From an uncultured Alphaproteobacteria bacterium (GTDB lineage Bacteria > Pseudomonadota > Alphaproteobacteria > RF32 > CAG-239): a stretch of DNA of 64,000 nucleotides. Made by a program: the position numbers and the translations under genes. The stretch spans positions 247,981-311,980 of the forward strand of contig CALXTU010000001.1 of assembly GCA_944391495.1 (NCBI GenBank), in the 5' to 3' direction. Below the pieces are notes generated by a model. It ran no database searches. It worked only from the letters and a program-made list of their open reading frames with translations, and was not told where the DNA came from. This document shows, piece by piece, positions 1 through 64,000 of the stretch (positions are counted from its first letter, which is position 1; every line of letters begins with the position of its first letter).

Positions 1-979
1 AAACGTGGTTGGGATTGTTTTTGCATTGTTTCAGTCCGTGCATCAGCTTCCATAAATGTTCCTGCCATTCGTAGGCGGTCGGCCGCCGGCCACCTTTGGT
101 GAAGGCACGCTCAAAAAGCTCCAGAGTGTCTTTGTTGAAATATTCGTGAATGCTGTAAGGGTGCGGATACTGGTATTTATCCGGCCACAGACCGTAAGCG
201 TAATGATATTTTTCGATACGTTCCTGAATGGTCAGCATCGGCGCCGAGGCGTCTTTCGGTACACCGGAAAAAGGGTGAATTCCGTTGTTGAGTAGTCGGA
301 AGATAATAACGGCCAGAGCAAACAAATCCTGTTCCTCGCCCATTTCTTCGCAGCTTTTGGTCATTCCTTCGGGGCAGATGTATTCTTCGCTGATAAATTC
401 TGCCGGATAACGCGTTTTTTCACCCTTGATGGAGAAGCCGTCGCAGTCGACAACCGCAACCAGCATATTTTCTTTGTAAACCGAAAGGTTTGACGGTTTG
501 AGATCAATAATGTAATGTCCGCATTTGTGCAGTGCGGTTACCATTGATGCAACATTGTAGGCGGCAAAAATGCGGTAGGCATATTTTTCGGAAAGGCTGA
601 GTTTTTTACGAATGGCTTTCTGCATCAGATGGTCAAGCGAAACAGCGGCGTCCATATTAATCAGCGGCATCATGTAGCCGACGCAAAAACCCCGTTCGTC
701 GTCGAGAATCGCTTCCGGCCAGGCAATCTGGATATATTCGGTGCCGTTGGCTTCTACCGGTTGAAAGTTTGGCTTGTTAAGCAGCATGGCCTGAAGCTTT
801 TGCCGGTTGGAGGCCGATTTTTCGGTATGATGAAAGATTTTGACAACACTTTCAGGACGTCCTTCGACCAGATAAATTTTGCCGGAAGCTCCGCCCTTGT
901 TGATAAGCTTCCCCAAGGTTACTTTACCGTAGGAGCCGTCGGCATAAACCGCGTTATAAATTTGTTTCTTTTCCGCCAT
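1..979 (-). CDS. Serine/threonine protein kinase of a TerY-P triad (3' end beyond window)
   Basis: The reading frame is open from an ATG at 979 to the window edge (about 326 residues), so the C terminus is missing. It has a glycine-rich loop (KGGASGK, residues 28-34), a candidate ATP-binding lysine (VVKIF, Lys47), a catalytic loop IIDLKPSN (about 157-164) and a DFG-like DCDGF (178-182). The HRD histidine is replaced by isoleucine, while the Asp, Lys and Asn of the loop are kept. The last visible residues (CKNNPNH) could begin a C-terminal zinc ribbon; this is inference. The start lies 2 nt beyond the PP2C stop, so the genes are co-transcribed. Kinase, PP2C and VWA together match the TerY-P triad known from tellurite-resistance and stress loci. 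The substrate is unknown. Confidence 0.85.
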   Translation of the reverse strand, partial: MAEKKQIYNAVYADGSYGKVTLGKLINKGGASGKIYLVEGRPESVVKIFHHTEKSASNRQKLQAMLLNKPNFQPVEANGTEYIQIAWPEAILDDERGFCVGYMMPLINMDAAVSLDHLMQKAIRKKLSLSEKYAYRIFAAYNVASMVTALHKCGHYIIDLKPSNLSVYKENMLVAVVDCDGFSIKGEKTRYPAEFISEEYICPEGMTKSCEEMGEEQDLFALAVIIFRLLNNGIHPFSGVPKDASAPMLTIQERIEKYHYAYGLWPDKYQYPHPYSIHEYFNKDTLELFERAFTKGGRRPTAYEWQEHLWKLMHGLKQCKNNPNHV

Positions 980-980
980 G

Positions 981-1724
981 CTATGACACCTTTATCCAGA
1001 CCAGCGTTTTGTCGTCGGGGTTGAGCTTTTGCGCCCGCGGTGTGTTGAGCGTGTTGCTTAAGGCTTTGCGTGCTTTAACCGCGCTTGATTCACCGAGCAG
1101 GAAATCATTAATCGGGGTAACGAATTTGGACTCAATATTCTGATAGTCCGGCCGGAAAGCAAAAGAGGTCAGACCGTCGGACATCAGTAAAATGCTGCGG
1201 GCATCGGTTATTTTGGTAAAGCGCAGGTTTTCGCGCCAGGCCTGCTGGGTAAAGAAAAAGGTTTCACATGAAAAATTGCCGTTTTCCGGTCTTGAGGCCG
1301 TAAACAGACCGTCGTCGTGCAGGGAAAGTGCCGCGCCGTCGCCGATGTGAAAAAATATGCCTTGCTGCTGGTGATAAACAACACCGACCAAAGTTGCAGC
1401 AAAAGGCGCCAGCCCGATGTCGTCTTTGGTTTTGTTCAGACGATGCAGCGTCAGTTTTTGGCGGACGACTTTTACCGCACGGACAATTTCTTCTTCAATC
1501 TTTTCAAAAGAGGCGTTTTTGAGCAAATCACATAATGTTTGGCACAAAATACGGGCGCCGATTTTGCCGTATTTGGCTGAGCCGGCACCGTCAGACACCA
1601 CGGCAACCAGATTACGCGCCACCGTGTAGCGGTAGTGATCCTGACAAGGCATATTCTGGCTGGCGTGCAGTTGTCCGGCAACGCTGGCGGCAATAATCCG
1701 GATATGGCGGTTTTTATTCGTCAT
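981..1724 (-). CDS. PP2C-family protein phosphatase of the TerY-P triad
   Basis: A 247-residue PP2C-like metal-dependent Ser/Thr phosphatase, expected to remove phosphates placed by the neighbouring kinase. Metal-binding motifs are visible in order: CQDH (Asp29), VVSDGAGSA (Asp45-Gly46), GDG (128-130), SDGLTSF (182-188) and a C-terminal DDK (237-239). There is no signal peptide, so it is cytoplasmic. I chose the ATG at 1724: upstream codons in the same frame lie inside the VWA gene and are not PP2C-like. The start overlaps the VWA stop by 11 nt (ATGACGAATAA), which suggests translational coupling rather than an independent ribosome site. The family is clear; the biological target is not. Confidence 0.85.
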   Translation of the reverse strand: MTNKNRHIRIIAASVAGQLHASQNMPCQDHYRYTVARNLVAVVSDGAGSAKYGKIGARILCQTLCDLLKNASFEKIEEEIVRAVKVVRQKLTLHRLNKTKDDIGLAPFAATLVGVVYHQQQGIFFHIGDGAALSLHDDGLFTASRPENGNFSCETFFFTQQAWRENLRFTKITDARSILLMSDGLTSFAFRPDYQNIESKFVTPINDFLLGESSAVKARKALSNTLNTPRAQKLNPDDKTLVWIKVS

Positions 1725-2427
1725 CCCATTCGCCCGTGTCTTCAAGAAGGTCAGGGGCATTCGGCGCGGCGCGTGATACACAGGAAACGCTGCGACTGAG
1801 CCATAAGAAAAATTCCGTAAAACGCAGGCCGCTTAATCTTTTGGGCGGGTTGGTCGAAAATTTGGCCAGCTTGTCAAGATTGGCCCCCTGAGTGCCGACG
1901 GCATGAATGACGACTTTTTTGTTTTGCTGAGCCTCGCGGCATTTCTTGGCAATGATTTCCCAGTCATAGTCGGTCGGTTCGCCGTCGCTGATCAAAAATA
2001 TCCACGGGCGTTTTGAGGTGATGCCGCAGCTGTCGTAAAGGCATTTTTGTTCTTCTATTTTTTGCAGGGCAAGCTCCATGGCTTTGCCGAGCGGTGTCAG
2101 ACCACCGGCTTCCATTTCCGGCGCTTCAAAATTCATTGCATCAACCCAATCGGAAGAAATGACGGCCTCATCTTTGCCAAAGGCTTTGATAATCAAGAGT
2201 TGAACGCGAGAAGATGCGTCGATGTCGTCTTTAAGTTCCTGTTCCAGTGCCTTGAGGCCGGCATTAAGCTGTTTAATAGGTTCGCCGCGCATGGAGCCGG
2301 AACAGTCCAGCACCAGTACGCAGGGCGTGCGTTCGTTGGCGTTGTCGGCGAACTCAACATAAGGAATCATTTCATTGTCGATGTCATTTGCAGTCATGAT
2401 GTATTCAGCCTTTTGTTTATTTATCAT
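1714..2427 (-). CDS. von Willebrand factor A (TerY-like) protein
   Basis: A cytoplasmic VWA-domain protein of 237 residues. A complete MIDAS metal site is visible: DCSGS (residues 41-45), Thr111 in GGLTPLG, and SDGEPTD (147-153). TerY-like VWA proteins act as scaffolds in stress-response complexes together with a kinase and a PP2C, which is exactly the arrangement here. Two starts are possible. ATG 2427 overlaps the stop of the upstream lipoprotein by 11 nt, mirroring the PP2C/VWA junction. ATG 2397 has an AAGG 11 nt upstream. I kept the longer form because of the coupling pattern. The C-terminal region after residue 200 is not recognisable beyond the VWA fold. Confidence 0.85.
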   Translation of the reverse strand: MINKQKAEYIMTANDIDNEMIPYVEFADNANERTPCVLVLDCSGSMRGEPIKQLNAGLKALEQELKDDIDASSRVQLLIIKAFGKDEAVISSDWVDAMNFEAPEMEAGGLTPLGKAMELALQKIEEQKCLYDSCGITSKRPWIFLISDGEPTDYDWEIIAKKCREAQQNKKVVIHAVGTQGANLDKLAKFSTNPPKRLSGLRFTEFFLWLSRSVSCVSRAAPNAPDLLEDTGEWDDE

Positions 2428-2539
2428 AAGGATATGTCCGCGGATAATCCGGATAGGGAACGGGGTTGGCAGCCTTGCCGCAGCCGCTCAAGGTGAAAGC
2501 CATGGCAGCCAGCAGGAAAAACGTAAATATTTTTTTCAT
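2417..2539 (-). CDS. Very small lipoprotein, LptM-like
   Basis: A 40-residue protein: a short basic N terminus, a hydrophobic stretch, a lipobox LSGC with Cys20, then a proline/tyrosine-rich tail containing YPRTYP. Small lipoproteins with a GCG lipobox context and a YPR-type tail are common in alphaproteobacteria, usually near argH/lysA, and resemble LptM (YifL), which helps assemble the LPS translocon. The placement here, as first gene of the kinase/PP2C/VWA cluster, is unusual. AAAGGA precedes the ATG. The stop overlaps the long VWA start by 11 nt. The lipoprotein call is firm; the LptM link rests on composition only. Confidence 0.65.
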   Translation of the reverse strand: MKKIFTFFLLAAMAFTLSGCGKAANPVPYPDYPRTYPYDK

Positions 2540-2622
2540 ATACAATTCCTTTACCTGTTTGTTTATATAATATACGCATAATCGTGTAAGAGGTAAGTAA
2601 AAATTAAGTTATACAAAAGAAA

Positions 2623-3150
2623 ATGCTGAAAAGATTTTTATTGATTTTATGTTTGCTGTTTTTTGCGGCAGGTGCGGCGTCTGCCAAGGGAATCAATTTA
2701 TTTGCCTACTCACGCCGGGTGCCGGAAGATGCTTTTTACACGCCCTACGGACAGGCACATCGTCTGCAGGATTTTTCGGGGGATTTTTTGATTGTCGTGT
2801 TTTGGTCAAAAACCTGTATTCCTTGTATCAGGGAGCTGGATAATCTGGACGGCTTTGTAAAAAAGACCAGGGACAACGGTGTTAAGGTTATTTTGCTGTC
2901 ACCCGAAAAAGACTGGGCAACGCCGGAGGAACAGCAGAATTTTTTGCGGCGGTACGGCGCTTATGAGGTTGAGTTCTATGTCGACAGAGATGCCAAATTG
3001 GCCAAGGCTTTTGGTATTTTTACCTCGCCGCATGCGGTGCTGATTGATAAAAATTCGATGGAAATCGGACGGATAAGCGGCGCCGTGGAATGGGACGATG
3101 ATGACGTCGTGGAAAAAATTTATCAGATAAAAGCGCAAAACGGCAGATAG
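2623..3150 (+). CDS. TlpA/ResA-like thioredoxin-fold protein, exported
   Basis: 175 residues with a cleavable-looking signal peptide (hydrophobic residues 4-20 ending ASA) followed by a thioredoxin fold of the AhpC/TSA-TlpA type. The redox site is WSKTCIPC with Cys65 and Cys68. Typical of the family are the strand before it (FLIVVFW), the DxxxxLAKAFGI region and the cis-Pro neighbourhood SPHAVLID. It should act in the periplasm as a disulfide reductase or oxidoreductase; the partner (for example cytochrome c maturation) cannot be told from the context. It is transcribed divergently from the Ter-like cluster and converges on the helical-repeat protein at 3163-4518. Confidence 0.8.
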   Translation: MLKRFLLILCLLFFAAGAASAKGINLFAYSRRVPEDAFYTPYGQAHRLQDFSGDFLIVVFWSKTCIPCIRELDNLDGFVKKTRDNGVKVILLSPEKDWATPEEQQNFLRRYGAYEVEFYVDRDAKLAKAFGIFTSPHAVLIDKNSMEIGRISGAVEWDDDDVVEKIYQIKAQNGR

Positions 3151-3162
3151 CGAATCCGGTAT

Positions 3163-4518
3163 TTAAGCTAACAGGTCGGAAGTCTTGGCTATGCTGGCGG
3201 TCAGCCGGCGGGCATTATCCGAGAGCTCCATATTTTCAAAAATATACAGGGCATCATGAAAATATTCGAGGCTTTCTTCCAAAAAGCTTCTGTCATCGGT
3301 GTTGCGACCGAGCCGGTAATAAATGTTGCCGATGTTTTCCTGGATTTCCGCCCAGTTGAACGGGTCGCGCTTTTCCGTAATGATCTTTTGGCGGTTTTTG
3401 TAAGCGGCTATTGCCATTTCGGCAATGGCATTGTTGTTGGTTAACGTGCTCAAGACATTCAGACGGTGTCCGAGTTCGCCCTCAATGTCGGCCCAAAATT
3501 CCGGAAACAGCGCGTAAGTGAAAATCTTTTCGGCCTCACGCAGGTTGAAGACAGAATCGCGCAGAGCCTGAAGATCTTCTTTCTGCCGCCAGTAGTCATA
3601 AAGAAGATCGGAAAGTTTATAGGAAATAAAGCCGTAATCGTAAGGGTAGACATATTTGCCCAGATATTTTTGCGCCCGCTGGTAGCTGCCGATGGCATTT
3701 TTGAAATGCCGCGCCGGATTGCGTGTTAACGCTTTGACAGCCATGTCGTGCAACTGTCCGAAATGGTTATAAATGCAACCCAGGTGCAGCGGATTTTTAA
3801 TCAAATCCTGATGTTTAACGGCCGTATCCAGAAGATTGTTGACAACTTTGAATTCTTTTTCGCTTTCGCTGCGGCGGCAGTAACTTAAGTAAATCAGAGC
3901 CAAAAAGTTCATAATATACGGAAGATATTCCAGCCCCAAACTCTGAGCGGAGGTTCCCGAAAGCGTGCGGATAATTTTTTTCAGAAGGTATTTTTGTTGA
4001 ACTTCGGTTTGTTTATCCCGGGTGTCGACGGCGGCGATAACGGCACCGCAGATGAGTGCTAAAACCGCGCGGGGAAAAGGAGCGCCGTTGTCAAACAACG
4101 AGGCCGGCAGATAAAGACTGTCCAGCAAAGATACAAAAGAGGTATTGTTTTTTTCGTATTGAGTCGGCGTCTGGAAATTGAGACGGATTTTGTCATGATC
4201 CCGATAACCCCAAACCAAAACATCTGATTTGGTTTTATCCAGAATGGTCTGTCCTTTGTCTATAAAATCAAAAAAAGTGCGTCCTTCGAGGTTTAAGAAG
4301 TTTTTGTTGAAAGGTTCATTAAAATAGCCGACCGTCAGATACGGTTGCTGCCGCAGCAGAGCTGCCAGAATTTCGCCGGAAGAGCTTTCGACGTTCTCGG
4401 CAAATTCGACAACCGTTACGTTGAAGTTGATGCGCAGGGCTTCTTCTTCCGAAAGGATGCCGGAAATATCCGCTCTCGGTTTAAGAAAAGTTTGCTTCAG
4501 AAAGTCTAAAATCTGCAT
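3163..4518 (-). CDS. TPR/helical-repeat protein of unknown function
   Basis: 451 residues, no signal peptide, mostly helical. The C-terminal half has TPR-like segments (for example residues around LGRNTDDRSFLEESLEYF and DFKNAIG-type helices). The N-terminal 100 residues look like a separate alpha/beta region. I do not recognise the family. The start ATG overlaps the stop of the membrane-protein gene by one base (TGATG), so the two are translationally coupled and probably work together. A cytoplasmic scaffold for the membrane partner is a reasonable guess but only a guess. Confidence 0.6.
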   Translation of the reverse strand: MQILDFLKQTFLKPRADISGILSEEEALRINFNVTVVEFAENVESSSGEILAALLRQQPYLTVGYFNEPFNKNFLNLEGRTFFDFIDKGQTILDKTKSDVLVWGYRDHDKIRLNFQTPTQYEKNNTSFVSLLDSLYLPASLFDNGAPFPRAVLALICGAVIAAVDTRDKQTEVQQKYLLKKIIRTLSGTSAQSLGLEYLPYIMNFLALIYLSYCRRSESEKEFKVVNNLLDTAVKHQDLIKNPLHLGCIYNHFGQLHDMAVKALTRNPARHFKNAIGSYQRAQKYLGKYVYPYDYGFISYKLSDLLYDYWRQKEDLQALRDSVFNLREAEKIFTYALFPEFWADIEGELGHRLNVLSTLTNNNAIAEMAIAAYKNRQKIITEKRDPFNWAEIQENIGNIYYRLGRNTDDRSFLEESLEYFHDALYIFENMELSDNARRLTASIAKTSDLLA

Positions 4519-5591
4519 CAGCTTTTGTCCGTTTTATCGTTTTTGTCGTCAGTGCCAGATGAAAAAAATCTGCCAAAACCCTGTTTTATTTCGCTTATAA
4601 GAGCACTGTTGGTTTCTTTTAATGTTTGAGAGGCCAGCCGCCAATGGCTTATGCGATACATTTGCCAGGCCGTGATAATGGCGGCAAACAGGGGAATGGA
4701 AAAAGAATTTTCGCTGTTGATTTGCAATAATCCGAAAATCAGCAACAAAACTTCCGAACTCCAGATAATATGAAGCAGCATATCCGGCGGCAAGCCTTCG
4801 TTAAGGGCTTGAACGGCCGCCGAATTATATGCAAGTTGCCGGTATTGCGGCAGTAAAGTTATTTTGCGAAACAGGCAGAGGCAGAATTCCAACAGGCAAA
4901 ACAGAGAAAAAGTGACAAAACACGGCAGCAGATATTCTTGGGCACAGATGAGGCCGATCCACCCGAAAATGAAGCCCAAAAAAGGAATGGTTGCGGAATT
5001 TATCGGTTGCCGGGTGTTGCGAATGTAAGCAATGATAAGGGCAGCCAGAATGCCGGCGGACGTCATGCCAAGGATAAACGGTGCCAGCGAAAAAGCACAA
5101 AGAAGCAGCAGCCCGCCGCAAATTGTGATACCGGTTACCGGGGGCAAAGGGGTAAAGACGGAAACAGCCTGCCAGGAAAAGGAAAAAATCCACAGAGCCG
5201 CCACAGTAAGCAATTGATTGCCGAGCAGCGGTATTGTCGGCCAAAAATCAATATGCAAACCGCCGACAAAAACACTGATAAAAGAGGCCAGCAGTGTTGC
5301 TGCAGCCGTAACGGCCGACCGCCGTATAAAAAGCGCTGCCAGAATCAGCAGACTGCAGAAAAAGGGGGTAAAGTACCGCCAAAGCGTTATTGACGAGACA
5401 AAATCATAGGAATTCCAAAAGAAACAGCCCAGAGGAATAATGCCGAGAAGAATCGTTCCGCCGACGGAAAGGGATGCTGACAAGGGATTTTCGTTTAAAA
5501 AAGAATTTTTGGCCGATAGCGCAAATAAACCGGCGGCCAGTATCAGGCAAACAAGAAAAGACAGGCCAATGATAAAAAACTGGGTGCTCAT
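4518..5591 (-). CDS. Polytopic inner-membrane protein, unknown
   Basis: 357 residues with roughly ten hydrophobic segments. A cytoplasmic-looking tail of about 60 residues ends in a charged DDKNDKTDKS. The start at 5591 (MSTQFFIIG) has AAAGGA nine bases upstream; the frame is open further upstream but the extra 72 codons are arginine-rich and lack a ribosome site. No transporter or enzyme motif is recognisable. It is coupled to the downstream helical-repeat gene and lies 82 nt behind the ketopantoate-reductase-like gene, so it belongs to the rsmB operon. Confidence 0.6.
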   Translation of the reverse strand: MSTQFFIIGLSFLVCLILAAGLFALSAKNSFLNENPLSASLSVGGTILLGIIPLGCFFWNSYDFVSSITLWRYFTPFFCSLLILAALFIRRSAVTAAATLLASFISVFVGGLHIDFWPTIPLLGNQLLTVAALWIFSFSWQAVSVFTPLPPVTGITICGGLLLLCAFSLAPFILGMTSAGILAALIIAYIRNTRQPINSATIPFLGFIFGWIGLICAQEYLLPCFVTFSLFCLLEFCLCLFRKITLLPQYRQLAYNSAAVQALNEGLPPDMLLHIIWSSEVLLLIFGLLQINSENSFSIPLFAAIITAWQMYRISHWRLASQTLKETNSALISEIKQGFGRFFSSGTDDKNDKTDKS

Positions 5592-5673
5592 TCGAAAATC
5601 CTTTCCGGGGTATCCGATATCGGCTAATATAAATGATCGGCGCTTTTTCTTCAAGCGTCTTAAGAAGGTTATG

Positions 5674-6567
5674 CTAGTATTTCTTTGCTGCCGCCGTACA
5701 CAGGCCGTAAAGTTCCGGAGTCTTAAAAGGGTCGATTTCCGGTAAAATTGCAAAAAGCTTTGTAAGGCCTTGCGGGGAAGAAAATTCGCTGCGGTATTCA
5801 TCAACAAAAGTATACAGTTGCGCCAAGATGGCGGAAGAATCCAAAGAGACTTTTTCTTTTTTGGCCAAAGCGGTCAGCTCAACTGCGGCAGAATCGGCCT
5901 GTCGGCGACGTTCGGGACGGATAAGTTGTTCCGGGAGAGTTCCTTTACCGCTCAACAGCAGAAGATTGCCGAGAAAGAACGGAGCCAGATGTTCCCAGAA
6001 AGTTGTTTGTGCGGTTCCTGTCGCCAGACTGATATTGAGGTGAGTTTCATTGAATAAACGTCTTATGGCCGCAACGGTTTCCGATACGGCATCGATTTCC
6101 ATTTTGGGAAGTTTATCCAGTAAATGAAGCGTGTTTTTTTCAAGCGTGATCTGGCCGTTGAAATAAGCGCGGATTTCCTTGTGTTTAACAAGCTGCGGCA
6201 ATAGTTTGCGATTATAAAAGGACGATAAATTAATCAGGGGTATCGTTTTAACGGCCGGCGGTGTCAGGAACAGCAGATCCGTTGCCGCATTTTCCGGTGT
6301 TGAAGCCAGAAAAATAAAATCGGGCAAGAAGTCAAGCGTTGATGCAAAAACAAAACCGGTGTGCCGGGTTTGAAATTTGGTCGGTTTTATGGTGAAGGGG
6401 CTTAAGCGGGAATATGCCTCGAGTTTGGATGCCGGTACCAAAATCGTTACACCACAACCGTTAAGCTGTAAAAGGTCTGCCAGAAAAAAGGCCAAAGGCG
6501 AGGTGCCGATAACGGCAATATGCTTGTTTAAAACGGCCGGAGGCGGAGTGGTCTTGCCAAAAAACAT
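5674..6567 (-). CDS. Ketopantoate-reductase-like (ApbA/PanE-type) oxidoreductase, degenerate
   Basis: 297 residues. The N terminus is a Rossmann-like beta-alpha-beta unit (HIAVIGTSPLAFFLADLL, about 17-34), and a helical C-terminal domain contains TFWEHLAPFFLGNLLLL. The order and length match the 2-dehydropantoate 2-reductase superfamily. The dinucleotide loop is GTSPLA rather than the usual GxGxxG, so NADPH binding may be altered or lost. The start lies 2 nt after the rsmB stop, so they are co-transcribed. Assignment as true PanE is not justified; fold-level similarity is moderately supported. Confidence 0.5.
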   Translation of the reverse strand: MFFGKTTPPPAVLNKHIAVIGTSPLAFFLADLLQLNGCGVTILVPASKLEAYSRLSPFTIKPTKFQTRHTGFVFASTLDFLPDFIFLASTPENAATDLLFLTPPAVKTIPLINLSSFYNRKLLPQLVKHKEIRAYFNGQITLEKNTLHLLDKLPKMEIDAVSETVAAIRRLFNETHLNISLATGTAQTTFWEHLAPFFLGNLLLLSGKGTLPEQLIRPERRRQADSAAVELTALAKKEKVSLDSSAILAQLYTFVDEYRSEFSSPQGLTKLFAILPEIDPFKTPELYGLCTAAAKKY

Positions 6568-6568
6568 T

Positions 6569-7840
6569 TTATTTCACCTTTTGCAGACAAGCAATAAAAA
6601 ATCCGTCGGCTCCGCCAAAGGAAGCAAGATGCTGAGGCAGAATCCGAATAAATCCTTCATCGGTAACAACAGCGGAAAGTTCCTGGGGAATTTTTTGCCG
6701 CAAGTCGATAATTTTGAATTCCGGTTGATTACGCAGAAAGGAGTTGATTTGATTTTCACCTTCGTCGCGGCATAAAGAGCAGGTGCAGTAAAGCAGAATG
6801 CCGTTTGGCTTTAATACGCCGCCGACACGCTGTAAAAACTGCTTTTGCACAACGGTTTGAGCCGAGACATCGGCAGAAGTTTTGAGGTGAACGATTTCCG
6901 GATGCCGGCGCAGGGTTCCGGTCGCCGAGCAGGGAGCATCAAGAAGCACGATGTCGTATTTATTGTCGGTTTGTTCAAGAAATTTAAGGCCGTCGCAGCA
7001 AAGGATACGTTCCGGCGTAAGGTGCAGCCGGTTGAGGTTTTCTTCCAAAATCTTCAAACGTTCTTTGGATATATCAAGGCAGGTGACGCGGGCGCCGGCA
7101 TTGAGCAGTTGTGCCGTTTTGCCGCCGGGAGCGGCACAAAGTTCAAGAACATTTTTATCAGCAAGATTATCCAGCATTTTAACCGGCAGCGAAGATGAAA
7201 AATCCTGTACCCACCAGGTGCCTTTATCGTAATCGGGCAGCAGATTTATTCGTCCCCTTCCGGTGAGGCGGATTGTTCCCAGAGGGAGGATTTGCCCGTT
7301 GAGTTTTTGGGCCGAAGATGCGTCAATGCAGGTGATGTCCAGACGCGGTTCAATGGCGGAGGCTGTTTCAATGGCATCAATGGTTTTGGCTGAATAATCC
7401 TGCCGCAGCAGCGTACGAAAACTTTGCGGAAAGAATTCTCCCGTATCGGTATGAACAAGGTTTTCTTTTTCCCGGCCGATTTTGCGCAAAACGGCGTTGG
7501 CAAATCCGGCAATGTAACGGTCAGTTTTTTGCTTGACGAGGTTGACGTAGGAATTAATAACGGCGTAATCGGGCGTCTGCATATATAAAAGCTCCGTTGC
7601 GCCGAGAATGAGCGCCGTCCGGCAGACGGCATTCTGCTTGGATAATTTACGCGATATCAGGTTCTTTAAAACTTTGCGTATATAGACCAGATGTCGCAAG
7701 GACGTTAAAATCAGCATGGTTATAAAAGCATTATCTTCTTCATGTCCGTCACAGGAGGCAGATTGAACGGAGCCGGAGAAGCTTTTTTCTTCCAGAAGTG
7801 CATGCAAAATCCGTAATGCTGTTTCCCGGGAATCGGTCAT
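6569..7840 (-). CDS. rsmB: 16S rRNA (cytosine-967-C5)-methyltransferase RsmB/Sun
   Basis: 423 residues. An N-terminal NusB-like RNA-binding domain (about 1-130) is followed by a SAM-dependent m5C methyltransferase domain. Seen are the SAM loop LELCAAPGGKTAQLL, the DAPCSATGTLRRHPE motif (motif IV Cys) and YCTCSLCRDEGENQ (motif VI catalytic Cys). The enzyme methylates C967 of 16S rRNA. I chose the ATG at 7840, with GAAAGGA five bases upstream; the ATG at 7846 sits on that ribosome site. It is the first gene of a four-gene minus-strand operon and is divergent from leuS. Confidence 0.9.
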   Translation of the reverse strand: MTDSRETALRILHALLEEKSFSGSVQSASCDGHEEDNAFITMLILTSLRHLVYIRKVLKNLISRKLSKQNAVCRTALILGATELLYMQTPDYAVINSYVNLVKQKTDRYIAGFANAVLRKIGREKENLVHTDTGEFFPQSFRTLLRQDYSAKTIDAIETASAIEPRLDITCIDASSAQKLNGQILPLGTIRLTGRGRINLLPDYDKGTWWVQDFSSSLPVKMLDNLADKNVLELCAAPGGKTAQLLNAGARVTCLDISKERLKILEENLNRLHLTPERILCCDGLKFLEQTDNKYDIVLLDAPCSATGTLRRHPEIVHLKTSADVSAQTVVQKQFLQRVGGVLKPNGILLYCTCSLCRDEGENQINSFLRNQPEFKIIDLRQKIPQELSAVVTDEGFIRILPQHLASFGGADGFFIACLQKVK

Positions 7841-7932
7841 AACCATCCTTTCAGTAAAATCAAAATGTTAGATTTACCGAAGCTTTATTTTAGTGAATTG
7901 CGGCAAGAAATACAAGGTAAAAAAATTGCCTC

Positions 7933-7961
7933 TTGTCAAACGGCGCAAATTAAAGTATTTT
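7933..7961 (+). promoter_or_regulatory. Putative sigma-70 promoter of leuS
   Basis: TTGTCA (7933-7938), a 17-bp spacer and TATTTT (7956-7961) lie about 50 bp before the leuS start in the 172-bp divergent gap between rsmB and leuS. The -35 box is good and the -10 box moderate. Confidence 0.5.
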
Positions 7962-8012
7962 TTTAGCCAGTGTAATATTTTGCGGCTGAGGCCGTGCAAA
8001 CAAAGCTAGCGG

Positions 8013-10472
8013 ATGGGAAAAATGAACAAGAGATACAACGGAAAAAATTCCCGGGAAGAATGGGCCGAGGAATGGCAGACGGAAGACAGATATAATTTTA
8101 AAACGATTGAAAAAAAATGGCAGGAGATATGGGAAGACGAGAAAGTCTACAAAGTTGACATTGATAAAAGCAAAAAGAAGTTTTATGCTTTGGTTGAATT
8201 CCCTTATCCGTCGGGTGCCGGTCTGCATGTCGGACATCCGCGGTCATATACGGCGCTGGACGTTATTGCCCGCAAAAAAAGAATGCAGGGATTTAATGTT
8301 TTGTATCCGATGGGTTTTGATGCTTTCGGTCTGCCGGCGGAAAATTACGCCATCAAGACCGGTGTGCATCCGGCGGTTTCCACCAAGGCCAATATTGAGA
8401 ATTTTACCCGTCAGTTGAAATCCATCGGCTTCAGCTTTGACTGGGACAGATGTTTTAATACCTGCGATCCGGAATATTATAAATGGACGCAGTGGATGTT
8501 TATCAAATTTTTTGAAAAAGGTCTGGCCTATAAGGATAAAGTCGCCATTAACTGGTGTCCGTCGTGTAAGGTCAGTCTGGCAAACGAGGAAGTGGTCAAC
8601 GGCTGCTGTGAACGCTGCGGCGCCGAAGTTGTCCGTCGTGACAAAGAACAGTGGATGTTGGCGATTACCAAATATGCCGACCGGCTGATTAAAGATTTGG
8701 ACGAAGTGGATTTTATTGACCGAGTCAAATTGCAGCAGATTAACTGGATCGGTCGCAGCGAGGGGGCCGAACTTGATTTTGATTTCGGCGAAGACAAGCT
8801 GAAGGTGTTTACCACTCGTCCGGATACGGCGTTCGGCGTTACTTATATGGTTATGGCGCCGGAACACGAATTTGTTGAAAAATATATGGATCGTTTTGAG
8901 AATCCGGACGAAATCAGGGCTTATGTTGCGGAAACAGCGAAAAAGTCTGATTTGCAGAGGACGATGAGTAATGACAAAACGGGCGTCGAACTTAAAGGAA
9001 TTAAAGCCAGAAATCCGTATACCGGCGATATGATTCCGGTATTTATTTCCGACTATGTTCTGACCGGATACGGTACCGGTGCCATTATGGCGGTGCCGGC
9101 GCATGATCAGCGCGACTATGATTTTGCCAAGGTTTTTAATCTGCCGATCGTGCAGGTTTTGGCCGGAGGCGATATCAATGAAAAGGCCTGGGAAGAAGAC
9201 GGCGAACACATCAATTCCGGTTTTCTGAACGGGCTGAATAAAGAAGACGCAATGCGTCAGGCGATTGATTATGCCGTTGCTCACGGTTTCGGCCGTTCAA
9301 AGGTCAACTTCAAACTGCGCGACTGGGTTTTTTCGCGCCAGCGGTACTGGGGTGAACCAATCCCGATGGTCTATTGTGAAAAATGCGGCTGGCAGCCGAT
9401 ACCGGAATCGGAACTGCCGCTGACTTTGCCGGAAGTGCCGGATTATCATCCGAATGACGAGGGCGAATCGCCTTTATCCAAAGCCGGCGACTGGCTGAAT
9501 ACCACCTGTCCGAAATGCGGCGGGCATGCGCGGCGCGAAACGGACACCATGCCGAACTGGGCCGGTTCTTCCTGGTATTTTCTGCGGTATTGCGATCCTC
9601 ACAATACAAAAGAATTTGCCTCAAAAGAAGCGTTGGAATACTGGATGAACGTCGACTGGTACAACGGCGGTATGGAGCATACGACACTGCACCTTCTGTA
9701 TTCGCGCTTTTGGCACAAGTTTCTTTATGACTGCGGACTGGTGCCGACCAAAGAGCCGTATAACAAACGGACGTCACACGGTATGATTTTGGCCGAAAAC
9801 GGCGAGAAAATGTCAAAATCGCGCGGCAATGTCATTAATCCGGACGATATCGTCAATACATACGGCGCAGATACTTTCCGGTTATATGAAATGTTTATCG
9901 GGCCGTTTGATCAGGCGGCAATGTGGTCTGACGAAAGCCTGATGGGCGTTTATCGTTTTGTCGGCAAAATCTATGCCTTGTTTAAAAAGGTTGCGGATAT
10001 GCCGGCTTCGGGAGAAGATTTGCGGGCGATGCACAAATGCATTATCGAGGTTAGCGACAGAATCGATCAAATGCGCTTTAATACCGCGGTATCTTCATTA
10101 ATGACGTATGTCAATTACCTTTCCGGCAAGGATAAAATTCCGACGGAACTTTATGCTACGCTGCTGAAGCTGATGTCGCCGTTTGCGCCGCATCTGGCCG
10201 AGGAAATGTGGGCGCGTCTGGGACATGATACATTAATCGTGACCGAAAGCTGGCCGCAGGGGGATGCCAAGTTGGCTGAGGATAGCACGGTAACAGTGGC
10301 AGTTCAAATCTGCGGCAAAATGCGCGGCACAATTGAACTTCCGAAAGGTGCGCCGAGAGAAGATGCCGAGAGCAAAGCTCTGGCATTGGACAACGTTAAG
10401 CGTCAGCTTGAGGGCAAGGAAATTAAAAAGATTATTGTCGTGCCTGACAGAATTGTAAATATTGTCGCTTAA
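8013..10472 (+). CDS. leuS: Leucyl-tRNA synthetase
   Basis: 819 residues, class Ia aminoacyl-tRNA synthetase charging tRNA-Leu. Visible are YPSGAGLHVGHPRSYTALD (HIGH motif, about residue 70), the zinc-type pairs CPSCK/CCERCG and CEKCGW/CPKCGG, the editing-domain region with TTRPDTAFG and the GTGAIMAVPAHDQRD segment, and GEKMSKSRGN (KMSKS, about 598). The protein starts about 25 residues earlier than usual: family members normally begin near RYNFKTIEKKWQ, but no closer in-frame ATG exists (8013 or 8022 only). It heads the leuS-lptE-holA cluster typical of proteobacteria. Confidence 0.97.
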   Translation: MGKMNKRYNGKNSREEWAEEWQTEDRYNFKTIEKKWQEIWEDEKVYKVDIDKSKKKFYALVEFPYPSGAGLHVGHPRSYTALDVIARKKRMQGFNVLYPMGFDAFGLPAENYAIKTGVHPAVSTKANIENFTRQLKSIGFSFDWDRCFNTCDPEYYKWTQWMFIKFFEKGLAYKDKVAINWCPSCKVSLANEEVVNGCCERCGAEVVRRDKEQWMLAITKYADRLIKDLDEVDFIDRVKLQQINWIGRSEGAELDFDFGEDKLKVFTTRPDTAFGVTYMVMAPEHEFVEKYMDRFENPDEIRAYVAETAKKSDLQRTMSNDKTGVELKGIKARNPYTGDMIPVFISDYVLTGYGTGAIMAVPAHDQRDYDFAKVFNLPIVQVLAGGDINEKAWEEDGEHINSGFLNGLNKEDAMRQAIDYAVAHGFGRSKVNFKLRDWVFSRQRYWGEPIPMVYCEKCGWQPIPESELPLTLPEVPDYHPNDEGESPLSKAGDWLNTTCPKCGGHARRETDTMPNWAGSSWYFLRYCDPHNTKEFASKEALEYWMNVDWYNGGMEHTTLHLLYSRFWHKFLYDCGLVPTKEPYNKRTSHGMILAENGEKMSKSRGNVINPDDIVNTYGADTFRLYEMFIGPFDQAAMWSDESLMGVYRFVGKIYALFKKVADMPASGEDLRAMHKCIIEVSDRIDQMRFNTAVSSLMTYVNYLSGKDKIPTELYATLLKLMSPFAPHLAEEMWARLGHDTLIVTESWPQGDAKLAEDSTVTVAVQICGKMRGTIELPKGAPREDAESKALALDNVKRQLEGKEIKKIIVVPDRIVNIVA

Positions 10473-10490
10473 AACATTAAGGAGACGATG

Positions 10491-11015
10491 ATGAGAAAGA
10501 CGGGTATTCTGGTAGTGGTTTTGTGTCTGGCCGCCTGCGGGTTCAGGCCGTTGTATAAGCAGAATACCGGTAATGATATCTGGGCTTACGGGGGAACGTC
10601 GGTTGTCGATGAAATGGCGCAGATTAAAATTCCGGCAATTGCCGATCGGTTCGGACAGCAGCTGCGCAATGACCTGCTTGATCTGATGACGCCGAAAGGC
10701 GTTCCGGCGCAGCCCAAATACCGGCTGGTGGTTGAACTGGTTGACAAAATCGTTACCCAGCAGGCCATGAGGAATGACGTAACGGCCACTAACGAAAGAA
10801 TTGATTACCGGGTTGAATACCGTCTGTATCAGGGGGCCGACGAATTGGTCAAAGGAGATTCGTTTGCCTTTGTCAGCTATGATATTCTGGCGAATCCGTA
10901 TTCAACGACGATGTCGCAGAAAAAGGCCGAAACCGATGCGGCCAAGATTATTGCTAACGATATAGCTTTGCGAATCGGTGCTTATTTTTATGACCGGCAG
11001 GGTAATGTGCAATGA
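10491..11015 (+). CDS. lptE: LPS-assembly lipoprotein LptE
   Basis: 174 residues; lipobox LAAC followed by GFRPLY, the signature after the lipidated cysteine in LptE. The outer-membrane lipoprotein LptE plugs the LptD barrel and helps place lipopolysaccharide at the cell surface. There are two adjacent ATGs (10488, 10491); AAGGAG is better spaced for the second. The stop overlaps the holA start by four bases (ATGA). The order leuS-lptE-holA is conserved in proteobacteria and supports the call despite weak sequence conservation in this family. Confidence 0.85.
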   Translation: MRKTGILVVVLCLAACGFRPLYKQNTGNDIWAYGGTSVVDEMAQIKIPAIADRFGQQLRNDLLDLMTPKGVPAQPKYRLVVELVDKIVTQQAMRNDVTATNERIDYRVEYRLYQGADELVKGDSFAFVSYDILANPYSTTMSQKKAETDAAKIIANDIALRIGAYFYDRQGNVQ

Positions 11016-12043
11016 TTTATAAACCGGCGCAGATTGAAACTTATTTCAAAAAGCCGGATATCGGTATCAAGGCCTTTTTGCTGTATGGGCAAAACGAAGG
11101 GCTGATCGCCGAATATGTCAAAAAACTGGTCGGTACGGTCAGCAAAGATTTGTATGATCCGTTTGCTACGGCCTATCTTAACTGGGAAGATATTAAGAAT
11201 GATACCGGCGCTTTGACGGCGGAATATAACAGCCGTTCGCTTATGGGAAACCGCCGGGTTGTGGTTTTGAAAGACGCCGATAATAATCTGACCAAAATAT
11301 TGGAAGAGATGCTGGCAAGCAGTTCGTCGGACACCCTGTTGATTATAACCGGTGCGGCCAGTTTGAACGGCAGATCGTCTTTGGTGACTTTGGCCGGCAG
11401 CAGTCCGCAGATGGCGGCGGTTGCCTGCTATGAAGATCGGGACGAAAATATTGCCGCTTCGGCACGGGCTTTGCTTACGGCACAGGGAATAACTTTTACC
11501 AATGACGCTTTTATGTTGTTGTGTGCCCGGTTATCGAATGATCGCAAATCCAATGTCAATGAAATAGAAAAGCTGATAACTTATGTCGGCACCAAAAAGC
11601 ATTTTGAGGCCGAAGATGTGCGGGCAGTGGTTTTTGATCAGGCTATTTCGGGTATGGACGATTTGTGTTTTTACGTTTTTTCGGGGCTTAAGGTTAAGGC
11701 TTTGCAAAGCCTGAAATATCTGTTGAACGAGGGGACTGAGGAAGTGCAGATCGTCAGGGCGCTTATCCGCCATACCGGCAAATTGCTGGAGGGTAAAGCA
11801 CAGATGGAAAAAGGAGTTTCCGCCGGTGATGCGGCACGTAAAGTGCTGCCGAAAAATTTGTTCTATCGTTATGATATGGCGGCGACACAACTCGGCCGGT
11901 GGTCAAAAGACCGGCTTTTTGATGTTGCCGAATTGTTGTATAAGGCGGAAAAAGATTGCAAAACGACTAATATGCCGGTGACCGAGGTTGCATCTTATAT
12001 GATATTAACATTGCTTTCGGCTGCTGCCCGGCTGGCACGTTGA
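11012..12043 (+). CDS. holA: DNA polymerase III subunit delta
   Basis: 343 residues. HolA opens the beta clamp in the clamp-loader complex. The N terminus has the typical AFLLYGQNEGLIAEY pattern of HolA (degenerate P-loop region), followed by NRRVVVLKDADN and the characteristic C-terminal helical collar with ALIRHTGKLLEG. The start overlaps lptE by 4 nt. Length fits the family (about 340). No terminator is evident at its end; the gene converges on the acidic protein at 12063. Confidence 0.9.
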   Translation: MIYKPAQIETYFKKPDIGIKAFLLYGQNEGLIAEYVKKLVGTVSKDLYDPFATAYLNWEDIKNDTGALTAEYNSRSLMGNRRVVVLKDADNNLTKILEEMLASSSSDTLLIITGAASLNGRSSLVTLAGSSPQMAAVACYEDRDENIAASARALLTAQGITFTNDAFMLLCARLSNDRKSNVNEIEKLITYVGTKKHFEAEDVRAVVFDQAISGMDDLCFYVFSGLKVKALQSLKYLLNEGTEEVQIVRALIRHTGKLLEGKAQMEKGVSAGDAARKVLPKNLFYRYDMAATQLGRWSKDRLFDVAELLYKAEKDCKTTNMPVTEVASYMILTLLSAAARLAR

Positions 12044-12062
12044 ATTTTATCGGGGTTGACGG

Positions 12063-12362
12063 TTAATCGTTTATTTCGGCTTCGTAGGCGTAGACAATTT
12101 GTGTGTCTTTTTCGTCGTCGTCAAGGCTTAATTCGCAGACTAAAAGTTTATCAGCCTCCTGAAGAGAATCGAGAACTTCGTCGGGAATGTCTTCCAGACT
12201 GACACTGTCTTCCGGATTACGGGTCAAAACAGCTGTTCCGTCTTCCGGGTTTATTTCAATGCTCGGATTTTCCGGTGCGCCGTCCCGGGCGTAGAGAAGA
12301 AGCATGGCTTCGTCTTCATCGTTAATGAGAAAATCATAAGTTTTAAATTCATCTTCACGCAT
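12063..12362 (-). CDS. Small acidic protein, unknown
   Basis: 99 residues, very acidic, no signal peptide or membrane segment. It contains alternating beta-type segments (FLINDEDEAMLLLYAR, TAVLTRNPED, KLLVCELSLDD, QIVYAYEAEIND). AGGAGC lies 7 nt before the ATG, so expression is likely. I do not recognise the family. It is single-gene, divergent from the membrane metallopeptidase at 12499 and convergent with holA. Confidence 0.7.
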   Translation of the reverse strand: MREDEFKTYDFLINDEDEAMLLLYARDGAPENPSIEINPEDGTAVLTRNPEDSVSLEDIPDEVLDSLQEADKLLVCELSLDDDEKDTQIVYAYEAEIND

Positions 12363-12498
12363 CGGAAAGCTCCTGTTTGAAACTATTGTTACATTTATGC
12401 TAACGACTAAAGATTGATGAAATGTTAATAGATTGCATAATATGCATGAAAAATGCCGCAGTCTTTGTTATGCTTGAGTGAACAAAAGAGGTGTCGTG

Positions 12499-13176
12499 AT
12501 GCAAAAAATGTTGGATAAGCTGATAAATCTTTTGAAATGGCCGGTTGCGTTATGGCTGCTTTTTTCGTTGCCGGCGTATATCAAATCGGCGGATTATTTT
12601 CGCTTTGCCGATTGGCGCTATATGGCGCTGTTCGGCGGCTTTTTTCTCTTTTTTATCGCGCGGTCGTTTATGGATTCTTCGGCAAGAGTCAGTATGGAGG
12701 TTCTGGCGCATGAAATGACGCATGCTGTTTTTGCCCTGTTGACACTGCACAAAGTGAAAGGTTTAAGAATTAATCCTGATGATTCCGGCGGCAATATGTC
12801 GTTTGAGGGCGAGGGTAACTGGCTGATTATTATTGCGCCGTATTTCTTTCCTTTATTCGGGCTGCTGACGATGATCGGTATCAGCATTTATACGCTGTTT
12901 GCACCGATGAATTTGATTCTGAACGGTTTGTTGGGGTTTGTCATCGGGTATCATATTGATACGGTGGCATCGCAGATTCACGAAAAGCAGACCGATTTGC
13001 CGAAGGTTGGCTATTATTTCTGCGCCGTTTTTCTGTTGCCGGCCAATTTGTGGATGATCGGTTCAATGATGGCGTTTAATTCCAAGGGGTGGGAAGGAAT
13101 TATCATATACCAAAAACTGATTGCCCGGCTGAACGGCAGGCATTGGGATTATATTGTGAATTTCCTCGGTCTTTAA
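12499..13176 (+). CDS. Small membrane protein with HExxH motif (M50-like)
   Basis: 225 residues with several hydrophobic segments and a zinc-protease-type motif HEMTH (His71, Glu72, His75) inside the membrane-embedded part. The region GYHIDTVASQIHEKQTD near residue 155 may supply a third ligand (His or Asp), as site-2-type M50 proteases use a distant Asp. The start ATG 12499 has AGAGG seven bases upstream; a GTG at 12478 in frame is less likely. The stop overlaps the convergent Mur-ligase gene by four bases. A second protein of this type lies at 16162-16722. Protease activity is inferred from the motif only. Confidence 0.6.
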   Translation: MQKMLDKLINLLKWPVALWLLFSLPAYIKSADYFRFADWRYMALFGGFFLFFIARSFMDSSARVSMEVLAHEMTHAVFALLTLHKVKGLRINPDDSGGNMSFEGEGNWLIIIAPYFFPLFGLLTMIGISIYTLFAPMNLILNGLLGFVIGYHIDTVASQIHEKQTDLPKVGYYFCAVFLLPANLWMIGSMMAFNSKGWEGIIIYQKLIARLNGRHWDYIVNFLGL

Positions 13177-14534
13177 CCGGCCAGCGCGTTTAAAATTTCA
13201 CGGCTGAAGTCGGCCAGAGAATTATCATGCGCCCCCATGATGACAATTCGGTCGCCGCGACGGACGTTTTCCATGATAAAGCGTTTGGTATCTTCTTTAT
13301 GCGGCAGGAACAATGCCAGATTGTGGCCGTCTTCTTTAATCTGTCTGATGATGTTGGCCGAGGTAATGCCGATATCCTGCGGGGTCAGCTCGTAAATTTC
13401 CTGCATAATCATTATATCGTCCGGTGATAAAACCTTGGCTACCGCTGCGGCAACTTCAGTGCCGGTATTGACGGCCGAAAAAGGCGTATGCGGCTGATAC
13501 ATGGCGATGATGCGTCCGGGGTAATCCTTAAGTGCCGAAAGAGAGGCTTCTATTTTGCTCGGGTTATGGGCAAAGTCGTTGTAAACGGTGATGCCGTTGG
13601 CACTGCCGATTTTTTCAAGCCGGACCTTGATGCCGGTGAAACCTTCCAGCGTTTTGGCCGTATCAAGCGGATCAATTCCGACCAACGAACAAGCGGCAAT
13701 GGTTGCCAAAGCGTTGGATACGTTGAATTTACCCAGCAGATGAAGTTTAAACGTCCGGCCGAATATCGTGTAATGCAGGCCGTCGGCGTCTGCCTCAACG
13801 GCGGAAGCGTAAAAATCGGCCGACGGATCGGTGATGGAAAAGGTTGTGCGCTGCGGGTGGTCAATCTGTGCGGCGTTCGGACAGTCCAGATTGACAATCA
13901 GATGCTCTGAATGAGCGGCAAAATTACGGAAATATTCAAAGAGTTTTTCCATTGACGTGTGGTCATGGGAAATGTTGTTGATGATACCGACAAAGGGATG
14001 ATATTTTTGAATGGAACCGTCGCTTTCGTCGGCTTCAATAACGCAAAGGGCCTCTTCATTATACAAGTAGTTCGGAATACCTTTACGACCGGCGTAATTG
14101 CATAAGGCGCCGCCGTTAACCATACAGGGTTTTTTACCCAGTTTGTCCAAAACGTAACCGATCATGGCCGTGGTCGTGGTTTTACCGGCCGTGCCGCCGA
14201 CAGCAATACCTAAAGGGTATTGGCTGAAAAGCTCTTGTAAGAGATCAGAACGGGTTTTGACCGGGATATTATGCTTGCGGGCGGCTTTAATATCGGGATT
14301 GCTTTCGTTGACGGCGGCGGAAACACAGAGCCATTCCATATCCGGGGTAATGCCGGTGCCGTCCTGAGGAATGATGTTAATGCCGGCCTCTTCAAGAGCA
14401 GCTTTGCGGTCGGCATCTTTACCAATGTCAAAACTTTGGTCCGAACCGTAAACCGTGTAGCCTTTTAGAACCATAATCTGTTCAAGCGGGCTGATGCCGT
14501 TGCCGGCAGCGCCGCTGAAAGCAACCTTTTTCAT
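13173..14534 (-). CDS. Mur ligase family protein, MurC/Mpl-like
   Basis: 453 residues with the three-domain Mur ligase layout. An N-terminal UDP-binding part has GSDQSFD, the central ATPase has GGTAGKTTTTAM (P-loop, about 113-124) and IEADESDGS, and the C-terminal domain has VYNDFAHNP and AMYQPHTPFS. Family members add amino acids or peptides to UDP-MurNAc. The DESDGS motif and QPH segment are more MurC-like than typical Mpl. Its isolation from any mur/fts cluster suggests either the peptidoglycan-recycling ligase Mpl or a second MurC. AmpG at 20099 would be a fitting recycling partner. Start: ATG 14534 with AAGGA upstream; a TTG at 14543 is an alternative. Confidence 0.75.
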   Translation of the reverse strand: MKKVAFSGAAGNGISPLEQIMVLKGYTVYGSDQSFDIGKDADRKAALEEAGINIIPQDGTGITPDMEWLCVSAAVNESNPDIKAARKHNIPVKTRSDLLQELFSQYPLGIAVGGTAGKTTTTAMIGYVLDKLGKKPCMVNGGALCNYAGRKGIPNYLYNEEALCVIEADESDGSIQKYHPFVGIINNISHDHTSMEKLFEYFRNFAAHSEHLIVNLDCPNAAQIDHPQRTTFSITDPSADFYASAVEADADGLHYTIFGRTFKLHLLGKFNVSNALATIAACSLVGIDPLDTAKTLEGFTGIKVRLEKIGSANGITVYNDFAHNPSKIEASLSALKDYPGRIIAMYQPHTPFSAVNTGTEVAAAVAKVLSPDDIMIMQEIYELTPQDIGITSANIIRQIKEDGHNLALFLPHKEDTKRFIMENVRRGDRIVIMGAHDNSLADFSREILNALAG

Positions 14535-14557
14535 AATCGTCAAAGTCCTTATAATCT

Positions 14558-15424
14558 TTATAAAGCATCAAGCACTTCGGCTTCCTGCTTTTTTAAAATT
14601 CGTAAATTTTTATAGTCTATCACTATATAACTTTTTTTGTCGCCGTCAACACCTATGCTTAAAGCGGCGGCAATATTGTCATTATGATAGGTGGAAAAAA
14701 GAACGGCCGTTCCGGCTTGGAGCTGGGCCAAAAACTCAGGGTTTCCGATGGGTGCCGGTTCCTGAACGGTTTCGTCCCGTCCTTGGGCATTTTTGACGGT
14801 TTTGTTAATAAGAGCCGGTGTAAAATCTTGTTCTTTATTACCGTATTTCTTATCCAGCAGCGCCGCATAGGTGTCATATTCGTGTAAAATTTTTGAGGCG
14901 GAGGCGTCATCGGTGATTTTTTTGCTGTAAGCCAAGATGCGGTAAAGTTCGTCCTCATCGCCGTAAACGACATAAATTTGTTCAAAAAAATCAATCGGTT
15001 TAGGGAGGTTTTGTGCCAGAAAGCTGTTAGGATAATCCTTCATCTCGGCTACTGTCAGCCGGACGCCCAGGCTACGGGTATCAGCAATGCCGGCTCCCCA
15101 AATCAGACCGAATGGTGCGTCGGCGGTTTTGAACGCCGTTTTGGCAAAAGATGTGGTTGCCGGATTGCTTTTGAACTGTGAAAAATTTTTTTGACGCAGT
15201 TTGACCGGCTGCCGGTTTAGTAAATCACGTGCGCTTGAGACGGCTTCGGCAGCGGCTTCTTCAGCGTTGGTTTCCGGTGTCGGCGCGGAGACTTCTTCAG
15301 GAGCGGAAACCATGATGTCTGTGTCATCGAAAAGGAAATTCGGCGGCAGAGCCGAATCTTGCGCCGATGTCGTAACAGGCTGCAAAAAAGCAATAAAGAA
15401 CAGAGGCAAAAAAACTTTTTTCAT
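14558..15424 (-). CDS. Secreted protein of unknown function
   Basis: 288 residues with a clear signal peptide (MKKVFLPLFFIAFLQPVTTSAQ). An Ala/Glu/Pro-rich linker spans about residues 40-65, followed by a globular periplasmic part. The central part WGAGIADTRSLGVRLTVAEM and the tail SYIVIDYKNLRILKKQE look structured. I do not recognise the family. AAGGA lies nine bases before the ATG. It is just upstream of the Mur-ligase gene on the same strand (23 bp gap), so a joint envelope role is possible. Confidence 0.65.
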   Translation of the reverse strand: MKKVFLPLFFIAFLQPVTTSAQDSALPPNFLFDDTDIMVSAPEEVSAPTPETNAEEAAAEAVSSARDLLNRQPVKLRQKNFSQFKSNPATTSFAKTAFKTADAPFGLIWGAGIADTRSLGVRLTVAEMKDYPNSFLAQNLPKPIDFFEQIYVVYGDEDELYRILAYSKKITDDASASKILHEYDTYAALLDKKYGNKEQDFTPALINKTVKNAQGRDETVQEPAPIGNPEFLAQLQAGTAVLFSTYHNDNIAAALSIGVDGDKKSYIVIDYKNLRILKKQEAEVLDAL

Positions 15425-15530
15425 GCAAAAATATCCTTAAAATGTCGCAAAATTAAATTGAATCATCTTTCAGATGCCGTTAGTATAAAGAATAGATATA
15501 TAATTGCAAATTTTTTATTAAAGTGCGGAA

Positions 15531-16160
15531 ATGGCAACTTTGGAAGACATAAAATTAAAAGCCTTTGTCCGAGATAAAACCCGGGAGGCATTGTTAAAGT
15601 GCGGCCGTCGTCTGGTGGCAGAGCAGGGGGTTGAGGCTTTGAGTGCGCGCAAACTGGCACAGGCGGCCAATTCGTCGGTCGGCATGATTTATTCGCTGTT
15701 TGCAACGATGGATCAATTTGCGGCGGAAGAAAACGTCATTACGCTGACAGAACTTTATCAGCAGATGTCACGGGTAGTTTTGGCGGAAAATCCGTTTAAT
15801 AATTTGAATCGTTACGCCGACGTATTTACGTCATATGTGGAGGCGAATCCGCATTTATGGCATCTTCTGTACAGCCGGCATCTGGCTTTGGACGCTCCGA
15901 AAAGCACGATGGCCGAAGCGCGAATCATTAAGAAAATAGATATTCTTATCGGTATGCAGGCGGCAAAGCTTATCGGTGGTTTGAGCGGCAGGGAAAAAAG
16001 ATTGTCGATTAAGGTTTTGGAAATGAGCCTGTTTGCATTGAGCGGTTATCTGCTGGGAAATAAACTCAACCGGAAATCCGGTTTGAACCGCGGTAATTTA
16101 TGCAAGCTTTTGATGAATACTTATATTGCCGGAATGGCCAGTTTGAAAAGGGTTAAATGA
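15531..16160 (+). CDS. TetR-family transcriptional regulator
   Basis: 209 residues. The N-terminal TetR helix-turn-helix is visible: residues 14-60 with CGRRLVAEQGVEALSARKLAQ and SVGMIYSLFATMDQF. A ligand-binding C-terminal domain carries YVEANPHLWHLLYSRH, like the TetR_C_33/WHG type. The stop is directly followed by the ATG of the HExxH membrane protein (one base between), so the regulator probably controls that gene and itself. There is only a weak ribosome site at 15531. Confidence 0.8.
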   Translation: MATLEDIKLKAFVRDKTREALLKCGRRLVAEQGVEALSARKLAQAANSSVGMIYSLFATMDQFAAEENVITLTELYQQMSRVVLAENPFNNLNRYADVFTSYVEANPHLWHLLYSRHLALDAPKSTMAEARIIKKIDILIGMQAAKLIGGLSGREKRLSIKVLEMSLFALSGYLLGNKLNRKSGLNRGNLCKLLMNTYIAGMASLKRVK

Positions 16161-16161
16161 T

Positions 16162-16722
16162 ATGCCGGAACAAATTTATTATAAGCTGATGTATTGGTAT
16201 CAGAGTTTAAATGACTATAATTTTCTGCAGTCATTTTTCAATAACCGGTTTTATCTGATTTTGATGGTTATTGTACTGGTGCATCTGAAAAATGCTACTT
16301 ACCGCTCGCTGTTTATGAGTGCTCTGATTAATATTCCGGGAACCCTTTTACATGAACTGATGCATTTTACCGTCGGCCTGATTATGAATGCACGGCCGTG
16401 TAATTTTACGCTGATTCCGCGGCGCGGCGAAGACGGTAATTATGTGATGGGGAGCGTCGGTTTTACCAACATAACTTTTTATAATGCGGTGCCTGCGGCA
16501 TTGGCGCCGCTGTTGCTGCTGCCGATCGGATTTTATCTCAACAGGTATCTGCTGCCGATGATTACACCGTCGTTTGCCAATTATACGCTTTATATGCTGC
16601 TGCAGACGATTATTATCGAAAATGCAATGCCTTCTTCGGCCGATTTCAGAGTGGCGCGAATGTATTTTCTGGGGGTTGTCATGTATACGGTTTTGGCCGT
16701 GGCGTTGTTGACGATGTTGTAG
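16162..16722 (+). CDS. Small membrane protein with HExxH motif (M50-like), second copy type
   Basis: 186 residues, about four hydrophobic segments, and HELMH (His64, Glu65, His68) within the first conserved membrane part; PSSADFRVA near residue 155 could hold an Asp ligand. The plan is the same as the protein at 12499-13176, though the sequences differ enough that I call them members of one type rather than recent duplicates. It is in an operon behind a TetR regulator. A membrane-embedded metallopeptidase cleaving an unknown substrate is the simplest reading. Confidence 0.55.
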   Translation: MPEQIYYKLMYWYQSLNDYNFLQSFFNNRFYLILMVIVLVHLKNATYRSLFMSALINIPGTLLHELMHFTVGLIMNARPCNFTLIPRRGEDGNYVMGSVGFTNITFYNAVPAALAPLLLLPIGFYLNRYLLPMITPSFANYTLYMLLQTIIIENAMPSSADFRVARMYFLGVVMYTVLAVALLTML

Positions 16723-16775
16723 AAAAGAATCTGTCCTTTGTTGCTTTTGTTTAACCGATTGTTTAGACTCTGGGC

Positions 16776-16795
16776 ATTATGATCCAGATCATAAT
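16776..16795. promoter_or_regulatory. Perfect 9-bp inverted repeat upstream of the pyrophosphatase
   Basis: ATTATGATC-CA-GATCATAAT is a perfect palindrome about 85 bp before the hppA start, in the gap after the HExxH gene. It has operator-like size and symmetry; the binding protein is unknown (the TetR at 15531 is one candidate). Confidence 0.5.
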
Positions 16796-16879
16796 ATGAC
16801 GAATCGACCGGCCCGGATTTGCGGGGCTGTCGGGTTATATTTTTTAATTTGGTTAAACTTAATTTTTAAGGAATCGAAT

Positions 16880-19309
16880 ATGACAAACCTAAAGAAAGGA
16901 AGGAGCCTGGCAGCATGGGTTATTGCGGCTTTTTTTGCAATGACAGGCGCTGCTTTTGCTTCGGAAATTGATTTGAAAATTCCGTCCCTTGATGTGTCAT
17001 ATAACATCTTCGGATATGCGATTACCGGTTCCCAGATTTTGCTTTACGGTCTGGGAATTTGCGCACTCGGGCTGTTGTTCGGGTTATGCGAATTTGTCGG
17101 CATTAAAAGACTGCCGGCGCATCAGGCAATGCTGAATGTTTCGCATACGATTTATGAAACCTGTAAAACTTATATGCGGCAGCAGGCTAAGCTGCTGGTG
17201 GTTTTGGAGGTCTTTATCGCCGCGTGCATTTTCTACTATTTCTATTACCTCAATGCAACGCCGCTGCCTAAGGTTCTGACCGTTCTGGCCTGGTCAATTC
17301 TGGGTATTTTGGGTTCTTACACCGTTGCCTGGTTCGGTATGCGGATTAACACTTATGCCAATTCGCGGACGGCATTTTTGTCTTTGAAAGGCAAGCCGTA
17401 TCCGGTTATGCATTTGCCGCTGCGTTCGGGAATGTCCATCGGCGTTTTGCTGATTTGCGTCGAGCTGGTTATGATGATCTCGATTTTGCTGTTTGTCGAC
17501 AAAGAAAATGCCGGCGCCTGCTTTATCGGTTTTGCCATCGGTGAATCGCTCGGTGCTTCGGCCCTGCGTATCTGCGGCGGTATTTTTACCAAGATTGCCG
17601 ATATCGGTGCCGATTTGATGAAGATTATTTTCAAAATTGACGAAGATGATGCCCGCAACCCCGGGGTGATTGCCGACTGTACCGGTGATAATGCCGGTGA
17701 CTCCGTCGGCCCGACTGCCGATGGTTTTGAAACTTACGGCGTGACCGGTGTGGCGCTGATCAGCTTTATTGTTTTGGGTGCGGGTATGATGTATGCCGGC
17801 AACGGCGATCTGGTTGCGATGAGCAACGGCGTTGATATTCAGGCAAGACTGATTGTCTGGATTTTTGCCATGCGTCTTTTGATGATTTTGACATCAATCG
17901 TTTCTTATGCCTTAAACGGTTTTGTTTCCAAACTGGCTTTCGGCAAAAAAGATTCCTTTAATTTTGAAACGCCGCTGACCAGCCTTATCTGGATGACTTC
18001 CATCATCTCGATTTTGGTTACTTTCGGTGTTTCTTATGTCATGATCGGCGATATGGACGCGGATTTGTGGTGGAAGCTTTCGGTTATCATTTCCTGCGGT
18101 ACTTTGGCCGCGGCGCTGATTCCGGAATTTACCAAAATCTTTACGTCGTCGAAATCCAAACACGTGGAAGAAGTTGTCAATGCTTCGCGTGAGGCCGGTG
18201 CTTCGCTGAACATTATCTCCGGTATTGTTGCCGGAAACTTCTCCGCTTTTTGGCAGGGCCTGGTTATGGTCGGCCTGATGGCGGTGGCATTCTTTACCGC
18301 CCGCACGGGACTTGATGCCTTTATGGTTTATCCGACGGTGTTTGCTTTCGGTCTGGTTGCGTTTGGTATGCTCGGTATGGGGCCGGTCACCATTGCGGTT
18401 GACTCTTACGGTCCGGTTACCGATAATGCCCAGTCGGTTTTTGAACTGTCGCAGATTGAAAACATCAAAGGCATTAACAAGGAAATTGAAAAAGATTACG
18501 GCTTTAAGCCTGATTTTGAAGGCGGCAAGCATTTCTTGGAAGAAAATGATTCTGCCGGCAATACCTTTAAAGCCACGGCCAAACCGGTGCTGATCGGTAC
18601 GGCGGTCATCGGTGCAACGACGATGATCTTTTCCATCATCCTGCTGCTTAATCTGCAGCTTAACCTGCTGGATCCGGAGGTGCTGTTCGGAATTATTCTG
18701 GGCGGTGCGGTTATCTTCTGGTTCTCCGGTGCTTCGATGCAGGCGGTTTCGACCGGTGCCTACCGTGCGGTTAACTATATTAAAAAGCATATCAAACTGA
18801 ATACCGCCAAGGCGGCGTCAATTGAAGACTCCAAAAAGGTGGTTCAGATTTGCACGCTGTATGCGCAGAAGGGAATGTTTAACATCTTTATCGTTATCTT
18901 TTCCTTTACGATTGCGTTTGCCTGCTTTGACGCCAACCTGTTTGCCAGCTATCTGATTTCGATTGCGGTGTTCGGGTTGTTCCAGGCGCTGTATATGGCA
19001 AATGCCGGCGGTGCATGGGATAACGCCAAAAAGGTTGTCGAAGTTGACCTAAACGAAAAAGGCACGCCGCTGCATGATGCCGCGGTTGTCGGCGATACGG
19101 TCGGCGATCCGTATAAGGATACGTCGTCGGTTGCACTCAACCCGATTATCAAATTTACCACTTTGTTCGGACTGCTGGCCGTTGAAATGGCCGTGGCCGC
19201 GCCGAAGTGCGTATCTTTCGGATTGGGAATTGCCTTCTTTGTTCTCGGCCTGATTTTTGTATGGCGTTCGTTCTATGCTATGCGGATTGAGCCGGCCAAC
19301 AAAGATTAA
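16880..19309 (+). CDS. hppA: Membrane-bound ion-translocating pyrophosphatase, divergent clade
   Basis: 809 residues with about 16 membrane segments. It couples PPi hydrolysis to H+ or Na+ export. Substrate-binding motifs: GESLGASALRICGGIFTK, DIGADL, DDARNPGVIADCTGDN and DNAGDSVGPTADGFETYG (about 269-286), and the C-terminal ANAGGAWDNAKK and GDTVGDPYKDT. The second acidic motif differs from the common DNVGDCAGMAADLFETY. At the site that discriminates K+ dependence the sequence is GNTFKA (about residue 560); a Lys there normally means K+-independent. The ion cannot be assigned safely in this divergent type. It is longer than most bacterial copies (650-750). Start: ATG 16880 with AAGGAA eight bases upstream. 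Confidence 0.93.
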   Translation: MTNLKKGRSLAAWVIAAFFAMTGAAFASEIDLKIPSLDVSYNIFGYAITGSQILLYGLGICALGLLFGLCEFVGIKRLPAHQAMLNVSHTIYETCKTYMRQQAKLLVVLEVFIAACIFYYFYYLNATPLPKVLTVLAWSILGILGSYTVAWFGMRINTYANSRTAFLSLKGKPYPVMHLPLRSGMSIGVLLICVELVMMISILLFVDKENAGACFIGFAIGESLGASALRICGGIFTKIADIGADLMKIIFKIDEDDARNPGVIADCTGDNAGDSVGPTADGFETYGVTGVALISFIVLGAGMMYAGNGDLVAMSNGVDIQARLIVWIFAMRLLMILTSIVSYALNGFVSKLAFGKKDSFNFETPLTSLIWMTSIISILVTFGVSYVMIGDMDADLWWKLSVIISCGTLAAALIPEFTKIFTSSKSKHVEEVVNASREAGASLNIISGIVAGNFSAFWQGLVMVGLMAVAFFTARTGLDAFMVYPTVFAFGLVAFGMLGMGPVTIAVDSYGPVTDNAQSVFELSQIENIKGINKEIEKDYGFKPDFEGGKHFLEENDSAGNTFKATAKPVLIGTAVIGATTMIFSIILLLNLQLNLLDPEVLFGIILGGAVIFWFSGASMQAVSTGAYRAVNYIKKHIKLNTAKAASIEDSKKVVQICTLYAQKGMFNIFIVIFSFTIAFACFDANLFASYLISIAVFGLFQALYMANAGGAWDNAKKVVEVDLNEKGTPLHDAAVVGDTVGDPYKDTSSVALNPIIKFTTLFGLLAVEMAVAAPKCVSFGLGIAFFVLGLIFVWRSFYAMRIEPANKD

Positions 19310-19418
19310 AAAGGTCGTATAACGGCTTATTACTTGTTATCCCTATTGCTTATGTACTATTTTTGGTACACTGCGCAATAGGGATAACTTTGTACTAAGC
19401 TCGTTCTTCGACCTTTTT
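19308..19418. repeat. Long hairpin repeat element (copy A)
   Basis: It starts in the hppA stop codon with AAAAAGGTCGTATAACGGCT and ends with CGACCTTTTT. The two arms pair over about 42 nt, including a perfect inner TTATCCCTATTGC/GCAATAGGGATAA. Copy B (27829-27954) has the same layout with a shared TATAACGGCTYAT motif. It resembles a MITE/REP-type palindrome and can also act as a bidirectional terminator. Confidence 0.7.
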
Positions 19419-19442
19419 ACAAAAGTTCATATAACGCTTATA

Positions 19443-19474
19443 GGAATCTCTTTTGCGGGAGCAAAAGAGGTTCC
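19443..19474 (-). terminator. Hairpin at the 3' end of the Xre-like gene
   Basis: GGAATCTCTTTTGC-GGGA-GCAAAAGAGGTTCC lies just beyond the Xre-like stop. It is a strong stem, but without a T-tract on the minus strand, so it may protect the 3' end rather than terminate. Confidence 0.45.
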
Positions 19475-19483
19475 TGTTGATTA

Positions 19484-19792
19484 TTATATTTTACGGGTAA
19501 TTTCCTGCAGGGCGACTTTGATTTTTTTTATTTCCGTCAAATCTTGCCGGGTATTGGTTATATCAAACTCTTCAATTGAAAATTTCAGTTTATGGCCATA
19601 ATAGCCGAACAAATCTATAATATCGGTCAATTTTTTAACTTGCCAGGTCTGTATTTTGCCTTCTTCCAAAAGCCATAGTTTTTCACGGCCGTGTTTGGTA
19701 ATTGCCGAAGCCTCTTCCAGACTCAGGTGCGCTTTCATCCGGCTTTCCTGGAGCAGTCCGCCGAGTTGGCGTGCCGCTTTTTTAAATGCCAC
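19484..19792 (-). CDS. Small Xre-type helix-turn-helix protein with unusual start
   Basis: 102 residues. An HTH-like region spans about 8-60 (LGGLLQESRM, LSLEEASAITKHGREKLWLLEEG, VKKLTDIIDLFGYYG), as in Xre/HipB-type regulators; the charged C-terminal tail is not recognisable. The only in-frame start is a GTG at 19792 without a ribosome site. A strong AAAGGAG (19819-19825) instead serves an ATG at 19809 in another frame, which reaches the Xre frame only by a -1 shift at A AAA AAG (19777-19783). Either this is programmed frameshifting, or an A-run length error, or weak GTG initiation. No toxin partner lies next to it. Confidence 0.6.
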   Translation of the reverse strand: MAFKKAARQLGGLLQESRMKAHLSLEEASAITKHGREKLWLLEEGKIQTWQVKKLTDIIDLFGYYGHKLKFSIEEFDITNTRQDLTEIKKIKVALQEITRKI

Positions 19793-19809
19793 ATGGTTAT
19801 ATCATTCAT
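19735..19809 (-). CDS. Short leader ORF overlapping the Xre-like gene
   Basis: 24 codons from ATG 19809 to TGA 19735, with AAAGGAG nine bases upstream. It carries a slippery heptamer A AAA AAG (19777-19783) in the zero frame. A 13-nt GC-rich stem-loop (CGCC-AACTC-GGCG, 19759-19771) begins 5 nt after the heptamer. A -1 shift there continues as AARQLGG in the Xre frame. It could be the true N terminus of that protein (MNDITMWHLKK) or a translated leader. Confidence 0.45.
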   Translation of the reverse strand: MNDITMWHLKKRHANSADCSRKAG

Positions 19810-19831
19810 CAGTTTAAACTCCTTTATTTTG

Positions 19832-19866
19832 TTAAAACAAAACCGCCTTTTGAAAATAAAAGGCGG
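19832..19866 (-). terminator. Rho-independent terminator between structured RNA and Xre-like gene
   Basis: On the minus strand CCGCCTTTT-ATTTTC-AAAAGGCGG is followed by TTTTGTTTT. It lies upstream of the Xre-like start, so it either ends a small RNA or works as an attenuator for that gene. Confidence 0.65.
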
Positions 19867-19995
19867 GGAGCTCGTAAACTGCATAGGTACAGTCGCGCTT
19901 ATTCGAGCAAAAGCCTTATATCGCGCACTCCCCGGTCAAGGAGCTTTACCTATAAAGGTGTTTACGAGACACCACGGGAACAACTCGTTCCTGCG
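19842..19995 (-). ncRNA. Candidate structured RNA (small RNA or leader/attenuator)
   Basis: About 150 nt of non-coding sequence can fold as a long closing stem: CTCGTAAAC with GTTTACGAG, and TATAGGTA with TACCTAT. This encloses two smaller hairpins, CTCC-TTGACCG-GGGAG and GCGCG/CGCGC. A promoter-like TTGCTT-N17-TACAGT precedes it on the minus strand and the terminator at 19832-19866 ends it. The size and closed-rod outline recall 6S RNA, but I could not match its central bubble, so no family is claimed. It may instead be a riboswitch-like leader of the Xre-like gene. The plus strand also ends in a hairpin plus T run (GGAAC-AACTC-GTTCC), so orientation is not certain. Confidence 0.45.
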
Positions 19996-20098
19996 TTTTT
20001 GACTGTAAAAGAAAAAGTGCAAATAAGCAAGCCGGTTTTTAATTAAATCTTATCTTTTGTTTGTTAAGCTTGGCAAAAGTCCTCAAAGGGGAAGTGTA

Positions 20099-21358
20099 TT
20101 GCTGAACTGGTTAAATTCTTGGAAAATTTATGCCGACCGGCGAATGGCGGTCATGCTGCTGCTCGGCTTTGTTTCCGGGCTGCCGCTGCTGTTGGTGTCG
20201 ACAACGTTGTCATTATGGCTTAAAGACGCCGGAATTTCGCTGGCGGCCATCGGTTTGTTTTCCATAGTTAAAGCGCCATACAGTTTTAAGTGGTTGTTTT
20301 CGCCGGTTATCGATCAATACCGGCTGCCGTTGTTCGGCCGGCTGGGGCGCCGCCGCGGCTGGGCGGTGTTTTTGCAGCTTTTGCTGATTGCGGCGCTGCT
20401 TTTGATGTCGTTTACCAACCCTAAATTATCACCGGGGCTTTTTGCCTGCTGGGTGTTCTTGACGGCGTTGTTTTCGGCCTCGCAGGATATTGTTTTAGAC
20501 GCTTATCGTATTGAGAGATTCAAAGAAAAAGAACAGGCGGCCGGGGTGGCGGTGTTTGTTCTGGGGTATCGTTTCGGCGCGATATTTTCCGGCGCCGGCG
20601 CGTTGTTTATGGCCTCATTTTTAAGCTGGAGTCATGTGTATCAGATTATGGCGGCAGGGGTTATCGTCGGGTTGGTGACAATTCTGGCAGCAAAGGAGCC
20701 GGCGGGCAATGCGCCGTCCAAGCCGCGGACAATGCGGGCGACGGTGGTTAATGCCGTGGTAAAGCCGTTTGCCGATTTTATGAAACGCGGACATTGGCCA
20801 TGGATTTTGCTGTTTGTGTTTTTGTACCGGATGAGCGATGCCTATGTGGCGCCGATGGCGTATCCGTTTTTTGATGATATGGGTTTTTCCAAAATCCAGA
20901 TTGCCTCAATTATTAAGATTTACGGCGTTATTGCAACAGTTGCCGGAACGTTGCTCGGCGGCGTGTTGGTTAACCGCGCCGGGTTGGTTAAATCTCTGGT
21001 GATTTGCGGATTTTTGCAGGGGTTATCGAATCTGGTTTATGTCGGCCAGGCTTATGCGGGAAATAATGTGCCGGTGCTGATGATTAATATTTTTATCGAA
21101 AATATCTCCGGCGGTATGGGGACGGCGGCGTTTGTCGCGTATTTGTCCTCGCTGTGCAATAAAAAATATACCGCGACGCAATATGCCCTGCTGTCGTCGC
21201 TGATGGGTGCGGCAAGGGATTTGTTTGCGGCAACCTCGGGGTTGGTTGCCGCTGCGGTTTCCTGGCAGGGATTTTTCTTTATCACGACCTTGACGGCCGT
21301 TCCGGGAATGTTGATTTTGTGGTATCTTATCCGGGTTGAGGCCATCAAAGACAGTTAA
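20099..21358 (+). CDS. ampG: AmpG-like muropeptide permease (MFS)
   Basis: 419 residues, 12 membrane segments, major facilitator type. AmpG imports GlcNAc-anhydroMurNAc peptides from the periplasm for peptidoglycan recycling. Family pattern: DRRMAVMLLLGFVSGLPLL, TLSLWLKDAGISLAAIGLFS, APYSFKWLFSPVID, the loop GRLGRRRGW, and FSASQDIVLDAYRIE. I chose TTG 20099 because of the strong AAAGGGGAAG before it and because homologues begin near LNWL; a TTG at 20057 would add 14 residues. The stop overlaps the convergent SDR gene by three bases. A MurC/Mpl-like ligase at 13173 would use the imported material. Confidence 0.85.
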   Translation: MLNWLNSWKIYADRRMAVMLLLGFVSGLPLLLVSTTLSLWLKDAGISLAAIGLFSIVKAPYSFKWLFSPVIDQYRLPLFGRLGRRRGWAVFLQLLLIAALLLMSFTNPKLSPGLFACWVFLTALFSASQDIVLDAYRIERFKEKEQAAGVAVFVLGYRFGAIFSGAGALFMASFLSWSHVYQIMAAGVIVGLVTILAAKEPAGNAPSKPRTMRATVVNAVVKPFADFMKRGHWPWILLFVFLYRMSDAYVAPMAYPFFDDMGFSKIQIASIIKIYGVIATVAGTLLGGVLVNRAGLVKSLVICGFLQGLSNLVYVGQAYAGNNVPVLMINIFIENISGGMGTAAFVAYLSSLCNKKYTATQYALLSSLMGAARDLFAATSGLVAAAVSWQGFFFITTLTAVPGMLILWYLIRVEAIKDS

Positions 21359-22116
21359 ACTTTATAGGGCAGTCTGCCGTATATGAAATCACTGATACAG
21401 TTGGGCAGAATCGAACCCAGCCAGACAGCAAAACGCATCGGCCAGGGAAAAGCTATCAGACCGACGTTCTTTTCCACCCGGGCGGCAATCAGTCGTGCCG
21501 CGGCATCGGCTTCCATAAAGAAAGGCATCGGGCAGGTGTTTTTATCGGTAATGCGTGAGCGGACGAATCCGGGGCAGACCGTTGAAACATTAATGCCGAA
21601 ATGTTTTAAGTGCGGGCGCAAAGCCTCGCCCCAGGCCTTGACGCAGGCTTTGGTGGCCGAATAAGACGGGCAGGCCGGCAGGCCGTGATAGCCGGCGACT
21701 GATGATGTTATGACAAGATGTTTGACTTGTTCGGAAGGTGCTTTTTTGAACAGTTCAATGGCCGGTAAAACGGTATTGACAACGCCCGTGACGTTGATGT
21801 CAAAAGTCTGGCGCACGTTTTCCGGCGTTTCGGACAAGGAGGCAACACCGGCATTGGCAAAAACAAGATTAAGCGGCATTTGGCGGTTACATTCGTCCAG
21901 CCATGCGGCCGTTGCGGCGGCGTCGGCGACGTCTAAAATTTTGGTCTCCGCCTCACAGCCGTGCTGCCGGCATTTTTGGGCAACGGCTTCAAGACGTTCG
22001 CTGTTGCGGCCGCAGATTGACAAGCGTTTGACGCCGGTTGCGGCATAATGCAGAGCCAGAGCTTCGCCGATGCCCGATGAGGCACCGGTGATCAGAATGT
22101 GGGAAAATTTTGCCAT
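21355..22116 (-). CDS. Short-chain dehydrogenase/reductase (SDR)
   Basis: 253 residues, classical SDR. The N-terminal cofactor loop is TGASSGIG (about 9-16), NAG is at FANAGVAS, the catalytic Ser is in ITSSVAG and the YSATK motif gives Tyr and Lys. A hydrophobic C-terminal segment (FAVWLGSILP) suggests membrane association, as in DltE/YqjQ-type SDRs. Start: ATG 22116 with TTAGGAG seven bases upstream; a longer frame has no ribosome site. Substrate unknown. Confidence 0.85.
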   Translation of the reverse strand: MAKFSHILITGASSGIGEALALHYAATGVKRLSICGRNSERLEAVAQKCRQHGCEAETKILDVADAAATAAWLDECNRQMPLNLVFANAGVASLSETPENVRQTFDINVTGVVNTVLPAIELFKKAPSEQVKHLVITSSVAGYHGLPACPSYSATKACVKAWGEALRPHLKHFGINVSTVCPGFVRSRITDKNTCPMPFFMEADAAARLIAARVEKNVGLIAFPWPMRFAVWLGSILPNCISDFIYGRLPYKV

Positions 22117-22209
22117 TGTTTCTCCTAAAAAAGTGATTAAATTCTTGCTTTTGTTTTGCCCCTTCATTAAAATACCGGCATTGAAGCACAAAATAAGGAG
22201 CGGCTAAAA

Positions 22210-23112
22210 GTGAGTATAGCAAGCATGACTGGTTTTGCAAGAGTTAACGGCAGTTTGCAAACGGTTGATGAAAATATAAGCTGGGTTTGGGAAATTAAAA
22301 GCGTCAACGGCAAAAGCTTAGATATTAAACTGCGGCTGCCGACCGGATATGATGATATGATGTTTTCGCTGAAAGCTGTGGCCGGGGAATATTTAACCAG
22401 AGGCAGTGTCGGCGTGTCGTTGGAAATTAACCGGGAACGAAACAATCGCGGTGTTAAGATTGACGAGGATCTTTTGCGCCGGCTGGCCGAACGGGCTATT
22501 CTTTTAGATGAAGAATACGGTGACAAACTGGCGAAATCTTCGGCGGCCGAGCTTCTGGCTCAGCACGGTGTCGTTGAAAGAGAAGAAGCCGAGCTTGATG
22601 AGAGAAATGCCGAACTTTTGCGGCAGCGTCTGAGCGAGGATTTTGCCGCGGCCTGTGCCAAATTGCGAGATGACCGCTGTAAAGAGGGCGTTAAAATTAA
22701 GGTTGCTTTGCTGACGTTGCTGGATAATATTGAGGATATTACATTAAAAATTGAAAAAATTGCCGAGATTTTGCCGCAGAAAATTAAAGAAAAGCTGACC
22801 CTTTTACTGCAACAGTATGCCGGAGATGTCGAAATCAGCGAAGACCGGTTGGCGCAAGAGGTGGTTTTTCTGATTACTAAAGCGGATATCCGCGAAGAAA
22901 TTGACCGGCTGAAAGCGCATATCAAAGCGGCGCGGCAGTTGCTGGCGACAAATGAGGCGGTCGGCCGGCGGCTTGATTTTTTGTGTCAGGAACTTAACCG
23001 GGAGGCTAATACAACCTGCTCAAAGGCGGCAGATATTGCAATTACCGATTTCGGCATGGAACTGAAAGCGCTGATTGAGCAGTTCCGGGAACAGGTGCAG
23101 AATATTGAATAA
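22210..23112 (+). CDS. yicC: YicC-family endoribonuclease
   Basis: 300 residues. The N terminus SIASMTGFARV and the stretch WEIKSVNGKSLDIKLRLP are the YicC_N signature; the C terminus (REEIDRLKAHIKAARQLL, GRRLDFLCQELNREANT) is the DUF1732 block. YicC proteins degrade small RNAs in E. coli. It starts with GTG at 22210 with AAGGAG upstream. It is 14 bp before gmk, the usual neighbour in proteobacteria. Confidence 0.92.
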   Translation: MSIASMTGFARVNGSLQTVDENISWVWEIKSVNGKSLDIKLRLPTGYDDMMFSLKAVAGEYLTRGSVGVSLEINRERNNRGVKIDEDLLRRLAERAILLDEEYGDKLAKSSAAELLAQHGVVEREEAELDERNAELLRQRLSEDFAAACAKLRDDRCKEGVKIKVALLTLLDNIEDITLKIEKIAEILPQKIKEKLTLLLQQYAGDVEISEDRLAQEVVFLITKADIREEIDRLKAHIKAARQLLATNEAVGRRLDFLCQELNREANTTCSKAADIAITDFGMELKALIEQFREQVQNIE

Positions 23113-23126
23113 AGGAGCTTAAAGCT

Positions 23127-23789
23127 ATGGATGAGATTATTGACCGTTTGCGCAAAGTGAGAAAAGGTGCGATGTTTATCATCGAAGCCCCTTCGGGAAC
23201 CGGCAAAGGGACGGTGATTAAAGAATTGTTGAAAAATGACAAGAACATTAAGTTTTCGGTTTCGGTAACAACGCGGCAGCCGCGGCCGGGCGAGGTTGAA
23301 GGTGTTGACTACTATTTTGTGACCGATGAGCAGTATGATGAATTTTTGAAACAGGACGCCTTTTACGAATATGTTGATTCACAATACGGTTCACGCTACG
23401 GAACGTTGCGCTCGGAGGTTGACAGCTTTATCAATGTCGGGCAGGACGTTTTGTTTGATATGGATTGGGCCGGAGCCAGACAGATGCGCGAGAAGGCCGG
23501 AGACGACGTGGTTACGATTTATCTTTTGCCGCCGTCGATTAAGGAATTGCGCCGCCGGTTGGAAGGCCGGGGCACCGACAGTCAGGAAGTGATTGAAAAA
23601 CGCATGGGCATTATTATGGAAAAAATAAGCCATTGGAACGAGTTTGATTATGTTATCGTTAATGTCAGTCTGGCAGAAACGGTTACCAAAATTCAAAAGA
23701 TTATTTCCGGCGAACGGATGCGTCGGGTGCGGCAGGTCGGTCTTAAGGGATTTGTCAAAGAATTGATTAAAGAAGCCGAGGAAAACTAA
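23127..23789 (+). CDS. gmk: Guanylate kinase
   Basis: 220 residues. It phosphorylates GMP to GDP using ATP. P-loop EAPSGTGKGT (about 16-25), the GMP-binding SVSVTTRQPRPGEVEGVDYYF block, the YGSRYGT segment and the lid region RLEGRGTDSQE are present. AAGGAG precedes the start. Second gene of the yicC-gmk operon. The C terminus reaches about ten residues beyond typical length. Confidence 0.96.
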   Translation: MDEIIDRLRKVRKGAMFIIEAPSGTGKGTVIKELLKNDKNIKFSVSVTTRQPRPGEVEGVDYYFVTDEQYDEFLKQDAFYEYVDSQYGSRYGTLRSEVDSFINVGQDVLFDMDWAGARQMREKAGDDVVTIYLLPPSIKELRRRLEGRGTDSQEVIEKRMGIIMEKISHWNEFDYVIVNVSLAETVTKIQKIISGERMRRVRQVGLKGFVKELIKEAEEN

Positions 23790-23794
23790 TTCGG

Positions 23795-24364
23795 TCAGCG
23801 CATATTTTTGACTTTGCGACGTTGTTCTTCATTCATGGATTTGTAAACGGTCAGCGCGTTTTCTTCGGCGTTGGCAACATTTAATGCGGCAGCTTTTTTA
23901 TAAAGATTGAACGCGGCGACAAAATCTTTAGCCACGCCGACGCCTTTGGTGTACATCCAGGCTAAAATTTCGGTAGCTTTGGGGTCGTTTTCTTTAACCC
24001 GCGCGGTTATATCGTTAAGCTCAAGAGGGGTGACCTGGTTGGATTTTATGGCGGCTATGGTCTTCAGCCACTGCTGCTGGCGCGCTTTGGCCAAAACGGA
24101 GCGGCGCCGAAAATCATTGGACAGATTGACGGGTTTAATGTCATCAACCGATGTCGAAGGTATTTCGGCAACGCCGGCGAGGTCTTCCTCCGTCAGAAGC
24201 AGGTCATCGGGCGCCGTGCGGTTTTTGACAAACAGCGGCAGGTAGCCCCGGTTGTCTGAGCGGATAATGTCGCGATACAGCTCGTCCAGGCTGGAAGCCC
24301 GGCAGGATTCAGCAAAAAACGCTGTTACGGCGACAGCGAATATGGTATAAATAAAGCGGTTCAT
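23795..24364 (-). CDS. Exported Sel1-repeat-like protein
   Basis: 189 residues with an N-terminal signal-like hydrophobic segment (MNRFIYTIFAVAVTAFFA) ending near a Cys (ESCRA) that could be lipidated, although the lipobox is poor. One Sel1/TPR-like repeat lies at about residues 125-165 (ATEILAWMYTKGVGVAKD). Sel1 repeats mediate protein contacts; no function can be assigned. Start: ATG 24364 with GAGGAT four bases upstream. Convergent with gmk and divergent from the cysteine synthase homologue. Confidence 0.65.
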   Translation of the reverse strand: MNRFIYTIFAVAVTAFFAESCRASSLDELYRDIIRSDNRGYLPLFVKNRTAPDDLLLTEEDLAGVAEIPSTSVDDIKPVNLSNDFRRRSVLAKARQQQWLKTIAAIKSNQVTPLELNDITARVKENDPKATEILAWMYTKGVGVAKDFVAAFNLYKKAAALNVANAEENALTVYKSMNEEQRRKVKNMR

Positions 24365-24393
24365 TATCCTCGGATCCGTTATTGATTTTAACA

Positions 24394-24422
24394 TTGCAAT
24401 CATAGCAGATTTTTGCTATACG
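24394..24422 (+). promoter_or_regulatory. Putative sigma-70 promoter of the cysteine synthase homologue
   Basis: TTGCAA (24394-24399), a 17-bp spacer and TATACG (24417-24422), about 50 bp before the gene at 24471. Confidence 0.5.
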
Positions 24423-24470
24423 GGTCTATATGTTTTTAAGATTTATAAACAAAATAAGGAGCTTGCGGCA

Positions 24471-25391
24471 ATGCGAAAAACATATCATTCAATTCCGGAG
24501 ATGATCGGCAGGACGCCGATGTTTGAATTTGCCGGCTTGAAACGGCGGCTGGGACTGAAAGCGCATATTTTCGGTAAATGCGAGTTTTACAATCCTTTGT
24601 TTTCGGTAAAAGACCGGGCGGCGTTGCGGATGATTGAACAGGCTTTGTCAGGACATCCGGCAGACGAAGAAACGGTTTTTGTTGAGGCAACCAGCGGCAA
24701 TGTCGGTGTGGCTATGGCGGCTATTTGCGCGGCCAAACATTTAAAGGCGCTGCTGATTATGCCGGAAAATACATCGGCGGAAAAAGTTAAAATGGCCAAA
24801 CATTTCGGAGCCGATGTTATGCTGACACCGGCAGAAGACGGGATGAAAGGTGCGATTGCCAAGGCCGAAATGCTGCAGGCAAAATCGGATAAGGTTATTA
24901 TGCTGAGGCAGTTTGAAAATCAGGCTAATATGGACGCGCATTTGTTTGGTACCAGTACGGAAATTCTGGACGATATGAACGGCGAAGTAGATGTTTTGAC
25001 GGCGGCTGTCGGTACGGCCGGAACTTTGAGCGGTGTGGCGCAGGCTTTGAAAACCTCTAATCCCGGTTTGTATGTTGCCGCGGTTGAGCCGAAAACAAGC
25101 AATGTTTTGAACGGCGGTGCCGCCGGCAGACATCATATTCCGGGAATCGGTGCCGGTTTTGTGCCGCCGTTGTATCGCCGGGAGCTGGTTGATGAAGTCT
25201 TTGATATTGATGATGAAGATGCCTGGGGTATGGCGCGGGCAATTGCCCAGACGGAGGGGCTGCCGATCGGTGTTTCGGCCGGGGCGGCAATGACGGCGGC
25301 CGTTGAACTGGCAACGCGAGAGACTTTTCGCGATAAGAATATCGTTGTTATTCTGCCGGACGCCATTATCAATTATTTGTCCGAGCTTTGA
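24471..25391 (+). CDS. Cysteine synthase (CysK/CysM family, PLP enzyme)
   Basis: 306 residues of the beta-family PLP enzymes that make cysteine from O-acetylserine and sulfide (or a related thiol donor). Visible are IPEMIGRTPMFEF, NPLFSVKDRAA with the PLP lysine (about Lys47), VEATSGNVGVAMA (the Asn/Ser loop, usually TSGNTGIALA), the phosphate-binding GTAGTLSGVAQ and GLPIGVSAGAA. Two motif deviations (GNVGVA instead of GNTGIA, and RTP instead of NTP) make the subfamily uncertain: CysK, CysM and cystathionine beta-synthase relatives all fit. AAGGAG precedes the start. It appears to be a single gene. Confidence 0.8.
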   Translation: MRKTYHSIPEMIGRTPMFEFAGLKRRLGLKAHIFGKCEFYNPLFSVKDRAALRMIEQALSGHPADEETVFVEATSGNVGVAMAAICAAKHLKALLIMPENTSAEKVKMAKHFGADVMLTPAEDGMKGAIAKAEMLQAKSDKVIMLRQFENQANMDAHLFGTSTEILDDMNGEVDVLTAAVGTAGTLSGVAQALKTSNPGLYVAAVEPKTSNVLNGGAAGRHHIPGIGAGFVPPLYRRELVDEVFDIDDEDAWGMARAIAQTEGLPIGVSAGAAMTAAVELATRETFRDKNIVVILPDAIINYLSEL

Positions 25392-25494
25392 GCGTATGAT
25401 CCGGTGTTGAGAGGAAAATCCGGAATCATCTGATTGTTTTAATGGCGGCAAAATATGCTTTGTACGGCGATAACAATCTGTAAATTAAAAATTA

Positions 25495-25523
25495 TTGCTT
25501 TTTTAACCAATGTCTGATATCAT
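25495..25523 (+). promoter_or_regulatory. Putative promoter of the cysteine-rich secreted protein
   Basis: TTGCTT (25495-25500), a 17-bp spacer and TATCAT (25518-25523), about 70 bp before the start at 25591. Confidence 0.45.
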
Positions 25524-25590
25524 ATAAATAATGGCGGCAAAAAAACGAACGTTTTTTTGTATCGTTTATATGAAAACGAGAGGAAAGCGC

Positions 25591-26616
25591 ATGAGAAAAA
25601 ATATTGTATTTTACGGCCTGGCGGCCTTAGTTACGTCGGCTTTTCCGGCAAAGAATGCCGATTGTTCGTCGGTGCCGTGTCAGTCTTTACCGACGTGTCA
25701 GTCTTTAGGATATACTTTTAGTGTTGCTGATTGTAAAGACAGAAATATTTTGCGTTGTCCCCGTGATATAACGAACGATAACGCCGTTTTTTGTTCCAGA
25801 TGCAATAAGGCGTTTAAATATTCAAAAGACGATAATGTTTCCATTGACAGTGAAAGCTGTACGGATCCTGACGGAGAAGTTTATTATAATAAAATCTGCA
25901 GCGGTACCAAAGAGGGCAATTGCAGCAGCGGTTTGACCTTTCAACCGAATTGTACGGATATTCACAAGGTAAATTGGGGAAGCTGCGCCTGTACGTATAA
26001 GTATGATACAAAAAATTATCCGAATGTGAAATCCGGGAGCTCTTCTTGTAAGCGCAACGGTGTGACGTATTATTCGGCGCTTTGCGGCGGCGTGAGTATA
26101 AATGAGGCCAATTGTTCCGGCGGGACCGTTTTTACGCATCAATGCTATTCTTATAACGGAATATCTTACGGGGTGTGCGGCTCGGGCAATACAATATCCG
26201 TTACGGCACAGACTTACTCGTATACCAGTAACTCTGCTGTTATGGGTATAGATACGATTACTTACGGCTATACTTTGAATACGTCATCCGGCGAAAAAGT
26301 AACCTCCGGCAGTGTTGTGACATCGCTTAATGGTTCCAAAACCCAAAATTTGGCATCTAAGCTGTCAACGACCAGTTACAAGCTTTCTTTAGGGAAGCCT
26401 GAGCCGTGGCCTTGGAATAACACTCAGTTCTCTCCCTGCTCTATATTGGCGGTTACGTTTAACGGTGTTTGCTATACAAATGCTTCGACAGGTTCTCTTT
26501 TTATGCCTACAATGTGTAAATCAAGCCATCAGCCCTTGGATACAACTATTACCTTGCCGGTACGTTCAAACGGCACTAATAATTTGCAGATTGTCGGCGT
26601 CTGTACCGGTAGGTGA
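25591..26616 (+). CDS. Cysteine-rich exported protein, unknown
   Basis: 341 residues with a signal peptide (hydrophobic 5-17, cleavage near FPA-KNA) and 22 cysteines after it. In the first two thirds they are regularly spaced and accompanied by repeated units such as TYYSALCGG, VYYNKICSG and NCSSG/NCSGG, so the protein seems built of degenerate Cys-Tyr repeats. The last third (about 210-341) is Ser/Thr-rich and beta-like. Extracellular or periplasmic with many disulfides is the likely state. GAGAGG precedes the ATG; an earlier ATG at 25531 would put the signal peptide inside the protein. I do not recognise the family. Confidence 0.7.
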   Translation: MRKNIVFYGLAALVTSAFPAKNADCSSVPCQSLPTCQSLGYTFSVADCKDRNILRCPRDITNDNAVFCSRCNKAFKYSKDDNVSIDSESCTDPDGEVYYNKICSGTKEGNCSSGLTFQPNCTDIHKVNWGSCACTYKYDTKNYPNVKSGSSSCKRNGVTYYSALCGGVSINEANCSGGTVFTHQCYSYNGISYGVCGSGNTISVTAQTYSYTSNSAVMGIDTITYGYTLNTSSGEKVTSGSVVTSLNGSKTQNLASKLSTTSYKLSLGKPEPWPWNNTQFSPCSILAVTFNGVCYTNASTGSLFMPTMCKSSHQPLDTTITLPVRSNGTNNLQIVGVCTGR

Positions 26617-26723
26617 TGCTTGCGTATTTTGATTTGACCGACGGCAAAAAACATATTTTGCTTGCAACGTAAGTGATTTTTGCCTAATCTGAAGAACAGG
26701 TTTAATTGAAATGCAAGGTTGTT

Positions 26724-27830
26724 ATGAAACCGACTTCTATTTTGGGGCGATATCTTATCCGGCAGATTGTCTTTAATTTTTTGGCGGTGCTGCTGGTTAT
26801 TCTCGGCATTATCTTTTTGTTTGAGATGGTAGAAAGACTGCGCCGGATTGCCGGACACCCCGAACTTAACGTATGGTTTGCCGTTCAGCTGGCGGTGGCC
26901 AGGCTGCCGAAGAGTGCCGAGCAGGTGTTTCCTTTTGTTATGATGATTGCGGCAATGCTTACTTTCTGGCGCCTGAGCAAAAGCAACGAATTTGTGGTTA
27001 TGCGCTCGGCGGGTGTGTCAATCTGGGATTTTTTGTCGCCGGTTTGTCTGGCAACTTTTGTCATCGGCGTTATTAACGTAACGCTGGTTAATCCGGTGGC
27101 GGCGGATTTATATAATATGTTTGAAACGCTGGAAAGGCGTATGGATACCAAAGATCCGACGGCTATGTTGTTTTCGGACGAGGGATTGTGGATGAGAGAG
27201 GCCATCGGCGATGATAAGGTAATGATTTTGCAGGCAAAAGCCCTGAGGCCGGATAAAGACGACCTTTTGCTGCGCGGCGTGAGCATTACCGAACTTGATG
27301 CCAAATCGCAGCCGCTGCGGCAGATTGAAGCGTTTGCCGGAGTGTTGGAAAAAGGCTTTTTTGATTTGAAAGATGTCCGGATTTATGTGTCGGGGAGGCC
27401 GGTGGAACATTACGGCGATATGCATTATGATACGGTATTGGATATAGGTAAAATCGAAGATAATTTTGTGGAACCGGAGGCCATTTCGTTTTGGAAGTTG
27501 CCGGAAGTTATAAGTTTTTATGAAAAGTCCGGTTTTGCAGTGCAGCGGCATCAGATGCGGTTTTGGTCGTTAATGGTTTCGCCGTTGTTTCTGGTGGCGA
27601 TGGTGTTGATGGCGGCAGTATTTGCTTTGCGGCCGAATAATCGCCGCGGCGGTGTGATGTTTTTGATTGTCGGCGGTATCGTTACGGGCTTTTCGGCCTA
27701 TTTCTTGTCCCAGGTGGTCTATGCCATGGGTAACAGCGGCAATCTGCCGGTCGGGCTGGCGGTTATTGCGCCGACGGTTATTGCCGGATCAATCGCGGTG
27801 TCGTTGCTCTTACATCTTGAAGACGGTTAA
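26724..27830 (+). CDS. lptG: LPS export ABC transporter permease LptG
   Basis: 368 residues of the YjgP/YjgQ family. Three N-terminal and three C-terminal membrane segments flank a periplasmic beta-jellyroll region (about 120-260). The N terminus GRYLIRQIVFNFLAVLLVI and the conserved LPKSAEQVFPFVMMIAAML and NEFVVMRSAGVS segments are typical. LptG with LptF and LptB2 extracts LPS from the inner membrane. LptF is not in the window. Start: ATG 26724 with AAGG six bases upstream. The stop codon sits in hairpin repeat B. Confidence 0.88.
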   Translation: MKPTSILGRYLIRQIVFNFLAVLLVILGIIFLFEMVERLRRIAGHPELNVWFAVQLAVARLPKSAEQVFPFVMMIAAMLTFWRLSKSNEFVVMRSAGVSIWDFLSPVCLATFVIGVINVTLVNPVAADLYNMFETLERRMDTKDPTAMLFSDEGLWMREAIGDDKVMILQAKALRPDKDDLLLRGVSITELDAKSQPLRQIEAFAGVLEKGFFDLKDVRIYVSGRPVEHYGDMHYDTVLDIGKIEDNFVEPEAISFWKLPEVISFYEKSGFAVQRHQMRFWSLMVSPLFLVAMVLMAAVFALRPNNRRGGVMFLIVGGIVTGFSAYFLSQVVYAMGNSGNLPVGLAVIAPTVIAGSIAVSLLLHLEDG

Positions 27831-27954
27831 AAACGCGTATAACGGCTCATCTAAAGTCAAAACGGCGAATAAAAGAAAATTCATGTACTTTTTTGTACAT
27901 TAAAATTTTCTTTTTTCTTGTTTTCACTTTATCTGAACCATTCTCCGCGTTTTT
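27829..27954. repeat. Long hairpin repeat element (copy B)
   Basis: It begins in the lptG stop codon (AAAAACGCGTATAACGGCTC) and ends CGCGTTTTT. The arms pair over nearly 60 nt, meeting at ATGTAC-TTTTTT-GTACAT. It has the same design as copy A. With copy C it fills most of the 300-bp gap between lptG and rimP. Confidence 0.7.
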
Positions 27955-27963
27955 AAGTTGCAG

Positions 27964-28006
27964 CATAACGACTCATCTAAAGTCAAAAGGCGGACAAAAG
28001 AAAATT
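27964..28006. repeat. Partial hairpin repeat (copy C, left arm only)
   Basis: CATAACGACTCATCTAAAGT and the following 23 bases match the left arm of copy B with few changes, but no right arm follows. The remaining gap up to 28085 is AT-rich with TATA-like motifs that may hold the rimP promoter. Confidence 0.6.
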
Positions 28007-28084
28007 ATGCCGATTGATAAAAAAATGCTGGATTTTTAAATTTTTTCTGTTATATATGCCTGTATATTAGATGTGAGTTGATTG

Positions 28085-28116
28085 AAGCGGGGCCGAAAGC
28101 TCTGCTTTTTATTTTA
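28085..28116 (+). terminator. Terminator-like hairpin in the rimP leader
   Basis: GCGGGGC-CGAAA-GCTCTGC (with two G-U pairs) is followed at once by TTTTTATTTT and then the rimP ribosome site. It could attenuate transcription of the nusA operon, which in other bacteria is autoregulated by NusA. Alternatively it ends a short upstream transcript. Confidence 0.45.
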
Positions 28117-28130
28117 GGAGAATCGACATT

Positions 28131-28625
28131 ATGCAGAAAAAACACCCGGTGTATGATTTGCTGGCGCCGATCATTGAAAAAATGGGGTTTGACGTTGTCC
28201 GGATTATGACAATCGGTCAGCAGCGTCCGACATTGCAGATTATGATTGAGCGTAAATCGCGCGAAAATCTGACGGTTGATGACTGTGCCGAGGTCAGCCG
28301 CGCCGTTTCGGCCGTACTGGATGAAAAAGACCCGATTGACGGCGAATATTCGCTGGAAGTCAGCTCACCGGGGCTTGACCGTCCGTTGACAACACCGGAG
28401 CATTTTGCTCGGTTTGCCGGTTATGAGGCCAAAGTGGAAACGGACGAACCGGTTGACGGCCGCAAACGCTTTAAAGGGCGAATCGCTGCCATGCATGATG
28501 ACGGAACGATAGATTTTGAAATGGACGGCAAAGAATATAAAATTCCGTTTGCCGCCGTAACAAAAGCCAAACTGATTTTGACCGACGCTTTACTGAGCGA
28601 ACAGGCCGAGATTGCAGACGAATAA
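28131..28625 (+). CDS. rimP: Ribosome maturation factor RimP
   Basis: 164 residues. RimP binds the 30S subunit during late assembly. Typical segments: PIIEKMGFDVVRI, LQIMIERKS, TVDDCAEVSRAVSAVLDEKDPI and the SLEVSSPGLDRPL motif (about 74-86), followed by an SH3-like C domain. AGGAG lies nine bases before the ATG. First gene of the rimP-nusA-ylxR-infB operon. Confidence 0.93.
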   Translation: MQKKHPVYDLLAPIIEKMGFDVVRIMTIGQQRPTLQIMIERKSRENLTVDDCAEVSRAVSAVLDEKDPIDGEYSLEVSSPGLDRPLTTPEHFARFAGYEAKVETDEPVDGRKRFKGRIAAMHDDGTIDFEMDGKEYKIPFAAVTKAKLILTDALLSEQAEIADE

Positions 28626-28663
28626 TAATTTGTACTAACTTTAACTAATATTCAGAGGATAAG

Positions 28664-30184
28664 ATGCAGACACAAGAAAATATGCCCAGGCCCGAGATTG
28701 TTTTGGTTGCCGATACCGTGGCCAGAGAAAAGAATATTGACAAGGAAGATGTTTTGGAGGCCATGGAGGTTGCCATTCAGAAATCGGCGCGTTCCAAATA
28801 CGGTGCCGAACATGATATCCGGGCGCATATTGACCGTAAGACGGGTGCCATTTCGCTGGCAAGATACCGTGAAGTTGTTGCGGCGGAAGAAAATATTGAG
28901 AATGAAGCAACCCAGATAACTTTGGACGAGGCGCAGGCTTATGATCCGAAAATCAAAGTCGGCGAGTTTATTATTGACGCGCTGCCGCCGATTGATTTCG
29001 GCCGGATTGCCGCGCAAACCGCCAAGCAGGTTATCGTGCAGAAGGTTCGGGAGGCCGAGCGCAACAAGCAGTTTGAAGAATATAAAGAAAAAATCGGTAC
29101 GATTATCAACGGAACGGTTAAAAGAGTCGAGTTTGGCAATATTACGCTTGATATCGGCAAAACCGAGGCTATTTTGCGCCGTGATGAAACCATTCCGCGG
29201 GAGAAATTCAAAGTCGGTGACCGGGTGCGCGCTTATGTTTTAGACGTGCGCCGCGAAAACAAAGGGCCGCAAATCTTTTTGTCGCGGACTTGTCCGGAGT
29301 TTTTGGCAAAGTTGTTTACGTCGGAAGTGCCGGAAATTTATGACGGTATCGTCCAGATTGTCGCCGTGGCTCGTGATCCCGGTTCAAAAGCCAAAATTGC
29401 CGTTAAGACCGACGATGTAACGGTTGACGCCGTCGGGGCCTGCGTCGGGCTGCGCGGTATTCGTGTTCAGGCGGTGGTTAACGAACTGCAGGGCGAAAAA
29501 ATAGATATCGTTCCTTATTCGGACGATAAAGCCCAGTATATTGTCAGCGCACTGGCGCCGGCGGAAGTTACCAAAGTGGTTATTGATGAAGAAAATAACC
29601 GGATTGAGGCTGTTGTTCCGCAGGAGCAGTTTTCGATTGCCATCGGCCGCCGCGGCCAGAATGTCAAACTGGCGGCGCAGCTTTTGGGTTGCGACATTGA
29701 TGTTTTGACCGAAGAACAAGAGCAGGAACGTCGTTCCAATGAAAATAAAGTTCGTTCGCAGCGGTTTATGGAGGCTCTTGATGTTGATGAGATGATTGCT
29801 CATCTGCTGATTGCCGAAGGATTTTCCAATGTTGACGAGATTGCCATGGTTGATTTGAGCGAACTGGCGGAAATTGAAGGCTTTGATGAAGAGGTCGCTC
29901 AGGAACTGCAGTCAAGAGCCAAGGAATATGTTGAAAAACGCAATAAAGAATTTGCCGAAAAAAGCAAGTCTTTGGGCATTGACGAAAAGCTGCAGTCTAT
30001 TGAAGGACTGGATAAAGATATGCTTTTGGTTCTGGCAAACAACAATATCCGGACGATTGATGACCTGGCGGATCTGGCAACGGACGAGCTGGTTGAAATT
30101 CTGGGTGAAGACACTTTATCAATCAAAGAGGCTGAAAAGGTTATCATGGCGGCCAGAGCCCATTGGTTTGAAGAAGAGGAATAA
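28664..30184 (+). CDS. nusA: Transcription termination/antitermination factor NusA
   Basis: 506 residues. Domain order: N-terminal RNA-polymerase-binding domain (about 1-130), S1 domain (IINGTVKRVEFGNITLDIG), two KH domains (ACVGLRGIRVQAVVNELQGE and FSIAIGRRGQNVKLAAQL), then two acidic C-terminal repeats with helix-hairpin-helix pattern (about 360-500), as in proteobacterial NusA. It modulates pausing, termination and rRNA antitermination. It is 38 bp after rimP, in the same operon. Confidence 0.96.
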   Translation: MQTQENMPRPEIVLVADTVAREKNIDKEDVLEAMEVAIQKSARSKYGAEHDIRAHIDRKTGAISLARYREVVAAEENIENEATQITLDEAQAYDPKIKVGEFIIDALPPIDFGRIAAQTAKQVIVQKVREAERNKQFEEYKEKIGTIINGTVKRVEFGNITLDIGKTEAILRRDETIPREKFKVGDRVRAYVLDVRRENKGPQIFLSRTCPEFLAKLFTSEVPEIYDGIVQIVAVARDPGSKAKIAVKTDDVTVDAVGACVGLRGIRVQAVVNELQGEKIDIVPYSDDKAQYIVSALAPAEVTKVVIDEENNRIEAVVPQEQFSIAIGRRGQNVKLAAQLLGCDIDVLTEEQEQERRSNENKVRSQRFMEALDVDEMIAHLLIAEGFSNVDEIAMVDLSELAEIEGFDEEVAQELQSRAKEYVEKRNKEFAEKSKSLGIDEKLQSIEGLDKDMLLVLANNNIRTIDDLADLATDELVEILGEDTLSIKEAEKVIMAARAHWFEEEE

Positions 30185-30231
30185 AGGCAATTTGGCGGGC
30201 AGTATATTCTGCCCGCCGCGAAGGAAAAAAG

Positions 30232-30801
30232 ATGTCTAAAGAAACGACGCGAAAATGTATTGTCTGCGGTGAGGTTAGGGCAAAAGAGCTTATGCTTCGT
30301 TTTACGGTATTGCCGGACGGCCGCATTGTTCCGGATTTTAAGAAAAAACTTCCGGGAAAAGGCATTTATGTCGTTAATGCCAAAAGCGCTTTGCAAAAGG
30401 CAGTCGCCAATAATTTGTTTGCCAAGGCTTTGCGGATTAAAGCAAAGGTTAACGGGGAACTGATTGAACAGACAGAACATTTGCTCTATAAGCAGGCATT
30501 AGATGCCGTTTCTTTGGCTCGCAAGGCCGGAGCTTTGGTTTGCGGTATGGATAAGGTTGTTGATGCGTTGAAGAAGGGCAAGGTGGCTTTTTTGCTGGAG
30601 GCCGTTGACGCCGCCGAAGACGGACATCAGAAAATCGTGGCGCAGGCTAAGGATTTGGAAATTTTTAATTTGTTTAAGAGTGAGGAGTTGGATAAAGAAT
30701 TAGCAAAAGACAATACGGTTCATCTGGCTTTGATGAAGGGCAGTATGGCCAATATGGTCAGGGAGGCGCTTGTCCGTCTGACTTCATTTTTGAACAATTA
30801 G
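30232..30801 (+). CDS. ylxR: YlxR-type RNA-binding protein fused to an L7Ae-like domain
   Basis: 189 residues with two parts. Residues 5-80 are the YlxR/DUF448 domain (RKCIVCGEVRAKELMLRF, then LPGKGIYVV). Residues 95-185 look like the L7Ae/YlxQ fold (DAVSLARKAGALVCGMDKV and KGKVAFLLEAVDAAED). In Firmicutes these are separate genes between nusA and infB; a fused form is common in alphaproteobacteria. The role is thought to be regulatory RNA or nucleoid binding. It lies between nusA and infB as expected. Confidence 0.88.
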   Translation: MSKETTRKCIVCGEVRAKELMLRFTVLPDGRIVPDFKKKLPGKGIYVVNAKSALQKAVANNLFAKALRIKAKVNGELIEQTEHLLYKQALDAVSLARKAGALVCGMDKVVDALKKGKVAFLLEAVDAAEDGHQKIVAQAKDLEIFNLFKSEELDKELAKDNTVHLALMKGSMANMVREALVRLTSFLNN

Positions 30802-30828
30802 AATCTTGGATAACGGAGAACAAAATAT

Positions 30829-33288
30829 ATGACAGAAGATAATGCCAAAAAGAAATTAACATTATCGGGAAAACCCACCCTGACGCTGAAGCTTGGTGCT
30901 AATGTCCGGCCGCAGACCGCCGACGGCAAAAAGATGGTGCAGGTTGAGGTTCGCAAGAAAAGGACTATCGGCCCGAAAGCCGCCGTTGAAGACAAAAAAA
31001 CACAGATTGATGAAGAAACGGCCGCTAAATTGAAGTTGATTGCCGAAGCCAAAGAATTTGACAATAAACGCCGGCAGGAGGAAGAAGAACGTTATCAGCT
31101 GCGGCAGAAACAAAAAGAAGAAGAGGAACTGCGGCGGCAAAAAGAACAGGAAGAAGAACAGCGCCGTTCGGAGGAAAAAGCCAGACAACAGGCGCAGCAG
31201 GAGGAGGCTAATTCCGAATCGCACGAGAGTGAGAATCGTGCTCTGAATAAATTTAAAGAGCGGCAGCGCCGGGATTTTGATGATGACGAAGATGAAGATT
31301 ACGGCAATCGTCAGTCGAAACGGGCGGTATCGCGGGAAGAAGTTTTTGAACAGGAACGCAAAAAGCAAATAACCAAACGTTCGTTTGAACCGCAGCGGCG
31401 GCAAAGCAAGGTCAATATTCACAATATCGGCACCGATGACGATGATGACGATTACGGTTTCGGCGGTCCGCGGCGGCGGTTTAAAAAGAAACAGCCGAAA
31501 CCCGTCGTTCAGGCGGCTCCGACAGAAAAGGTCATTAAAGAAGTCGTTATTCCCGAGATTATCACGGTTCAGGAACTGGCCAACCGTATGGCCGAAAAAT
31601 CTGCCGAAGTGATTAAAAAACTTATGGCTCTTGGTGTGATGGCGACGATTAACCAGCCGATTGACGCGGATACGGCACAGATTATTGTCGAGGAGTTCGG
31701 CCATAAGTTTAAACGTGTTGCCGACAGTGATGTCGAACAGGGAATTACCGGTGTTGAAGATACGCCGGATCAGCTACAGCCCAGAGCACCGGTGGTTACG
31801 GTCATGGGGCATGTCGACCATGGTAAAACATCATTGCTTGATGCGCTGCGCGAAACGAATGTTGCGGCGAAAGAAGCCGGCGGTATTACGCAGCATATCG
31901 GTGCTTATCAGATTACGGTTAAGTCTGGTCAGAAAATTACGTTTATCGATACGCCGGGACATGAGGCTTTTTCCGAAATGCGTGCCCGCGGTGCCAAAGT
32001 TACGGATATTGTGGTTTTGGTTGTTGCGGCCAATGACGGTATCATGCCGCAGACGATTGAGGCCATCCGCCATGCTCAGGCGGCCGAAGTTCCGATAGTG
32101 GTTGCCATTAATAAAATTGATTTGCCGGGGGCGGATCCGATGAAGGTTAAAACGGCTTTGCTGCAGCATGGAATCGGGGTTGAGGAAATGGGCGGCGAAT
32201 GTCTTTGCGCCGAAGTTTCCGCCAAAAAACGCATCAATATCGACAAGCTGGTCGATGCAATTTTGTTGCAGGCGGAAATGCTTGATTTGAAGGCCAACCC
32301 CAACCGCAATGCCGAAGGCGCGATTATTGAGGCCAAGATGGAAAAAGGCCGCGGAACGGTGGTTACGGCTCTGGTACAGAAAGGAACATTGAGAATCGGT
32401 GATATCTGTATTGCCGGTAAAGAGTGGGGACATGTCCGCGCAATGTTTAACGAAAACGGCCAGAAAATGCAGGAAGCCGGGCCGGCGACCCCGGTAGAAG
32501 TGCTCGGATTGCAGGGAACGCCGTCGGCCGGTGATGATTTCGTTGTTGTGGCTGATGAAGGAAAAGCCAAAGAAATTACCGGTTACCGTATTCGCAAAGA
32601 ACGCGAGGCCAAGTTGGTTAAGTCGGCTAAATCAGCCATGGAACAGATGCTGGATAAAATTAAATCCGGCGAGATTAAACACCTGCCGATTATTATCAAA
32701 GCCGACGTTCAAGGTTCGATTGAAGCAATTGAGGGCGCTGTTTCCAAACTTTCCAATGATGAGGTCAGCGTTCAAATTCTGCATTCGGCGGTCGGGGCGA
32801 TTTCTGAATCCGACGTTACTTTGGCAAAGGCGTCGCATGCGTTAATTATCGGCTTTAATGTTCGTGCCAATACGCAGGCTCGCGATATGGCCCGCCGCGA
32901 TAATATTGAGATTAAGTATTATTCCATCATTTATGATGTTTTGGATGATATCAAGAAAGGTCTTGAAGGTATGCTTTCGCCGGAACTGAGAGAAAAACTG
33001 CTCGGTTATGCGGAGATACGCGAGGTTTATAATATTACCGGTGTCGGCAAGGTTGCCGGCTGTATGATTACCGAAGGTATGGTTAAGCGCGGTGCTAAAA
33101 TTCGTCTGTTGCGCGACAATGTGGTTATTCATGACGGTGCCATCGGTCAGCTCAAACGCTTCAAAGATGACGTTAAGGAAGTCAAAGAAGGATTTGAGTG
33201 CGGTATTTCGTTTGAAAATTATAATGACATTCAGAAAGGTGACTTTATTGAATGTTATGAGATAGAAGAAATTGCCGCCAAGCTGTAA
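30829..33288 (+). CDS. infB: Translation initiation factor IF-2
   Basis: 819 residues. The long charged N-terminal region (about 1-240) is rich in Arg, Glu, Gln and Asp. The conserved part begins with the IF2-N domain, then the GTPase with G1 [13 protein letters not shown] (about 323-335), G3 DTPGHEAF, G4 NKID, and domains II-IV to the end. It places initiator tRNA on the 30S subunit. Last gene of the rimP operon, closed by a terminator at 33303-33337, so the usual rbfA-truB continuation is missing here. Confidence 0.97.
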
Positions 33289-33302
33289 AATTTTGGTCAT
33301 GA

Positions 33303-33337
33303 GAACGCCGGGGAATAAAATCCCCGGCGTTCGTTTT
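33303..33337 (+). terminator. Rho-independent terminator after infB
   Basis: GAACGCCGGGGA-ATAAAA-TCCCCGGCGTTC, a perfect 12-bp stem, followed by GTTTT. Confidence 0.85.
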
Positions 33338-33360
33338 CGGGGCACAGAATGATATTTTAT

Positions 33361-33389
33361 TTGACTCGGCAGATGATTTTGTCTAGCCT
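33361..33389 (+). promoter_or_regulatory. Putative promoter for the small proteins after infB
   Basis: TTGACT (33361-33366), a 17-bp spacer and TAGCCT (33384-33389), about 35 bp before the gene at 33425. Confidence 0.5.
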
Positions 33390-33424
33390 ATAGACATAAA
33401 TAATAATTTTTAATCTTTAAGCTT

Positions 33425-33679
33425 ATGGAATGGATTTTATTCGCGGCAGTGCTTATCGTGTTTTTATGGAGAAGATACGGTGAAATTTTCAGCCGCAGGG
33501 TTTCTATCGTCGAGATTATCGCAACCGATGATGAGGCAATCGTCTACTGTTCGTTCAAATGGCACGGCAGTATTTATCAGAACGGATACTTCGCATCGGA
33601 AGATTATCACGGCCGAAAAAGTTTTTTTATAAAAGGCTATGACGCTTTAAAAGGCTTATGGCTTTTACAACCCCTTTAA
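33425..33679 (+). CDS. Small membrane-anchored protein, unknown
   Basis: 84 residues: an N-terminal membrane segment (about 3-16) followed by a compact part rich in aromatic residues (CSFKWHGSIYQNGYF, FFIKGYDALKGLW). No family recognised. It has its own promoter and is followed after 12 bp by a second small membrane protein, so the two form an islet between infB and rplY. No clear ribosome site lies before the ATG, which lowers confidence. Confidence 0.5.
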   Translation: MEWILFAAVLIVFLWRRYGEIFSRRVSIVEIIATDDEAIVYCSFKWHGSIYQNGYFASEDYHGRKSFFIKGYDALKGLWLLQPL

Positions 33680-33691
33680 AATTACAAATGT

Positions 33692-34168
33692 ATGATATTA
33701 AGTTTGATTATGTTGACTCTGGCAACATTGTATATTGCACTTGTCAAAGACGGTATATATTCGTTGGAGATTATTTCCGGTTCTTCAAAAATTATTAAAT
33801 TCTGGGATGTTTTTTGGATAATTTTGGGAATTGGTATAGCGGTATTTGCGGAGCAGATTAAAGTTCCGGTTGTTTGCTGGGCCGGCATTGCCATTGCTTT
33901 GCTCGGAATGCAGCAGGAGGCTTTTAAGGATATGCGCAAAAATAGTGAAGCGTGCATTCTTGACGGTGTTGCAGATGCGGTTTTTGTTCCGGAATTTCTG
34001 ATTGACGGTATGCCGATGGTGCGAATCGTTTTTCAGCAAAGCGATATGTGCTTTTGGGCCGTATATGTCGGGGAAGAGGAATTGGAACTGCATAAAGAAT
34101 ATGAGGGCTTTGCCGTTTGTATTGTATATGACAACAGAGGCAGACCGGATTATTTATGTTGTGAGTAA
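33692..34168 (+). CDS. Small membrane protein, unknown
   Basis: 158 residues: three N-terminal hydrophobic segments (about 2-18, 32-50, 56-72), then a soluble C-terminal half with alternating beta-type segments (VRIVFQQSDMCFWAVYVG) ending in a Cys pair. It is probably co-transcribed with the gene at 33425. Not recognised. A hairpin follows the stop. Confidence 0.55.
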   Translation: MILSLIMLTLATLYIALVKDGIYSLEIISGSSKIIKFWDVFWIILGIGIAVFAEQIKVPVVCWAGIAIALLGMQQEAFKDMRKNSEACILDGVADAVFVPEFLIDGMPMVRIVFQQSDMCFWAVYVGEEELELHKEYEGFAVCIVYDNRGRPDYLCCE

Positions 34169-34175
34169 TGTGTTA

Positions 34176-34208
34176 TAAAGCGGCCGGATTTTATATCCGA
34201 CCGCTTTA
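34176..34208. terminator. Hairpin after the 33692 gene
   Basis: TAAAGCGG-C-CGGAT pairs with ATCCG-A-CCGCTTTA around a short loop. There is no good T-tract on the plus strand, so termination is uncertain. Confidence 0.45.
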
Positions 34209-34224
34209 GCGGTTTAAAAAATCC

Positions 34225-34252
34225 TTGAAAAATAAAAATTTTGCGGTATAAA
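34225..34252 (+). promoter_or_regulatory. Putative strong promoter of rplY
   Basis: TTGAAA (34225-34230), a 16-bp spacer and TATAAA (34247-34252), about 65 bp before the rplY start. Confidence 0.6.
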
Positions 34253-34255
34253 AGG

Positions 34256-34306
34256 CAGGCAGGCGGGCACCCCTGGAGGCCGGCCTGGAAATGTGTTTTT
34301 TTATTG
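34256..34306 (+). promoter_or_regulatory. GC-rich structured leader of rplY
   Basis: A GC-rich block in an AT-rich gap contains the perfect palindrome AGGCCGGCCT (34277-34286) and an outer CAGGC/GCCTG pairing, followed by a run of seven T. It lies between promoter and ribosome site, as expected for an autoregulatory ribosomal-protein leader. No known leader family was matched. Confidence 0.4.
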
Positions 34307-34318
34307 AGGATTTGAAAA

Positions 34319-34603
34319 ATGTTTACATTTAATGCTGAAAAAAGAGAAAAAGCAGGTAAGGGGGCAGCTCGGGCATGTCGTCGTGAGGGTCGTGTTCCTG
34401 CCGTTATTTATGGCGGAAAGCAGGAGCCGATTATGATTTCCCTGCATCCGGTAGAGCTTGAAAAAGCTCTGGATACCAGAGGTTTTTACGAATCGGATAT
34501 TGAGATTGTTTTGGACGGTAAAAAAATTGCCGTCGTTTGCAAAGACGTACAGTTTCATCCGGTATCCGATCAGCCCATTCACGTAGATTTTGTCCGCAAG
34601 TAA
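34319..34603 (+). CDS. rplY: 50S ribosomal protein L25
   Basis: 94 residues, the short L25 form without the C-terminal CTC/TL5 extension. Typical start EKREKAGKGAARACRREGRVPAVIYGG. L25 binds 5S rRNA. GAGGA is eight bases before the ATG. It precedes pth, the usual order in alphaproteobacteria, but a terminator separates them here. Confidence 0.93.
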   Translation: MFTFNAEKREKAGKGAARACRREGRVPAVIYGGKQEPIMISLHPVELEKALDTRGFYESDIEIVLDGKKIAVVCKDVQFHPVSDQPIHVDFVRK

Positions 34604-34637
34604 GGATTAGTCCGTCGGACTGTTACGGAAATTATAA

Positions 34638-34690
34638 AAAACCGGCTCTGTTCTGTGCTTTTAGTACAATCGGTGCCGGTTTTGTTTTTT
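34638..34690 (+). terminator. Rho-independent terminator after rplY
   Basis: AAAACCGGC and GCCGGTTTT enclose a loop of about 29 nt, followed by TGTTTTTTG. Confidence 0.7.
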
Positions 34691-34738
34691 GATATGTGCT
34701 TTAGCGGGTTATCAAACCAAAAACAGGGGTGAGGCTGA

Positions 34739-35311
34739 ATGTTTTTAATTGTCGGTTTAGGCAATCCGGGAAAAGAATATGCCAATACGCGGCATAATGC
34801 CGGTTTTATGGCGGCTGATGCCCTTGCTGCCGCTTATGATTTCGGTGTGTTTAAGGAAAAGTTTGACGGATTGATTGCCGAGGGAAAGATCGGCGGGGAA
34901 AAAGTTTATATCCTGAAGCCTCAGACTTATATGAATTTATCGGGTAATGCGGTGGTTAAGGCGGCGCAGTTTTATAAAATTTCGCCGCAGAATATTGTGG
35001 TTATTCATGATGATATGGATTTGCCGCTGGGTAAGATGAAAGCCAAGCAGGGCGGCGGTGCCGGCGGTCATAACGGTTTGAAGTCGATTGACGCGGCGAT
35101 TACGCCGAATTATAACCGTATCCGAATCGGTGTCGGGCATCCGACCGGGCGCGGTGAAGAAGTGGTTAATCATGTTTTATCCGGCTTTAATAAAGCGGAA
35201 AAAGAGCTCTTGGAGCGGGATATTGAGGTTATCGTTGCAACGATAGGCGTGCTTTTGGAAAAAGGAATCGACGAATATGCCGGACGCCTGGGTATGGAGC
35301 TGAAAAAATAA
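34739..35311 (+). CDS. pth: Peptidyl-tRNA hydrolase
   Basis: 190 residues. It releases tRNA from prematurely dissociated peptidyl-tRNA. Motifs: LIVGLGNPGKEYANTRHNAGF with the catalytic His (about residue 20), KPQTYMNLSGNAV, VIHDDMDLPLGK and GGGAGGHNGLKSI. AGGGGTGAG precedes the ATG. Length and motifs are normal. Confidence 0.96.
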   Translation: MFLIVGLGNPGKEYANTRHNAGFMAADALAAAYDFGVFKEKFDGLIAEGKIGGEKVYILKPQTYMNLSGNAVVKAAQFYKISPQNIVVIHDDMDLPLGKMKAKQGGGAGGHNGLKSIDAAITPNYNRIRIGVGHPTGRGEEVVNHVLSGFNKAEKELLERDIEVIVATIGVLLEKGIDEYAGRLGMELKK

Positions 35312-35362
35312 GAAGAGAGTTTGTTTACGTATTATTATGGTATTTTATAAATTTTAGAAATT

Positions 35363-35818
35363 ATGAAAAAACGGAAAAATTTGCAGAACCTGTTTTGCAT
35401 GTTGCGAAAAAGGGTTTCCGGTTGGGCAAAAGGAATTAACAAATGGAAGATTCTGAATGTTCTGGAAAAGATGGATAAAACGGATCCAAGCAGAAGAAAA
35501 CACAACCGATGGGATACGGAATTTATTCGTTTGATTCCGTGGATGCACTTTTATGATGAAGTTTTGGAAATTTTAAATGCATATGGCTTTTTAAGCGATA
35601 TGTATTTTGAAAATCTTCAAGGTGCGGATCAAAATGTCGAGTTGCAGCGTAATTTATGCCGCGTACACTATAATGAATACATTGGTGATTACAGGGCATC
35701 TTACGGCAATTTGCTTTTTATGTATTTACAGCGCTGGGATTTTCTGCCGGAAATTAAAGAAGATCTTCTTAGTGACCCGAAATTTGAAGATGTTCTGTAT
35801 TATTGCAGGAGGCGTTAG
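35363..35818 (+). CDS. Small basic protein, unknown
   Basis: 151 residues, Lys/Arg-rich N terminus (about 1-55), then an aromatic, helical part (IPWMHFYDEVLEILNAYGF, YRASYGNLLFMYLQRW). No signal peptide, no recognised domain. No strong ribosome site precedes the ATG. It is followed by a terminator at 35847. Together with 33425, 33692 and 37756 it is one of several unrecognised small genes placed between housekeeping genes. Confidence 0.5.
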   Translation: MKKRKNLQNLFCMLRKRVSGWAKGINKWKILNVLEKMDKTDPSRRKHNRWDTEFIRLIPWMHFYDEVLEILNAYGFLSDMYFENLQGADQNVELQRNLCRVHYNEYIGDYRASYGNLLFMYLQRWDFLPEIKEDLLSDPKFEDVLYYCRRR

Positions 35819-35846
35819 GGTAAAACTTTCAGAGGATTATGGAATT

Positions 35847-35884
35847 AAAAACCGCTTTTACGTTTTGCGTAAAGGCGGTTTTTT
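35847..35884 (+). terminator. Rho-independent terminator before ychF
   Basis: AAACCGCTTTTACG-TTTT-CGTAAAGGCGGTTT followed by TTTT. Confidence 0.8.
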
Positions 35885-35947
35885 GCGGTTGAAATACGCG
35901 TAATTATCGTTTATAAGAAAAGCAAAATTAACAATATGGAGTCAGAA

Positions 35948-37057
35948 ATGGGGTTTAACTGCGGTATTGTCGGATTGCCCAATGTCGGCAAATCGACATT
36001 GTTTAACGCTTTGACGCAGACGATTGCGGCTCAGGCGGCGAATTTTCCGTTTTGTACGATTGAACCGAATACCGGCCGGGTGGCGGTTCCGGATGAGCGG
36101 CTGCAAAAATTGGCCGATATTGTCAAACCAAAGCAGATTGTGCCGACACAGCTTGAGTTTGTGGATATTGCCGGGTTGGTTAAGGGGGCTTCCAAGGGTG
36201 AAGGTCTGGGCAACCAGTTTTTGGCCAATATTCGTGAGGTTGACGCGATAATTCATGTGCTGCGCTGTTTTGACGACGCCAATATTACCCATGTCGAAGG
36301 TTCGGTTGACCCGATACGCGATGCCGAGATTGTGGAAACCGAACTGATGATTGCCGATTTGGAATCGCTTGAGAAAAGGTTTGATCAGGCGCAGAAGAAA
36401 GCCAAGGGCGGCGATAAAGAAGCCATACTTAATGTCAGCGTCATGGCCCCGGTGATTGAGGCCCTGAAAGCCGGAAAGCCGGCGCGGACGGCAAGACCGG
36501 ATGAGGCAAACAAAGATGCCTGCAAGGCCTATAAGATGTTGCAGTTGTTAACGGCAAAGCCGGTTTTGTATGTCTGTAATGTCGACGAAGCTTCGGCGGC
36601 GACCGGTAATGCTTATTCGGAAAAGGTTTTTGCCAAGGCCAAGGCTGAAAATGCCGGTGCGGTTATTATTTCCGCGGCGATTGAGTCGGAAGTGGCGCAG
36701 CTTGAGGACGAGGCGGAAAAGAAGGAATTTTTAGCCTCTCTGGGGCTTGAAGAAACCGGATTATCCAAGATTATCCGCGCCGGGTATAATCTTTTGGGGT
36801 TGCAGACCTATTTTACCGCGGGGCCCAAGGAGGTGCGCGCCTGGACATTCCTTAAAGGTTCAAAAGCACCGGTTTGCGCCGGCATCATTCACTCAGACTT
36901 TGAACGCGGCTTTATCCGCGCCGAAACCATAGCCTATGATGATTTTGTGCGTCTGGGCGGCGAGCAGGCCTGCAAAGAAGCCGGCAAGATACGTTCCGAA
37001 GGCAAGGAGTATGTGGTGCAGGACGGCGATATTTTGAACTTTTTGTTTAATGTTTAA
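35948..37057 (+). CDS. ychF: Ribosome-binding ATPase YchF
   Basis: 369 residues of the Obg-like GTPase/ATPase family. YchF uses ATP and binds ribosomes. [15 protein letters not shown] (P-loop, about 8-22), [28 protein letters not shown] in place of NKxD, and the C-terminal TGS domain ([36 protein letters not shown]) are intact. Start: ATG 35948 with GGAG seven bases upstream; a codon at 35936 is less likely. The stop lies in a TAACGGCTTATTACTTG repeat fragment. Confidence 0.95.
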
Positions 37058-37071
37058 CGGCTTATTACTTG
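37053..37071. repeat. Fragment of the hairpin repeat family at the ychF stop
   Basis: TTTAACGGCTTATTACTTG matches 18 of 19 bases of copy A (19318-19336). It contains the ychF stop codon. No right arm is evident. Confidence 0.55.
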
Positions 37072-37133
37072 AATATTTGCTCTTGATGTGCTTCTTTTGC
37101 ACGGTTTTATAGTCAGAACAGGATGTAAGAAAA

Positions 37134-37607
37134 ATGCGCTTAGCTTTGTTTCAACCGGATATTCCACAAAACACCGGCACTCTGCTCCGGCTGGGGGCTT
37201 GCTTGGATATGGCGTTGGATATTATTGAACCGTGCGGTTTTATTTTTAATGATAAGGCCATGCGGCGTGCCGGTATGGATTATCTGGATATGAGCAACTG
37301 CCGCCGGCATGACAGCTGGCAGGATTTTTTGCGTTATCGGGAGGTGCATGGTGAAGAATACGGTCGGTTGGTTTTGATGACAACCAAAGGCAGTATTCCT
37401 TATACCGCGTTTGAATTTCGGAAAAACGACATTATTCTGATGGGGCGGGAATCGGCCGGTGTTCCTGAGGAAGTGCATCAAACGGCAGATGCGCGAATCG
37501 TGATTCCGATGAATCCGAATGCCCGTTCCATCAATATGGCGGTTTCGGCAGCGATGGCCGTCGGTGAGGCTTTGCGGCAGACAAATTTGTTTCCGGTAAA
37601 TAAATAA
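37134..37607 (+). CDS. trmL: tRNA (cytidine/uridine-34-2'-O)-methyltransferase TrmL
   Basis: 157 residues, SPOUT-fold methyltransferase acting on the wobble base of tRNA-Leu. It shows ALFQPDIPQNTGTLLRLGACL at the start and the knot-forming motifs ILMGRESAGVPEEVH and VIPMNPNARSINMAVSAAM at the C terminus. No operon partner. The preceding 76 bp include the ychF repeat fragment. Confidence 0.92.
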   Translation: MRLALFQPDIPQNTGTLLRLGACLDMALDIIEPCGFIFNDKAMRRAGMDYLDMSNCRRHDSWQDFLRYREVHGEEYGRLVLMTTKGSIPYTAFEFRKNDIILMGRESAGVPEEVHQTADARIVIPMNPNARSINMAVSAAMAVGEALRQTNLFPVNK

Positions 37608-37629
37608 AGTATTTTTTGTACAAAATCGG

Positions 37630-37657
37630 TTGACGTTTTGTCTAATAGTGTTATGCT
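37630..37657 (+). promoter_or_regulatory. Putative promoter of the 37756 gene
   Basis: TTGACG (37630-37635), a 16-bp spacer and TATGCT (37652-37657), about 100 bp before the gene. Confidence 0.5.
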
Positions 37658-37755
37658 TGTTCCCAATACAAAATTATGAAAATATTATTGGGTCAGGTTT
37701 CAGGCATATTGAAAAGTGCTCTTTTAGGCTCGATGTCATTTAAATTTTTTATCCT

Positions 37756-38439
37756 ATGGCAGCAATGGTAAAAGGGAATGTGTTTCCCTCAATCTCTCCG
37801 GATTATTATATGGCCGGAGCGACAACAACGGTAAAGGGGCTGAAAAAAATCGAGTATGAAAGATTTGTCAGCCGTGCCGAAAGAATCGAAGAGGCCGAAA
37901 GGCATTTCGCACGTACATACAAGCAGGAAACGGGGAACGAACTTCCGAGCGATGCGAGAGGAATTGCGGTTATCCAGCTCGGACAATATCCGTTCGGGCG
38001 GGAGATTTACCTCAATCCGACATTAAAATCGAAATGTGCCGCAGAGGCAATGGAGTTAGATCGTCCGCAGCGGACGGACTATGTCTTTTTGTCTCGGACG
38101 TACTTTCTCGAAGGCGGAAAGCCGGAATTTCTGCTGGATGGAAATTCCGTTCTGCGTACGGAAGTTCGCCGGCGTGCCGCGGTTGTTTTGCAAAACAAAA
38201 TGGCATGGCAGAAAATTGAGGACTTTGGTCCTATAAAGATAAGGACAAGGCGCGAGTTTTATCCTTATCAGCTCTGGTTAGCCGAAACAGCGGAGGACAT
38301 TAAATATGTTTTGTTCAGCTTGATGAACGGCGGCATATTTATTGTTAACCATCTGCCGGAAAGAAGGGATTGTGAAGATCACTTCATTTTAGGCAGTATG
38401 GTTTTTAAGCGTCAGCCCGACGGCTGGCTGCGGTATTAG
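37756..38439 (+). CDS. Unknown cytoplasmic protein
   Basis: 227 residues, no signal peptide or membrane segment, alpha/beta composition. Features: a helical charged stretch (KKIEYERFVSRAERIEEAERHF), GIAVIQLGQYPFGREIYLNP, and a C terminus with HFILGSMVFKRQPDGWLRY. No domain recognised. It sits alone between trmL and pal with its own promoter and terminator. It has no visible ribosome site, so the start is uncertain (ATG 37756 or 37765). Confidence 0.55.
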   Translation: MAAMVKGNVFPSISPDYYMAGATTTVKGLKKIEYERFVSRAERIEEAERHFARTYKQETGNELPSDARGIAVIQLGQYPFGREIYLNPTLKSKCAAEAMELDRPQRTDYVFLSRTYFLEGGKPEFLLDGNSVLRTEVRRRAAVVLQNKMAWQKIEDFGPIKIRTRREFYPYQLWLAETAEDIKYVLFSLMNGGIFIVNHLPERRDCEDHFILGSMVFKRQPDGWLRY

Positions 38440-38454
38440 AAACCATCTATCACA

Positions 38455-38494
38455 CACCGGATTGCCTGACGACAGGCTTCCGGTGTTTTTTATT
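38455..38494 (+). terminator. Rho-independent terminator
   Basis: CACCGG-ATT-GCCTG-ACGA-CAGGC-TT-CCGGTG followed by TTTTTTATTTT. The next 225 bp up to pal are very AT-rich and contain no gene; a promoter for pal must lie there, but I could not choose between several TATA-like boxes. Confidence 0.85.
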
Positions 38495-38721
38495 TTAAAT
38501 TTTAACTAAAGTTCAGGGTGGAAAGGCGGGGTTTTAATATTATCTGATGAGCAGAAACTTTGATTTCAATAATATAAAAAAATAGTTTTATAATCGAATT
38601 GTTAACTTTTTTGATTTATAACTATTTTTGTTATTGAAAATTAAGTTTTTATTGCTTAAGTTAAAACTGTATTAGTTGTCATGCAACTATAACACATTAA
38701 AACCCATATGGAGATTATGAT

Positions 38722-39180
38722 ATGAAAAAGCTTTTAAGTATGTTTTGCGCTGTACTCGCTTTGTCGGCCTGCTCGACGATGAGCGAAAGTTCTTTGTTCG
38801 GCGGCAGCGAATGCGAATCCAAGATGGCCCGCGATTTTATGGAAAATGCGGAAGACAGAGTCTTCTTTGCGTTTGACAGCTCGGCTATTTCTCTGGATGC
38901 GGCCGAAGTTTTGGACACGCAGGTTAAATGGCTGAAGAATAATGAAGAAGTTAAAGTCATCGTTCAGGGCTACTGCGATGAAAGAGGTACCAGAGAATAC
39001 AACCTGGCTTTGGGTGAAAGACGCGCCAATGCCGTAAAACAGTACCTGGTTTCCAAGGGTATTGCCGCTGACAGAATTTCCGTTATCTCTTACGGAAAAG
39101 AAAGACCGGCCGTTTTGGGCAGCAATGAAGCAGCCTGGGCACAGAATCGTCGTGCCGTTACGGTTGTTGCCGGCAACTAA
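38722..39180 (+). CDS. pal: Peptidoglycan-associated lipoprotein Pal
   Basis: 152 residues. Signal peptide with lipobox LSAC (Cys17), then an OmpA-like peptidoglycan-binding domain: VFFAFDSSAISLDAAEVLDTQ, VIVQGYCDERGTREYNLALGERRANAVK, and GKERPAVLGSNEAAWAQNRR. Pal anchors the outer membrane to the cell wall in the Tol-Pal system. It is followed by a terminator and then cpoB and tilS, a known alphaproteobacterial order. The tol genes are not in the window. Confidence 0.96.
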   Translation: MKKLLSMFCAVLALSACSTMSESSLFGGSECESKMARDFMENAEDRVFFAFDSSAISLDAAEVLDTQVKWLKNNEEVKVIVQGYCDERGTREYNLALGERRANAVKQYLVSKGIAADRISVISYGKERPAVLGSNEAAWAQNRRAVTVVAGN

Positions 39181-39226
39181 TCTGTCAGTTACAGGTTAGA
39201 ACAAAGTTTCACATTACTTGAAAAGC

Positions 39227-39266
39227 GTGCCTCCGGTTTTTGGATCTGGGGGCATACTTTTTTTTC
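39227..39266 (+). terminator. Rho-independent terminator after pal
   Basis: GTGCCTCC and GGGGGCATAC pair around a loop, followed by nine T. Highly expressed pal is probably separated from cpoB by this site. Confidence 0.7.
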
Positions 39267-39330
39267 ATCTTGTGATTTGGCGGCTTTTGTTTTAAATTAG
39301 CAAAAACAAAATAACTTTGAGGACGGAAAA

Positions 39331-40182
39331 ATGAAAAAATCGGTATTGTTTTTGTCTTTGTCTTTGTCTGGATTGCTGCTGTTTGCAGCGCAGCGGGCCG
39401 GGGCGGCGTCGGACAATGCGTTGCAGCGGCAAATCGACGCTCTGAAAGAGGATATTCAGGTGATGCAGCGGCAAATGTATCGTAATCAGGATGACGGTTC
39501 GGGACAAAATATTACCGTCAGGGTCGGCGAAATGGACGAGAATCTGCGCGATCTTATCGGCCGGGCAGATATGATTGAGTATAAAATTAAAACCCTGGAA
39601 GAAAAGATTGACATGATTAACAAAGATATTGATGTCAGGTTGAAGATGATTGAGGGCAAGCCGATTGAGGGCGGCGGCATGAGCAAAGAAGCACCGGCCA
39701 AGAAGTTTGACGCTCCGGTTGCCAAAGATGCTCCGGCGTCCATTGTCGGCGGCGCCATTGCCAAAGGCAGCGATTTGCCGGATGTTAAAACCAAAACCGC
39801 CGAGCAGATTTATCAGGAAGGGCTTGATGCTATTAATGCCGGTAAAAACGATGAAGCTGCCGCCAAGTTTAACACCGTTTTGACCAAGTTTCCGGATCAT
39901 AAGCTGGCAGCCAATGCCCAATACTGGCTGGGCGAGTCATATTACGGCAAGAAAGATTATGCCAAGGCGGCAGTGGCTTTTGCCAAAGGCTATGAAAAAT
40001 ATAAAAACGGCAATAAAGGTGCAGACAGTATCTTAAAGCTGGGAATGTCAATGCAGATGCTGGGCAAAACCGAAGATGCCTGCACGGCGTTTGTCAACCT
40101 GCCGAAAGAGTTTCCGAAAGCGCCGGATAATCTGAAAAATAAGGCGGCGCAGCTGGCAGCCGAGTTGAAGTGCAAAAATTAG
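39331..40182 (+). CDS. cpoB: Cell division coordinator CpoB (YbgF)
   Basis: 283 residues. Signal peptide (about 1-26), a short coiled-coil trimerisation segment (about 30-110), a Lys/Pro/Ala linker, and C-terminal TPR repeats (EQIYQEGLDAINAGKNDEAAAKF, HKLAANAQYWLGESYYGKKDYAKAA). CpoB links peptidoglycan synthesis with Tol-Pal-driven outer-membrane constriction in the periplasm. The end overlaps the tilS start by 13 nt. Confidence 0.93.
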   Translation: MKKSVLFLSLSLSGLLLFAAQRAGAASDNALQRQIDALKEDIQVMQRQMYRNQDDGSGQNITVRVGEMDENLRDLIGRADMIEYKIKTLEEKIDMINKDIDVRLKMIEGKPIEGGGMSKEAPAKKFDAPVAKDAPASIVGGAIAKGSDLPDVKTKTAEQIYQEGLDAINAGKNDEAAAKFNTVLTKFPDHKLAANAQYWLGESYYGKKDYAKAAVAFAKGYEKYKNGNKGADSILKLGMSMQMLGKTEDACTAFVNLPKEFPKAPDNLKNKAAQLAAELKCKN

Positions 40183-41234
40183 GCATTAAAAGCTTTGTAA
40201 AAGAACATCATCTGGAGCAGCAGACCGTTGCCGCCGGGGTTTCCGGTGGTGCGGATTCACTGGCTCTGGCATTAGGTTTGCAGGAGGCCGGTTGCAGAGT
40301 TGTGGCATTGACGGTGGATCACCGGCTGCGAAAGGAATCGGCAAAAGAGGCCGAATATGTGGCAAAGGTTATGCAAGCCGCGGGAATAGAACATCATATT
40401 TTGCGCTGGGACGGGTCAAAACCGGAAAGCAGTCTTGAAGAGGCGGCGCGCAAAGCCCGCTACAAATTGATGTTTGATTTTTGCCGGCAACATAATATCC
40501 GGTTTTTGGCTACCGGACATCACCGCCGCGACCAGGCGGAAACTTTTTTGCTGCGGCTGGCCAGAGGCAGCGGTGTTTTCGGGTTGAGCGGTATTTTGCC
40601 GGTGAGCGAGCGGAACGGTATTGTTCTTATCCGGCCGCAGCTTGATACCGCACCGGAGGATTTGCGGGCGTATCTGCGGCGGAAAGGGATTTGCTGGGTG
40701 GAAGACCCGATGAATGATGATGCGGATTTTTTGCGGGTGAAAATTCGCAAATTTCTGCCTCGGCTGGCCGAAATCGGCATTGATGAAAAGCGACTGGCGG
40801 CAACGGCGGCGACTTTGGCCAATACCCGGAATTTTATTCAGGATACGATTGACGAATTTGCGGCGTCGCAGGTGCGCTTTTGGGACGGCGCGGCGGTCAG
40901 TCTTTCATGGCGAAAGTTTAAAGAACTGCCGGCGGAGATTGCCCGGCCGCTTTTAGGGCAGCTTATCGGCAAAACCGGCGGCGGAGATTATCAGCCGGAA
41001 GCGGCGGAGCTGCAGCGCATTCTGACGGCCGGGGCTGATTTTAAGGGTTGCACTTTGGGCAAGTGTGAGTTATTTATAGCGGCTAAACGTTTGTGGATTG
41101 TGCCGCAGGATGAAGGAAACCGTCTGATGAGTAAAGAAGAATGGGCGGCTTTTGCAGCGCGGCATCCGGAATACCGCAACGCCGGTTTGCCGTATAAGGT
41201 GCGGCGGGCATTGAAAGAAAAACTGGAAGGCTGA
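40170..41234 (+). CDS. tilS: tRNA(Ile)-lysidine synthase
   Basis: 354 residues. It converts C34 of tRNA-Ile(CAU) to lysidine. The PP-loop motif SGGADSLALAL lies at about residues 25-35, with HHRRDQAETFLLRLARGSG further on; the tail of about 120 residues is shorter than in E. coli. It starts with GTG inside the cpoB 3' end, with no separate ribosome site, so translation is coupled. It is followed by smpB after one base. Confidence 0.93.
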   Translation: MQKLGIKSFVKEHHLEQQTVAAGVSGGADSLALALGLQEAGCRVVALTVDHRLRKESAKEAEYVAKVMQAAGIEHHILRWDGSKPESSLEEAARKARYKLMFDFCRQHNIRFLATGHHRRDQAETFLLRLARGSGVFGLSGILPVSERNGIVLIRPQLDTAPEDLRAYLRRKGICWVEDPMNDDADFLRVKIRKFLPRLAEIGIDEKRLAATAATLANTRNFIQDTIDEFAASQVRFWDGAAVSLSWRKFKELPAEIARPLLGQLIGKTGGGDYQPEAAELQRILTAGADFKGCTLGKCELFIAAKRLWIVPQDEGNRLMSKEEWAAFAARHPEYRNAGLPYKVRRALKEKLEG

Positions 41235-41235
41235 T

Positions 41236-41712
41236 ATGGCAAAGGCAAAAAAGAAATCGGATTTTATTTCAACCGGTCTGGTGGCGCAAAACCGGCGGGC
41301 TAATTTTGATTATCTGATTGAAGAAAAATTTGTTGCCGGGTTGCAGCTTTTGGGAACCGAGGTGAAGTCGCTGCGGCTGGGGCATGCCAATATTAATGAT
41401 GCTTTCGGCATAGAACGGGACGGCGAAATATTTATGGCCAATATGTTTATTGCCGAATATGCCAACAAAGGATACAGCTCGCATGCCGAAAAGCGCGAAC
41501 GCAAATTACTGCTGAAGAAAAAAGAAATTATTGATATTACCAACGCACTTTCCCGCAAAGGGGCGACTTTGGTGGCAATCCGGCTGTTTTTTGATAATCA
41601 TGGCAGAGCCAAGCTTGAAGTCGGCCTCGGTCGCGGCAAAAAGAATTATGACAAGCGGGAAACGATTAAGAATCGCGAGCTTGACCGCAAAATGCGCAGT
41701 ATGGGGTATTAG
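41236..41712 (+). CDS. smpB: SsrA-binding protein SmpB
   Basis: 158 residues. It binds tmRNA for rescue of stalled ribosomes. Typical are AQNRRANFDYLIEEKFVAGLQLLGTEVKS (N terminus) and the basic tail GRGKKNYDKRETIKNRELDRKM. One base after the tilS stop. The tmRNA gene was not found in the window. Confidence 0.96.
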   Translation: MAKAKKKSDFISTGLVAQNRRANFDYLIEEKFVAGLQLLGTEVKSLRLGHANINDAFGIERDGEIFMANMFIAEYANKGYSSHAEKRERKLLLKKKEIIDITNALSRKGATLVAIRLFFDNHGRAKLEVGLGRGKKNYDKRETIKNRELDRKMRSMGY

Positions 41713-41762
41713 CTTTTTTCTTTTTATAAGAATTTGAAGATCGCTTAAACATTATAGGACGT

Positions 41763-41865
41763 GTCATTCTGAGGCGTGAAACGACGAAGAATCCGCCCCG
41801 TCATGTTGAGCGGGAGTGAAACATCTCAGAGGAGATTCTTCGGGACTTCTGTCCCTCAGAATGAC
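41763..41865. repeat. Palindromic dispersed repeat (GTCATTCTGAG type)
   Basis: In the 330-bp gap between smpB and ftsK. GTCATTCTGAG...GAAGAATC (41763-41792) is repeated inverted as GATTCTTC...CTCAGAATGAC (41834-41865). The arms share the 11-bp and 8-bp ends; the centre is less symmetric. Short related pieces (TCAGAATGAC at 41878) follow. Sequences of this kind are scattered in many bacterial genomes. Confidence 0.65.
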
Positions 41866-41968
41866 AAAAAGGGGCGCTCAGAATGACGGTGCACGTCCTC
41901 ACCTGTCATGCCTCCGAATGAAATGAGGATTAGGCATCTTCATTATTGTTATAAAAAGCGAAAGATCG

Positions 41969-42009
41969 CTTATCATCGGGAGGAATGCCTCCCGAGGAGG
42001 GGTGATAAG
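41969..42009. repeat. Nested hairpin before ftsK end
   Basis: CTTATCA and TGATAAG enclose CGGGAGG-AATG-CCTCCCG. It may terminate ftsK transcription or belong to the repeat cluster. The gap contains no gene. Confidence 0.5.
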
Positions 42010-42042
42010 TTTAAATGAGCGGGGGTGACATTATAGAAGAGG

Positions 42043-44313
42043 TTACAAAACTTCACGGCGGCCGACATGGTCTGCTGGGGAGACAATTCCTTCTTCTTCC
42101 ATACGGTCGATAATCGACGCGGCGCGGTTGTAGCCGATGCGCAGGCGGCGCTGAACATAGCTGATGGAGGCTTTTTTGTCGTTTTGGACAATCTGTACCG
42201 CCTGACGATATAAGTCATCGTCGCTGCCGGAGCCGAAATCACCGTTGTCAAAAACGGCACCGCCGCCGGAACCTTTGCCCTCGGTCAGTTCACCTTCGGT
42301 AACACCTTCGACATATTCCGGCTGGCGCTGGTTCTTCAAAAACTCAACGATTTTTTCGACTTCGCTGTCTTTGACAAACGGCGCATGAACGCGCAGCGGA
42401 CGCTGCCCGGCCGGCATATAAAGCATATCGCCCATGCCTAAGAGCTGTTCGGCGCCCTGCTCACCCAAGATGGTGCGGCTGTCGATTTTGGAGGTTACCT
42501 GATAACTGATACGGGTCGGAAAGTTGGCTTTGATGGTGCCGGTGATGACATCAACCGACGGACGCTGGGTTGACATAATCAGGTGAATACCGGCGGCGCG
42601 GGCCATCTGAGCCAGCCGCTGAATGGCTGCCTCAACGTCTTTGCCGGCAACCAGCATTAAGTCGGCCATTTCGTCAACCACGATGACGATGTAGGGCATC
42701 GGCGTCAGGTCAAGCTCCTGTTCCTCAAAAATCGGTTTGCCGGTTTCCATGTCAAAACCGGTTTGAACGGTGCGGGTGATTTTTTCACCGGAAGCACGCA
42801 GTTCTTCAAGGCGCTGGTTGTAGCCGGTGATGTTGCGGACATTGAGCTGCGCCATGGCGCGGTAGCGGTCTTCCATCTCTTTTACCGCCCATTTGAGGCC
42901 GATGACGGCCTTGGCCGGATCGGTGATGACCGGTGTTAACAGGTGCGGAATGCCATTGTACATGGTAAATTCAAGCATCTTCGGGTCAATCATAATCAGC
43001 TTACATTCTTCCGGACGCATTTTGTACAAAAGCGAAATAATCATCGAGTTAACACCGACAGATTTACCCGAACCGGTGGTACCGGCAACCAGAAGATGCG
43101 GCATTTTGGCCAGGTCGGCATAGGTGTTTTTGCCGCCGATGTCTTTGCCCAGGCTGATGGTCAGCGCGGCTTTGGAGTTTTTGAAGTCATCGCTTTCAAG
43201 AAGATCGCGCAGGTAGACAATCTCGCGGGTGGCGTTCGGCAGCTCAATACCGATGGTGTTGGAGCCGGGAACAACCGCAATACGCACCGAAACGGCGCTC
43301 ATGGAGCGGGCAATATCGTCGGACAGGCCGATAACCCGGGCAGTTTTGGTGCCGGGGGCCGGTTCAAGCTCATAAAGGGTGACGACCGGGCCGGGGCGGA
43401 TGCGGACAATCTTGCCGGAAACGCCGAATTCCTGCAAAACCTCTTCCAGCCGGGCGGCAATTTTTTCAAGCTCTTTCTGGCTTAAGTGCTGGGTGTTTTT
43501 GTCTTTGCCGACCGAAAGCAGGTCGATGTCGGGGAAAGAATAACCGTCGTCGACTTTAGCGGAGCGTTTGGCGATTTTTATGGCAGCAGCCGGTTTGGCG
43601 GCAGGCTCGTCTTTTTCTTCTTTAATCTTGGGTTCGCGGCGCTGGCGCAGCGGCCGGGCGGCAGAGGCTTTGTGTTTTTTGCCCGGAATGAGGCTGCTTA
43701 TTTTTTTGCTGCCGCGGAGCAGAGCGGCCAAACAACCAGCAATAATCAGAAAGATTTTTTTGAAGAATTTGTACCAGCCTGCCGGCGTGATGCCGCAGGC
43801 AAAGTTAAAGGATACAAAGGATATAATAAACATCAGGCCGGCCAGAATGACGCGACTGCCGGCGAAGTCGTGTATACGGGCAGAGGCGGACAAAAACTGA
43901 CGGGCAAAAAACACGCCCAGACTGCCGCCGCTCTTGAAACCGTCTACGACGCCGAAACAAAGGTCAATGAAAACGGCCAGGCAGACCGAACCGAGCAGGA
44001 ATCCGAAAATCCGGCCGTAGGGGCGGATAAATGTTTTGTAACGCATAATCTCCCAGCCCCAGACCAGAGGTGCGGCCAAAAACAGCGGCAATGCCAGACC
44101 AAACCAGCCGATAATCCAGCTGGAGGCATAGGCGCCAAAACCGCCGAGCCAGTTGTGCAGAGCGTCTGAGTTGGCGGTGTTGTAGCCGCTGTCTGCCGGA
44201 TTGTATGACAGACAACTGACGAGAAGCGCCAGCGTGAAAAGAGTTATGCCGGCACCCAGTCCCATAACCGCCAGTCTGGCAAGGAGCGATTTTTCTTTTT
44301 TGCGTTTGGCCAT
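42043..44313 (-). CDS. ftsK: DNA translocase FtsK
   Basis: 756 residues. Four N-terminal membrane segments (about 12-170), a short charged linker (about 200-260), then the alpha/beta RecA-like motor with Walker A GTTGSGKS (about 405-412) and a Walker B-type DEMADLM. The C-terminal winged-helix gamma domain (SYVQRRLRIGYNRAASIIDRMEEEG) reads KOPS sites. It pumps chromosomal DNA at the division septum. The linker is much shorter than in E. coli, as is usual in alphaproteobacteria. Confidence 0.96.
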   Translation of the reverse strand: MAKRKKEKSLLARLAVMGLGAGITLFTLALLVSCLSYNPADSGYNTANSDALHNWLGGFGAYASSWIIGWFGLALPLFLAAPLVWGWEIMRYKTFIRPYGRIFGFLLGSVCLAVFIDLCFGVVDGFKSGGSLGVFFARQFLSASARIHDFAGSRVILAGLMFIISFVSFNFACGITPAGWYKFFKKIFLIIAGCLAALLRGSKKISSLIPGKKHKASAARPLRQRREPKIKEEKDEPAAKPAAAIKIAKRSAKVDDGYSFPDIDLLSVGKDKNTQHLSQKELEKIAARLEEVLQEFGVSGKIVRIRPGPVVTLYELEPAPGTKTARVIGLSDDIARSMSAVSVRIAVVPGSNTIGIELPNATREIVYLRDLLESDDFKNSKAALTISLGKDIGGKNTYADLAKMPHLLVAGTTGSGKSVGVNSMIISLLYKMRPEECKLIMIDPKMLEFTMYNGIPHLLTPVITDPAKAVIGLKWAVKEMEDRYRAMAQLNVRNITGYNQRLEELRASGEKITRTVQTGFDMETGKPIFEEQELDLTPMPYIVIVVDEMADLMLVAGKDVEAAIQRLAQMARAAGIHLIMSTQRPSVDVITGTIKANFPTRISYQVTSKIDSRTILGEQGAEQLLGMGDMLYMPAGQRPLRVHAPFVKDSEVEKIVEFLKNQRQPEYVEGVTEGELTEGKGSGGGAVFDNGDFGSGSDDDLYRQAVQIVQNDKKASISYVQRRLRIGYNRAASIIDRMEEEGIVSPADHVGRREVL

Positions 44314-44490
44314 AGTTTCCTCTGTTTGCTAAAGTATTCTTAAAAGTTGCAACGGCAGTATTATAGCGCCGAAATTATCAATAATCCCTTAATGTTTTTT
44401 GTATTTTATAACTGTTGCAAAGGGCTTGACTTTTGGCTGAGCTTCAAGCAATCTTGAAACAGTTAAAATTTGCTGAAAAAGGAAAAAATC

Positions 44491-45228
44491 ATGTTCAGAT
44501 TAGATGGAAAAGTTGCTTTGATTACCGGCGCGGCCGGCGGTTTGGGAGATAAAATCGCCCGCACCCTGCATGCTCAGGGCGCCAAACTGGCGTTGACCGA
44601 TATGCGCGCCGAGCCGATGGAAAAACTGAAAGCCGAGCTGGGCGGCGACGTTGAAGTATTTGTTGCCAATTTGTCGGATTCCGAAGCCATTAAACAACTG
44701 GTTGCCGATGTTGAGGCCAAATTCGGCCAGATTGATATTTTGGTCAACAATGCCGGATTAACCCGTGATAATCTGTTTATGCGTATGAGCGACGATGAAT
44801 GGCAGCTGGTTCTGGACGTTAACCTTTCGGCCGGCTTTAAGCTGGCACGGGGCGTTATCCGCGGTATGATGAAACGCCGTTTCGGCCGGATTATCGGTAT
44901 TGCCTCGGTGGTCGGGGTTACCGGCAACGCCGGACAGGCCAACTATGCGGCATCTAAAGGCGGTATGATTGCAATGAACAAATGTCTGGCTCAGGAAGTT
45001 GCGTCGCGCGGTATTACCGTCAACTCCGTGGCGCCGGGATTCATCCGCACGCCGATGACCGATGTTTTGCCGGAAGATGTTAAAAAAGCGCTGCTTGCCA
45101 AAATTCCGGAAGGGAAACTCGGCGAGGCTCAGGATATTGCCAATGTGGTTGCTTTTCTGGCGTCGGACGAATCGCAGTATATCACCGGTCAGACAATCAA
45201 TATCAACGGCGGTATGGCTATGATTTAA
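44491..45228 (+). CDS. fabG: 3-oxoacyl-ACP reductase FabG
   Basis: 245 residues, SDR family. It reduces beta-ketoacyl-ACP with NADPH in fatty acid synthesis. TGAAGGLG cofactor loop (about 12-19), NNAGLTRDNLFMRM, Ser in ASVVG, YAASKGG catalytic Tyr/Lys, and the tail TGQTININGGMAM. Start: ATG 44491 with AAAGGA upstream. It stands alone, without fabD or acpP next to it, but motifs (NAGLTRDNL, SVAPGFI) favour FabG over other SDRs. Confidence 0.88.
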   Translation: MFRLDGKVALITGAAGGLGDKIARTLHAQGAKLALTDMRAEPMEKLKAELGGDVEVFVANLSDSEAIKQLVADVEAKFGQIDILVNNAGLTRDNLFMRMSDDEWQLVLDVNLSAGFKLARGVIRGMMKRRFGRIIGIASVVGVTGNAGQANYAASKGGMIAMNKCLAQEVASRGITVNSVAPGFIRTPMTDVLPEDVKKALLAKIPEGKLGEAQDIANVVAFLASDESQYITGQTININGGMAMI

Positions 45229-45244
45229 GAATTTGCCGATTTGC

Positions 45245-45283
45245 AAAAAAACAGGTCTTGCCGACGGCAAGGCCTGTTTTTTG
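45245..45283 (+). terminator. Rho-independent terminator after fabG
   Basis: AACAGG-T-CTTGCCG-AC-GGCAAG-G-CCTGTT followed by TTTT. Confidence 0.8.
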
Positions 45284-45314
45284 TAAGCATAAGCGTGAAG
45301 AAAACCTTTAGTCG

Positions 45315-45692
45315 TCAAAACAGCCGCCGCCAATCATAATCATCAAAATAATCGTCGCCGACTATTTTGGTTGATAACGGGCTGCCCTGATAGGAAATCA
45401 GCCGAAAGGCGTGTTTTATGTCCGGTGGTGATATAAACTGAAAGCGGGTGGTTTCAATCTTGTATTTGATGCCGGTGTAAAAATGCGGATAATTACAATT
45501 CAACAAAAAAACCTGCTTAAATCCAACCTCCTTATCGTTGACCGGAAACATAAAAAAAGCTTCTTCACAAGAGTGGAGAATCAGTCGGTTTTGGGACGAC
45601 AACTCACGGTTGTTGTAAAAAAGAATGCCGTCCTTTATGGCAAAATCACCCTGAGTGATGTTGCGCAAAACAGTGTAGTCAGTCTGATTCAT
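45315..45692 (-). CDS. Small protein, unknown
   Basis: 125 residues with no signal peptide or membrane segment, apparently beta-rich (FAIKDGILFYNNREL, RFQFISPPDIKHAFRLISYQG). The start at 45692 (MNQTD) is preferred because the 26 codons upstream encode an unlikely leader; neither has a good ribosome site. Not recognised. It lies between fabG and rbfA on the minus strand. Confidence 0.45.
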   Translation of the reverse strand: MNQTDYTVLRNITQGDFAIKDGILFYNNRELSSQNRLILHSCEEAFFMFPVNDKEVGFKQVFLLNCNYPHFYTGIKYKIETTRFQFISPPDIKHAFRLISYQGSPLSTKIVGDDYFDDYDWRRLF

Positions 45693-45827
45693 GGGAAATA
45701 ATTTTAAAATAAAAACATAATTGTATTTTTTGTATAAATGCAGAGTAGCGCATAAGGAAATTTTGTGCAAAAGATTTGCCGCTGTTTTCTACAGGCGGGG
45801 AATAAAAAGTTGCCGCAAAAAGACGGT

Positions 45828-46205
45828 TTATTTTTTTAAGTCACGGGCAACGTGCGGATCAAGAAGTAGTTTTTCAATCTTGTCTACTTCTTCAAAAGAT
45901 TTGTCGACGCGGAAATTAATTTCGGGGACATAGCGCAGCGAAGTTTGCGCGGCAACCTGTTTGCGAAAATAGTTGGCTGCCAGCTGCAGGCCGCCTAAAA
46001 CTTCCTGCAGAAATTCACCGCCGGAGGTGATAAACCATACCGTGCAGTATTTTAAATCCGGCGAGACGGTCACTTTGGTTACGGTTACGAGGGTGTTAAT
46101 GCCTTCAAGGTTGTGCACCTCGCCGCGGTCAATAAAACGGGCGATGATTTTTTTGATTTCTCCGGCAACCCGGAGTTGTCTTTGTGAAGGTTCTTTTTCG
46201 GCCAT
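45828..46205 (-). CDS. rbfA: Ribosome-binding factor A
   Basis: 125 residues. RbfA assists 16S rRNA 5'-end maturation. Typical: QRQLRVAGEIKKIIARFI, VTVTKVTVSPDLKYCTVWF, and RYVPEINFRVDKSFEEVDKIEKLL. It starts 130 bp from truB on the opposite strand, so the usual co-linear rbfA-truB order is broken, presumably by inversion. AGGAGACC precedes its ATG. Confidence 0.93.
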   Translation of the reverse strand: MAEKEPSQRQLRVAGEIKKIIARFIDRGEVHNLEGINTLVTVTKVTVSPDLKYCTVWFITSGGEFLQEVLGGLQLAANYFRKQVAAQTSLRYVPEINFRVDKSFEEVDKIEKLLLDPHVARDLKK

Positions 46206-46334
46206 GACGGTCTCCTCGGATAAAGGTTGTTTTTTTCAGATATAGAGGTAAATGCATGCTTTGGCAAGATATTTTGCGAAAAGATTGACTTATCGGCCGA
46301 TTTACCGTATCAAAAAAACGGAGGAAGGTATCTG

Positions 46335-47243
46335 ATGAAACATAAAAAAGGGCAGAATGTCAGCGGCTGGCTGATTGTTGACAAACCGGAAGGCATCGGG
46401 TCGACGGCCGTTGTCAATATGACGCGGCGGCTGTTTGATGCTAAGAAAAACGGGCATGCCGGAACGCTGGATCCGTTTGCCAGCGGAGTTTTGCCGATAG
46501 CTTTCGGCGAGGCGACCAAATTGCTGCCTTTTGTGACGGATGGCGACAAAGAATATGAGTTTGTCGTCAAGTTCGGAGAAGCGACGGATACGCTTGATCT
46601 GACGGGGCAAATTACCGCCGAAGGCGGCCGGCTGCCGAGTGAGGCGGAAATCCGCGGGATCTTGCCCTGTTTTTTGGGGAATATCGAACAAACGCCGCCG
46701 GTTTATTCGGCATTGAAAATCAACGGGCAGAGGGCTTATGATCTGGCTCGGCGCGGCGAAGATGTCGAGATACCTAAACGAATCGTCAAAATTTACGAGC
46801 TTGATTTTGTGGAGATGGTCAGCGAATCGCAGGCGCGAATCCGGGTGCGCTGCTCAAAAGGAACATATGTGCGCTCCCTTGGTGCTGATTTGGCCGCAAA
46901 ATTAGGTACTTACGGGTATTTGACGGCACTGCGGCGGACAAAATGCGGTAAATTCGGCATTGATGATACGATTTTGCTGGAAAATTTAAAAAATATAGAG
47001 TATGTTGAGGAACGCAAAAAATATCTGCGTCCCCTTTTGACATGTCTGTGCGACATCACGGTCATTGCCGTAGGGGGAGAAGACGCCGCTAAACTGAGGC
47101 AGGGACAGGGCGTTTCGCCGAAACATTATGACGTAGCCGAATATGTCGGATGTGAGGCGGCGGCCGTGTGTGACGGCCGGTTGGCGGCAATAGTGCGGAT
47201 TGAAGAAAACAGAATTTCTCCGGTTCGCGTGTTTAATGTTTAA
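46335..47243 (+). CDS. truB: tRNA pseudouridine-55 synthase TruB
   Basis: 302 residues. It makes the pseudouridine in the T-loop. Motifs: [37 protein letters not shown] with the catalytic Asp, [21 protein letters not shown], and [15 protein letters not shown]. Start: ATG 46335 with GGAGGAAGG upstream; the frame is open further up but without homology. It is followed by rpsO and pnp. Confidence 0.95.
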
Positions 47244-47260
47244 CGAAAAAGGAACAGAAG

Positions 47261-47530
47261 ATGTCGATTTCAAATGAAAAAAAACAGGAATTAGTCAAAA
47301 CTTATGGTCTGAATCCGAATGATACCGGTTCGCCGGAAGTTCAGATTGCTATCTGGACGGCCGAAATCAATAACCTGGTTGAGCATTTTAAGGTTCATGC
47401 CAAAGACAATCACTCGCGTCTGGGGCTGATGAAAAAAGTTGCCCGCCGCCGTCACCTCTTGGACTATTTGAAGGCGAAAGACGAGAGCAGATATCAGAAT
47501 ATCATCGCCAAACTGAATATCAGACGATAA
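47261..47530 (+). CDS. rpsO: 30S ribosomal protein S15
   Basis: 89 residues, exactly the standard length. Motif [22 protein letters not shown] and [13 protein letters not shown]. It binds the 16S central domain. It lies between truB and pnp as in most bacteria, with AAGGAAC before the ATG. Confidence 0.97.
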
Positions 47531-47548
47531 GCAGAAAGATGATAAGGG

Positions 47549-47590
47549 TTGCGGGGCTTCGGTTTGTAAAAGCTCCGCAATCTATATAAT
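47549..47590 (+). promoter_or_regulatory. Hairpin and TATAAT box between rpsO and pnp
   Basis: TTGCGG-G-GCTT pairs with AAGC-T-CCGCAA (47549-47580) and is followed by a perfect TATAAT (47585-47590). A small CCTGC-ATGG-GGCAGG stem lies at about 47597-47611. It probably separates rpsO from pnp and gives pnp its own transcript; RNase III control, as in E. coli, is possible but unproven. Confidence 0.45.
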
Positions 47591-47645
47591 AAAATCCTGC
47601 ATGGGGCAGGTAGAGGTTATATGGAATAATGAAAGGTAAAGAAAT

Positions 47646-49769
47646 ATGATCGATTTTCACGAAGTCCGCAAAGAAATGGAATGGGGCGGACGCAAATTAA
47701 TTTTAGAAACAGGAAAAATTTCACGACAGGCTGCCGGTTCGGTGGTTGTTACCTATGGGCAAACAGTGGTTCACGGAACGGTATGCGCCGCAAAAGAGGT
47801 AAAAGCTGATCAGGATTTCTTTCCTTTAACCGTGAACTATCAGGAAAAATATTATGCCACCGGTAAAGTGCCGGGCGGCTTTTTGAAAAGAGAAGGCAAG
47901 CCCTCGGAGCGCGAAGTTCTTATCTCGCGCCTGATCGACCGGCCGATACGTCCGTTGTTTCCGGATGCTTTTAAAAACGAGGTGCAAATCGTCTGCACGG
48001 TTTTGGCTCATGACAAACAGAGCGATTCAGATATTCCGGCAATGATTGCGGCTTCGGCGGCGCTGGCGGTTTCGGGTATTCCGTTTTTGGGGCCCATCGG
48101 CGCGGCAAAAATCGGCTATAAAGACGGGCAGTATATCCTGAACCCGACGTTGGAACAGCTTCCGGGGTCAAAACTGGAATTGACGGTTGCCGGAACCAAA
48201 GAAGGTGTTTTGATGGTTGAATCCGAGGCCGACGAGCTGCCGGAAGATGTTATGCTCGGTGCGGTTATGTTCGGTTTTGAAAATTTCCAGCCGGTTATTG
48301 ACATGATTAACGAGCTGAAAAAAGAGGCCGGCAAAGAGGCCTGGGAAGCACCGGTATTTCCGCCGGAGTTTGATGCTTTGTATGCCCGGGTGGAAAAAGA
48401 TTTTGAGGCCAAATATACCAAGGCTTTTGAGGAGACCGACAAGCTGACCCGCGGAACACTGGTCGGCGAGGTTTCGGAAGAAGTCAAAGCAACGATTGAT
48501 CCGGAAAACGAAATTGAAAACCGCTATATCGGCGATGTGATTGAAAAACTGATGCACAAAGTTGTGCGTGAGAAAGTTTTGACCACCGGCCGGCGGATTG
48601 ACGGCCGCGACACCAAAACGGTACGCCCGATTCAGTGTCAGGTTGATGTTTTGCCGACAACTCACGGCTCGGCATTGTTCACTCGCGGCGAGACTCAGGC
48701 ATTGGTGGTTACCACACTGGGTACCGGTGAAGACGCACAGATTATTGACGGATTGTTTGACGAAACCAAAGAAGACTTTATGCTGAACTATAACTTCCCG
48801 CCGTATTCGGTCGGTGAGTGCGGCCGTATGGGATCTCCGGGACGTCGCGAAATCGGTCACGGCAAATTGGCCTGGCGTGCCATTCATCCGATGATGCCCA
48901 AAGATAAAGATGCTTTCCCGTATACCGTGCGGGTGGTTTCGGATATTATGGAATCCAACGGCTCCTCTTCTATGGCAACAGTCTGTGGTACGTCGATGTC
49001 GCTGATGTCGGCCGGGGTGCCTTTGAGAAAACCGGTTGCTGGTATTGCCATGGGGCTGATTAAGGAAAATGACGGCCGGGTTGCGGTTTTGACCGATATT
49101 CTGGGTGATGAAGATCATCTCGGCGATATGGACTTTAAGGTTGCCGGAACCAAAGACGGTGTTACCGCCTTGCAGATGGATATCAAAATTACCTCCATCA
49201 CCAAAGAAATTATGCAGCAGGCTCTGGCTCAGGCTCATGAGGGTCGGATTCACATCTTAAGCGAAATGGCCAAAGCGATTGCCGAGCCGCGCCCGCATGT
49301 TTCCGATAAAGCACCGCGGATTGTCGCTATTAAGATTCCGGTTGACAAGATCCGCGAAGTTATCGGTACCGGCGGTAAGGTTATTCGCGAAATCGTCGAT
49401 ACGACGCATACCAAAATCGATATCAGCGATGACGGTATTGTCAAGATTGCCTCAATGAAAAAAGAGGACGGCGATGCGGCGCTGGAATGGATTATGGGAA
49501 TTGTGGCCGAGCCGGAAGCCGGCAAGATTTATCACGGCACAATTACCAAGATTATGGATTTTGGCGCGTTTGTCCGCTTTTTGGGAACGACCGAAGGTTT
49601 GGTTCATATCTCGGAAATCAAAAACGAGCGTATTGCCTCGGTTTCTGATTTCTACAAAGAAGGTGACCAAATCTGGGTTAAATGCCTTGGTGCCGACAAT
49701 CGCGGCAAGATTAAGCTCTCGGCCAAGAGAGTTAATCAGGAAACCGGCGAAGATCTGGAAAATAAATAA
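47646..49769 (+). CDS. pnp: Polyribonucleotide nucleotidyltransferase
   Basis: 707 residues. Phosphorolytic 3'-5' exoribonuclease. Two RNase PH domains (about 10-220 and 300-530) separated by a helical linker. The second carries [20 protein letters not shown]-like NFPPYSVGE and GRREIGHG. Then KH ([18 protein letters not shown]) and S1 ([19 protein letters not shown]) domains end the chain at normal length. Confidence 0.97.
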
Positions 49770-49787
49770 TCTTTGCCGAAGGTAGAC

Positions 49788-49818
49788 AAAAGCCCCGCCG
49801 AACCGGCGGGGTTTTGTT
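49788..49818. terminator. Bidirectional terminator between pnp and gloB
   Basis: CCCCGCCG-AA-CGGCGGGG flanked by AAAA on the left and TTTTGTT on the right, serving both convergent genes. Confidence 0.85.
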
Positions 49819-49838
49819 ATACCGGTAAAGCAGGTAAA

Positions 49839-50555
49839 TCAGCCGGCCAGTCTTTGGAAATCGGCCAGAGAGGCGGCCTCAAGATAAGGATTGCAGCGTT
49901 TTTCCTCGCCTAAGGTTACCGGGGCGACCGGAAGACCTTCGGTCAGACGTGTCCGCGCTTTGGCCAGATAGTTTTTGATATCGTCATTGCCATGATTGTA
50001 TTGGAAGGCGAACATGGCGCCGCCCATGGTATATTCGTGTCCGGGATAAAAAAGGACATCGTCCGGCAGCGCTTTGATTTTGGACAAGGCGGTAAACATT
50101 TGTTCCGGCGTGCCCTCAAAAATACCGCCGATGCATAAGTTAAAAAGCGTGTCGCCGGTGAACAGTATTTTGTCTTTTTTGAAGTAGTATAAAATGTGTC
50201 CCTGCGTATGCGCCGAGACATCAATAATCTCGGCGGCGCTGTTGCCGAGGTCGAAAATTTCGCCCGGGGCAATGCCGGTGTCGGCATCTTTGATGCGGTG
50301 GATATCGGCGGTATTGCAGACGATTTGGGCGCCGTATTTTTCCTTCAGCTCCAGATTACCGTCGACATGGTCAAAATGGTGGTGCGTGTTCAGGATAAAC
50401 TGCGGCTTGAGATTTAATTCGGCGCATTTGGCAATAACCGGCGCCGCTTCGGACGGATCGATGACGGCAGTTGTCCGGCTGTCTTCGTCCATGATGATAT
50501 AAGCATAATTATCCATATAGCCGGCTCGGCATAAAACGGGGTATACCTGAAGCAT
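49839..50555 (-). CDS. gloB: Hydroxyacylglutathione hydrolase-like metallo-beta-lactamase fold
   Basis: 238 residues. Zinc motif THHHFDHVDG (about 57-66), later HTQGHILYY, FTGDTLF and YPGHEYT. This set matches glyoxalase II, which hydrolyses S-lactoylglutathione; the C-terminal end is short but contains EKRCNPYL. The start directly abuts the stop of the HD-GYP gene (TAAATG). Other hydrolases of the same fold cannot be excluded. Confidence 0.82.
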   Translation of the reverse strand: MLQVYPVLCRAGYMDNYAYIIMDEDSRTTAVIDPSEAAPVIAKCAELNLKPQFILNTHHHFDHVDGNLELKEKYGAQIVCNTADIHRIKDADTGIAPGEIFDLGNSAAEIIDVSAHTQGHILYYFKKDKILFTGDTLFNLCIGGIFEGTPEQMFTALSKIKALPDDVLFYPGHEYTMGGAMFAFQYNHGNDDIKNYLAKARTRLTEGLPVAPVTLGEEKRCNPYLEAASLADFQRLAG

Positions 50556-52238
50556 TTACAAAAACTCCTCGGGATTAATGTCGTCAATTTGTTCTTTATC
50601 AATATATTCTTTGGCGTAGTCCATATAAACACCGCTTTTGATAAACAGTTCGTATAAGTCGGGGTCAAGGTGGCCGCTGTTTTTCATATCGCGCATAATC
50701 CGCAAAACCTCGGATAATTTTTTCGGCTCTTTATACGGGCGGTCGCGCGCCGTCAGAGCCTCGTAAACATCGGCAATGGCCATGATTTTTGCCGGAACGG
50801 ACATTTGGTCGCCGGTCAGGCCGTTGGGATAGCCTTTGCCGTCTACCCGTTCGTGGTGAGCGCCGGCGTATTCAACAATTTTGGAAAGCTCCGGCGGAAA
50901 AGGCAGATTTTTGAGCATATTGATTGTGGTGACGATATGTTCGTTAATTTTTTCGCGTTCGGCATCGTTAATTGTACCCTGCCGGATTTTAAGGTTGACC
51001 AGTTCACCCTGATTATATGCGCCGGCTACTTGTTCGGGGCGGTCCTGTAAGACATATTCGACTTCTGGTTTGGTATAGGCCGACGGTGTGTTGATAAGCT
51101 TTTTCTCACCCCAGGAAAGTCCGGTCATCCGGTTGAAGTAGCGGACAAAACTGCGTTCGGAAATCTTATCCAAGCGTTTGATGTCGTTGTCAGTCAACGG
51201 GGTGTCGCCAATATTGCAGCGGCCGATGAACTCAAAATCATCGGTAAGCTGCTTGACTTTGGCGACAAATTCGGCCTGCAGGTTTTCTTTGGTGTCGGTA
51301 TTGTTCAGACGCTTTTGCAGATATTCTATATGGGCGTCGCGGCGCAAGATTTCAAAACGACTGCGAATTTCGTGAATGCGATTGTGAATGGTTTCCAGTT
51401 TGGCGGCCTTATCAATAATGTATTCCGGCGTGATGATTTTGCCGCAGTCATGCAGCCAGGAAGCGATATGCAGGGCATACCAGTCGTTGTCGGACATCTC
51501 AAAATTTTTGAGCGGGCCTTCGGTTTCCTGAACGGCGGCTGCCGCCAACATCCGCGTGATGATGGGAACTTTTTGACAATGCAGTCCGGTATAGGGAGAT
51601 TTGGCATCGATGGCTTTAGCCAAAACATCAACAAAAGATTCCAAAAGCTGAGTATATGATTCCGCCAGCTGCTTGCGCTCCAGCGCAAAGGCCGCCATTT
51701 GGCAGACGGCGATCATTTTTTCCTGATCGTCCTGAGTGAAGTTGATGATCTTGCCTTTGGTGTCACGGGCATTGATGAACTGTGCCACGGCAATAACATT
51801 GCGGCGATTGTCAAACAACGGAAAGGCCAGCATTGACAAGGTGGTGTAGTTGTTGTTTTCATCAAATTGACGCAGGAAAGAAGTGTCTATATTCGGTTCG
51901 TTAAAAATGTTGGCAGAATTAATTATCTCATGATTAAGAGCACAGATTTCGGCCGGTCGTTTATGGGGATTGTCTTTGATGTCGGGCAAATACACCGAAG
52001 GAAAAAAGGCCATGTTGGAGGTTCCGGAAACAGAGGCGTTCAAGCTTTCAATCCGGCTGTAGACTAGGTTCATAAAACGATTGGAGGTCAGATGAAAGAA
52101 AAAGCAGCCGTCGGCATCGGCAATCCGTGAGGCAATATCAACGGCCGCCGCGATAATCTCTTCAGTATCACCGCTTTCGGAAAGCCGGCCGGACAGTTTT
52201 ATCATCTCTTCCAGCAGTAAGTCGCTTGCGTCAGCCAA
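50556..52238 (-). CDS. GAF-HD-GYP cyclic-di-GMP phosphodiesterase
   Basis: 560 residues. An N-terminal GAF-type sensor domain (about 20-180, with a Cys/His-poor pocket) is followed by an HD-GYP domain with HDCGKI (about 260-265) and HHERVDGKGYPNGLTGDQ (about 460-477), plus AKIMAIADVYEALTARDRPY. These motifs are intact, so hydrolysis of c-di-GMP is expected. No membrane segment. It is co-transcribed with gloB by adjacency only. The signal is unknown. Confidence 0.9.
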   Translation of the reverse strand: MADASDLLLEEMIKLSGRLSESGDTEEIIAAAVDIASRIADADGCFFFHLTSNRFMNLVYSRIESLNASVSGTSNMAFFPSVYLPDIKDNPHKRPAEICALNHEIINSANIFNEPNIDTSFLRQFDENNNYTTLSMLAFPLFDNRRNVIAVAQFINARDTKGKIINFTQDDQEKMIAVCQMAAFALERKQLAESYTQLLESFVDVLAKAIDAKSPYTGLHCQKVPIITRMLAAAAVQETEGPLKNFEMSDNDWYALHIASWLHDCGKIITPEYIIDKAAKLETIHNRIHEIRSRFEILRRDAHIEYLQKRLNNTDTKENLQAEFVAKVKQLTDDFEFIGRCNIGDTPLTDNDIKRLDKISERSFVRYFNRMTGLSWGEKKLINTPSAYTKPEVEYVLQDRPEQVAGAYNQGELVNLKIRQGTINDAEREKINEHIVTTINMLKNLPFPPELSKIVEYAGAHHERVDGKGYPNGLTGDQMSVPAKIMAIADVYEALTARDRPYKEPKKLSEVLRIMRDMKNSGHLDPDLYELFIKSGVYMDYAKEYIDKEQIDDINPEEFL

Positions 52239-52308
52239 AACAGAAAAATCCCGTTAATTGCTTTGTTTAACGTTTATTGTAAGGAGATTTTATTAAAAAA
52301 GATATAAA

Positions 52309-53415
52309 TTAATTGATTTTTGAAACCAGATATTTGATATCATCCGGGCTCAGTTCATCATTATTTTGCGTAAAACTCAGGATACGCTCAACGACTTTGT
52401 GTCCGAAAGCTTTGCGGTTGGAACGGCCGCAGTCAAAACGGATTTCGCGGATAACTTTCAGGGCGCTGAAGATTGCCGGAAAAACACTTTTGGGAATGAA
52501 AGCCTTGCGCAACAAGTTGCGGATCATGAAATCGGCCTGGGCATTGAACAGGATCTTGCGGACTTCGGCAATCGGAGTTTCCGACAAGTAAACAATGGCA
52601 TATTCAAAAAATTTTAAATCACCCAGACAAATGGCACGTACAACCAAACTCGGTGTCAAACGGTTGGCTTTGTATAATTGGTGAACCAGGTCTTCTATTT
52701 GTTCGTCAGACGAATATTCTTCCGAAATGCTTAAGGTGATCTTTTCTTTAACCTCGTCAACCAATTTGGTTACCAGATTTTTGGGCAGATTGTGATGCAG
52801 CATAAGATAAGTTTTGAGTTTATAGGATAATTTGTCGATGATCTTCTCAACGACAGAGGCCGGAAGCTCGGAGCGATAAATCAGACGTTGTTTAATGTCG
52901 TCGTTTTCGGAATATTTATTGACAATGGTGTCAAAAGTTTTTTCACGGATATCGGCTTTTTCGTTAGACACGAGTTCACCGACGACTTCATCAGGGCAGC
53001 GCTCGGCAATATATTGCGAAACTTCGGCCGACAGACCTGAACGTTTGGCAACGGCTTTTTGGCGGTTGATGCCCGGCATATTTAAAATCTTAATCAGATC
53101 TTCGTTTGTTAGAGAAACATAATATTGCAGGAACGGAACGGCAACGCTGTCTTTATCGTTGATGATGGCCGTCACAACATCTTGCGGCAGATCGGTGCAG
53201 TGTTTCAGACTGTCGGATAAGGCCTCGCGAACTTTGATTTCGGTGTCATGCACCATGATGCGGAAAATGTCTTCGGCCAGTTTTGCCGCCTGCGGCGGAA
53301 TGGAGGAACCGGAATAATAGGCACCGACTTTACGGGCAACGTTTGATTTGTTTTCAACGTTTGCGTCTTGAGCCAGATTTTCTACATCCCGTCTGTTTAA
53401 CTTTTCGTCTTTCAT
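52309..53415 (-). CDS. DUF2336-family protein
   Basis: 368 residues, all-helical, with HEAT-like repeating helices (for example IKVREALSDSL, DLPQDVVTAIINDKDSVAVPFLQY, LSAEVSQYIAERCPDEVVGELVSN). This is the DUF2336 family, found mostly in alphaproteobacteria; a link to flagellar or cell-cycle regulation has been shown only for single members. GAGG precedes the ATG. It lies in the same direction as the c-di-GMP phosphodiesterase. Confidence 0.75.
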   Translation of the reverse strand: MKDEKLNRRDVENLAQDANVENKSNVARKVGAYYSGSSIPPQAAKLAEDIFRIMVHDTEIKVREALSDSLKHCTDLPQDVVTAIINDKDSVAVPFLQYYVSLTNEDLIKILNMPGINRQKAVAKRSGLSAEVSQYIAERCPDEVVGELVSNEKADIREKTFDTIVNKYSENDDIKQRLIYRSELPASVVEKIIDKLSYKLKTYLMLHHNLPKNLVTKLVDEVKEKITLSISEEYSSDEQIEDLVHQLYKANRLTPSLVVRAICLGDLKFFEYAIVYLSETPIAEVRKILFNAQADFMIRNLLRKAFIPKSVFPAIFSALKVIREIRFDCGRSNRKAFGHKVVERILSFTQNNDELSPDDIKYLVSKIN

Positions 53416-53486
53416 TGTCGGCTCCTCACCTGCGGCATTTAACTGCCTATATTATCAGGATATAATAAAAAGTCGTAAAATCCTAA

Positions 53487-54422
53487 TTACATTTTTGTTA
53501 CATATCGGCCAAACTCCCGGGTGATGTCTTCCGGTATCATTGTAGCGTCAAGCGACGATTTGTCAATGGCCTGCAATTCGTAGTAGGCCAGAGTATAATC
53601 AAAAATTCCGGCATAATTTTTTAGTTGCGAATTACCATAAGTGTATGGCGCGAGAATCAATCCCGATATATTTGCCGTTCGTTCGCGTTGTTCGCGGCGG
53701 AAATTACGCAGAGCGGTAAAAGAGGGATGCGAGTTGACCTTAAGCGCAAAATCCTGCATGGAAGCGTAAATATCAGGGTAAATTTTGATCCGGTAGCTGT
53801 CATCAGTCGTTTCACCAACGGGTTTCAGGCCTTTATCCGTGTGCCAGACCAGCATTTTGTAAAGCGAATTGCCTTCTTTAACGATGCGGGAGGTTCCCCA
53901 GTTGGTTTCCAGAGCGGCAGCGGTTATCATGATTGACGGCGGAATACGATCAATCCGGTTTAGCAGCTCGGAAATCAGATAACGTCGGCGTTCATTATTT
54001 TTCAGGCGGCTGAAAATGTCATATTTGGCCGCTTTGGCCTCCAATATTTCAATATCGGCGGCGGACAGGTTCGGGTTTTGGCGGAAGCGTTCGGCAATGG
54101 CAGAAATTACGGCGCGTTCTTCCAATAGGTCCTGATTCAGTTTCAGAGCCAGAGGTGCCAGAATTTTAATGAATAAGGCATTGCGCTCGGTTTCATCAGT
54201 GAGAGAGTTGTAGTCGGCGGGAAAATTTTTCAGATATACGGGGGGATATTTGTAAGACGGCAGCATCAAATAGCCGCGTTTTCCTTCGTAGCCGCACCGG
54301 TGGTAGACATCTTGCAGTTTGCTCAGCGGAATATCCTGCAGCCAGAGCTCGCCGGCAGCGGAGGCGACTGCCGGAAAAAACGCCAGCAGCAACAGCAGAA
54401 GGCTAAACGTCAGTCTCTTCAA
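53487..54422 (-). CDS. Bax-like glucosaminidase, exported
   Basis: 311 residues. A signal peptide (about 1-22) precedes a C-terminal glucosaminidase domain with IPPSIMITAAALETNWGTSR, where the catalytic Glu is expected, and EGNSLYKMLVWHTDKGL. E. coli Bax and related proteins cleave glycans in peptidoglycan. It starts with TTG at 54422 (GGGAGG nine bases upstream) and overlaps the nfu gene by 20 nt. In the minus-strand murJ-to-bax cluster. Confidence 0.75.
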   Translation of the reverse strand: MKRLTFSLLLLLLAFFPAVASAAGELWLQDIPLSKLQDVYHRCGYEGKRGYLMLPSYKYPPVYLKNFPADYNSLTDETERNALFIKILAPLALKLNQDLLEERAVISAIAERFRQNPNLSAADIEILEAKAAKYDIFSRLKNNERRRYLISELLNRIDRIPPSIMITAAALETNWGTSRIVKEGNSLYKMLVWHTDKGLKPVGETTDDSYRIKIYPDIYASMQDFALKVNSHPSFTALRNFRREQRERTANISGLILAPYTYGNSQLKNYAGIFDYTLAYYELQAIDKSSLDATMIPEDITREFGRYVTKM

Positions 54423-54945
54423 GATTGCGAACCTCCCGCACTTCAGGGATGTAGGTTTTTAAAATGTGCTCGACGCCGTCTTTCAAGGTGCGCATGGCGT
54501 AAGGGCAGCCTTTGCAGGCGCCTTGCATTTCGACCAAAACAATGCCGTCTTCAAAGCTGATAAACTTGATGTCGCCGCCGTCTCTTTTAACTGCAGGACG
54601 GATACGCGCATTCAGGAGAGAGTTTATCTGTCCGACAACGTTGTTTTCATCATCTGCCGGTGTGGCGACAACTTCTTCACCGGTGGAAAGATAATCCATG
54701 ATTTCTGCCATAATCAAAGGTTTGAGTTCTTCCCACGAGGCCTCCGGCATTTTGGTAACCGAGATCATGTCGGCCGTAATGAACAGCGACAAAATACCGC
54801 CCAAGTCAAATATTCGTTCAGCCAGGGGTGATTTGCGAATGGATTTGGCATCGACAAATTCGGCAGATCCCTGACGCAGCAACGGCTGAGGCGGAAAAAA
54901 ATTGACAACGGAATTGTCCGGTGTTTCCTGAATTTCTATAATCAT
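54403..54945 (-). CDS. Nfu-type iron-sulfur cluster scaffold
   Basis: 180 residues. An N-terminal Nfu_N domain (about 1-90, with RKSPLAERIFDLGGI) and a C-terminal NifU-like domain (RPAVKRDGGDIKFISFEDGIVLV) ending in CKGC (about 143-146), which binds a [4Fe-4S] cluster for delivery to target enzymes. It starts in an ATGA overlap with the DUF2333 gene. In mitochondria and alphaproteobacteria this is the common Nfu architecture. Confidence 0.9.
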   Translation of the reverse strand: MIIEIQETPDNSVVNFFPPQPLLRQGSAEFVDAKSIRKSPLAERIFDLGGILSLFITADMISVTKMPEASWEELKPLIMAEIMDYLSTGEEVVATPADDENNVVGQINSLLNARIRPAVKRDGGDIKFISFEDGIVLVEMQGACKGCPYAMRTLKDGVEHILKTYIPEVREVRNLEETDV

Positions 54946-56006
54946 CGGCGTGAATCCACTGGTTGGTTAAGTTTGTTAACAATATCATCCAAAAGGTTAA
55001 CGGCGCGGGCGGCAAAATAATTGATCGTTACCAGATGATTGGGCGCAAAAGAAGCGTTAAGTTTGCCGTTGCGAATGATGGCCGGATTAAGATCAGACGC
55101 CCGTTCAAGGAAATTGAGCATCATTGTCCATTGCAGATAAACATCGCGCTTGACCAAAACATTCTTATAATCCCGGCCGAGAGCCTTGAATATCTGTGCA
55201 TAACCATATAATTTGCCCAAATCAAAATAGAAGATGTCATCTGATTTAAAATCAATTAAAGAGTCATGCGTTTCACGAATATGATCATCAGTCTTATCCA
55301 GTTGGCGGTCAATATCCCGGCCGGCAATCTTTAAAATGGCGGCCAGATTGGCGGCGTCGCGGTTTAAGACCGCCCGGCCGGCCGCAATTTCGTTGTTAAA
55401 ATTATTCAGTTTCTTACGTCCTTTTTTGTATTGCGTATTGGACGACGGTGCCGGAAGGAGGTTGTTTTGCGGAGAAAACAGCCAGATGTTGCCGGGATAT
55501 TGCAAGAGTTCCACCGCTTCGGCAAATTCGGTTTTGACATCCGGCGAGACGCTGGTTAGGCGGAACCGGCCAAAAGCATAGGCCGTACGGCTGACCGCGG
55601 ACATTAGTCCCAGTTGAAAATTAGGCATATTGTCAAGAAAATATGACGGAAACAAAAAGGGAAGATTCGGCGTCCAAATTTTATGATGTACTTCGCGGTT
55701 GATCAGGCAACTCATAACGTCTATGGAAGCCAGACGTCCGGGATTTTCCTCCGGTTGGCAGGAGTTTGAAGTATCAATGTCGTGAATCATCCAACCGCCG
55801 ACCGGGTAATATAGAAAAATAAAGGTAAAGATGGCAATTAACGCCAGCCGCCACCAGGAACCGCTTTTGCGATGCAGATAATCCGCAGCGGAAGACAACA
55901 GTTCGGCAATGCGGCTCCCCGCACGGGATAACAGGCGTCTTGTTTCCGCGTATAATTTTGCCGTTTGATCTTGTTTTATAAATGTTTTTCTTTTTTTCTC
56001 AGGCAT
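54942..56006 (-). CDS. DUF2333-family membrane protein
   Basis: 354 residues. One membrane segment (about 55-75, WRLALIAIFTFIFLYYP) and a large periplasmic part. The block GRLASIDVMSCLINREV ... LFPSYFLDNMPNFQLG matches DUF2333 proteins known from alpha- and gammaproteobacteria; function unknown. The ATG 56006 overlaps the murJ 3' end by 31 nt. Next to murJ it may act in the cell envelope. Confidence 0.75.
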   Translation of the reverse strand: MPEKKRKTFIKQDQTAKLYAETRRLLSRAGSRIAELLSSAADYLHRKSGSWWRLALIAIFTFIFLYYPVGGWMIHDIDTSNSCQPEENPGRLASIDVMSCLINREVHHKIWTPNLPFLFPSYFLDNMPNFQLGLMSAVSRTAYAFGRFRLTSVSPDVKTEFAEAVELLQYPGNIWLFSPQNNLLPAPSSNTQYKKGRKKLNNFNNEIAAGRAVLNRDAANLAAILKIAGRDIDRQLDKTDDHIRETHDSLIDFKSDDIFYFDLGKLYGYAQIFKALGRDYKNVLVKRDVYLQWTMMLNFLERASDLNPAIIRNGKLNASFAPNHLVTINYFAARAVNLLDDIVNKLNQPVDSRR

Positions 56007-57556
56007 GCCATTATCTCGTTGAAATTTAAAAGATGACAAAGCTTAGCACAAAAAACAAAAGTTATAAAGCCTAAAATGCAGATCAGCGCAAACAAGCCGA
56101 GCTTGGGCAAAATGCTCAGATGAAGCCAGTTGCCGAGTTTTAGATCAAGCAGGTATTCGCCTAAAACCAATACACCGCCCATAATGAGAGAGCAGATAAA
56201 GATTTTACCTGTCTTTATCAGCAGATCACGCGGGCAACTCCAATAGCAGCGTTTTTTCAGGCCGCGGCAGTACTGCCACAGAGAAACAAAAGCGGCAATG
56301 GTTGTAGCTGAAGCGATACCGACGTGACCGAACGGAAACATCAGAATAACCGAAAAGCACAAGTTTGTCAGCAGGACAATAATGCTGTATTTGACCGGCG
56401 TGCGGGTATCGCCGCGAGCAAAGAAGTTCGGCGCCAGAGCTTTAACCAGAACATAAGCCGGCAGGCCGACGGCATAGGCAATAACGGCTTTGGAAGTCAT
56501 GATCGTTTCGGTGTAGCCGAACTTGCCGTGCTGGAACAGAATATTGATAATCGGTTCGGCAAGAATAATAAGAGCTACGGCCGCCGGAATGGACAACAAA
56601 GCGCCGTATTCAAATGCTTTGGACTGAACGGCCTGTGCCTGTTCGGTCTGGCAGGCTTTGATATGGCGAGACAAGACCGGCAGCACGGCAACGCTGATGG
56701 CCGCGCCGACAACTCCCAGCGGCAGCTGCTGCAGGCGGTTGGCATAATACAACCAGGAGATGGCTCCGGTGCCGACCATTGAAACCAAAATAGTGTCGAC
56801 AACCATGTTGATTTGATAGACGCCGGCACCGAGTACACCCGGCGCAATACGCTTGAACAGTGTTTTTATTTCGGAATCTTTAACGATGTTGATAAGATTG
56901 TGCTGCGGTTTGATATAAACCTGCTGACGGTGCAGAAAATAGGTCAGCCACAGGATTTCGATGAAGCCGGCCGTCGTGACACCGAAGGCGATACCATGGG
57001 CGGCCGTCGGGCTGAACGGGATAAAAATAAATACCGAAATGATCATCATCAGGTTTAAGATGACCGGAGCGGCAGCCGGTGCGGCAAACTTGTTCAACGA
57101 GTTTAAAATTCCGGATTGGAAAGAAACAATGGAAATGAACAAAAGAAACGGAAAAGTAATGCGCGAGAGTTCCGTCGCCAGAGCCAGTTTGCCGTCGTCG
57201 CCGGCAAAACCGGGCGCCAGAACCGCCACAACCCAAGGCATTAAAAATTCAACCGTCAGCACGAATAATGTCAGGATAAAGGCCAAAAGCGAAATGGCCC
57301 GGGCGGCGAAAAGAATCGCGCTTTTTTTGTCGCCACTCACTAATTTTTGCGACAGCATCGGGACAAAGGCGGTGGTAAAAGCGCCTTCGGCAAACAATGA
57401 GCGGAATAAGTTCGGCAGTTTGAACGCGACAAAAAAGGCATCGGCAACCATACCGGCACCGAGGTAGTTGGCCAGAACCATATCGCGAAAGAATCCGGTA
57501 ATCCGCGACAATAACGTAAAGCCGCCGAAAGTGGCAATGGATTTAAATAAATTCAT
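55976..57556 (-). CDS. murJ: Lipid II flippase MurJ
   Basis: 526 residues with 14 membrane segments, MOP superfamily. N terminus FGGFTLLSRITGFFRDMVLANYLG and FRSLFAEGAFTTAFVPMLSQ are characteristic. It moves lipid II to the periplasm for peptidoglycan synthesis. First gene of the minus-strand group murJ-DUF2333-nfu-bax. Its promoter should lie in the divergent gap before 57684. Confidence 0.95.
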   Translation of the reverse strand: MNLFKSIATFGGFTLLSRITGFFRDMVLANYLGAGMVADAFFVAFKLPNLFRSLFAEGAFTTAFVPMLSQKLVSGDKKSAILFAARAISLLAFILTLFVLTVEFLMPWVVAVLAPGFAGDDGKLALATELSRITFPFLLFISIVSFQSGILNSLNKFAAPAAAPVILNLMMIISVFIFIPFSPTAAHGIAFGVTTAGFIEILWLTYFLHRQQVYIKPQHNLINIVKDSEIKTLFKRIAPGVLGAGVYQINMVVDTILVSMVGTGAISWLYYANRLQQLPLGVVGAAISVAVLPVLSRHIKACQTEQAQAVQSKAFEYGALLSIPAAVALIILAEPIINILFQHGKFGYTETIMTSKAVIAYAVGLPAYVLVKALAPNFFARGDTRTPVKYSIIVLLTNLCFSVILMFPFGHVGIASATTIAAFVSLWQYCRGLKKRCYWSCPRDLLIKTGKIFICSLIMGGVLVLGEYLLDLKLGNWLHLSILPKLGLFALICILGFITFVFCAKLCHLLNFNEIMACLRKKEKHL

Positions 57557-57683
57557 CTTTTACCCGTATGAAAAAACACCGGTATTAATCTGATTTTAAG
57601 GGATTATAGCTTATATTTCGGATAATGAAACACAAAAATGCAGTTATTGTCGATTATTTTGGTTGAGAATCTTTCTTTTCCGG

Positions 57684-57712
57684 TTGACAAAAAATAAAAG
57701 CATTGGAATAAT
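57684..57712 (+). promoter_or_regulatory. Near-consensus sigma-70 promoter of the first small basic protein
   Basis: TTGACA (57684-57689), a 17-bp spacer and AATAAT (57707-57712). The leader contains a GGCGCC-GGC-GGCGCC palindrome (57733-57747). Confidence 0.7.
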
Positions 57713-57760
57713 GGACAAAAATTTTGACAAGGCGCCGGCGGCGCCGCTGACGGAGAATTG

Positions 57761-58264
57761 ATGATGGCTTCACAAGAAGAAAACGCTGCTGGAAAAAAGA
57801 CGCCCAAACCTTCATTTAAAGAAGCGGGCGGTGTACACGGCTGGCTTTTGAAAAAAGCCAAAACTTTTATGTGGGATGCCGCGTCAAATACGTTTATTCT
57901 GCCTAAAGGCGTTGTTCTGACCAAAGAGGAAAAAGAAGCTCTGGAAGAGGTTATCGGTGCGATTAAGGAAGAGGCGGTTGAGGTTGACAAGCGCCGGCAG
58001 CTGCAAATGGCCGCCGCACAACGAGCAGGCATCAAATTTAAAGCCAACGTGGTTAAAGGATATGACCTGCTGTTGAGCGGTTCGTACCGTGAGCTGACGG
58101 GGGTACTGGCTCATAAAATACATAATAAACTGCAAGGAATGCTTCAGGTCAATAACCGCTTTTTAAACGGGGTATGGAAGGTGATTTCCGGGGCGCTGAA
58201 TTTACAGCAGAAAGAAGAGCGGAATAAAACCTTGATTATGCCGCGCGGGCGTGACGGCCGTTAA
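57761..58264 (+). CDS. Small basic protein, unknown (first of pair)
   Basis: 167 residues from ATG 57761 (GGAG five bases upstream; ATG 57764 is equally good). No signal peptide. Central helices with alternating charge (TKEEKEALEEVIGAIKEEAVEVDKRR) and an amphipathic second half (VVKGYDLLLSGSYRELTGVL). The C terminus ends RGRDGR. Its promoter is near consensus, so the protein is likely abundant. It resembles no family I know. The next gene has a similar size, charge and C terminus. Confidence 0.6.
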   Translation: MMASQEENAAGKKTPKPSFKEAGGVHGWLLKKAKTFMWDAASNTFILPKGVVLTKEEKEALEEVIGAIKEEAVEVDKRRQLQMAAAQRAGIKFKANVVKGYDLLLSGSYRELTGVLAHKIHNKLQGMLQVNNRFLNGVWKVISGALNLQQKEERNKTLIMPRGRDGR

Positions 58265-58266
58265 AA

Positions 58267-58295
58267 TTGACAAGCTTGTAAAAAATTGCTATAAT
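58267..58295 (+). promoter_or_regulatory. Consensus sigma-70 promoter of the second small basic protein
   Basis: TTGACA (58267-58272), a 17-bp spacer and TATAAT (58290-58295): a perfect consensus, and the strongest promoter seen in the window. Confidence 0.8.
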
Positions 58296-58327
58296 AGACA
58301 AAATGGCAATTATCGGGGAGAACGGTA

Positions 58328-58786
58328 ATGAGTGAAGAAAAGAAAACCGTTAGTTCTTTAAGACAGGGATGGAAGTCTTTAGGCAAGGCTGTGGCGCAAG
58401 ATGTAACCATGACTTTAAAACAAGCCAAAGAGGGTACCTGTTTTCTTTTTGTCCGGCAGGTGAAAGATTTGTATAAAGCCGGTAAGCTTATTGGCAAAGG
58501 AAAATTTCGTGAATTGCGTGATCGGGCGGCTTTGCGGGTGCATGATAATTTGTTGGCGCTCGGTGATAAAACACAGTCACAGGTAAAGGCAGCCAATAAG
58601 CGGATAGAAGAACGTCTTGGCATTGAGAACAGGGGCAGAAGGCCGGGAGTTGTTGCCAGAGCGTATGGCAAGCCGATAAGAGATATTCGCCGGATGTTTG
58701 ACCGGTTGCGCGGACGAGGCAATAATCAGGCTGTTCCGGTTGCGGTGCGTTCGACAGATCGGTCGCGAGGTAACGACGGCAGGTGA
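58328..58786 (+). CDS. Small highly basic protein, unknown (second of pair)
   Basis: 152 residues, Lys/Arg-rich, no signal peptide. Helical N-terminal half (VSSLRQGWKSLGKAVAQDV, FVRQVKDLYKAGKLIGKG); the second half is arginine-rich (RRPGVVARAYGKPIRDIRR, DRLRGRG) and ends RGNDGR. Nucleic-acid binding is plausible from composition but unproven. GGGGAGAACGGTA precedes the ATG. It is followed by the terminator shared with typA. It has its own perfect promoter in addition to any read-through from the first gene. Confidence 0.6.
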   Translation: MSEEKKTVSSLRQGWKSLGKAVAQDVTMTLKQAKEGTCFLFVRQVKDLYKAGKLIGKGKFRELRDRAALRVHDNLLALGDKTQSQVKAANKRIEERLGIENRGRRPGVVARAYGKPIRDIRRMFDRLRGRGNNQAVPVAVRSTDRSRGNDGR

Positions 58787-58799
58787 TGCATTTTGTAGA

Positions 58800-58829
58800 A
58801 AAAAAGCCCCGGTTTCCGGGGCTTTTTTT
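58800..58829. terminator. Bidirectional terminator between the small basic gene and typA
   Basis: AAAAAGCCCCGG-TTT-CCGGGGCTTTTTTT, a perfect stem with A and T runs on both sides. Confidence 0.9.
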
Positions 58830-60650
58830 CTATTCTATAATTTCCGGTCTGGCGCGTTTGCGGGCAATCGGATCAAGAATGCGTTTACGCAGACGTAAAG
58901 TTTTAGGTGTCACCTCAAGCAGTTCGTCATCCTGAATATAGGACAATCCCTGTTCAAGCGTCAGTTTGCGCGGCGGTACCAGATCAATCGCCTCGTCTTT
59001 GCCGGCGGCACGTATGTTTGTCAGCTGTTTGGCTTTGCAGGGGTTTACTTCCAAATCATTCGGCTTGGTATGTTCGCCGATGATCATGCCGGTATAGACC
59101 GGAACGCCGGGATCAATAAACATCGGGCCACGGTCTTGCAGTTTCCATAAAGAATAAGCGACGGCGGTGCCGGTTTCGGAAGATATCAGCACGCCGTTGC
59201 GGCGGCTTTCAATTTCACCCTTGTAAGGCTCATAGTCTTTGAAGATGCGGTTCATGACGCCGGTGCCGCGGGTATCGGTTAAAAATTCCGAGTGGTAACC
59301 GATGAGGCCGCGGGAAGGTGCGTTGAAAATCAGGCGGCATTTATTACCGGCCTGGGACGGAATCATCTCAACCAGTTCGGCACGGCGGCGGCCGAGTTTT
59401 TCGACCACGGCGCCGGAGAATTCTTCGTCAACATCAACAACCACCTCTTCCACCGGTTCCAGGAGTTGTCCGCTTTCGTCTTTTTTCATCAAAACGCGCG
59501 GGCGGGAAATGGCCAATTCAAAACCTTCGCGGCGCATGGTTTCAATCAAAACGCCGAGCTGCAACTCGCCGCGGCCGGCAACTTCAAAAGAATCGCTGGT
59601 GTCGGTGCGGGAAATTTTAAGGGCAATATTGCCTTCGGCTTCTTTGCAAAGACGATCCCAGATCATACGCGATGTTACTTTGTCACCCTCACGGCCGGAC
59701 AAAGGCGAATCGTTAATGGAAAAGGTCATGGCCAAGGTCGGCGGATCAATCGGCTGGGCTTTAATCGCCTGATTGACATCTAAGGCGCAAATGGTGTCGG
59801 CAACGGTGCCTTTGACAACTCCGGCCACGGCAATGATATCGCCGGCGTGAGCAACTTCAAGGCTGTCACGGGTTAAACCGCGGTAGGCCAGAATTTTGCT
59901 GATACGTACACGTTCAATCTCTTTATTTTCGCCGTTTAAGACTTTAACCGTGTCGTTGACGTGGAGAGTGCCGGACTGAACTTTTCCGGTCAGCAGACGG
60001 CCGATGAACTTGTTGGCTTCCAGTGTTGTGGCGAGCATGGAAAACGGTGCGTCGGGCTGACAATCAGGTTCGGGAACATAGGAACAAATCAGTTCAAACA
60101 GCGGCGTTAAGTCTTTCTTTTCATCGTTCAGGTCTTTAACGGCCCAGCCGCTGCGTCCGGAAGCATAAAGCACCGGAAAGTCCAGCTGCTTGTCATTGGC
60201 GTCTAGGCTGACAAACAGGTCAAATATTTCATTTAAGACTTCATCACAGCGGGCGTCGGGTTTATCGACTTTATTAATGACGACAATCGGACAAAGGCCG
60301 AGTTTTAGAGCTTTACCCAAAACAAATTTGGTTTGCGGCATCGGCCCTTCGGAAGCGTCAACCAACAGAATGACACCGTCAACCATTGACAAGATGCGTT
60401 CGACCTCGCCGCCGAAATCGGCGTGACCGGGGGTATCAACAATATTAATATGCATACCGTGCCAGTTGACAGAGGTGCATTTGGACAAGATGGTAATACC
60501 TCTTTCGCGTTCCAGCTCGTTGCTGTCCATAACACAGGTTTCAACCTGCTGGTTTTCCCTGAAGGTGCCGCTTTGTTTCAGCAGGCCGTCGACCATTGTC
60601 GTCTTGCCATGGTCGACATGGGCGATGATGGCAATATTTCTTATATTCAT
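58830..60650 (-). CDS. typA: Ribosome-associated GTPase TypA/BipA
   Basis: 606 residues. GTPase related to EF-G/LepA that binds 70S ribosomes and helps 50S assembly under stress. G1 AHVDHGKTTMVDGLLKQSG (about 10-28), switch region ERERGITILSK, G3 DTPGHADFGG, G4 NKVDKPDAR, and the C-terminal TypA-specific domain. GGAGAAAAAG precedes the ATG. The 204-bp gap upstream has a CGGCACG/CGTGCCG hairpin and presumably its promoter. Confidence 0.96.
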   Translation of the reverse strand: MNIRNIAIIAHVDHGKTTMVDGLLKQSGTFRENQQVETCVMDSNELERERGITILSKCTSVNWHGMHINIVDTPGHADFGGEVERILSMVDGVILLVDASEGPMPQTKFVLGKALKLGLCPIVVINKVDKPDARCDEVLNEIFDLFVSLDANDKQLDFPVLYASGRSGWAVKDLNDEKKDLTPLFELICSYVPEPDCQPDAPFSMLATTLEANKFIGRLLTGKVQSGTLHVNDTVKVLNGENKEIERVRISKILAYRGLTRDSLEVAHAGDIIAVAGVVKGTVADTICALDVNQAIKAQPIDPPTLAMTFSINDSPLSGREGDKVTSRMIWDRLCKEAEGNIALKISRTDTSDSFEVAGRGELQLGVLIETMRREGFELAISRPRVLMKKDESGQLLEPVEEVVVDVDEEFSGAVVEKLGRRRAELVEMIPSQAGNKCRLIFNAPSRGLIGYHSEFLTDTRGTGVMNRIFKDYEPYKGEIESRRNGVLISSETGTAVAYSLWKLQDRGPMFIDPGVPVYTGMIIGEHTKPNDLEVNPCKAKQLTNIRAAGKDEAIDLVPPRKLTLEQGLSYIQDDELLEVTPKTLRLRKRILDPIARKRARPEIIE

Positions 60651-60854
60651 TTCTTTTTCTCCTAAATACGCGTCATGTCATAGACCGGCAAATATCGTGT
60701 ACAAAGAAATATGTCAGAGAACCGGCCTATATCCGGCACGAACATTCATAGGTAAAGCCGTGCCGAATAAAACGGGACATGATGATAAATTTGTCCACAC
60801 AATACACTTTTGAAATTAAATTTCAACAGCTTAATTGCGGTAAAATTAAAAAAA

Positions 60855-61880
60855 TTAAGCGCGCTTGCCGTAGGACAGCAGTTTGTTTCTGACTAAACCG
60901 CGCAGCGAAACTTCGGGGCGGGCGCCGTAATGGGTGATAATTTCGGCGGCGGCAATTGAGCCGATGATGGCACAGGTACCGAGCGAACGCCCCTGCGTCA
61001 TGCCGTAGAGAAAGCCTGCGGCGTACAGGTCGCCGGCACCGGTCGTGTCGACAACGTTTTCAACCTTTTCGGCCTCGACAAAAGTTTTGGTGCGACCGTT
61101 GACCACAACGGAGCCTTTGTCACCGCGGGTGATGGCGGCGATTTCAACCAGCGGTTTTATCAGGTCAAGACAATCATAAAAATCTTCGCCTTTGAACAGG
61201 GCACAGAGTTCAGCGTCATTGGCAAAAAGAATATCAACATGTTCTTTAACAAAGGCCAGAATTTGTTCTTCTTTACCGCCGACACAACTGACGTCCGACA
61301 GGGAAAAAGCAACCTGTCGGTTGTATTTATGAGCGGTTTCTGCCGCTTTGACGGCAATTTCCATGCCGTGTTCATAGTCCAGCAGGTAGCCTTCAAGATA
61401 GGTGATGCGACTGGCTTTGATGATGTTTTCGTCAACGTCGGCAACATTTAAATAAGTGCTGGCGCCGAGATAGGTGAACATGGAGCGCATGGCGTCCGGC
61501 GTGACCAAAACGATGGAACGGCCGGTAACGGGGCCTTCGTTGAGCGGCGGCGTAAAAAAGTCAACGCCGGCGGCGCCGATGTCGCGGGTGAATTCCTGAC
61601 CGAGGGCGTCGTCATGAACTTTGCCGATGAAAGCCGGCGCACCGCCGAGTGATGCCAGACCGGCAACGGTATTAGCTGCCGAACCGCCCGGAACCTCCCG
61701 TTCGGGGACGATATCGGCATAGATTTTGCCGGCGTCTTGGGCATTGAGAAGCGTCATACAGCTTTTGGGAAGATTACGTTCGGTTAAAAAACGGTCGCCG
61801 ACTTTGGCCAAAACGTCAACAATTGCATTGCCGATGCCGACGACATCGTAATAAGTGGTGGTTTCTGTTTTTTGAATCAT
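60855..61880 (-). CDS. PfkB-family sugar/nucleoside kinase (adenosine-kinase-like)
   Basis: 341 residues, ribokinase superfamily. The N-terminal signature PGGSAANTVAGLASLGGAPAFIGKV (about 63-88) and the C-terminal DTTGAGDLYAAGFLYGM (catalytic Asp about 290) are intact. The layout resembles the adenosine kinase-type PfkB proteins common in alphaproteobacteria, but the substrate cannot be fixed from motifs alone. AAGGCACC before the ATG is a weak ribosome site. Confidence 0.85.
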   Translation of the reverse strand: MIQKTETTTYYDVVGIGNAIVDVLAKVGDRFLTERNLPKSCMTLLNAQDAGKIYADIVPEREVPGGSAANTVAGLASLGGAPAFIGKVHDDALGQEFTRDIGAAGVDFFTPPLNEGPVTGRSIVLVTPDAMRSMFTYLGASTYLNVADVDENIIKASRITYLEGYLLDYEHGMEIAVKAAETAHKYNRQVAFSLSDVSCVGGKEEQILAFVKEHVDILFANDAELCALFKGEDFYDCLDLIKPLVEIAAITRGDKGSVVVNGRTKTFVEAEKVENVVDTTGAGDLYAAGFLYGMTQGRSLGTCAIIGSIAAAEIITHYGARPEVSLRGLVRNKLLSYGKRA

Positions 61881-61891
61881 GGCGGTGCCTT

Positions 61892-61934
61892 AAAATTTAA
61901 AGAACCCCTCTTTTGATTTTAAAAGAGGAGTTCC
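61892..61934 (-). terminator. Terminator after the ferredoxin gene
   Basis: On the minus strand GAACTCCTCTTTT-AAAATC-AAAAGAGGGGTTC followed by TTTAAATTTT. Confidence 0.7.
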
Positions 61935-61956
61935 TGCGATTAACCTTAATCAAATA

Positions 61957-62196
61957 TTACTCGTTTGCATTGGGCAGGTTTTTAGCGTTGTCCTGAGCAA
62001 ATTTGATCCATTTTTCGTCAGCTTCATCCTCGGAAGTGATGGCTTCCTGCGGGCATTCGGAAATGCAGACGCCGCAGTCAATGCAGGTATCGGGATCGAT
62101 AACCAGCATATTTTCGGCTTCATGAAAAGCATCAACCGGGCATACTTCGGCGCAGGATTTGCATTTAACGCAGGAATCATTTACAACAGATACCAT
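61957..62196 (-). CDS. 2[4Fe-4S] ferredoxin
   Basis: 79 residues. Two CxxCxxCxxxCP motifs: CVKCKSCAEVCP (about 9-20) and CIDCGVCISECP (38-49), each expected to bind one [4Fe-4S] cluster. The C-terminal helix (DEKWIKFAQDNAKNL) is as in the FdxA group, but the first motif lacks the insertion seen in 7Fe FdxA. It carries electrons in the cytoplasm; partner unknown. It is divergent from htpG. Confidence 0.9.
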   Translation of the reverse strand: MVSVVNDSCVKCKSCAEVCPVDAFHEAENMLVIDPDTCIDCGVCISECPQEAITSEDEADEKWIKFAQDNAKNLPNANE

Positions 62197-62343
62197 TTTA
62201 AAACTCCAGTTGTTAATTAAAAATCAGCCCTTAATGTATCCGTTTTGGAAAATAAATCAAGCATAATCTTGCATCGGCGGAAAAAAATTACTAACTAAAA
62301 GGTAAATTCAAAATTGTTTTTAGACTTCAGGGAGGTTTTGGTT

Positions 62344-64000
62344 ATGGCTGATAAAATGGCGTTTCAGGCCGATGTGAGCAAAATGCTTGATATTGTTATC
62401 AATTCGCTTTATTCGGAAAAGCAAATCTTTTTGCGCGAGTTGGTTTCAAACGCATCCGATGCCTGTGATAAGTTGAAATATCTGGCTTTGACGCATCCGG
62501 ACATAGCCAAGGCTTCCGGCGCATTTAAAATTGTTGTTACGCCCGATGCCAAAGCCAATACGCTGACGGTTGCCGATAACGGTATCGGTATGAATAAGGA
62601 GGATTTGATTGCTCATCTCGGTACGATTGCCAAGTCCGGTACGGCGGAATTTGTCAAAAATGCCAGTGAAAACGGTTCGGTCTGTGAGCTTATCGGGCAA
62701 TTCGGCGTCGGTTTTTATTCGGCGTTTATGGTTGCGGACAAGGTTGAGATATTGACGCGTAAGGCCGGGGAAGATAAGGCCTGGAAATGGGTTTCCAACG
62801 GAATTGACGGTTTTGAGATAACCGAGGCCGAAAAATCGGCCAACGGTACGGAAATTAAACTTTATCTGAAAAAAGACGAGAAAAATTACGTTGATACCAT
62901 TTATCTGCGGCAGATTATTCGTACGTATTCCGACCATATCACTTATCCGATTGTTCTTAATCTGGGAGAGGCCGGAGAAGAAACGGTAAACAGCGGCTCG
63001 GCGCTGTGGACGCGCAATAAGGCCGAGATTACCAAAGACCAGTATCGTGATTTTTACCGTCATATATCGCATAATTTTGATGAGCCGTGGCTGACGCTGC
63101 ATTTTAAGGCCGAAGGCAATATCGAATATACTGGGCTTTTGTTTGTTCCGGAGGCGGCGCCGTATGACTTGTTTCAACCGGATAAGAAAAATTCATTGAA
63201 ACTGTACATCAACAAAGTTTTTATTTCCGACAAAATTGAAGAGTTGATGCCGCATTATCTGCGTTTTGTCAAAGGTATTATTGACAGTGCCGATCTGCCG
63301 CTGAATATTTCGCGCGAAATGCTGCAGTATTCGCCGCTTTTGGAGAAAATCAAGGCCGGAACGGTCAGCCGTCTGTTGAAAGAGTTGAAAAAACGTGCCA
63401 AAAATTATGATGACTATATGAAGTTCTGGCGCAATTTCGGTATTGTGCTGAAAGAGGGAATTTACGAGGATTTCAAAAACCGGGAGGAAATTGCCTCAAT
63501 ATCTTATTTCTATTCAACCAACGACGGCGAAAAAATGACCAGTCTTGATGAATATATCGGCCGCTGCGGCAAGGATCAGAAGACCATTTATTATATTACC
63601 GGTGATGATATCAATGTTTTGCGCAACAATCCGCAGTTGGAGGCGTTTAAGCAAAAAGGAATCGAGGTTTTGCTTATGAATGAGCCGATTGACGAATTTT
63701 GGCCGCAGGTTTTGCCGAATTACAAGGGATTTGCCGTTAAGCATATTTCGCAGGCCGATGCGGATATGAGCTGGAAGCGTGAGGAGAAAAAAGCCGATGA
63801 AGGCAGCCTGACCAGATTGTGCGCGTTTATGCAGGAGCTGCTTAAGGCAGAGGTCGGCAAAGTACAGCCGACCGAAAAACTGACGACGTCGCCGGTCAGC
63901 CTGACGGTTGAAAACGGGCAGATGAGTCTGCATCTGGAACGTCTGATGCGTAATCATCAGCAACAGACGGCTTTTGCTTCAACCCGTATTTTGGAGCTTA
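62344..64000 (+). CDS. htpG: Molecular chaperone HtpG (Hsp90), 3' end beyond window
   Basis: 552 residues are visible; about 70 more are expected. ATP-binding GHKL domain with LRELVSNASDACDKLKY, VADNGIGMNKEDLIAHLGTIAKSGT and GQFGVGFYSAFMVADKV; middle domain with YINKVFISD and DSADLPLNISREMLQ. GGGAGG lies eight bases before the ATG. It is divergent from the ferredoxin. The frame is uninterrupted up to the last base. Confidence 0.96.
   Translation, partial: MADKMAFQADVSKMLDIVINSLYSEKQIFLRELVSNASDACDKLKYLALTHPDIAKASGAFKIVVTPDAKANTLTVADNGIGMNKEDLIAHLGTIAKSGTAEFVKNASENGSVCELIGQFGVGFYSAFMVADKVEILTRKAGEDKAWKWVSNGIDGFEITEAEKSANGTEIKLYLKKDEKNYVDTIYLRQIIRTYSDHITYPIVLNLGEAGEETVNSGSALWTRNKAEITKDQYRDFYRHISHNFDEPWLTLHFKAEGNIEYTGLLFVPEAAPYDLFQPDKKNSLKLYINKVFISDKIEELMPHYLRFVKGIIDSADLPLNISREMLQYSPLLEKIKAGTVSRLLKELKKRAKNYDDYMKFWRNFGIVLKEGIYEDFKNREEIASISYFYSTNDGEKMTSLDEYIGRCGKDQKTIYYITGDDINVLRNNPQLEAFKQKGIEVLLMNEPIDEFWPQVLPNYKGFAVKHISQADADMSWKREEKKADEGSLTRLCAFMQELLKAEVGKVQPTEKLTTSPVSLTVENGQMSLHLERLMRNHQQQTAFASTRILEL

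Follow-up and report, generated by a model that had tools for sequence, protein, structure and literature searches.

The minus strand ahead of a small Xre-type gene in the window (the whole stretch of 64,000 nucleotides of an uncultured alphaproteobacterial genome that was analysed) carries a structured RNA that is probably an antisense leader RNA of the C4 / P4-CI type, with sRNA-Xcc1 as its closest family and the small Xre-type gene downstream as the gene that it controls. The coordinates of its elements are given in Table 1.

Table 1. Elements of the RNA and of its gene (window 19484-20030), listed from 5′ to 3′ along the minus strand
Element	Position	Strand	Basis or remark
Promoter-like site TTGCTT-N17-TACAGT	20002-20030	-	TTGCTT at 20030-20025, TACAGT at 20007-20002; read from the sequence
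P1 hairpin GGAAC-GAGUU-GUUCC	19977-19991	-	Predicted fold
b1 strand CUCGUAAAC, 5′ half of helix P2 (upstream mimic, seqA-like)	19960-19968	-	Complements b′ at 19879-19871
a1 strand around AUAGGU, 5′ half of helix P2b	19946-19954	-	Complements a′ in the P5 loop
P3 hairpin CUCCUU-GACC-GGGGAG	19928-19943	-	3′ strand GGGGAG can alternatively pair with CUCCCC (P0)
Antisense core (P0, P4, P5, linker, terminator)	19836-19933	-	Model R1, 102.7 bits
P4 stem with conserved internal loop GAUAUAAG / GAAUAA	19894-19927	-	Covariation
P5 hairpin CUGU-...-GCAG; loop is a′, antisense to a1	19879-19892	-	Covariation
b′ linker UUUACGAG and CUCCCC (P0 3′ strand; can pair with the Xre ribosome-binding site)	19865-19878	-	Pairing computations
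Intrinsic terminator CCGCCUUUU-AUUUUC-AAAAGGCGG and U-rich tail	19866-19835	-	Between RNA core and Xre gene; terminator scanner
Xre ribosome-binding site GGAGUUUAAACUG-AUG, seqC-like	19807-19822	-	SD GGAG at 19822-19819; 6+7 bp with 19882-19866
Xre-like small HTH protein, 102-aa ORF from GTG	19792-19484	-	HTH_31 E 0.013, below cut-off

Fold and covariation of the RNA

A segment of ~155 nt is predicted to form the long closing stem and the pair of inner hairpins that the earlier note had described in about 150 nt, and in addition a small hairpin on the 5′ side. The minimum free energy of positions 19832-20004 is -58.5 kcal/mol, compared with a mean of -43.9 kcal/mol for 200 dinucleotide shuffles (z -3.55), one of which was equally good. 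The compensatory changes by which the note had proposed to check the fold are present in the homologues. Pairs were counted in an alignment fitted to the structure of R1, a covariance model of the core that was trained on the copies of the same genome. Among 96 distinct rows (103 copies), standard pairs fill 99.2% of the pair cells, and changes on both sides occur in 18 of the 23 core pairs; none of 500 shuffles reaches any of the five measures that were computed. The covariation score is 0.421, compared with 0.138 when shuffled and 0.015-0.052 for slid structures. Helix P0 is 99.8% paired with both-side changes in four of its six pairs, P4 has such changes in all five of its pairs, and the terminator stem, 98.7% paired, has them in four of five. 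The members of subfamily II, described below, have CCG..CGG where P5 otherwise has CUG..CAG, and other pairs replace GGGGAG/CUCCCC in their P0.

The motifs CUCCUU and CUCCCC are conserved across copies, and two folds compete because the GGGGAG strand can pair with either CUCCUU (P3) or CUCCCC (P0), each pairing excluding the other. The linker is bound by the upstream strand in the minimum free energy fold of 84 of 91 copies, and the antisense conformation (P0 and P5 together), when enforced, lies a mean of 11.5 kcal/mol above the fold in which the mimic is paired.

The other elements that had been noted on the minus strand were also recovered. TTGCTT-N17-TACAGT is present, although it is weak relative to the sigma-70 consensus and unlisted by a consensus scanner; 91 of 96 related copies have, 5′ of the core, the pattern TTGNNN-N16-18-TANNNT, a loose one whose chance rate was not computed. 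A hairpin of at least 5 bp is found within 100 nt 5′ of the core in 90 of 91 copies (chance rate likewise not computed), and these P1-type hairpins comprise 77 distinct stem/loop combinations, of which the commonest loop is GAGUU. The rho-independent terminator and the Xre-like leader that follows it, with its SD sequence, stand as had been described.

Complementarity within copies and the genes downstream

The strand upstream of the core is complementary to the loop and the linker of the core, as in the C4-type class of antisense RNAs. The mimic strand pairs with the loop (a′) and linker (b′) of its own copy at a mean of -18.3 kcal/mol, compared with -11.4 kcal/mol for swapped partners; permutation of mimics against cores gave z -31, a value that overstates independence since the copies are related. 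Comparisons within single genomes found the own partner to be uniquely best in 69 of 76 cases. The a′/b′ sequences are highly varied (89 distinct among 103 copies), yet their complementarity is kept; copy L004 is one in which the mimic-core pairing is absent. Identical pairing codes were seen in none of 250 pairs within genomes and in 18 pairs between genomes (0.4%), numbers too small to prove selection.

An SD-preceded ATG opens an ORF of at least 45 aa within 160 nt on the 3′ side of 79 of 98 non-redundant copies. The other 19, including four of the seven close copies in the genome of the window, have no such ORF of that size, and a few of them have GTG starts or short ORFs. One cluster of small Xre-type proteins takes in the ORFs of 62 of the 98 loci, and no other recurrent partner gene was found on either side of the loci in the stretches examined, which reached up to ~1.5 kb. 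The downstream proteins that were tested match the HTH_25, HTH_31 and HTH_3 models of Pfam, partly above and partly below the cut-offs, and the Xre protein of the window is 33-34% identical over 90-98 aa to those of copies L002, L004 and L009. The distance from the end of the terminator or core match to the start codon has a median of 28 nt over 69 copies, which is too short for an independent promoter and ribosome-binding site; therefore, Xre is probably expressed by read-through of the terminator.

The ribosome-binding site (RBS) gives a fainter signal than the mimic. Pairing of the core with its own downstream RBS was computed at -15.2 kcal/mol, compared with -13.9 kcal/mol for permuted partners (z -4.7, a figure inflated by relatedness) and -12.6 kcal/mol for unrelated GGAG RBSs, which only 12 of 69 copies beat individually at p<0.05. 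Copy-specific RBS pairing outside the SD sequence showed no clear excess among 69 copies. As a predicted target in the window subfamily, the RBS is only moderately supported.

An SD-preceded ATG on the minus strand (19809-19778) opens a 24-codon frame that is one base off the frame of the Xre ORF, a run of six A (19783-19778) being one place where the shift may lie. Because the other modules mostly use an in-frame ATG, the Xre gene of the window may be frameshifted, may have suffered a slip in assembly, or may contain a slippage site. Two loci (L097 and L188) have a tandem pair of RNA copies before a longer Xre gene (161-170 aa), and two others (L088 and L135) likewise lie before or near the longer Xre type.

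Subfamily II (CGGAUG type) occurs as single or few copies before genes for exported proteins such as a PEGA-domain lipoprotein and a PMP-repeat protein (L136, L104-L107). Its RBSs read AAGGATGTT, complementary to GAACAUCC of the core, and it is possible, judging by this complementarity, that its RNA controls surface proteins.

Kinship with sRNA-Xcc1 and phage antisense RNAs

sRNA-Xcc1 is reported to be associated with virulence and with vesicles in plant pathogens. An Rfam covariance search, which had been suggested with 6S RNA and riboswitch families in mind, gave no match in the window at gathering thresholds, and sRNA-Xcc1 (RF02221) appeared below threshold only. The window copy aligns with it at full length at 23.9 bits (E 0.028 in a 181-base search; the cut-off is 53 bits), with GAAUAA, the P5-equivalent hairpin and CUCCCC all aligned. 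RF02221 has full-length matches in the genus, the best at 43.5 bits, with E<=0.001 in 22 of 35 genomes and none above 53 bits. A match at L039, a locus at a contig end that was not re-anchored, was set aside, its stretch having read unlike the window RNA. The structural features of sRNA-Xcc1 are present in the window RNA, namely the outer helix, P4 with its AUA-AA/GAAUAA loop, the 3′ hairpin and the linker before the outer helix; the two RNAs share the core helix plan P0/P4/P5, and the GAAUAA loop is also in the sRNA-Xcc1 consensus.

The description of the RNA as 6S-like, offered earlier, proved wrong beyond its size. The length and the long rod-like fold do resemble 6S RNA (RF00013), but the RF00013 covariance model does not match the window RNA, and the genome has its own 6S gene elsewhere (C2:160625-160779, 58.7 bits, over the Rfam cut-off), so 6S identity was rejected.

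A scan of 398 genomes of the phylum found sRNA-Xcc1 above the cut-off in 39 of them. In the classical sRNA-Xcc1 loci examined, the mimic comes first, then a terminator-like hairpin and the core, and last a gene whose RBS is complementary to the core. Permutation tests, with approximate core boundaries for both sets, gave z -11.5 upstream and z -5.4 at the downstream RBS for 26 classical sRNA-Xcc1 loci, and z -11.6 and z -6.5, respectively, for 18 C4 loci. The genes after sRNA-Xcc1 and C4 loci include those of Bro-N, KilA-N, P22_AR_N, Rha, AntA and SymE proteins. SymE follows two of the classical sRNA-Xcc1 loci, and also Xanthomonas integron cassettes (PMC12444791). Searching with the DNA of two classical loci led to phages whose matching stretch is closely followed by an annotated antirepressor gene; an annotated ant gene stands behind it in Aaphi23, Rac-SA53 and phi296. 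To judge from these sequences, sRNA-Xcc1 (L050-L079, L313-L315) is built like the C4-type antisense RNAs of phages. sRNA-Xcc1 and antirepressors were never named together in the restricted literature that was searched, and one paper that contains both sRNA-Xcc1 and C4 treats them as separate annotations.

The locus in the window resembles the classical sRNA-Xcc1 loci in having an upstream mimic; the complementarity between core and downstream RBS that those loci show is only moderate here. It differs from them in that the mimic is joined to the core without an intervening terminator, the terminator lying between core and gene, and in that the gene encodes a small Xre regulator rather than an antirepressor or SymE. 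The C4 RNA of P1 and P7 (RF01695) is an antisense RNA with the same plan of upstream complementary element, antisense core and downstream RBS (PMC12197685), and it too has one target segment in a hairpin loop and the other in a linker; however, C4 loci have a terminator-like hairpin between mimic and core, and C4 targets ant. No phage antirepressor was found as the downstream gene of the window family, whose genes encode small HTH (Xre) proteins. The C4 covariance model has no match in the window at E<=10, and c4-2 (RF02944) has none in 35 genomes, which is weak evidence as the latter model matched nowhere. A c4-a1b1 motif was described alongside c4 by Weinberg et al. (PMC2864571).

P4 CI and IsrK/STnc1160 of Gifsy-1, compared by published description only, resemble what is proposed for the window RNA, an antisense RNA within a leader and terminator read-through. 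The seqA-CI-seqC arrangement of P4 places an antisense RNA inside a leader that is complementary to it both upstream and downstream, and IsrK of Gifsy is a dual small RNA and mRNA through terminator read-through (PMC4825925). The genes of these systems are different, and IsrK itself is the upstream element.

Spread of the modules and possible modes of action

The RNA is one of seven or eight close copies in its own 1.46-Mb genome, where DNA-level search gave seven copies and model R1 ten matches. DNA search alone finds relatives in 25 of 58 related genomes, whereas model R1 finds the family in 31 of the 35 genomes of the genus, with a maximum of 28 copies in one 1.4-Mb genome, and also matches other genera and families of the class. 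The assemblies are MAGs, and the named matches in GTDB species genomes are all MAGs designated as alphaproteobacterium or proteobacterium. Four of the five loci that were read outside the genus have mimic, core, terminator and then a small ORF in the same order; the fifth (L318), at a contig end, was read off-register. The hppA and MFS genes adjoin without the module in four relatives (L219, L221, L222 and L223), an empty site indicating that the module was either gained in the lineage of the window or lost in the four relatives. Forty-one pairs of modules have cores more than 93% alike, many of them without similarity between the flanks. The modules of the window's own genome sit among housekeeping genes, and no prophage gene was evident by eye.

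A palindromic element (19312-19425) lies between hppA and the Xre gene, with outer arms AAAAAGGTCG/CGACCTTTTT and inner arms GTTATCCCTATTGC/GCAATAGGGATAAC; its inner arm is absent from all other fetched loci. A dispersed intergenic repeat, TCATGTTGAGCG...GAGATTCTTCG...CAGAATGACA, often flanks modules on either the 5′ or the 3′ side (L002, L004, L005, L009). Nine matches returned by a pattern scan of viral contigs all lacked the GGGGAG/CUCCCC core on reading and were taken as chance.

According to the proposed mechanism, a single promoter would give rise to an RNA that contains the mimic strand (a1 and b1), the core with the complementary a′ and b′, and then the terminator. Most transcripts would end at the terminator as a free small RNA, and those that read through would provide for Xre synthesis, so that the two possibilities given by the earlier note, a small RNA or a terminator-controlled leader, may both apply at once. 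The stable fold would have a′ and b′ bound by the mimic and GGGGAG held in P3. Release of the mimic would produce a compact core similar to sRNA-Xcc1, in which GGGGAG pairs with CUCCCC, P5 is closed, and a′ and b′ are free. The free a′ and b′ together with CUCCCC could then pair with the RBS of Xre (GGAG..AAACUG-AUG), in cis or from another transcript; alternatively, the free core could target the nascent mimic of another transcript and promote termination, as in P4. Either pairing would keep Xre off. Parallels for such repression are the action of C4 RNA on phage ant (PMC12197685) and of CI RNA on the P4 early operon (PMC4825925). The route by way of the nascent mimic may be considered equally good as the route by way of the RBS, and would fit the much stronger mimic-core signal. 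Several observations speak against an antisense leader: the moderate RBS complementarity, the 19 copies lacking a downstream ORF of the stated size, the energetic cost of the antisense conformation, the missing mimic-core pairing of L004, and the sub-threshold Pfam match of the window's own Xre protein. In addition, mimic and core appear to share one RNA, whereas C4 and sRNA-Xcc1 loci have a terminator between the two.

Other explanations of the same observations are less probable. A cis-only leader (riboswitch or attenuator) that senses a ligand or protein and acts on Xre through the terminator, its two folds being on and off states that are perhaps set by Xre, is unlikely. The terminator 28 nt (median) before the gene, the mutually exclusive folds that use a common GGGGAG strand and the conserved internal loop of P4 as a possible binding site would suit such a leader, but variable a′/b′ sequences with complementarity kept suit antisense specificity and not ligand binding, several copies are without a downstream ORF of the expected kind, and the kinship with sRNA-Xcc1 and C4-type RNAs also argues against it. 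There is still less to recommend a family of free trans-acting small RNAs whose CUCC-rich stretches block the SD sequences of many host mRNAs, with the Xre neighbourhood incidental. Although the CUCCUU and CUCCCC motifs are conserved, some copies have no downstream ORF, and the RNA has its own promoter-like site and terminator, most copies precede a small Xre-type gene at a fixed short distance, the conserved complementarity is with the copy's own upstream strand, and CUCC and GGAG are accounted for by P3 and P0.

A probability slightly lower again may be given to a toxin-antitoxin-like module, in which the RNA would restrain the small HTH protein as a harmful product in the way that sRNA-Xcc1 precedes SymE. 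The products tested resemble HTH regulators of the Cro/CI type, no recurrent second gene was found within the up to ~1.5 kb examined, and there is no sign of toxicity, despite the order of RNA, terminator and gene, the presence of SymE after two classical sRNA-Xcc1 loci and after the Xanthomonas cassettes (PMC12444791), and the location of similar modules at differing places. It is very improbable that the element is a non-regulatory dispersed repeat (MITE- or REP-like) with a hairpin and a terminator. The earlier note had held that a match to a dispersed repeat family with many copies would count against a structured RNA. A dispersed family it is, with many copies at differing loci, an empty site in four relatives and similar modules within unrelated flanks, but an inert repeat it is not: compensatory changes are kept at 18 of 23 core pairs, the complementarity is copy-specific, and the promoter-like site, the terminator and the gene behind, which is mostly of the same kind, indicate RNA modules.

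The reading of the RNA as an antisense leader would link sRNA-Xcc1 to the classical phage C4 and P4-CI antisense switches, and the published trans-target predictions for sRNA-Xcc1 may need re-reading. A broader and considerably more speculative possibility, which is rather doubtful as a whole, is that a phage-type antisense immunity switch was co-opted by gut alphaproteobacteria and multiplied across the genome as mobile RNA-plus-Xre modules, mutually orthogonal because each has its own pairing code, forming a regulatory (or anti-phage) network independent of resident phage, with a sister subfamily of the same RNA core before exported and lipoprotein genes. Such a switch would have expanded to as many as 28 separate modules in one small genome. 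Studies of specificity would gain a natural collection of RNA pairs that differ in their pairing codes, and the modules may offer a testable reason for the many small Xre genes in a small host genome.

Follow-up and report, generated by a model that had tools for sequence, protein, structure and literature searches.

Why should two adjacent small genes beside murJ each carry a promoter of its own close to consensus, and what do they encode? The window (the whole 64-kb stretch of DNA analysed) was described in an earlier note, which reported here two small, basic, helical proteins with similar tails (P1 and P2) belonging to no recognised family, and suggested that they are abundant, perhaps nucleic-acid-binding, or that they are copies of one ancestral gene. 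We believe that P1 and P2 probably represent a duplicated branch of a murJ-divergent locus, which would be strongly transcribed and would encode cationic intracellular proteins. The recurrence of this promoter and gene position throughout the order extends the earlier description beyond its coordinates. The features are collected in Table 1.

Table 1. Positions of the P1/P2 genes, their promoters and their neighbours in the window
Feature	Start	End	Strand	Basis
murJ (lipid II flippase family), divergent from P1; the neighbour that stays constant at this locus	55976	57556	-	MurJ N-terminus search; Pfam PF03023 in relatives
P1 promoter element: TTGACA (57684-57689), 17-nt spacer, AATAAT (57707-57712), then GGACAAA; discriminator opens with two G	57684	57719	+	Read from sequence
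P1, 167 aa (166 if the ATG at 57764 is the start), basic, tail RGRDGR	57761	58264	+	
P1 core common to P2, residues 90-128	58028	58144	+	hhalign E 1.3e-8; core profile
P2 promoter element: TTGACA (58267-58272), 17-nt spacer, TATAAT (58290-58295) with TG extended -10, then AGACAAA	58267	58302	+	Hexamers read from sequence
P2, 152 aa, very basic, tail RGNDGR; lacks the N-terminal region of about 150 aa of four relatives	58328	58786	+	
P2 core common to P1, residues 41-79	58448	58564	+	hhalign
Intrinsic terminator-like hairpin (18 pairs) 3' of P2, extending into the end of the convergent gene	58795	58833	+	
GTPase gene that we take, from its sequence, to be of the typA type; convergent neighbour, less constant than murJ	58830	60650	-	

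Both promoters are present in the sequence as the earlier note gave them. The gap between P1 and P2 is 63 nt and holds the P2 promoter; since its -35 hexamer starts 2 nt past the P1 stop codon, each gene has a separate promoter. Just three sites in the window match 11 or more of the 12 hexamer bases with 16-18 nt between the hexamers; of these, only the P1 and P2 promoters have a spacer of 17 nt. Perfect hexamers by themselves are rare in the genome and not decisive (three occurrences of TTGACA-N16-18-TATAAT versus one for the reversed-pattern control). When the shared downstream GACAA is included, the promoter pattern occurs twice in the genome, both times at P1/P2, and the control gives no match. 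The leader of P1 contains a local hairpin.

The proteins are small and basic, as described: the pI and net charge are 9.92 and +11 for P1 and 11.20 and +21 for P2, and a pI above 9.5 is found in 9 of the 55 window ORFs. The word helical, which belonged to the same description, can be kept only as a suggestion of AlphaFold2 models of low confidence (pLDDT 46.7 for P1 and 50.1 for P2; both models are poor). The two tails are exactly as reported, and a codon-level pattern for an ending of the RG-x-DGR type has four sites in the genome, two of which are P1 and P2.

The profile comparison proposed in the earlier note as a check demonstrates that the P1 and P2 families are homologous; 39 columns are aligned (E value as in Table 1), and P1 is collinear with the long-form P2 orthologues over 86 columns (E 4.4e-7). 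The common core reads L..G.[FY]REL....A..[IV]H.NL. This supports the duplication of an ancestral gene: P1 and P2 are tandem paralogues, the promoter having been duplicated together with the gene.

Homologues extend beyond a single strain to several species of one genus. Among the 94 genomes searched (own included), P1 has relatives in nine others, all of the same genus, and P2 in seven others of that genus; a P2 match in G062 is considered chance, the frame encoding an ABC-transporter ATPase. The P1 profile scan of genome contigs gave nine loci, all in metagenome bins named uncultured Alphaproteobacteria or proteobacteria; the genome records examined are metagenome assemblies, and their order is presumably the gut order RF32 of GTDB. 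The P2-type protein has 284-331 aa in four relatives owing to an extra N-terminal part; the window P2 is a short form, as is the protein of three other relatives. G029 has a single gene of the long-P2 type at the P1 position, ending in RGRDGR. In L027 (G022), the P2 position after P1 is occupied by a shortened, strongly diverged ORF of 93 aa that ends in TRGGR, with the element still upstream.

The statement that no known family is represented is borne out by the libraries consulted: P1 and P2 gave nothing above the cut-off in Pfam, NCBIfam, PHROGs and PADLOC, ten relatives likewise had no match above the cut-off in described-family searches, and the PDB sequences, searched with the P1 alignment, gave no match at E up to 1. 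The Pfam family fn3_4, found for P2 at E 0.008, is under its cut-off and was taken as chance. A viral origin was set aside, as neither P1 relatives nor the exact consensus element occur in the viral contigs. The available parts of the literature on murJ with divergent small proteins and on RF32-type rumen genomes do not contain the locus.

The promoters of P1 and P2 are part of a near-invariant element (TTGACAAAA...TGnGATAATAGACAAAA). The pattern TTGACA-N16-18-ATAATNGACAA is found in 36 of 94 relatives, namely in 35 of the 54 family genomes (own included), in the one genome of the other family of the order, and in none of the 39 genomes sampled elsewhere in the class. Across the order, 80 of the 153 genomes, from 12 of its 17 genera, contain the strict element with N16-19, and the reversed control gives one match. 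A tally over all 80 genomes places 84 of the 87 element matches at the murJ-divergent locus, some as a second unit, like P2. The remaining three are off-locus (G024:C9, G176:C22 and G128); the first two, which have one extra spacer base and lack murJ, are considered chance matches. In G128 (L159) both the element and the gene are present and murJ is not adjoining, which may indicate a moved autonomous unit or a rearranged neighbour.

The looser pattern TTGACA-N21-27-GACAAA, which defines the locus when divergent from murJ, precedes P1 directly and P2 as a second unit. It occurs in 34 of 38 loci selected by murJ alone, and in 13 of 19 further loci from genomes negative for the strict pattern. 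Conservation is high also in columns that the looser pattern does not set: the TG of the extended -10 (0.99 and 1.0, genus-weighted, in the class with a 17-nt spacer) and the last A of GACAAAA (1.0). In genera whose spacer is 18 nt long, the -10 hexamer has drifted but the GACAAAA downstream of it has stayed the same. The window promoters deviate from the family consensus, P1 in having AATAAT and P2 in the absence of the A-run after the -35 hexamer. The element lies 91-148 nt from the murJ start in the loci read.

In genus g4 the element is missing from all six loci read (L074, L075, L203-L206), where a glycosyltransferase-like gene takes the place of the small gene divergent from murJ. L167 (G138), from another genus, contains two tandem units of element plus ORF, apparently an independent duplication. 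Further downstream, L066, L067 and L072 encode pilin-like proteins with a conserved N-terminus of the SMIEMLGVLAIIGVLSVG type, which in some genera are encoded close to the locus. The murJ gene is kept in 61 of the 67 other genomes negative for the strict pattern. G001, G007, G010, G011, G021 and G047 have no Pfam PF03023 MurJ match, even though the listed completeness of G007 and G011 is 100%; the gene could be truly lost or fall into a gap of the assembly. The joint absence of murJ and the element from these six genomes is striking at first sight; since it may reflect assembly gaps, and since most of the other negative genomes keep murJ, it was not used as evidence.

The protein behind the element was studied in 111 loci, L181 and L187 having been excluded beforehand as off-locus. 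Eleven were dropped, having no element or no murJ, and 100 ORFs remained, of which one is open at a contig end, so that 99 closed ORFs were counted. The automatic choice of ORFs is imperfect (L155, 77 aa, is probably in a wrong frame, and the starts of L062 and L057 are uncertain); the totals include these three. Between the element and the ORF start there are 19-68 nt, and the ORF encodes 53-284 aa (median 113). The pI exceeds 8 in 82 of the 99 proteins, and the last residue is Arg in 50 of the 99, 11 of them from P1-type loci, versus 7 of 55 window ORFs. The ORFs diverge quickly between genera and are nonetheless under purifying selection: dN/dS is 0.03-0.28 in 26 of 27 close pairs, which were hand-picked and have saturated dS in several cases; it is 0.03-0.11 in the P1 pairs, and the exception is L050/L052 (0.60).

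Proteins of distant genera mostly defy convincing alignment and are assigned to the locus by position, promoter and weak motifs. The motif [LIVMY][AS]xG occurs in 63 of 89 non-P1 proteins versus 24.6 +/- 4.3 for shuffled sequences. With the core profile of P1/P2, 11 other murJ-divergent proteins are detected at E<0.1 (g1, g10, g56 and g15), as against 0-1 matches at this level in each of 20 shuffled sets. The matches beyond the P1 clade are L044 (E 8e-6), L041 (E 4e-5), L048 (E 0.002), L173 (E 0.007) and others weaker; G013:C52 and G027:C70 give weak matches at E 0.003-0.004. Consequently, the P1 clade is related in sequence to members outside it, the most distant ones lying beyond the reach of the profile. 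The recurrence of the core and tail within a hypervariable body suggests that short motifs carry the function.

One could regard these proteins as fast-evolving effectors or surface-conflict proteins with the Arg-ended tail acting as a sorting or secretion signal. Their fast divergence with indels would agree with this, as would the frequency of C-terminal Arg (50 of 99) and of Arg among the last three residues (74 of 99); however, dN/dS in the close pairs is well below 1, and we consider this explanation unlikely.

In many relatives, the stop codon is directly followed by the reverse complement of the ribosome-binding site (SD) of the same gene. Two of the 3' UTRs were too short, leaving 97, or 86 after removal of the 11 P1-type loci. 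Complementary runs scoring at least 9 were found in 41 of these 86 loci versus 4 of 54 window ORFs, and all 41 cover the SD core. The two partners co-vary: TTTATGGAGAA stands with TTCTCCATAAA in g1, TAAGGAGAAC with GTTCTCCTTA in g12, GAGAAGTTTT with AAAACTTCTC in g8 and g56, GGAGAAGATTT with AAATCTTCTTC in g10, and ACGGAGAAATT with GATTTCTCCGT in L056. Compensatory changes between genera can be seen, for example, in L053, L160 and L056. Own pairs have a mean of -13.6 versus -11.5 kcal/mol for mismatched ones (n=97, Wilcoxon p 8.6e-5, a test that ignores shared ancestry); by a test with the same limitation, only 28 of the 86 loci beat 95% of cross-genus mismatches. At the window locus the complementarity is absent, the best runs scoring 4-6.5, and so it is in most of g9, g14 and g3; therefore, pairing is not a defining trait of the locus. 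The inverted repeats that flank the ORF in relatives could suggest an invertible element, an interpretation set aside by inspection only.

This complementarity with its compensatory changes, as well as a promoter conserved far better than the protein, makes it tempting to propose a dual-function or regulatory RNA that is driven by the element and acts through its UTRs, the ORF being secondary. We presume that such a mechanism is improbable, because the ORFs are under purifying selection in all but one of the pairs compared, the paired segments are short and missing in the window, and the 17 matches in Rfam are all below the gathering scores, 16 of them falling on the terminator region.

A small DNA-binding autoregulator of the intergenic region shared by murJ and P1 would explain a basic protein encoded divergently from murJ, the position of the element 91-148 nt from the murJ start, and the direct repeat T[TA]GACAAA inside the element. 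The repeat, however, coincides with the -35 hexamer and the discriminator, and its spacing shifts by one. Moreover, the combination of a near-invariant element with a hypervariable protein is the reverse of what co-evolution of operator and repressor would produce, which makes an autorepressor of the murJ region less likely; we rate the proposal as rather improbable. Finally, a type I toxin-antitoxin-like module, in which fold-back of the mRNA holds off translation of a toxin, is very unlikely: the apparently strong promoter, short ORF, tandem copies and pairing of the SD with the 3' UTR in relatives are in its favour, but the proteins of the family are cationic and not short hydrophobic peptides (P1 and P2, with 167 and 152 aa and charges of +11 and +21, are clearly not), the chromosomal site is fixed, the window has no pairing, PADLOC is negative, and promoter-like sites on the minus strand are weak (9 of 12 matches at most).

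The SD is sequestered in some type I toxin mRNAs, such as hok. The locus resembles another of them, aapA3 of Helicobacter pylori as presented in the available part of PMC6733600, in that the ORF is short and pairing can make its SD inaccessible; it differs in the longer, cationic proteins, in the fixed site linked to murJ, and in that no antisense RNA was seen. The icaR mRNA of Staphylococcus aureus, with its 5'-3' UTR pairing (PMC3868564, available in part), is similar in that the 3' UTR of many relatives complements the SD region of its own mRNA. Unlike icaR, the window locus has no pairing, the complementarity is here a feature read from the sequence, and the proteins have no known relation to IcaR.

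We return to P1 and P2 as the duplicated branch of a murJ-divergent locus. Their ancestor would have been one transcription unit divergent from murJ in nearly every examined lineage of the order. Each copy has its own form of a near-invariant promoter of the sigma-70 type with a consensus -35, a 17-nt spacer, a near-consensus -10 and a G at about -5, to which most of the family add a TGn extended -10. Such anatomy resembles that of lambda PR-type promoters with long-lived open complexes, and a G two bases after the -10 (in the discriminator, about -5) stabilises open complexes, according to the part of PMC4496709 available; unlike that class, the element is one specific sequence at one locus, conserved across the order. 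The P1 and P2 promoters should thus form strong, long-lived open complexes and provide constitutively high, factor-independent transcription. The abundance proposed in the earlier note is plausible, considering the apparently strong conserved promoter. The product would be a small cationic intracellular protein, probably helical or disordered, in which a short core is conserved and the tail ends in Arg. In many relatives, pairing between the 3' UTR and the SD region probably holds down the translation of this protein; the P1/P2 branch lacks such pairing and has the unit in duplicate.

As to the molecular role, binding of nucleic acid or the ribosome is our leading guess, although a tentative one, because it fits the charge and the presumed abundance. 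Small basic nucleoid- or ribosome-associated proteins, for example, histone H1-like ones, are the natural comparison: P1 and P2 are likewise small, Lys/Arg-rich and presumably abundant; they differ in having no sequence match in the libraries searched and in possessing their own core motif and Arg-ended tail.

It is possible, though we would not insist on it, that selection at this order-wide, usually single-copy locus fixes the promoter, the murJ-divergent position, the Arg-ended tail and often the SD/3'-UTR lock, while the body of the protein diversifies. Dosage, core and tail might then outweigh the rest of the sequence, as in a highly expressed cationic scaffold or conflict protein, a further point that we offer with reserve.

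Conservation usually follows the opposite pattern: here a near-identical promoter, at one locus per genome throughout the order, precedes a protein barely alignable from one genus to another. If the promoter is indeed fixed and the protein body free, the locus would be of a kind that the available parts of the literature searched do not describe for bacteria. The element points to a gene retained, and probably strongly expressed, by these small-genome bacteria and absent from the family libraries searched. Bacterial 5'-3' UTR control could be studied comparatively through the SD/3'-UTR complementarity and its compensatory changes, a natural test case in which the duplicated branch in the window offers a lineage without such complementarity.
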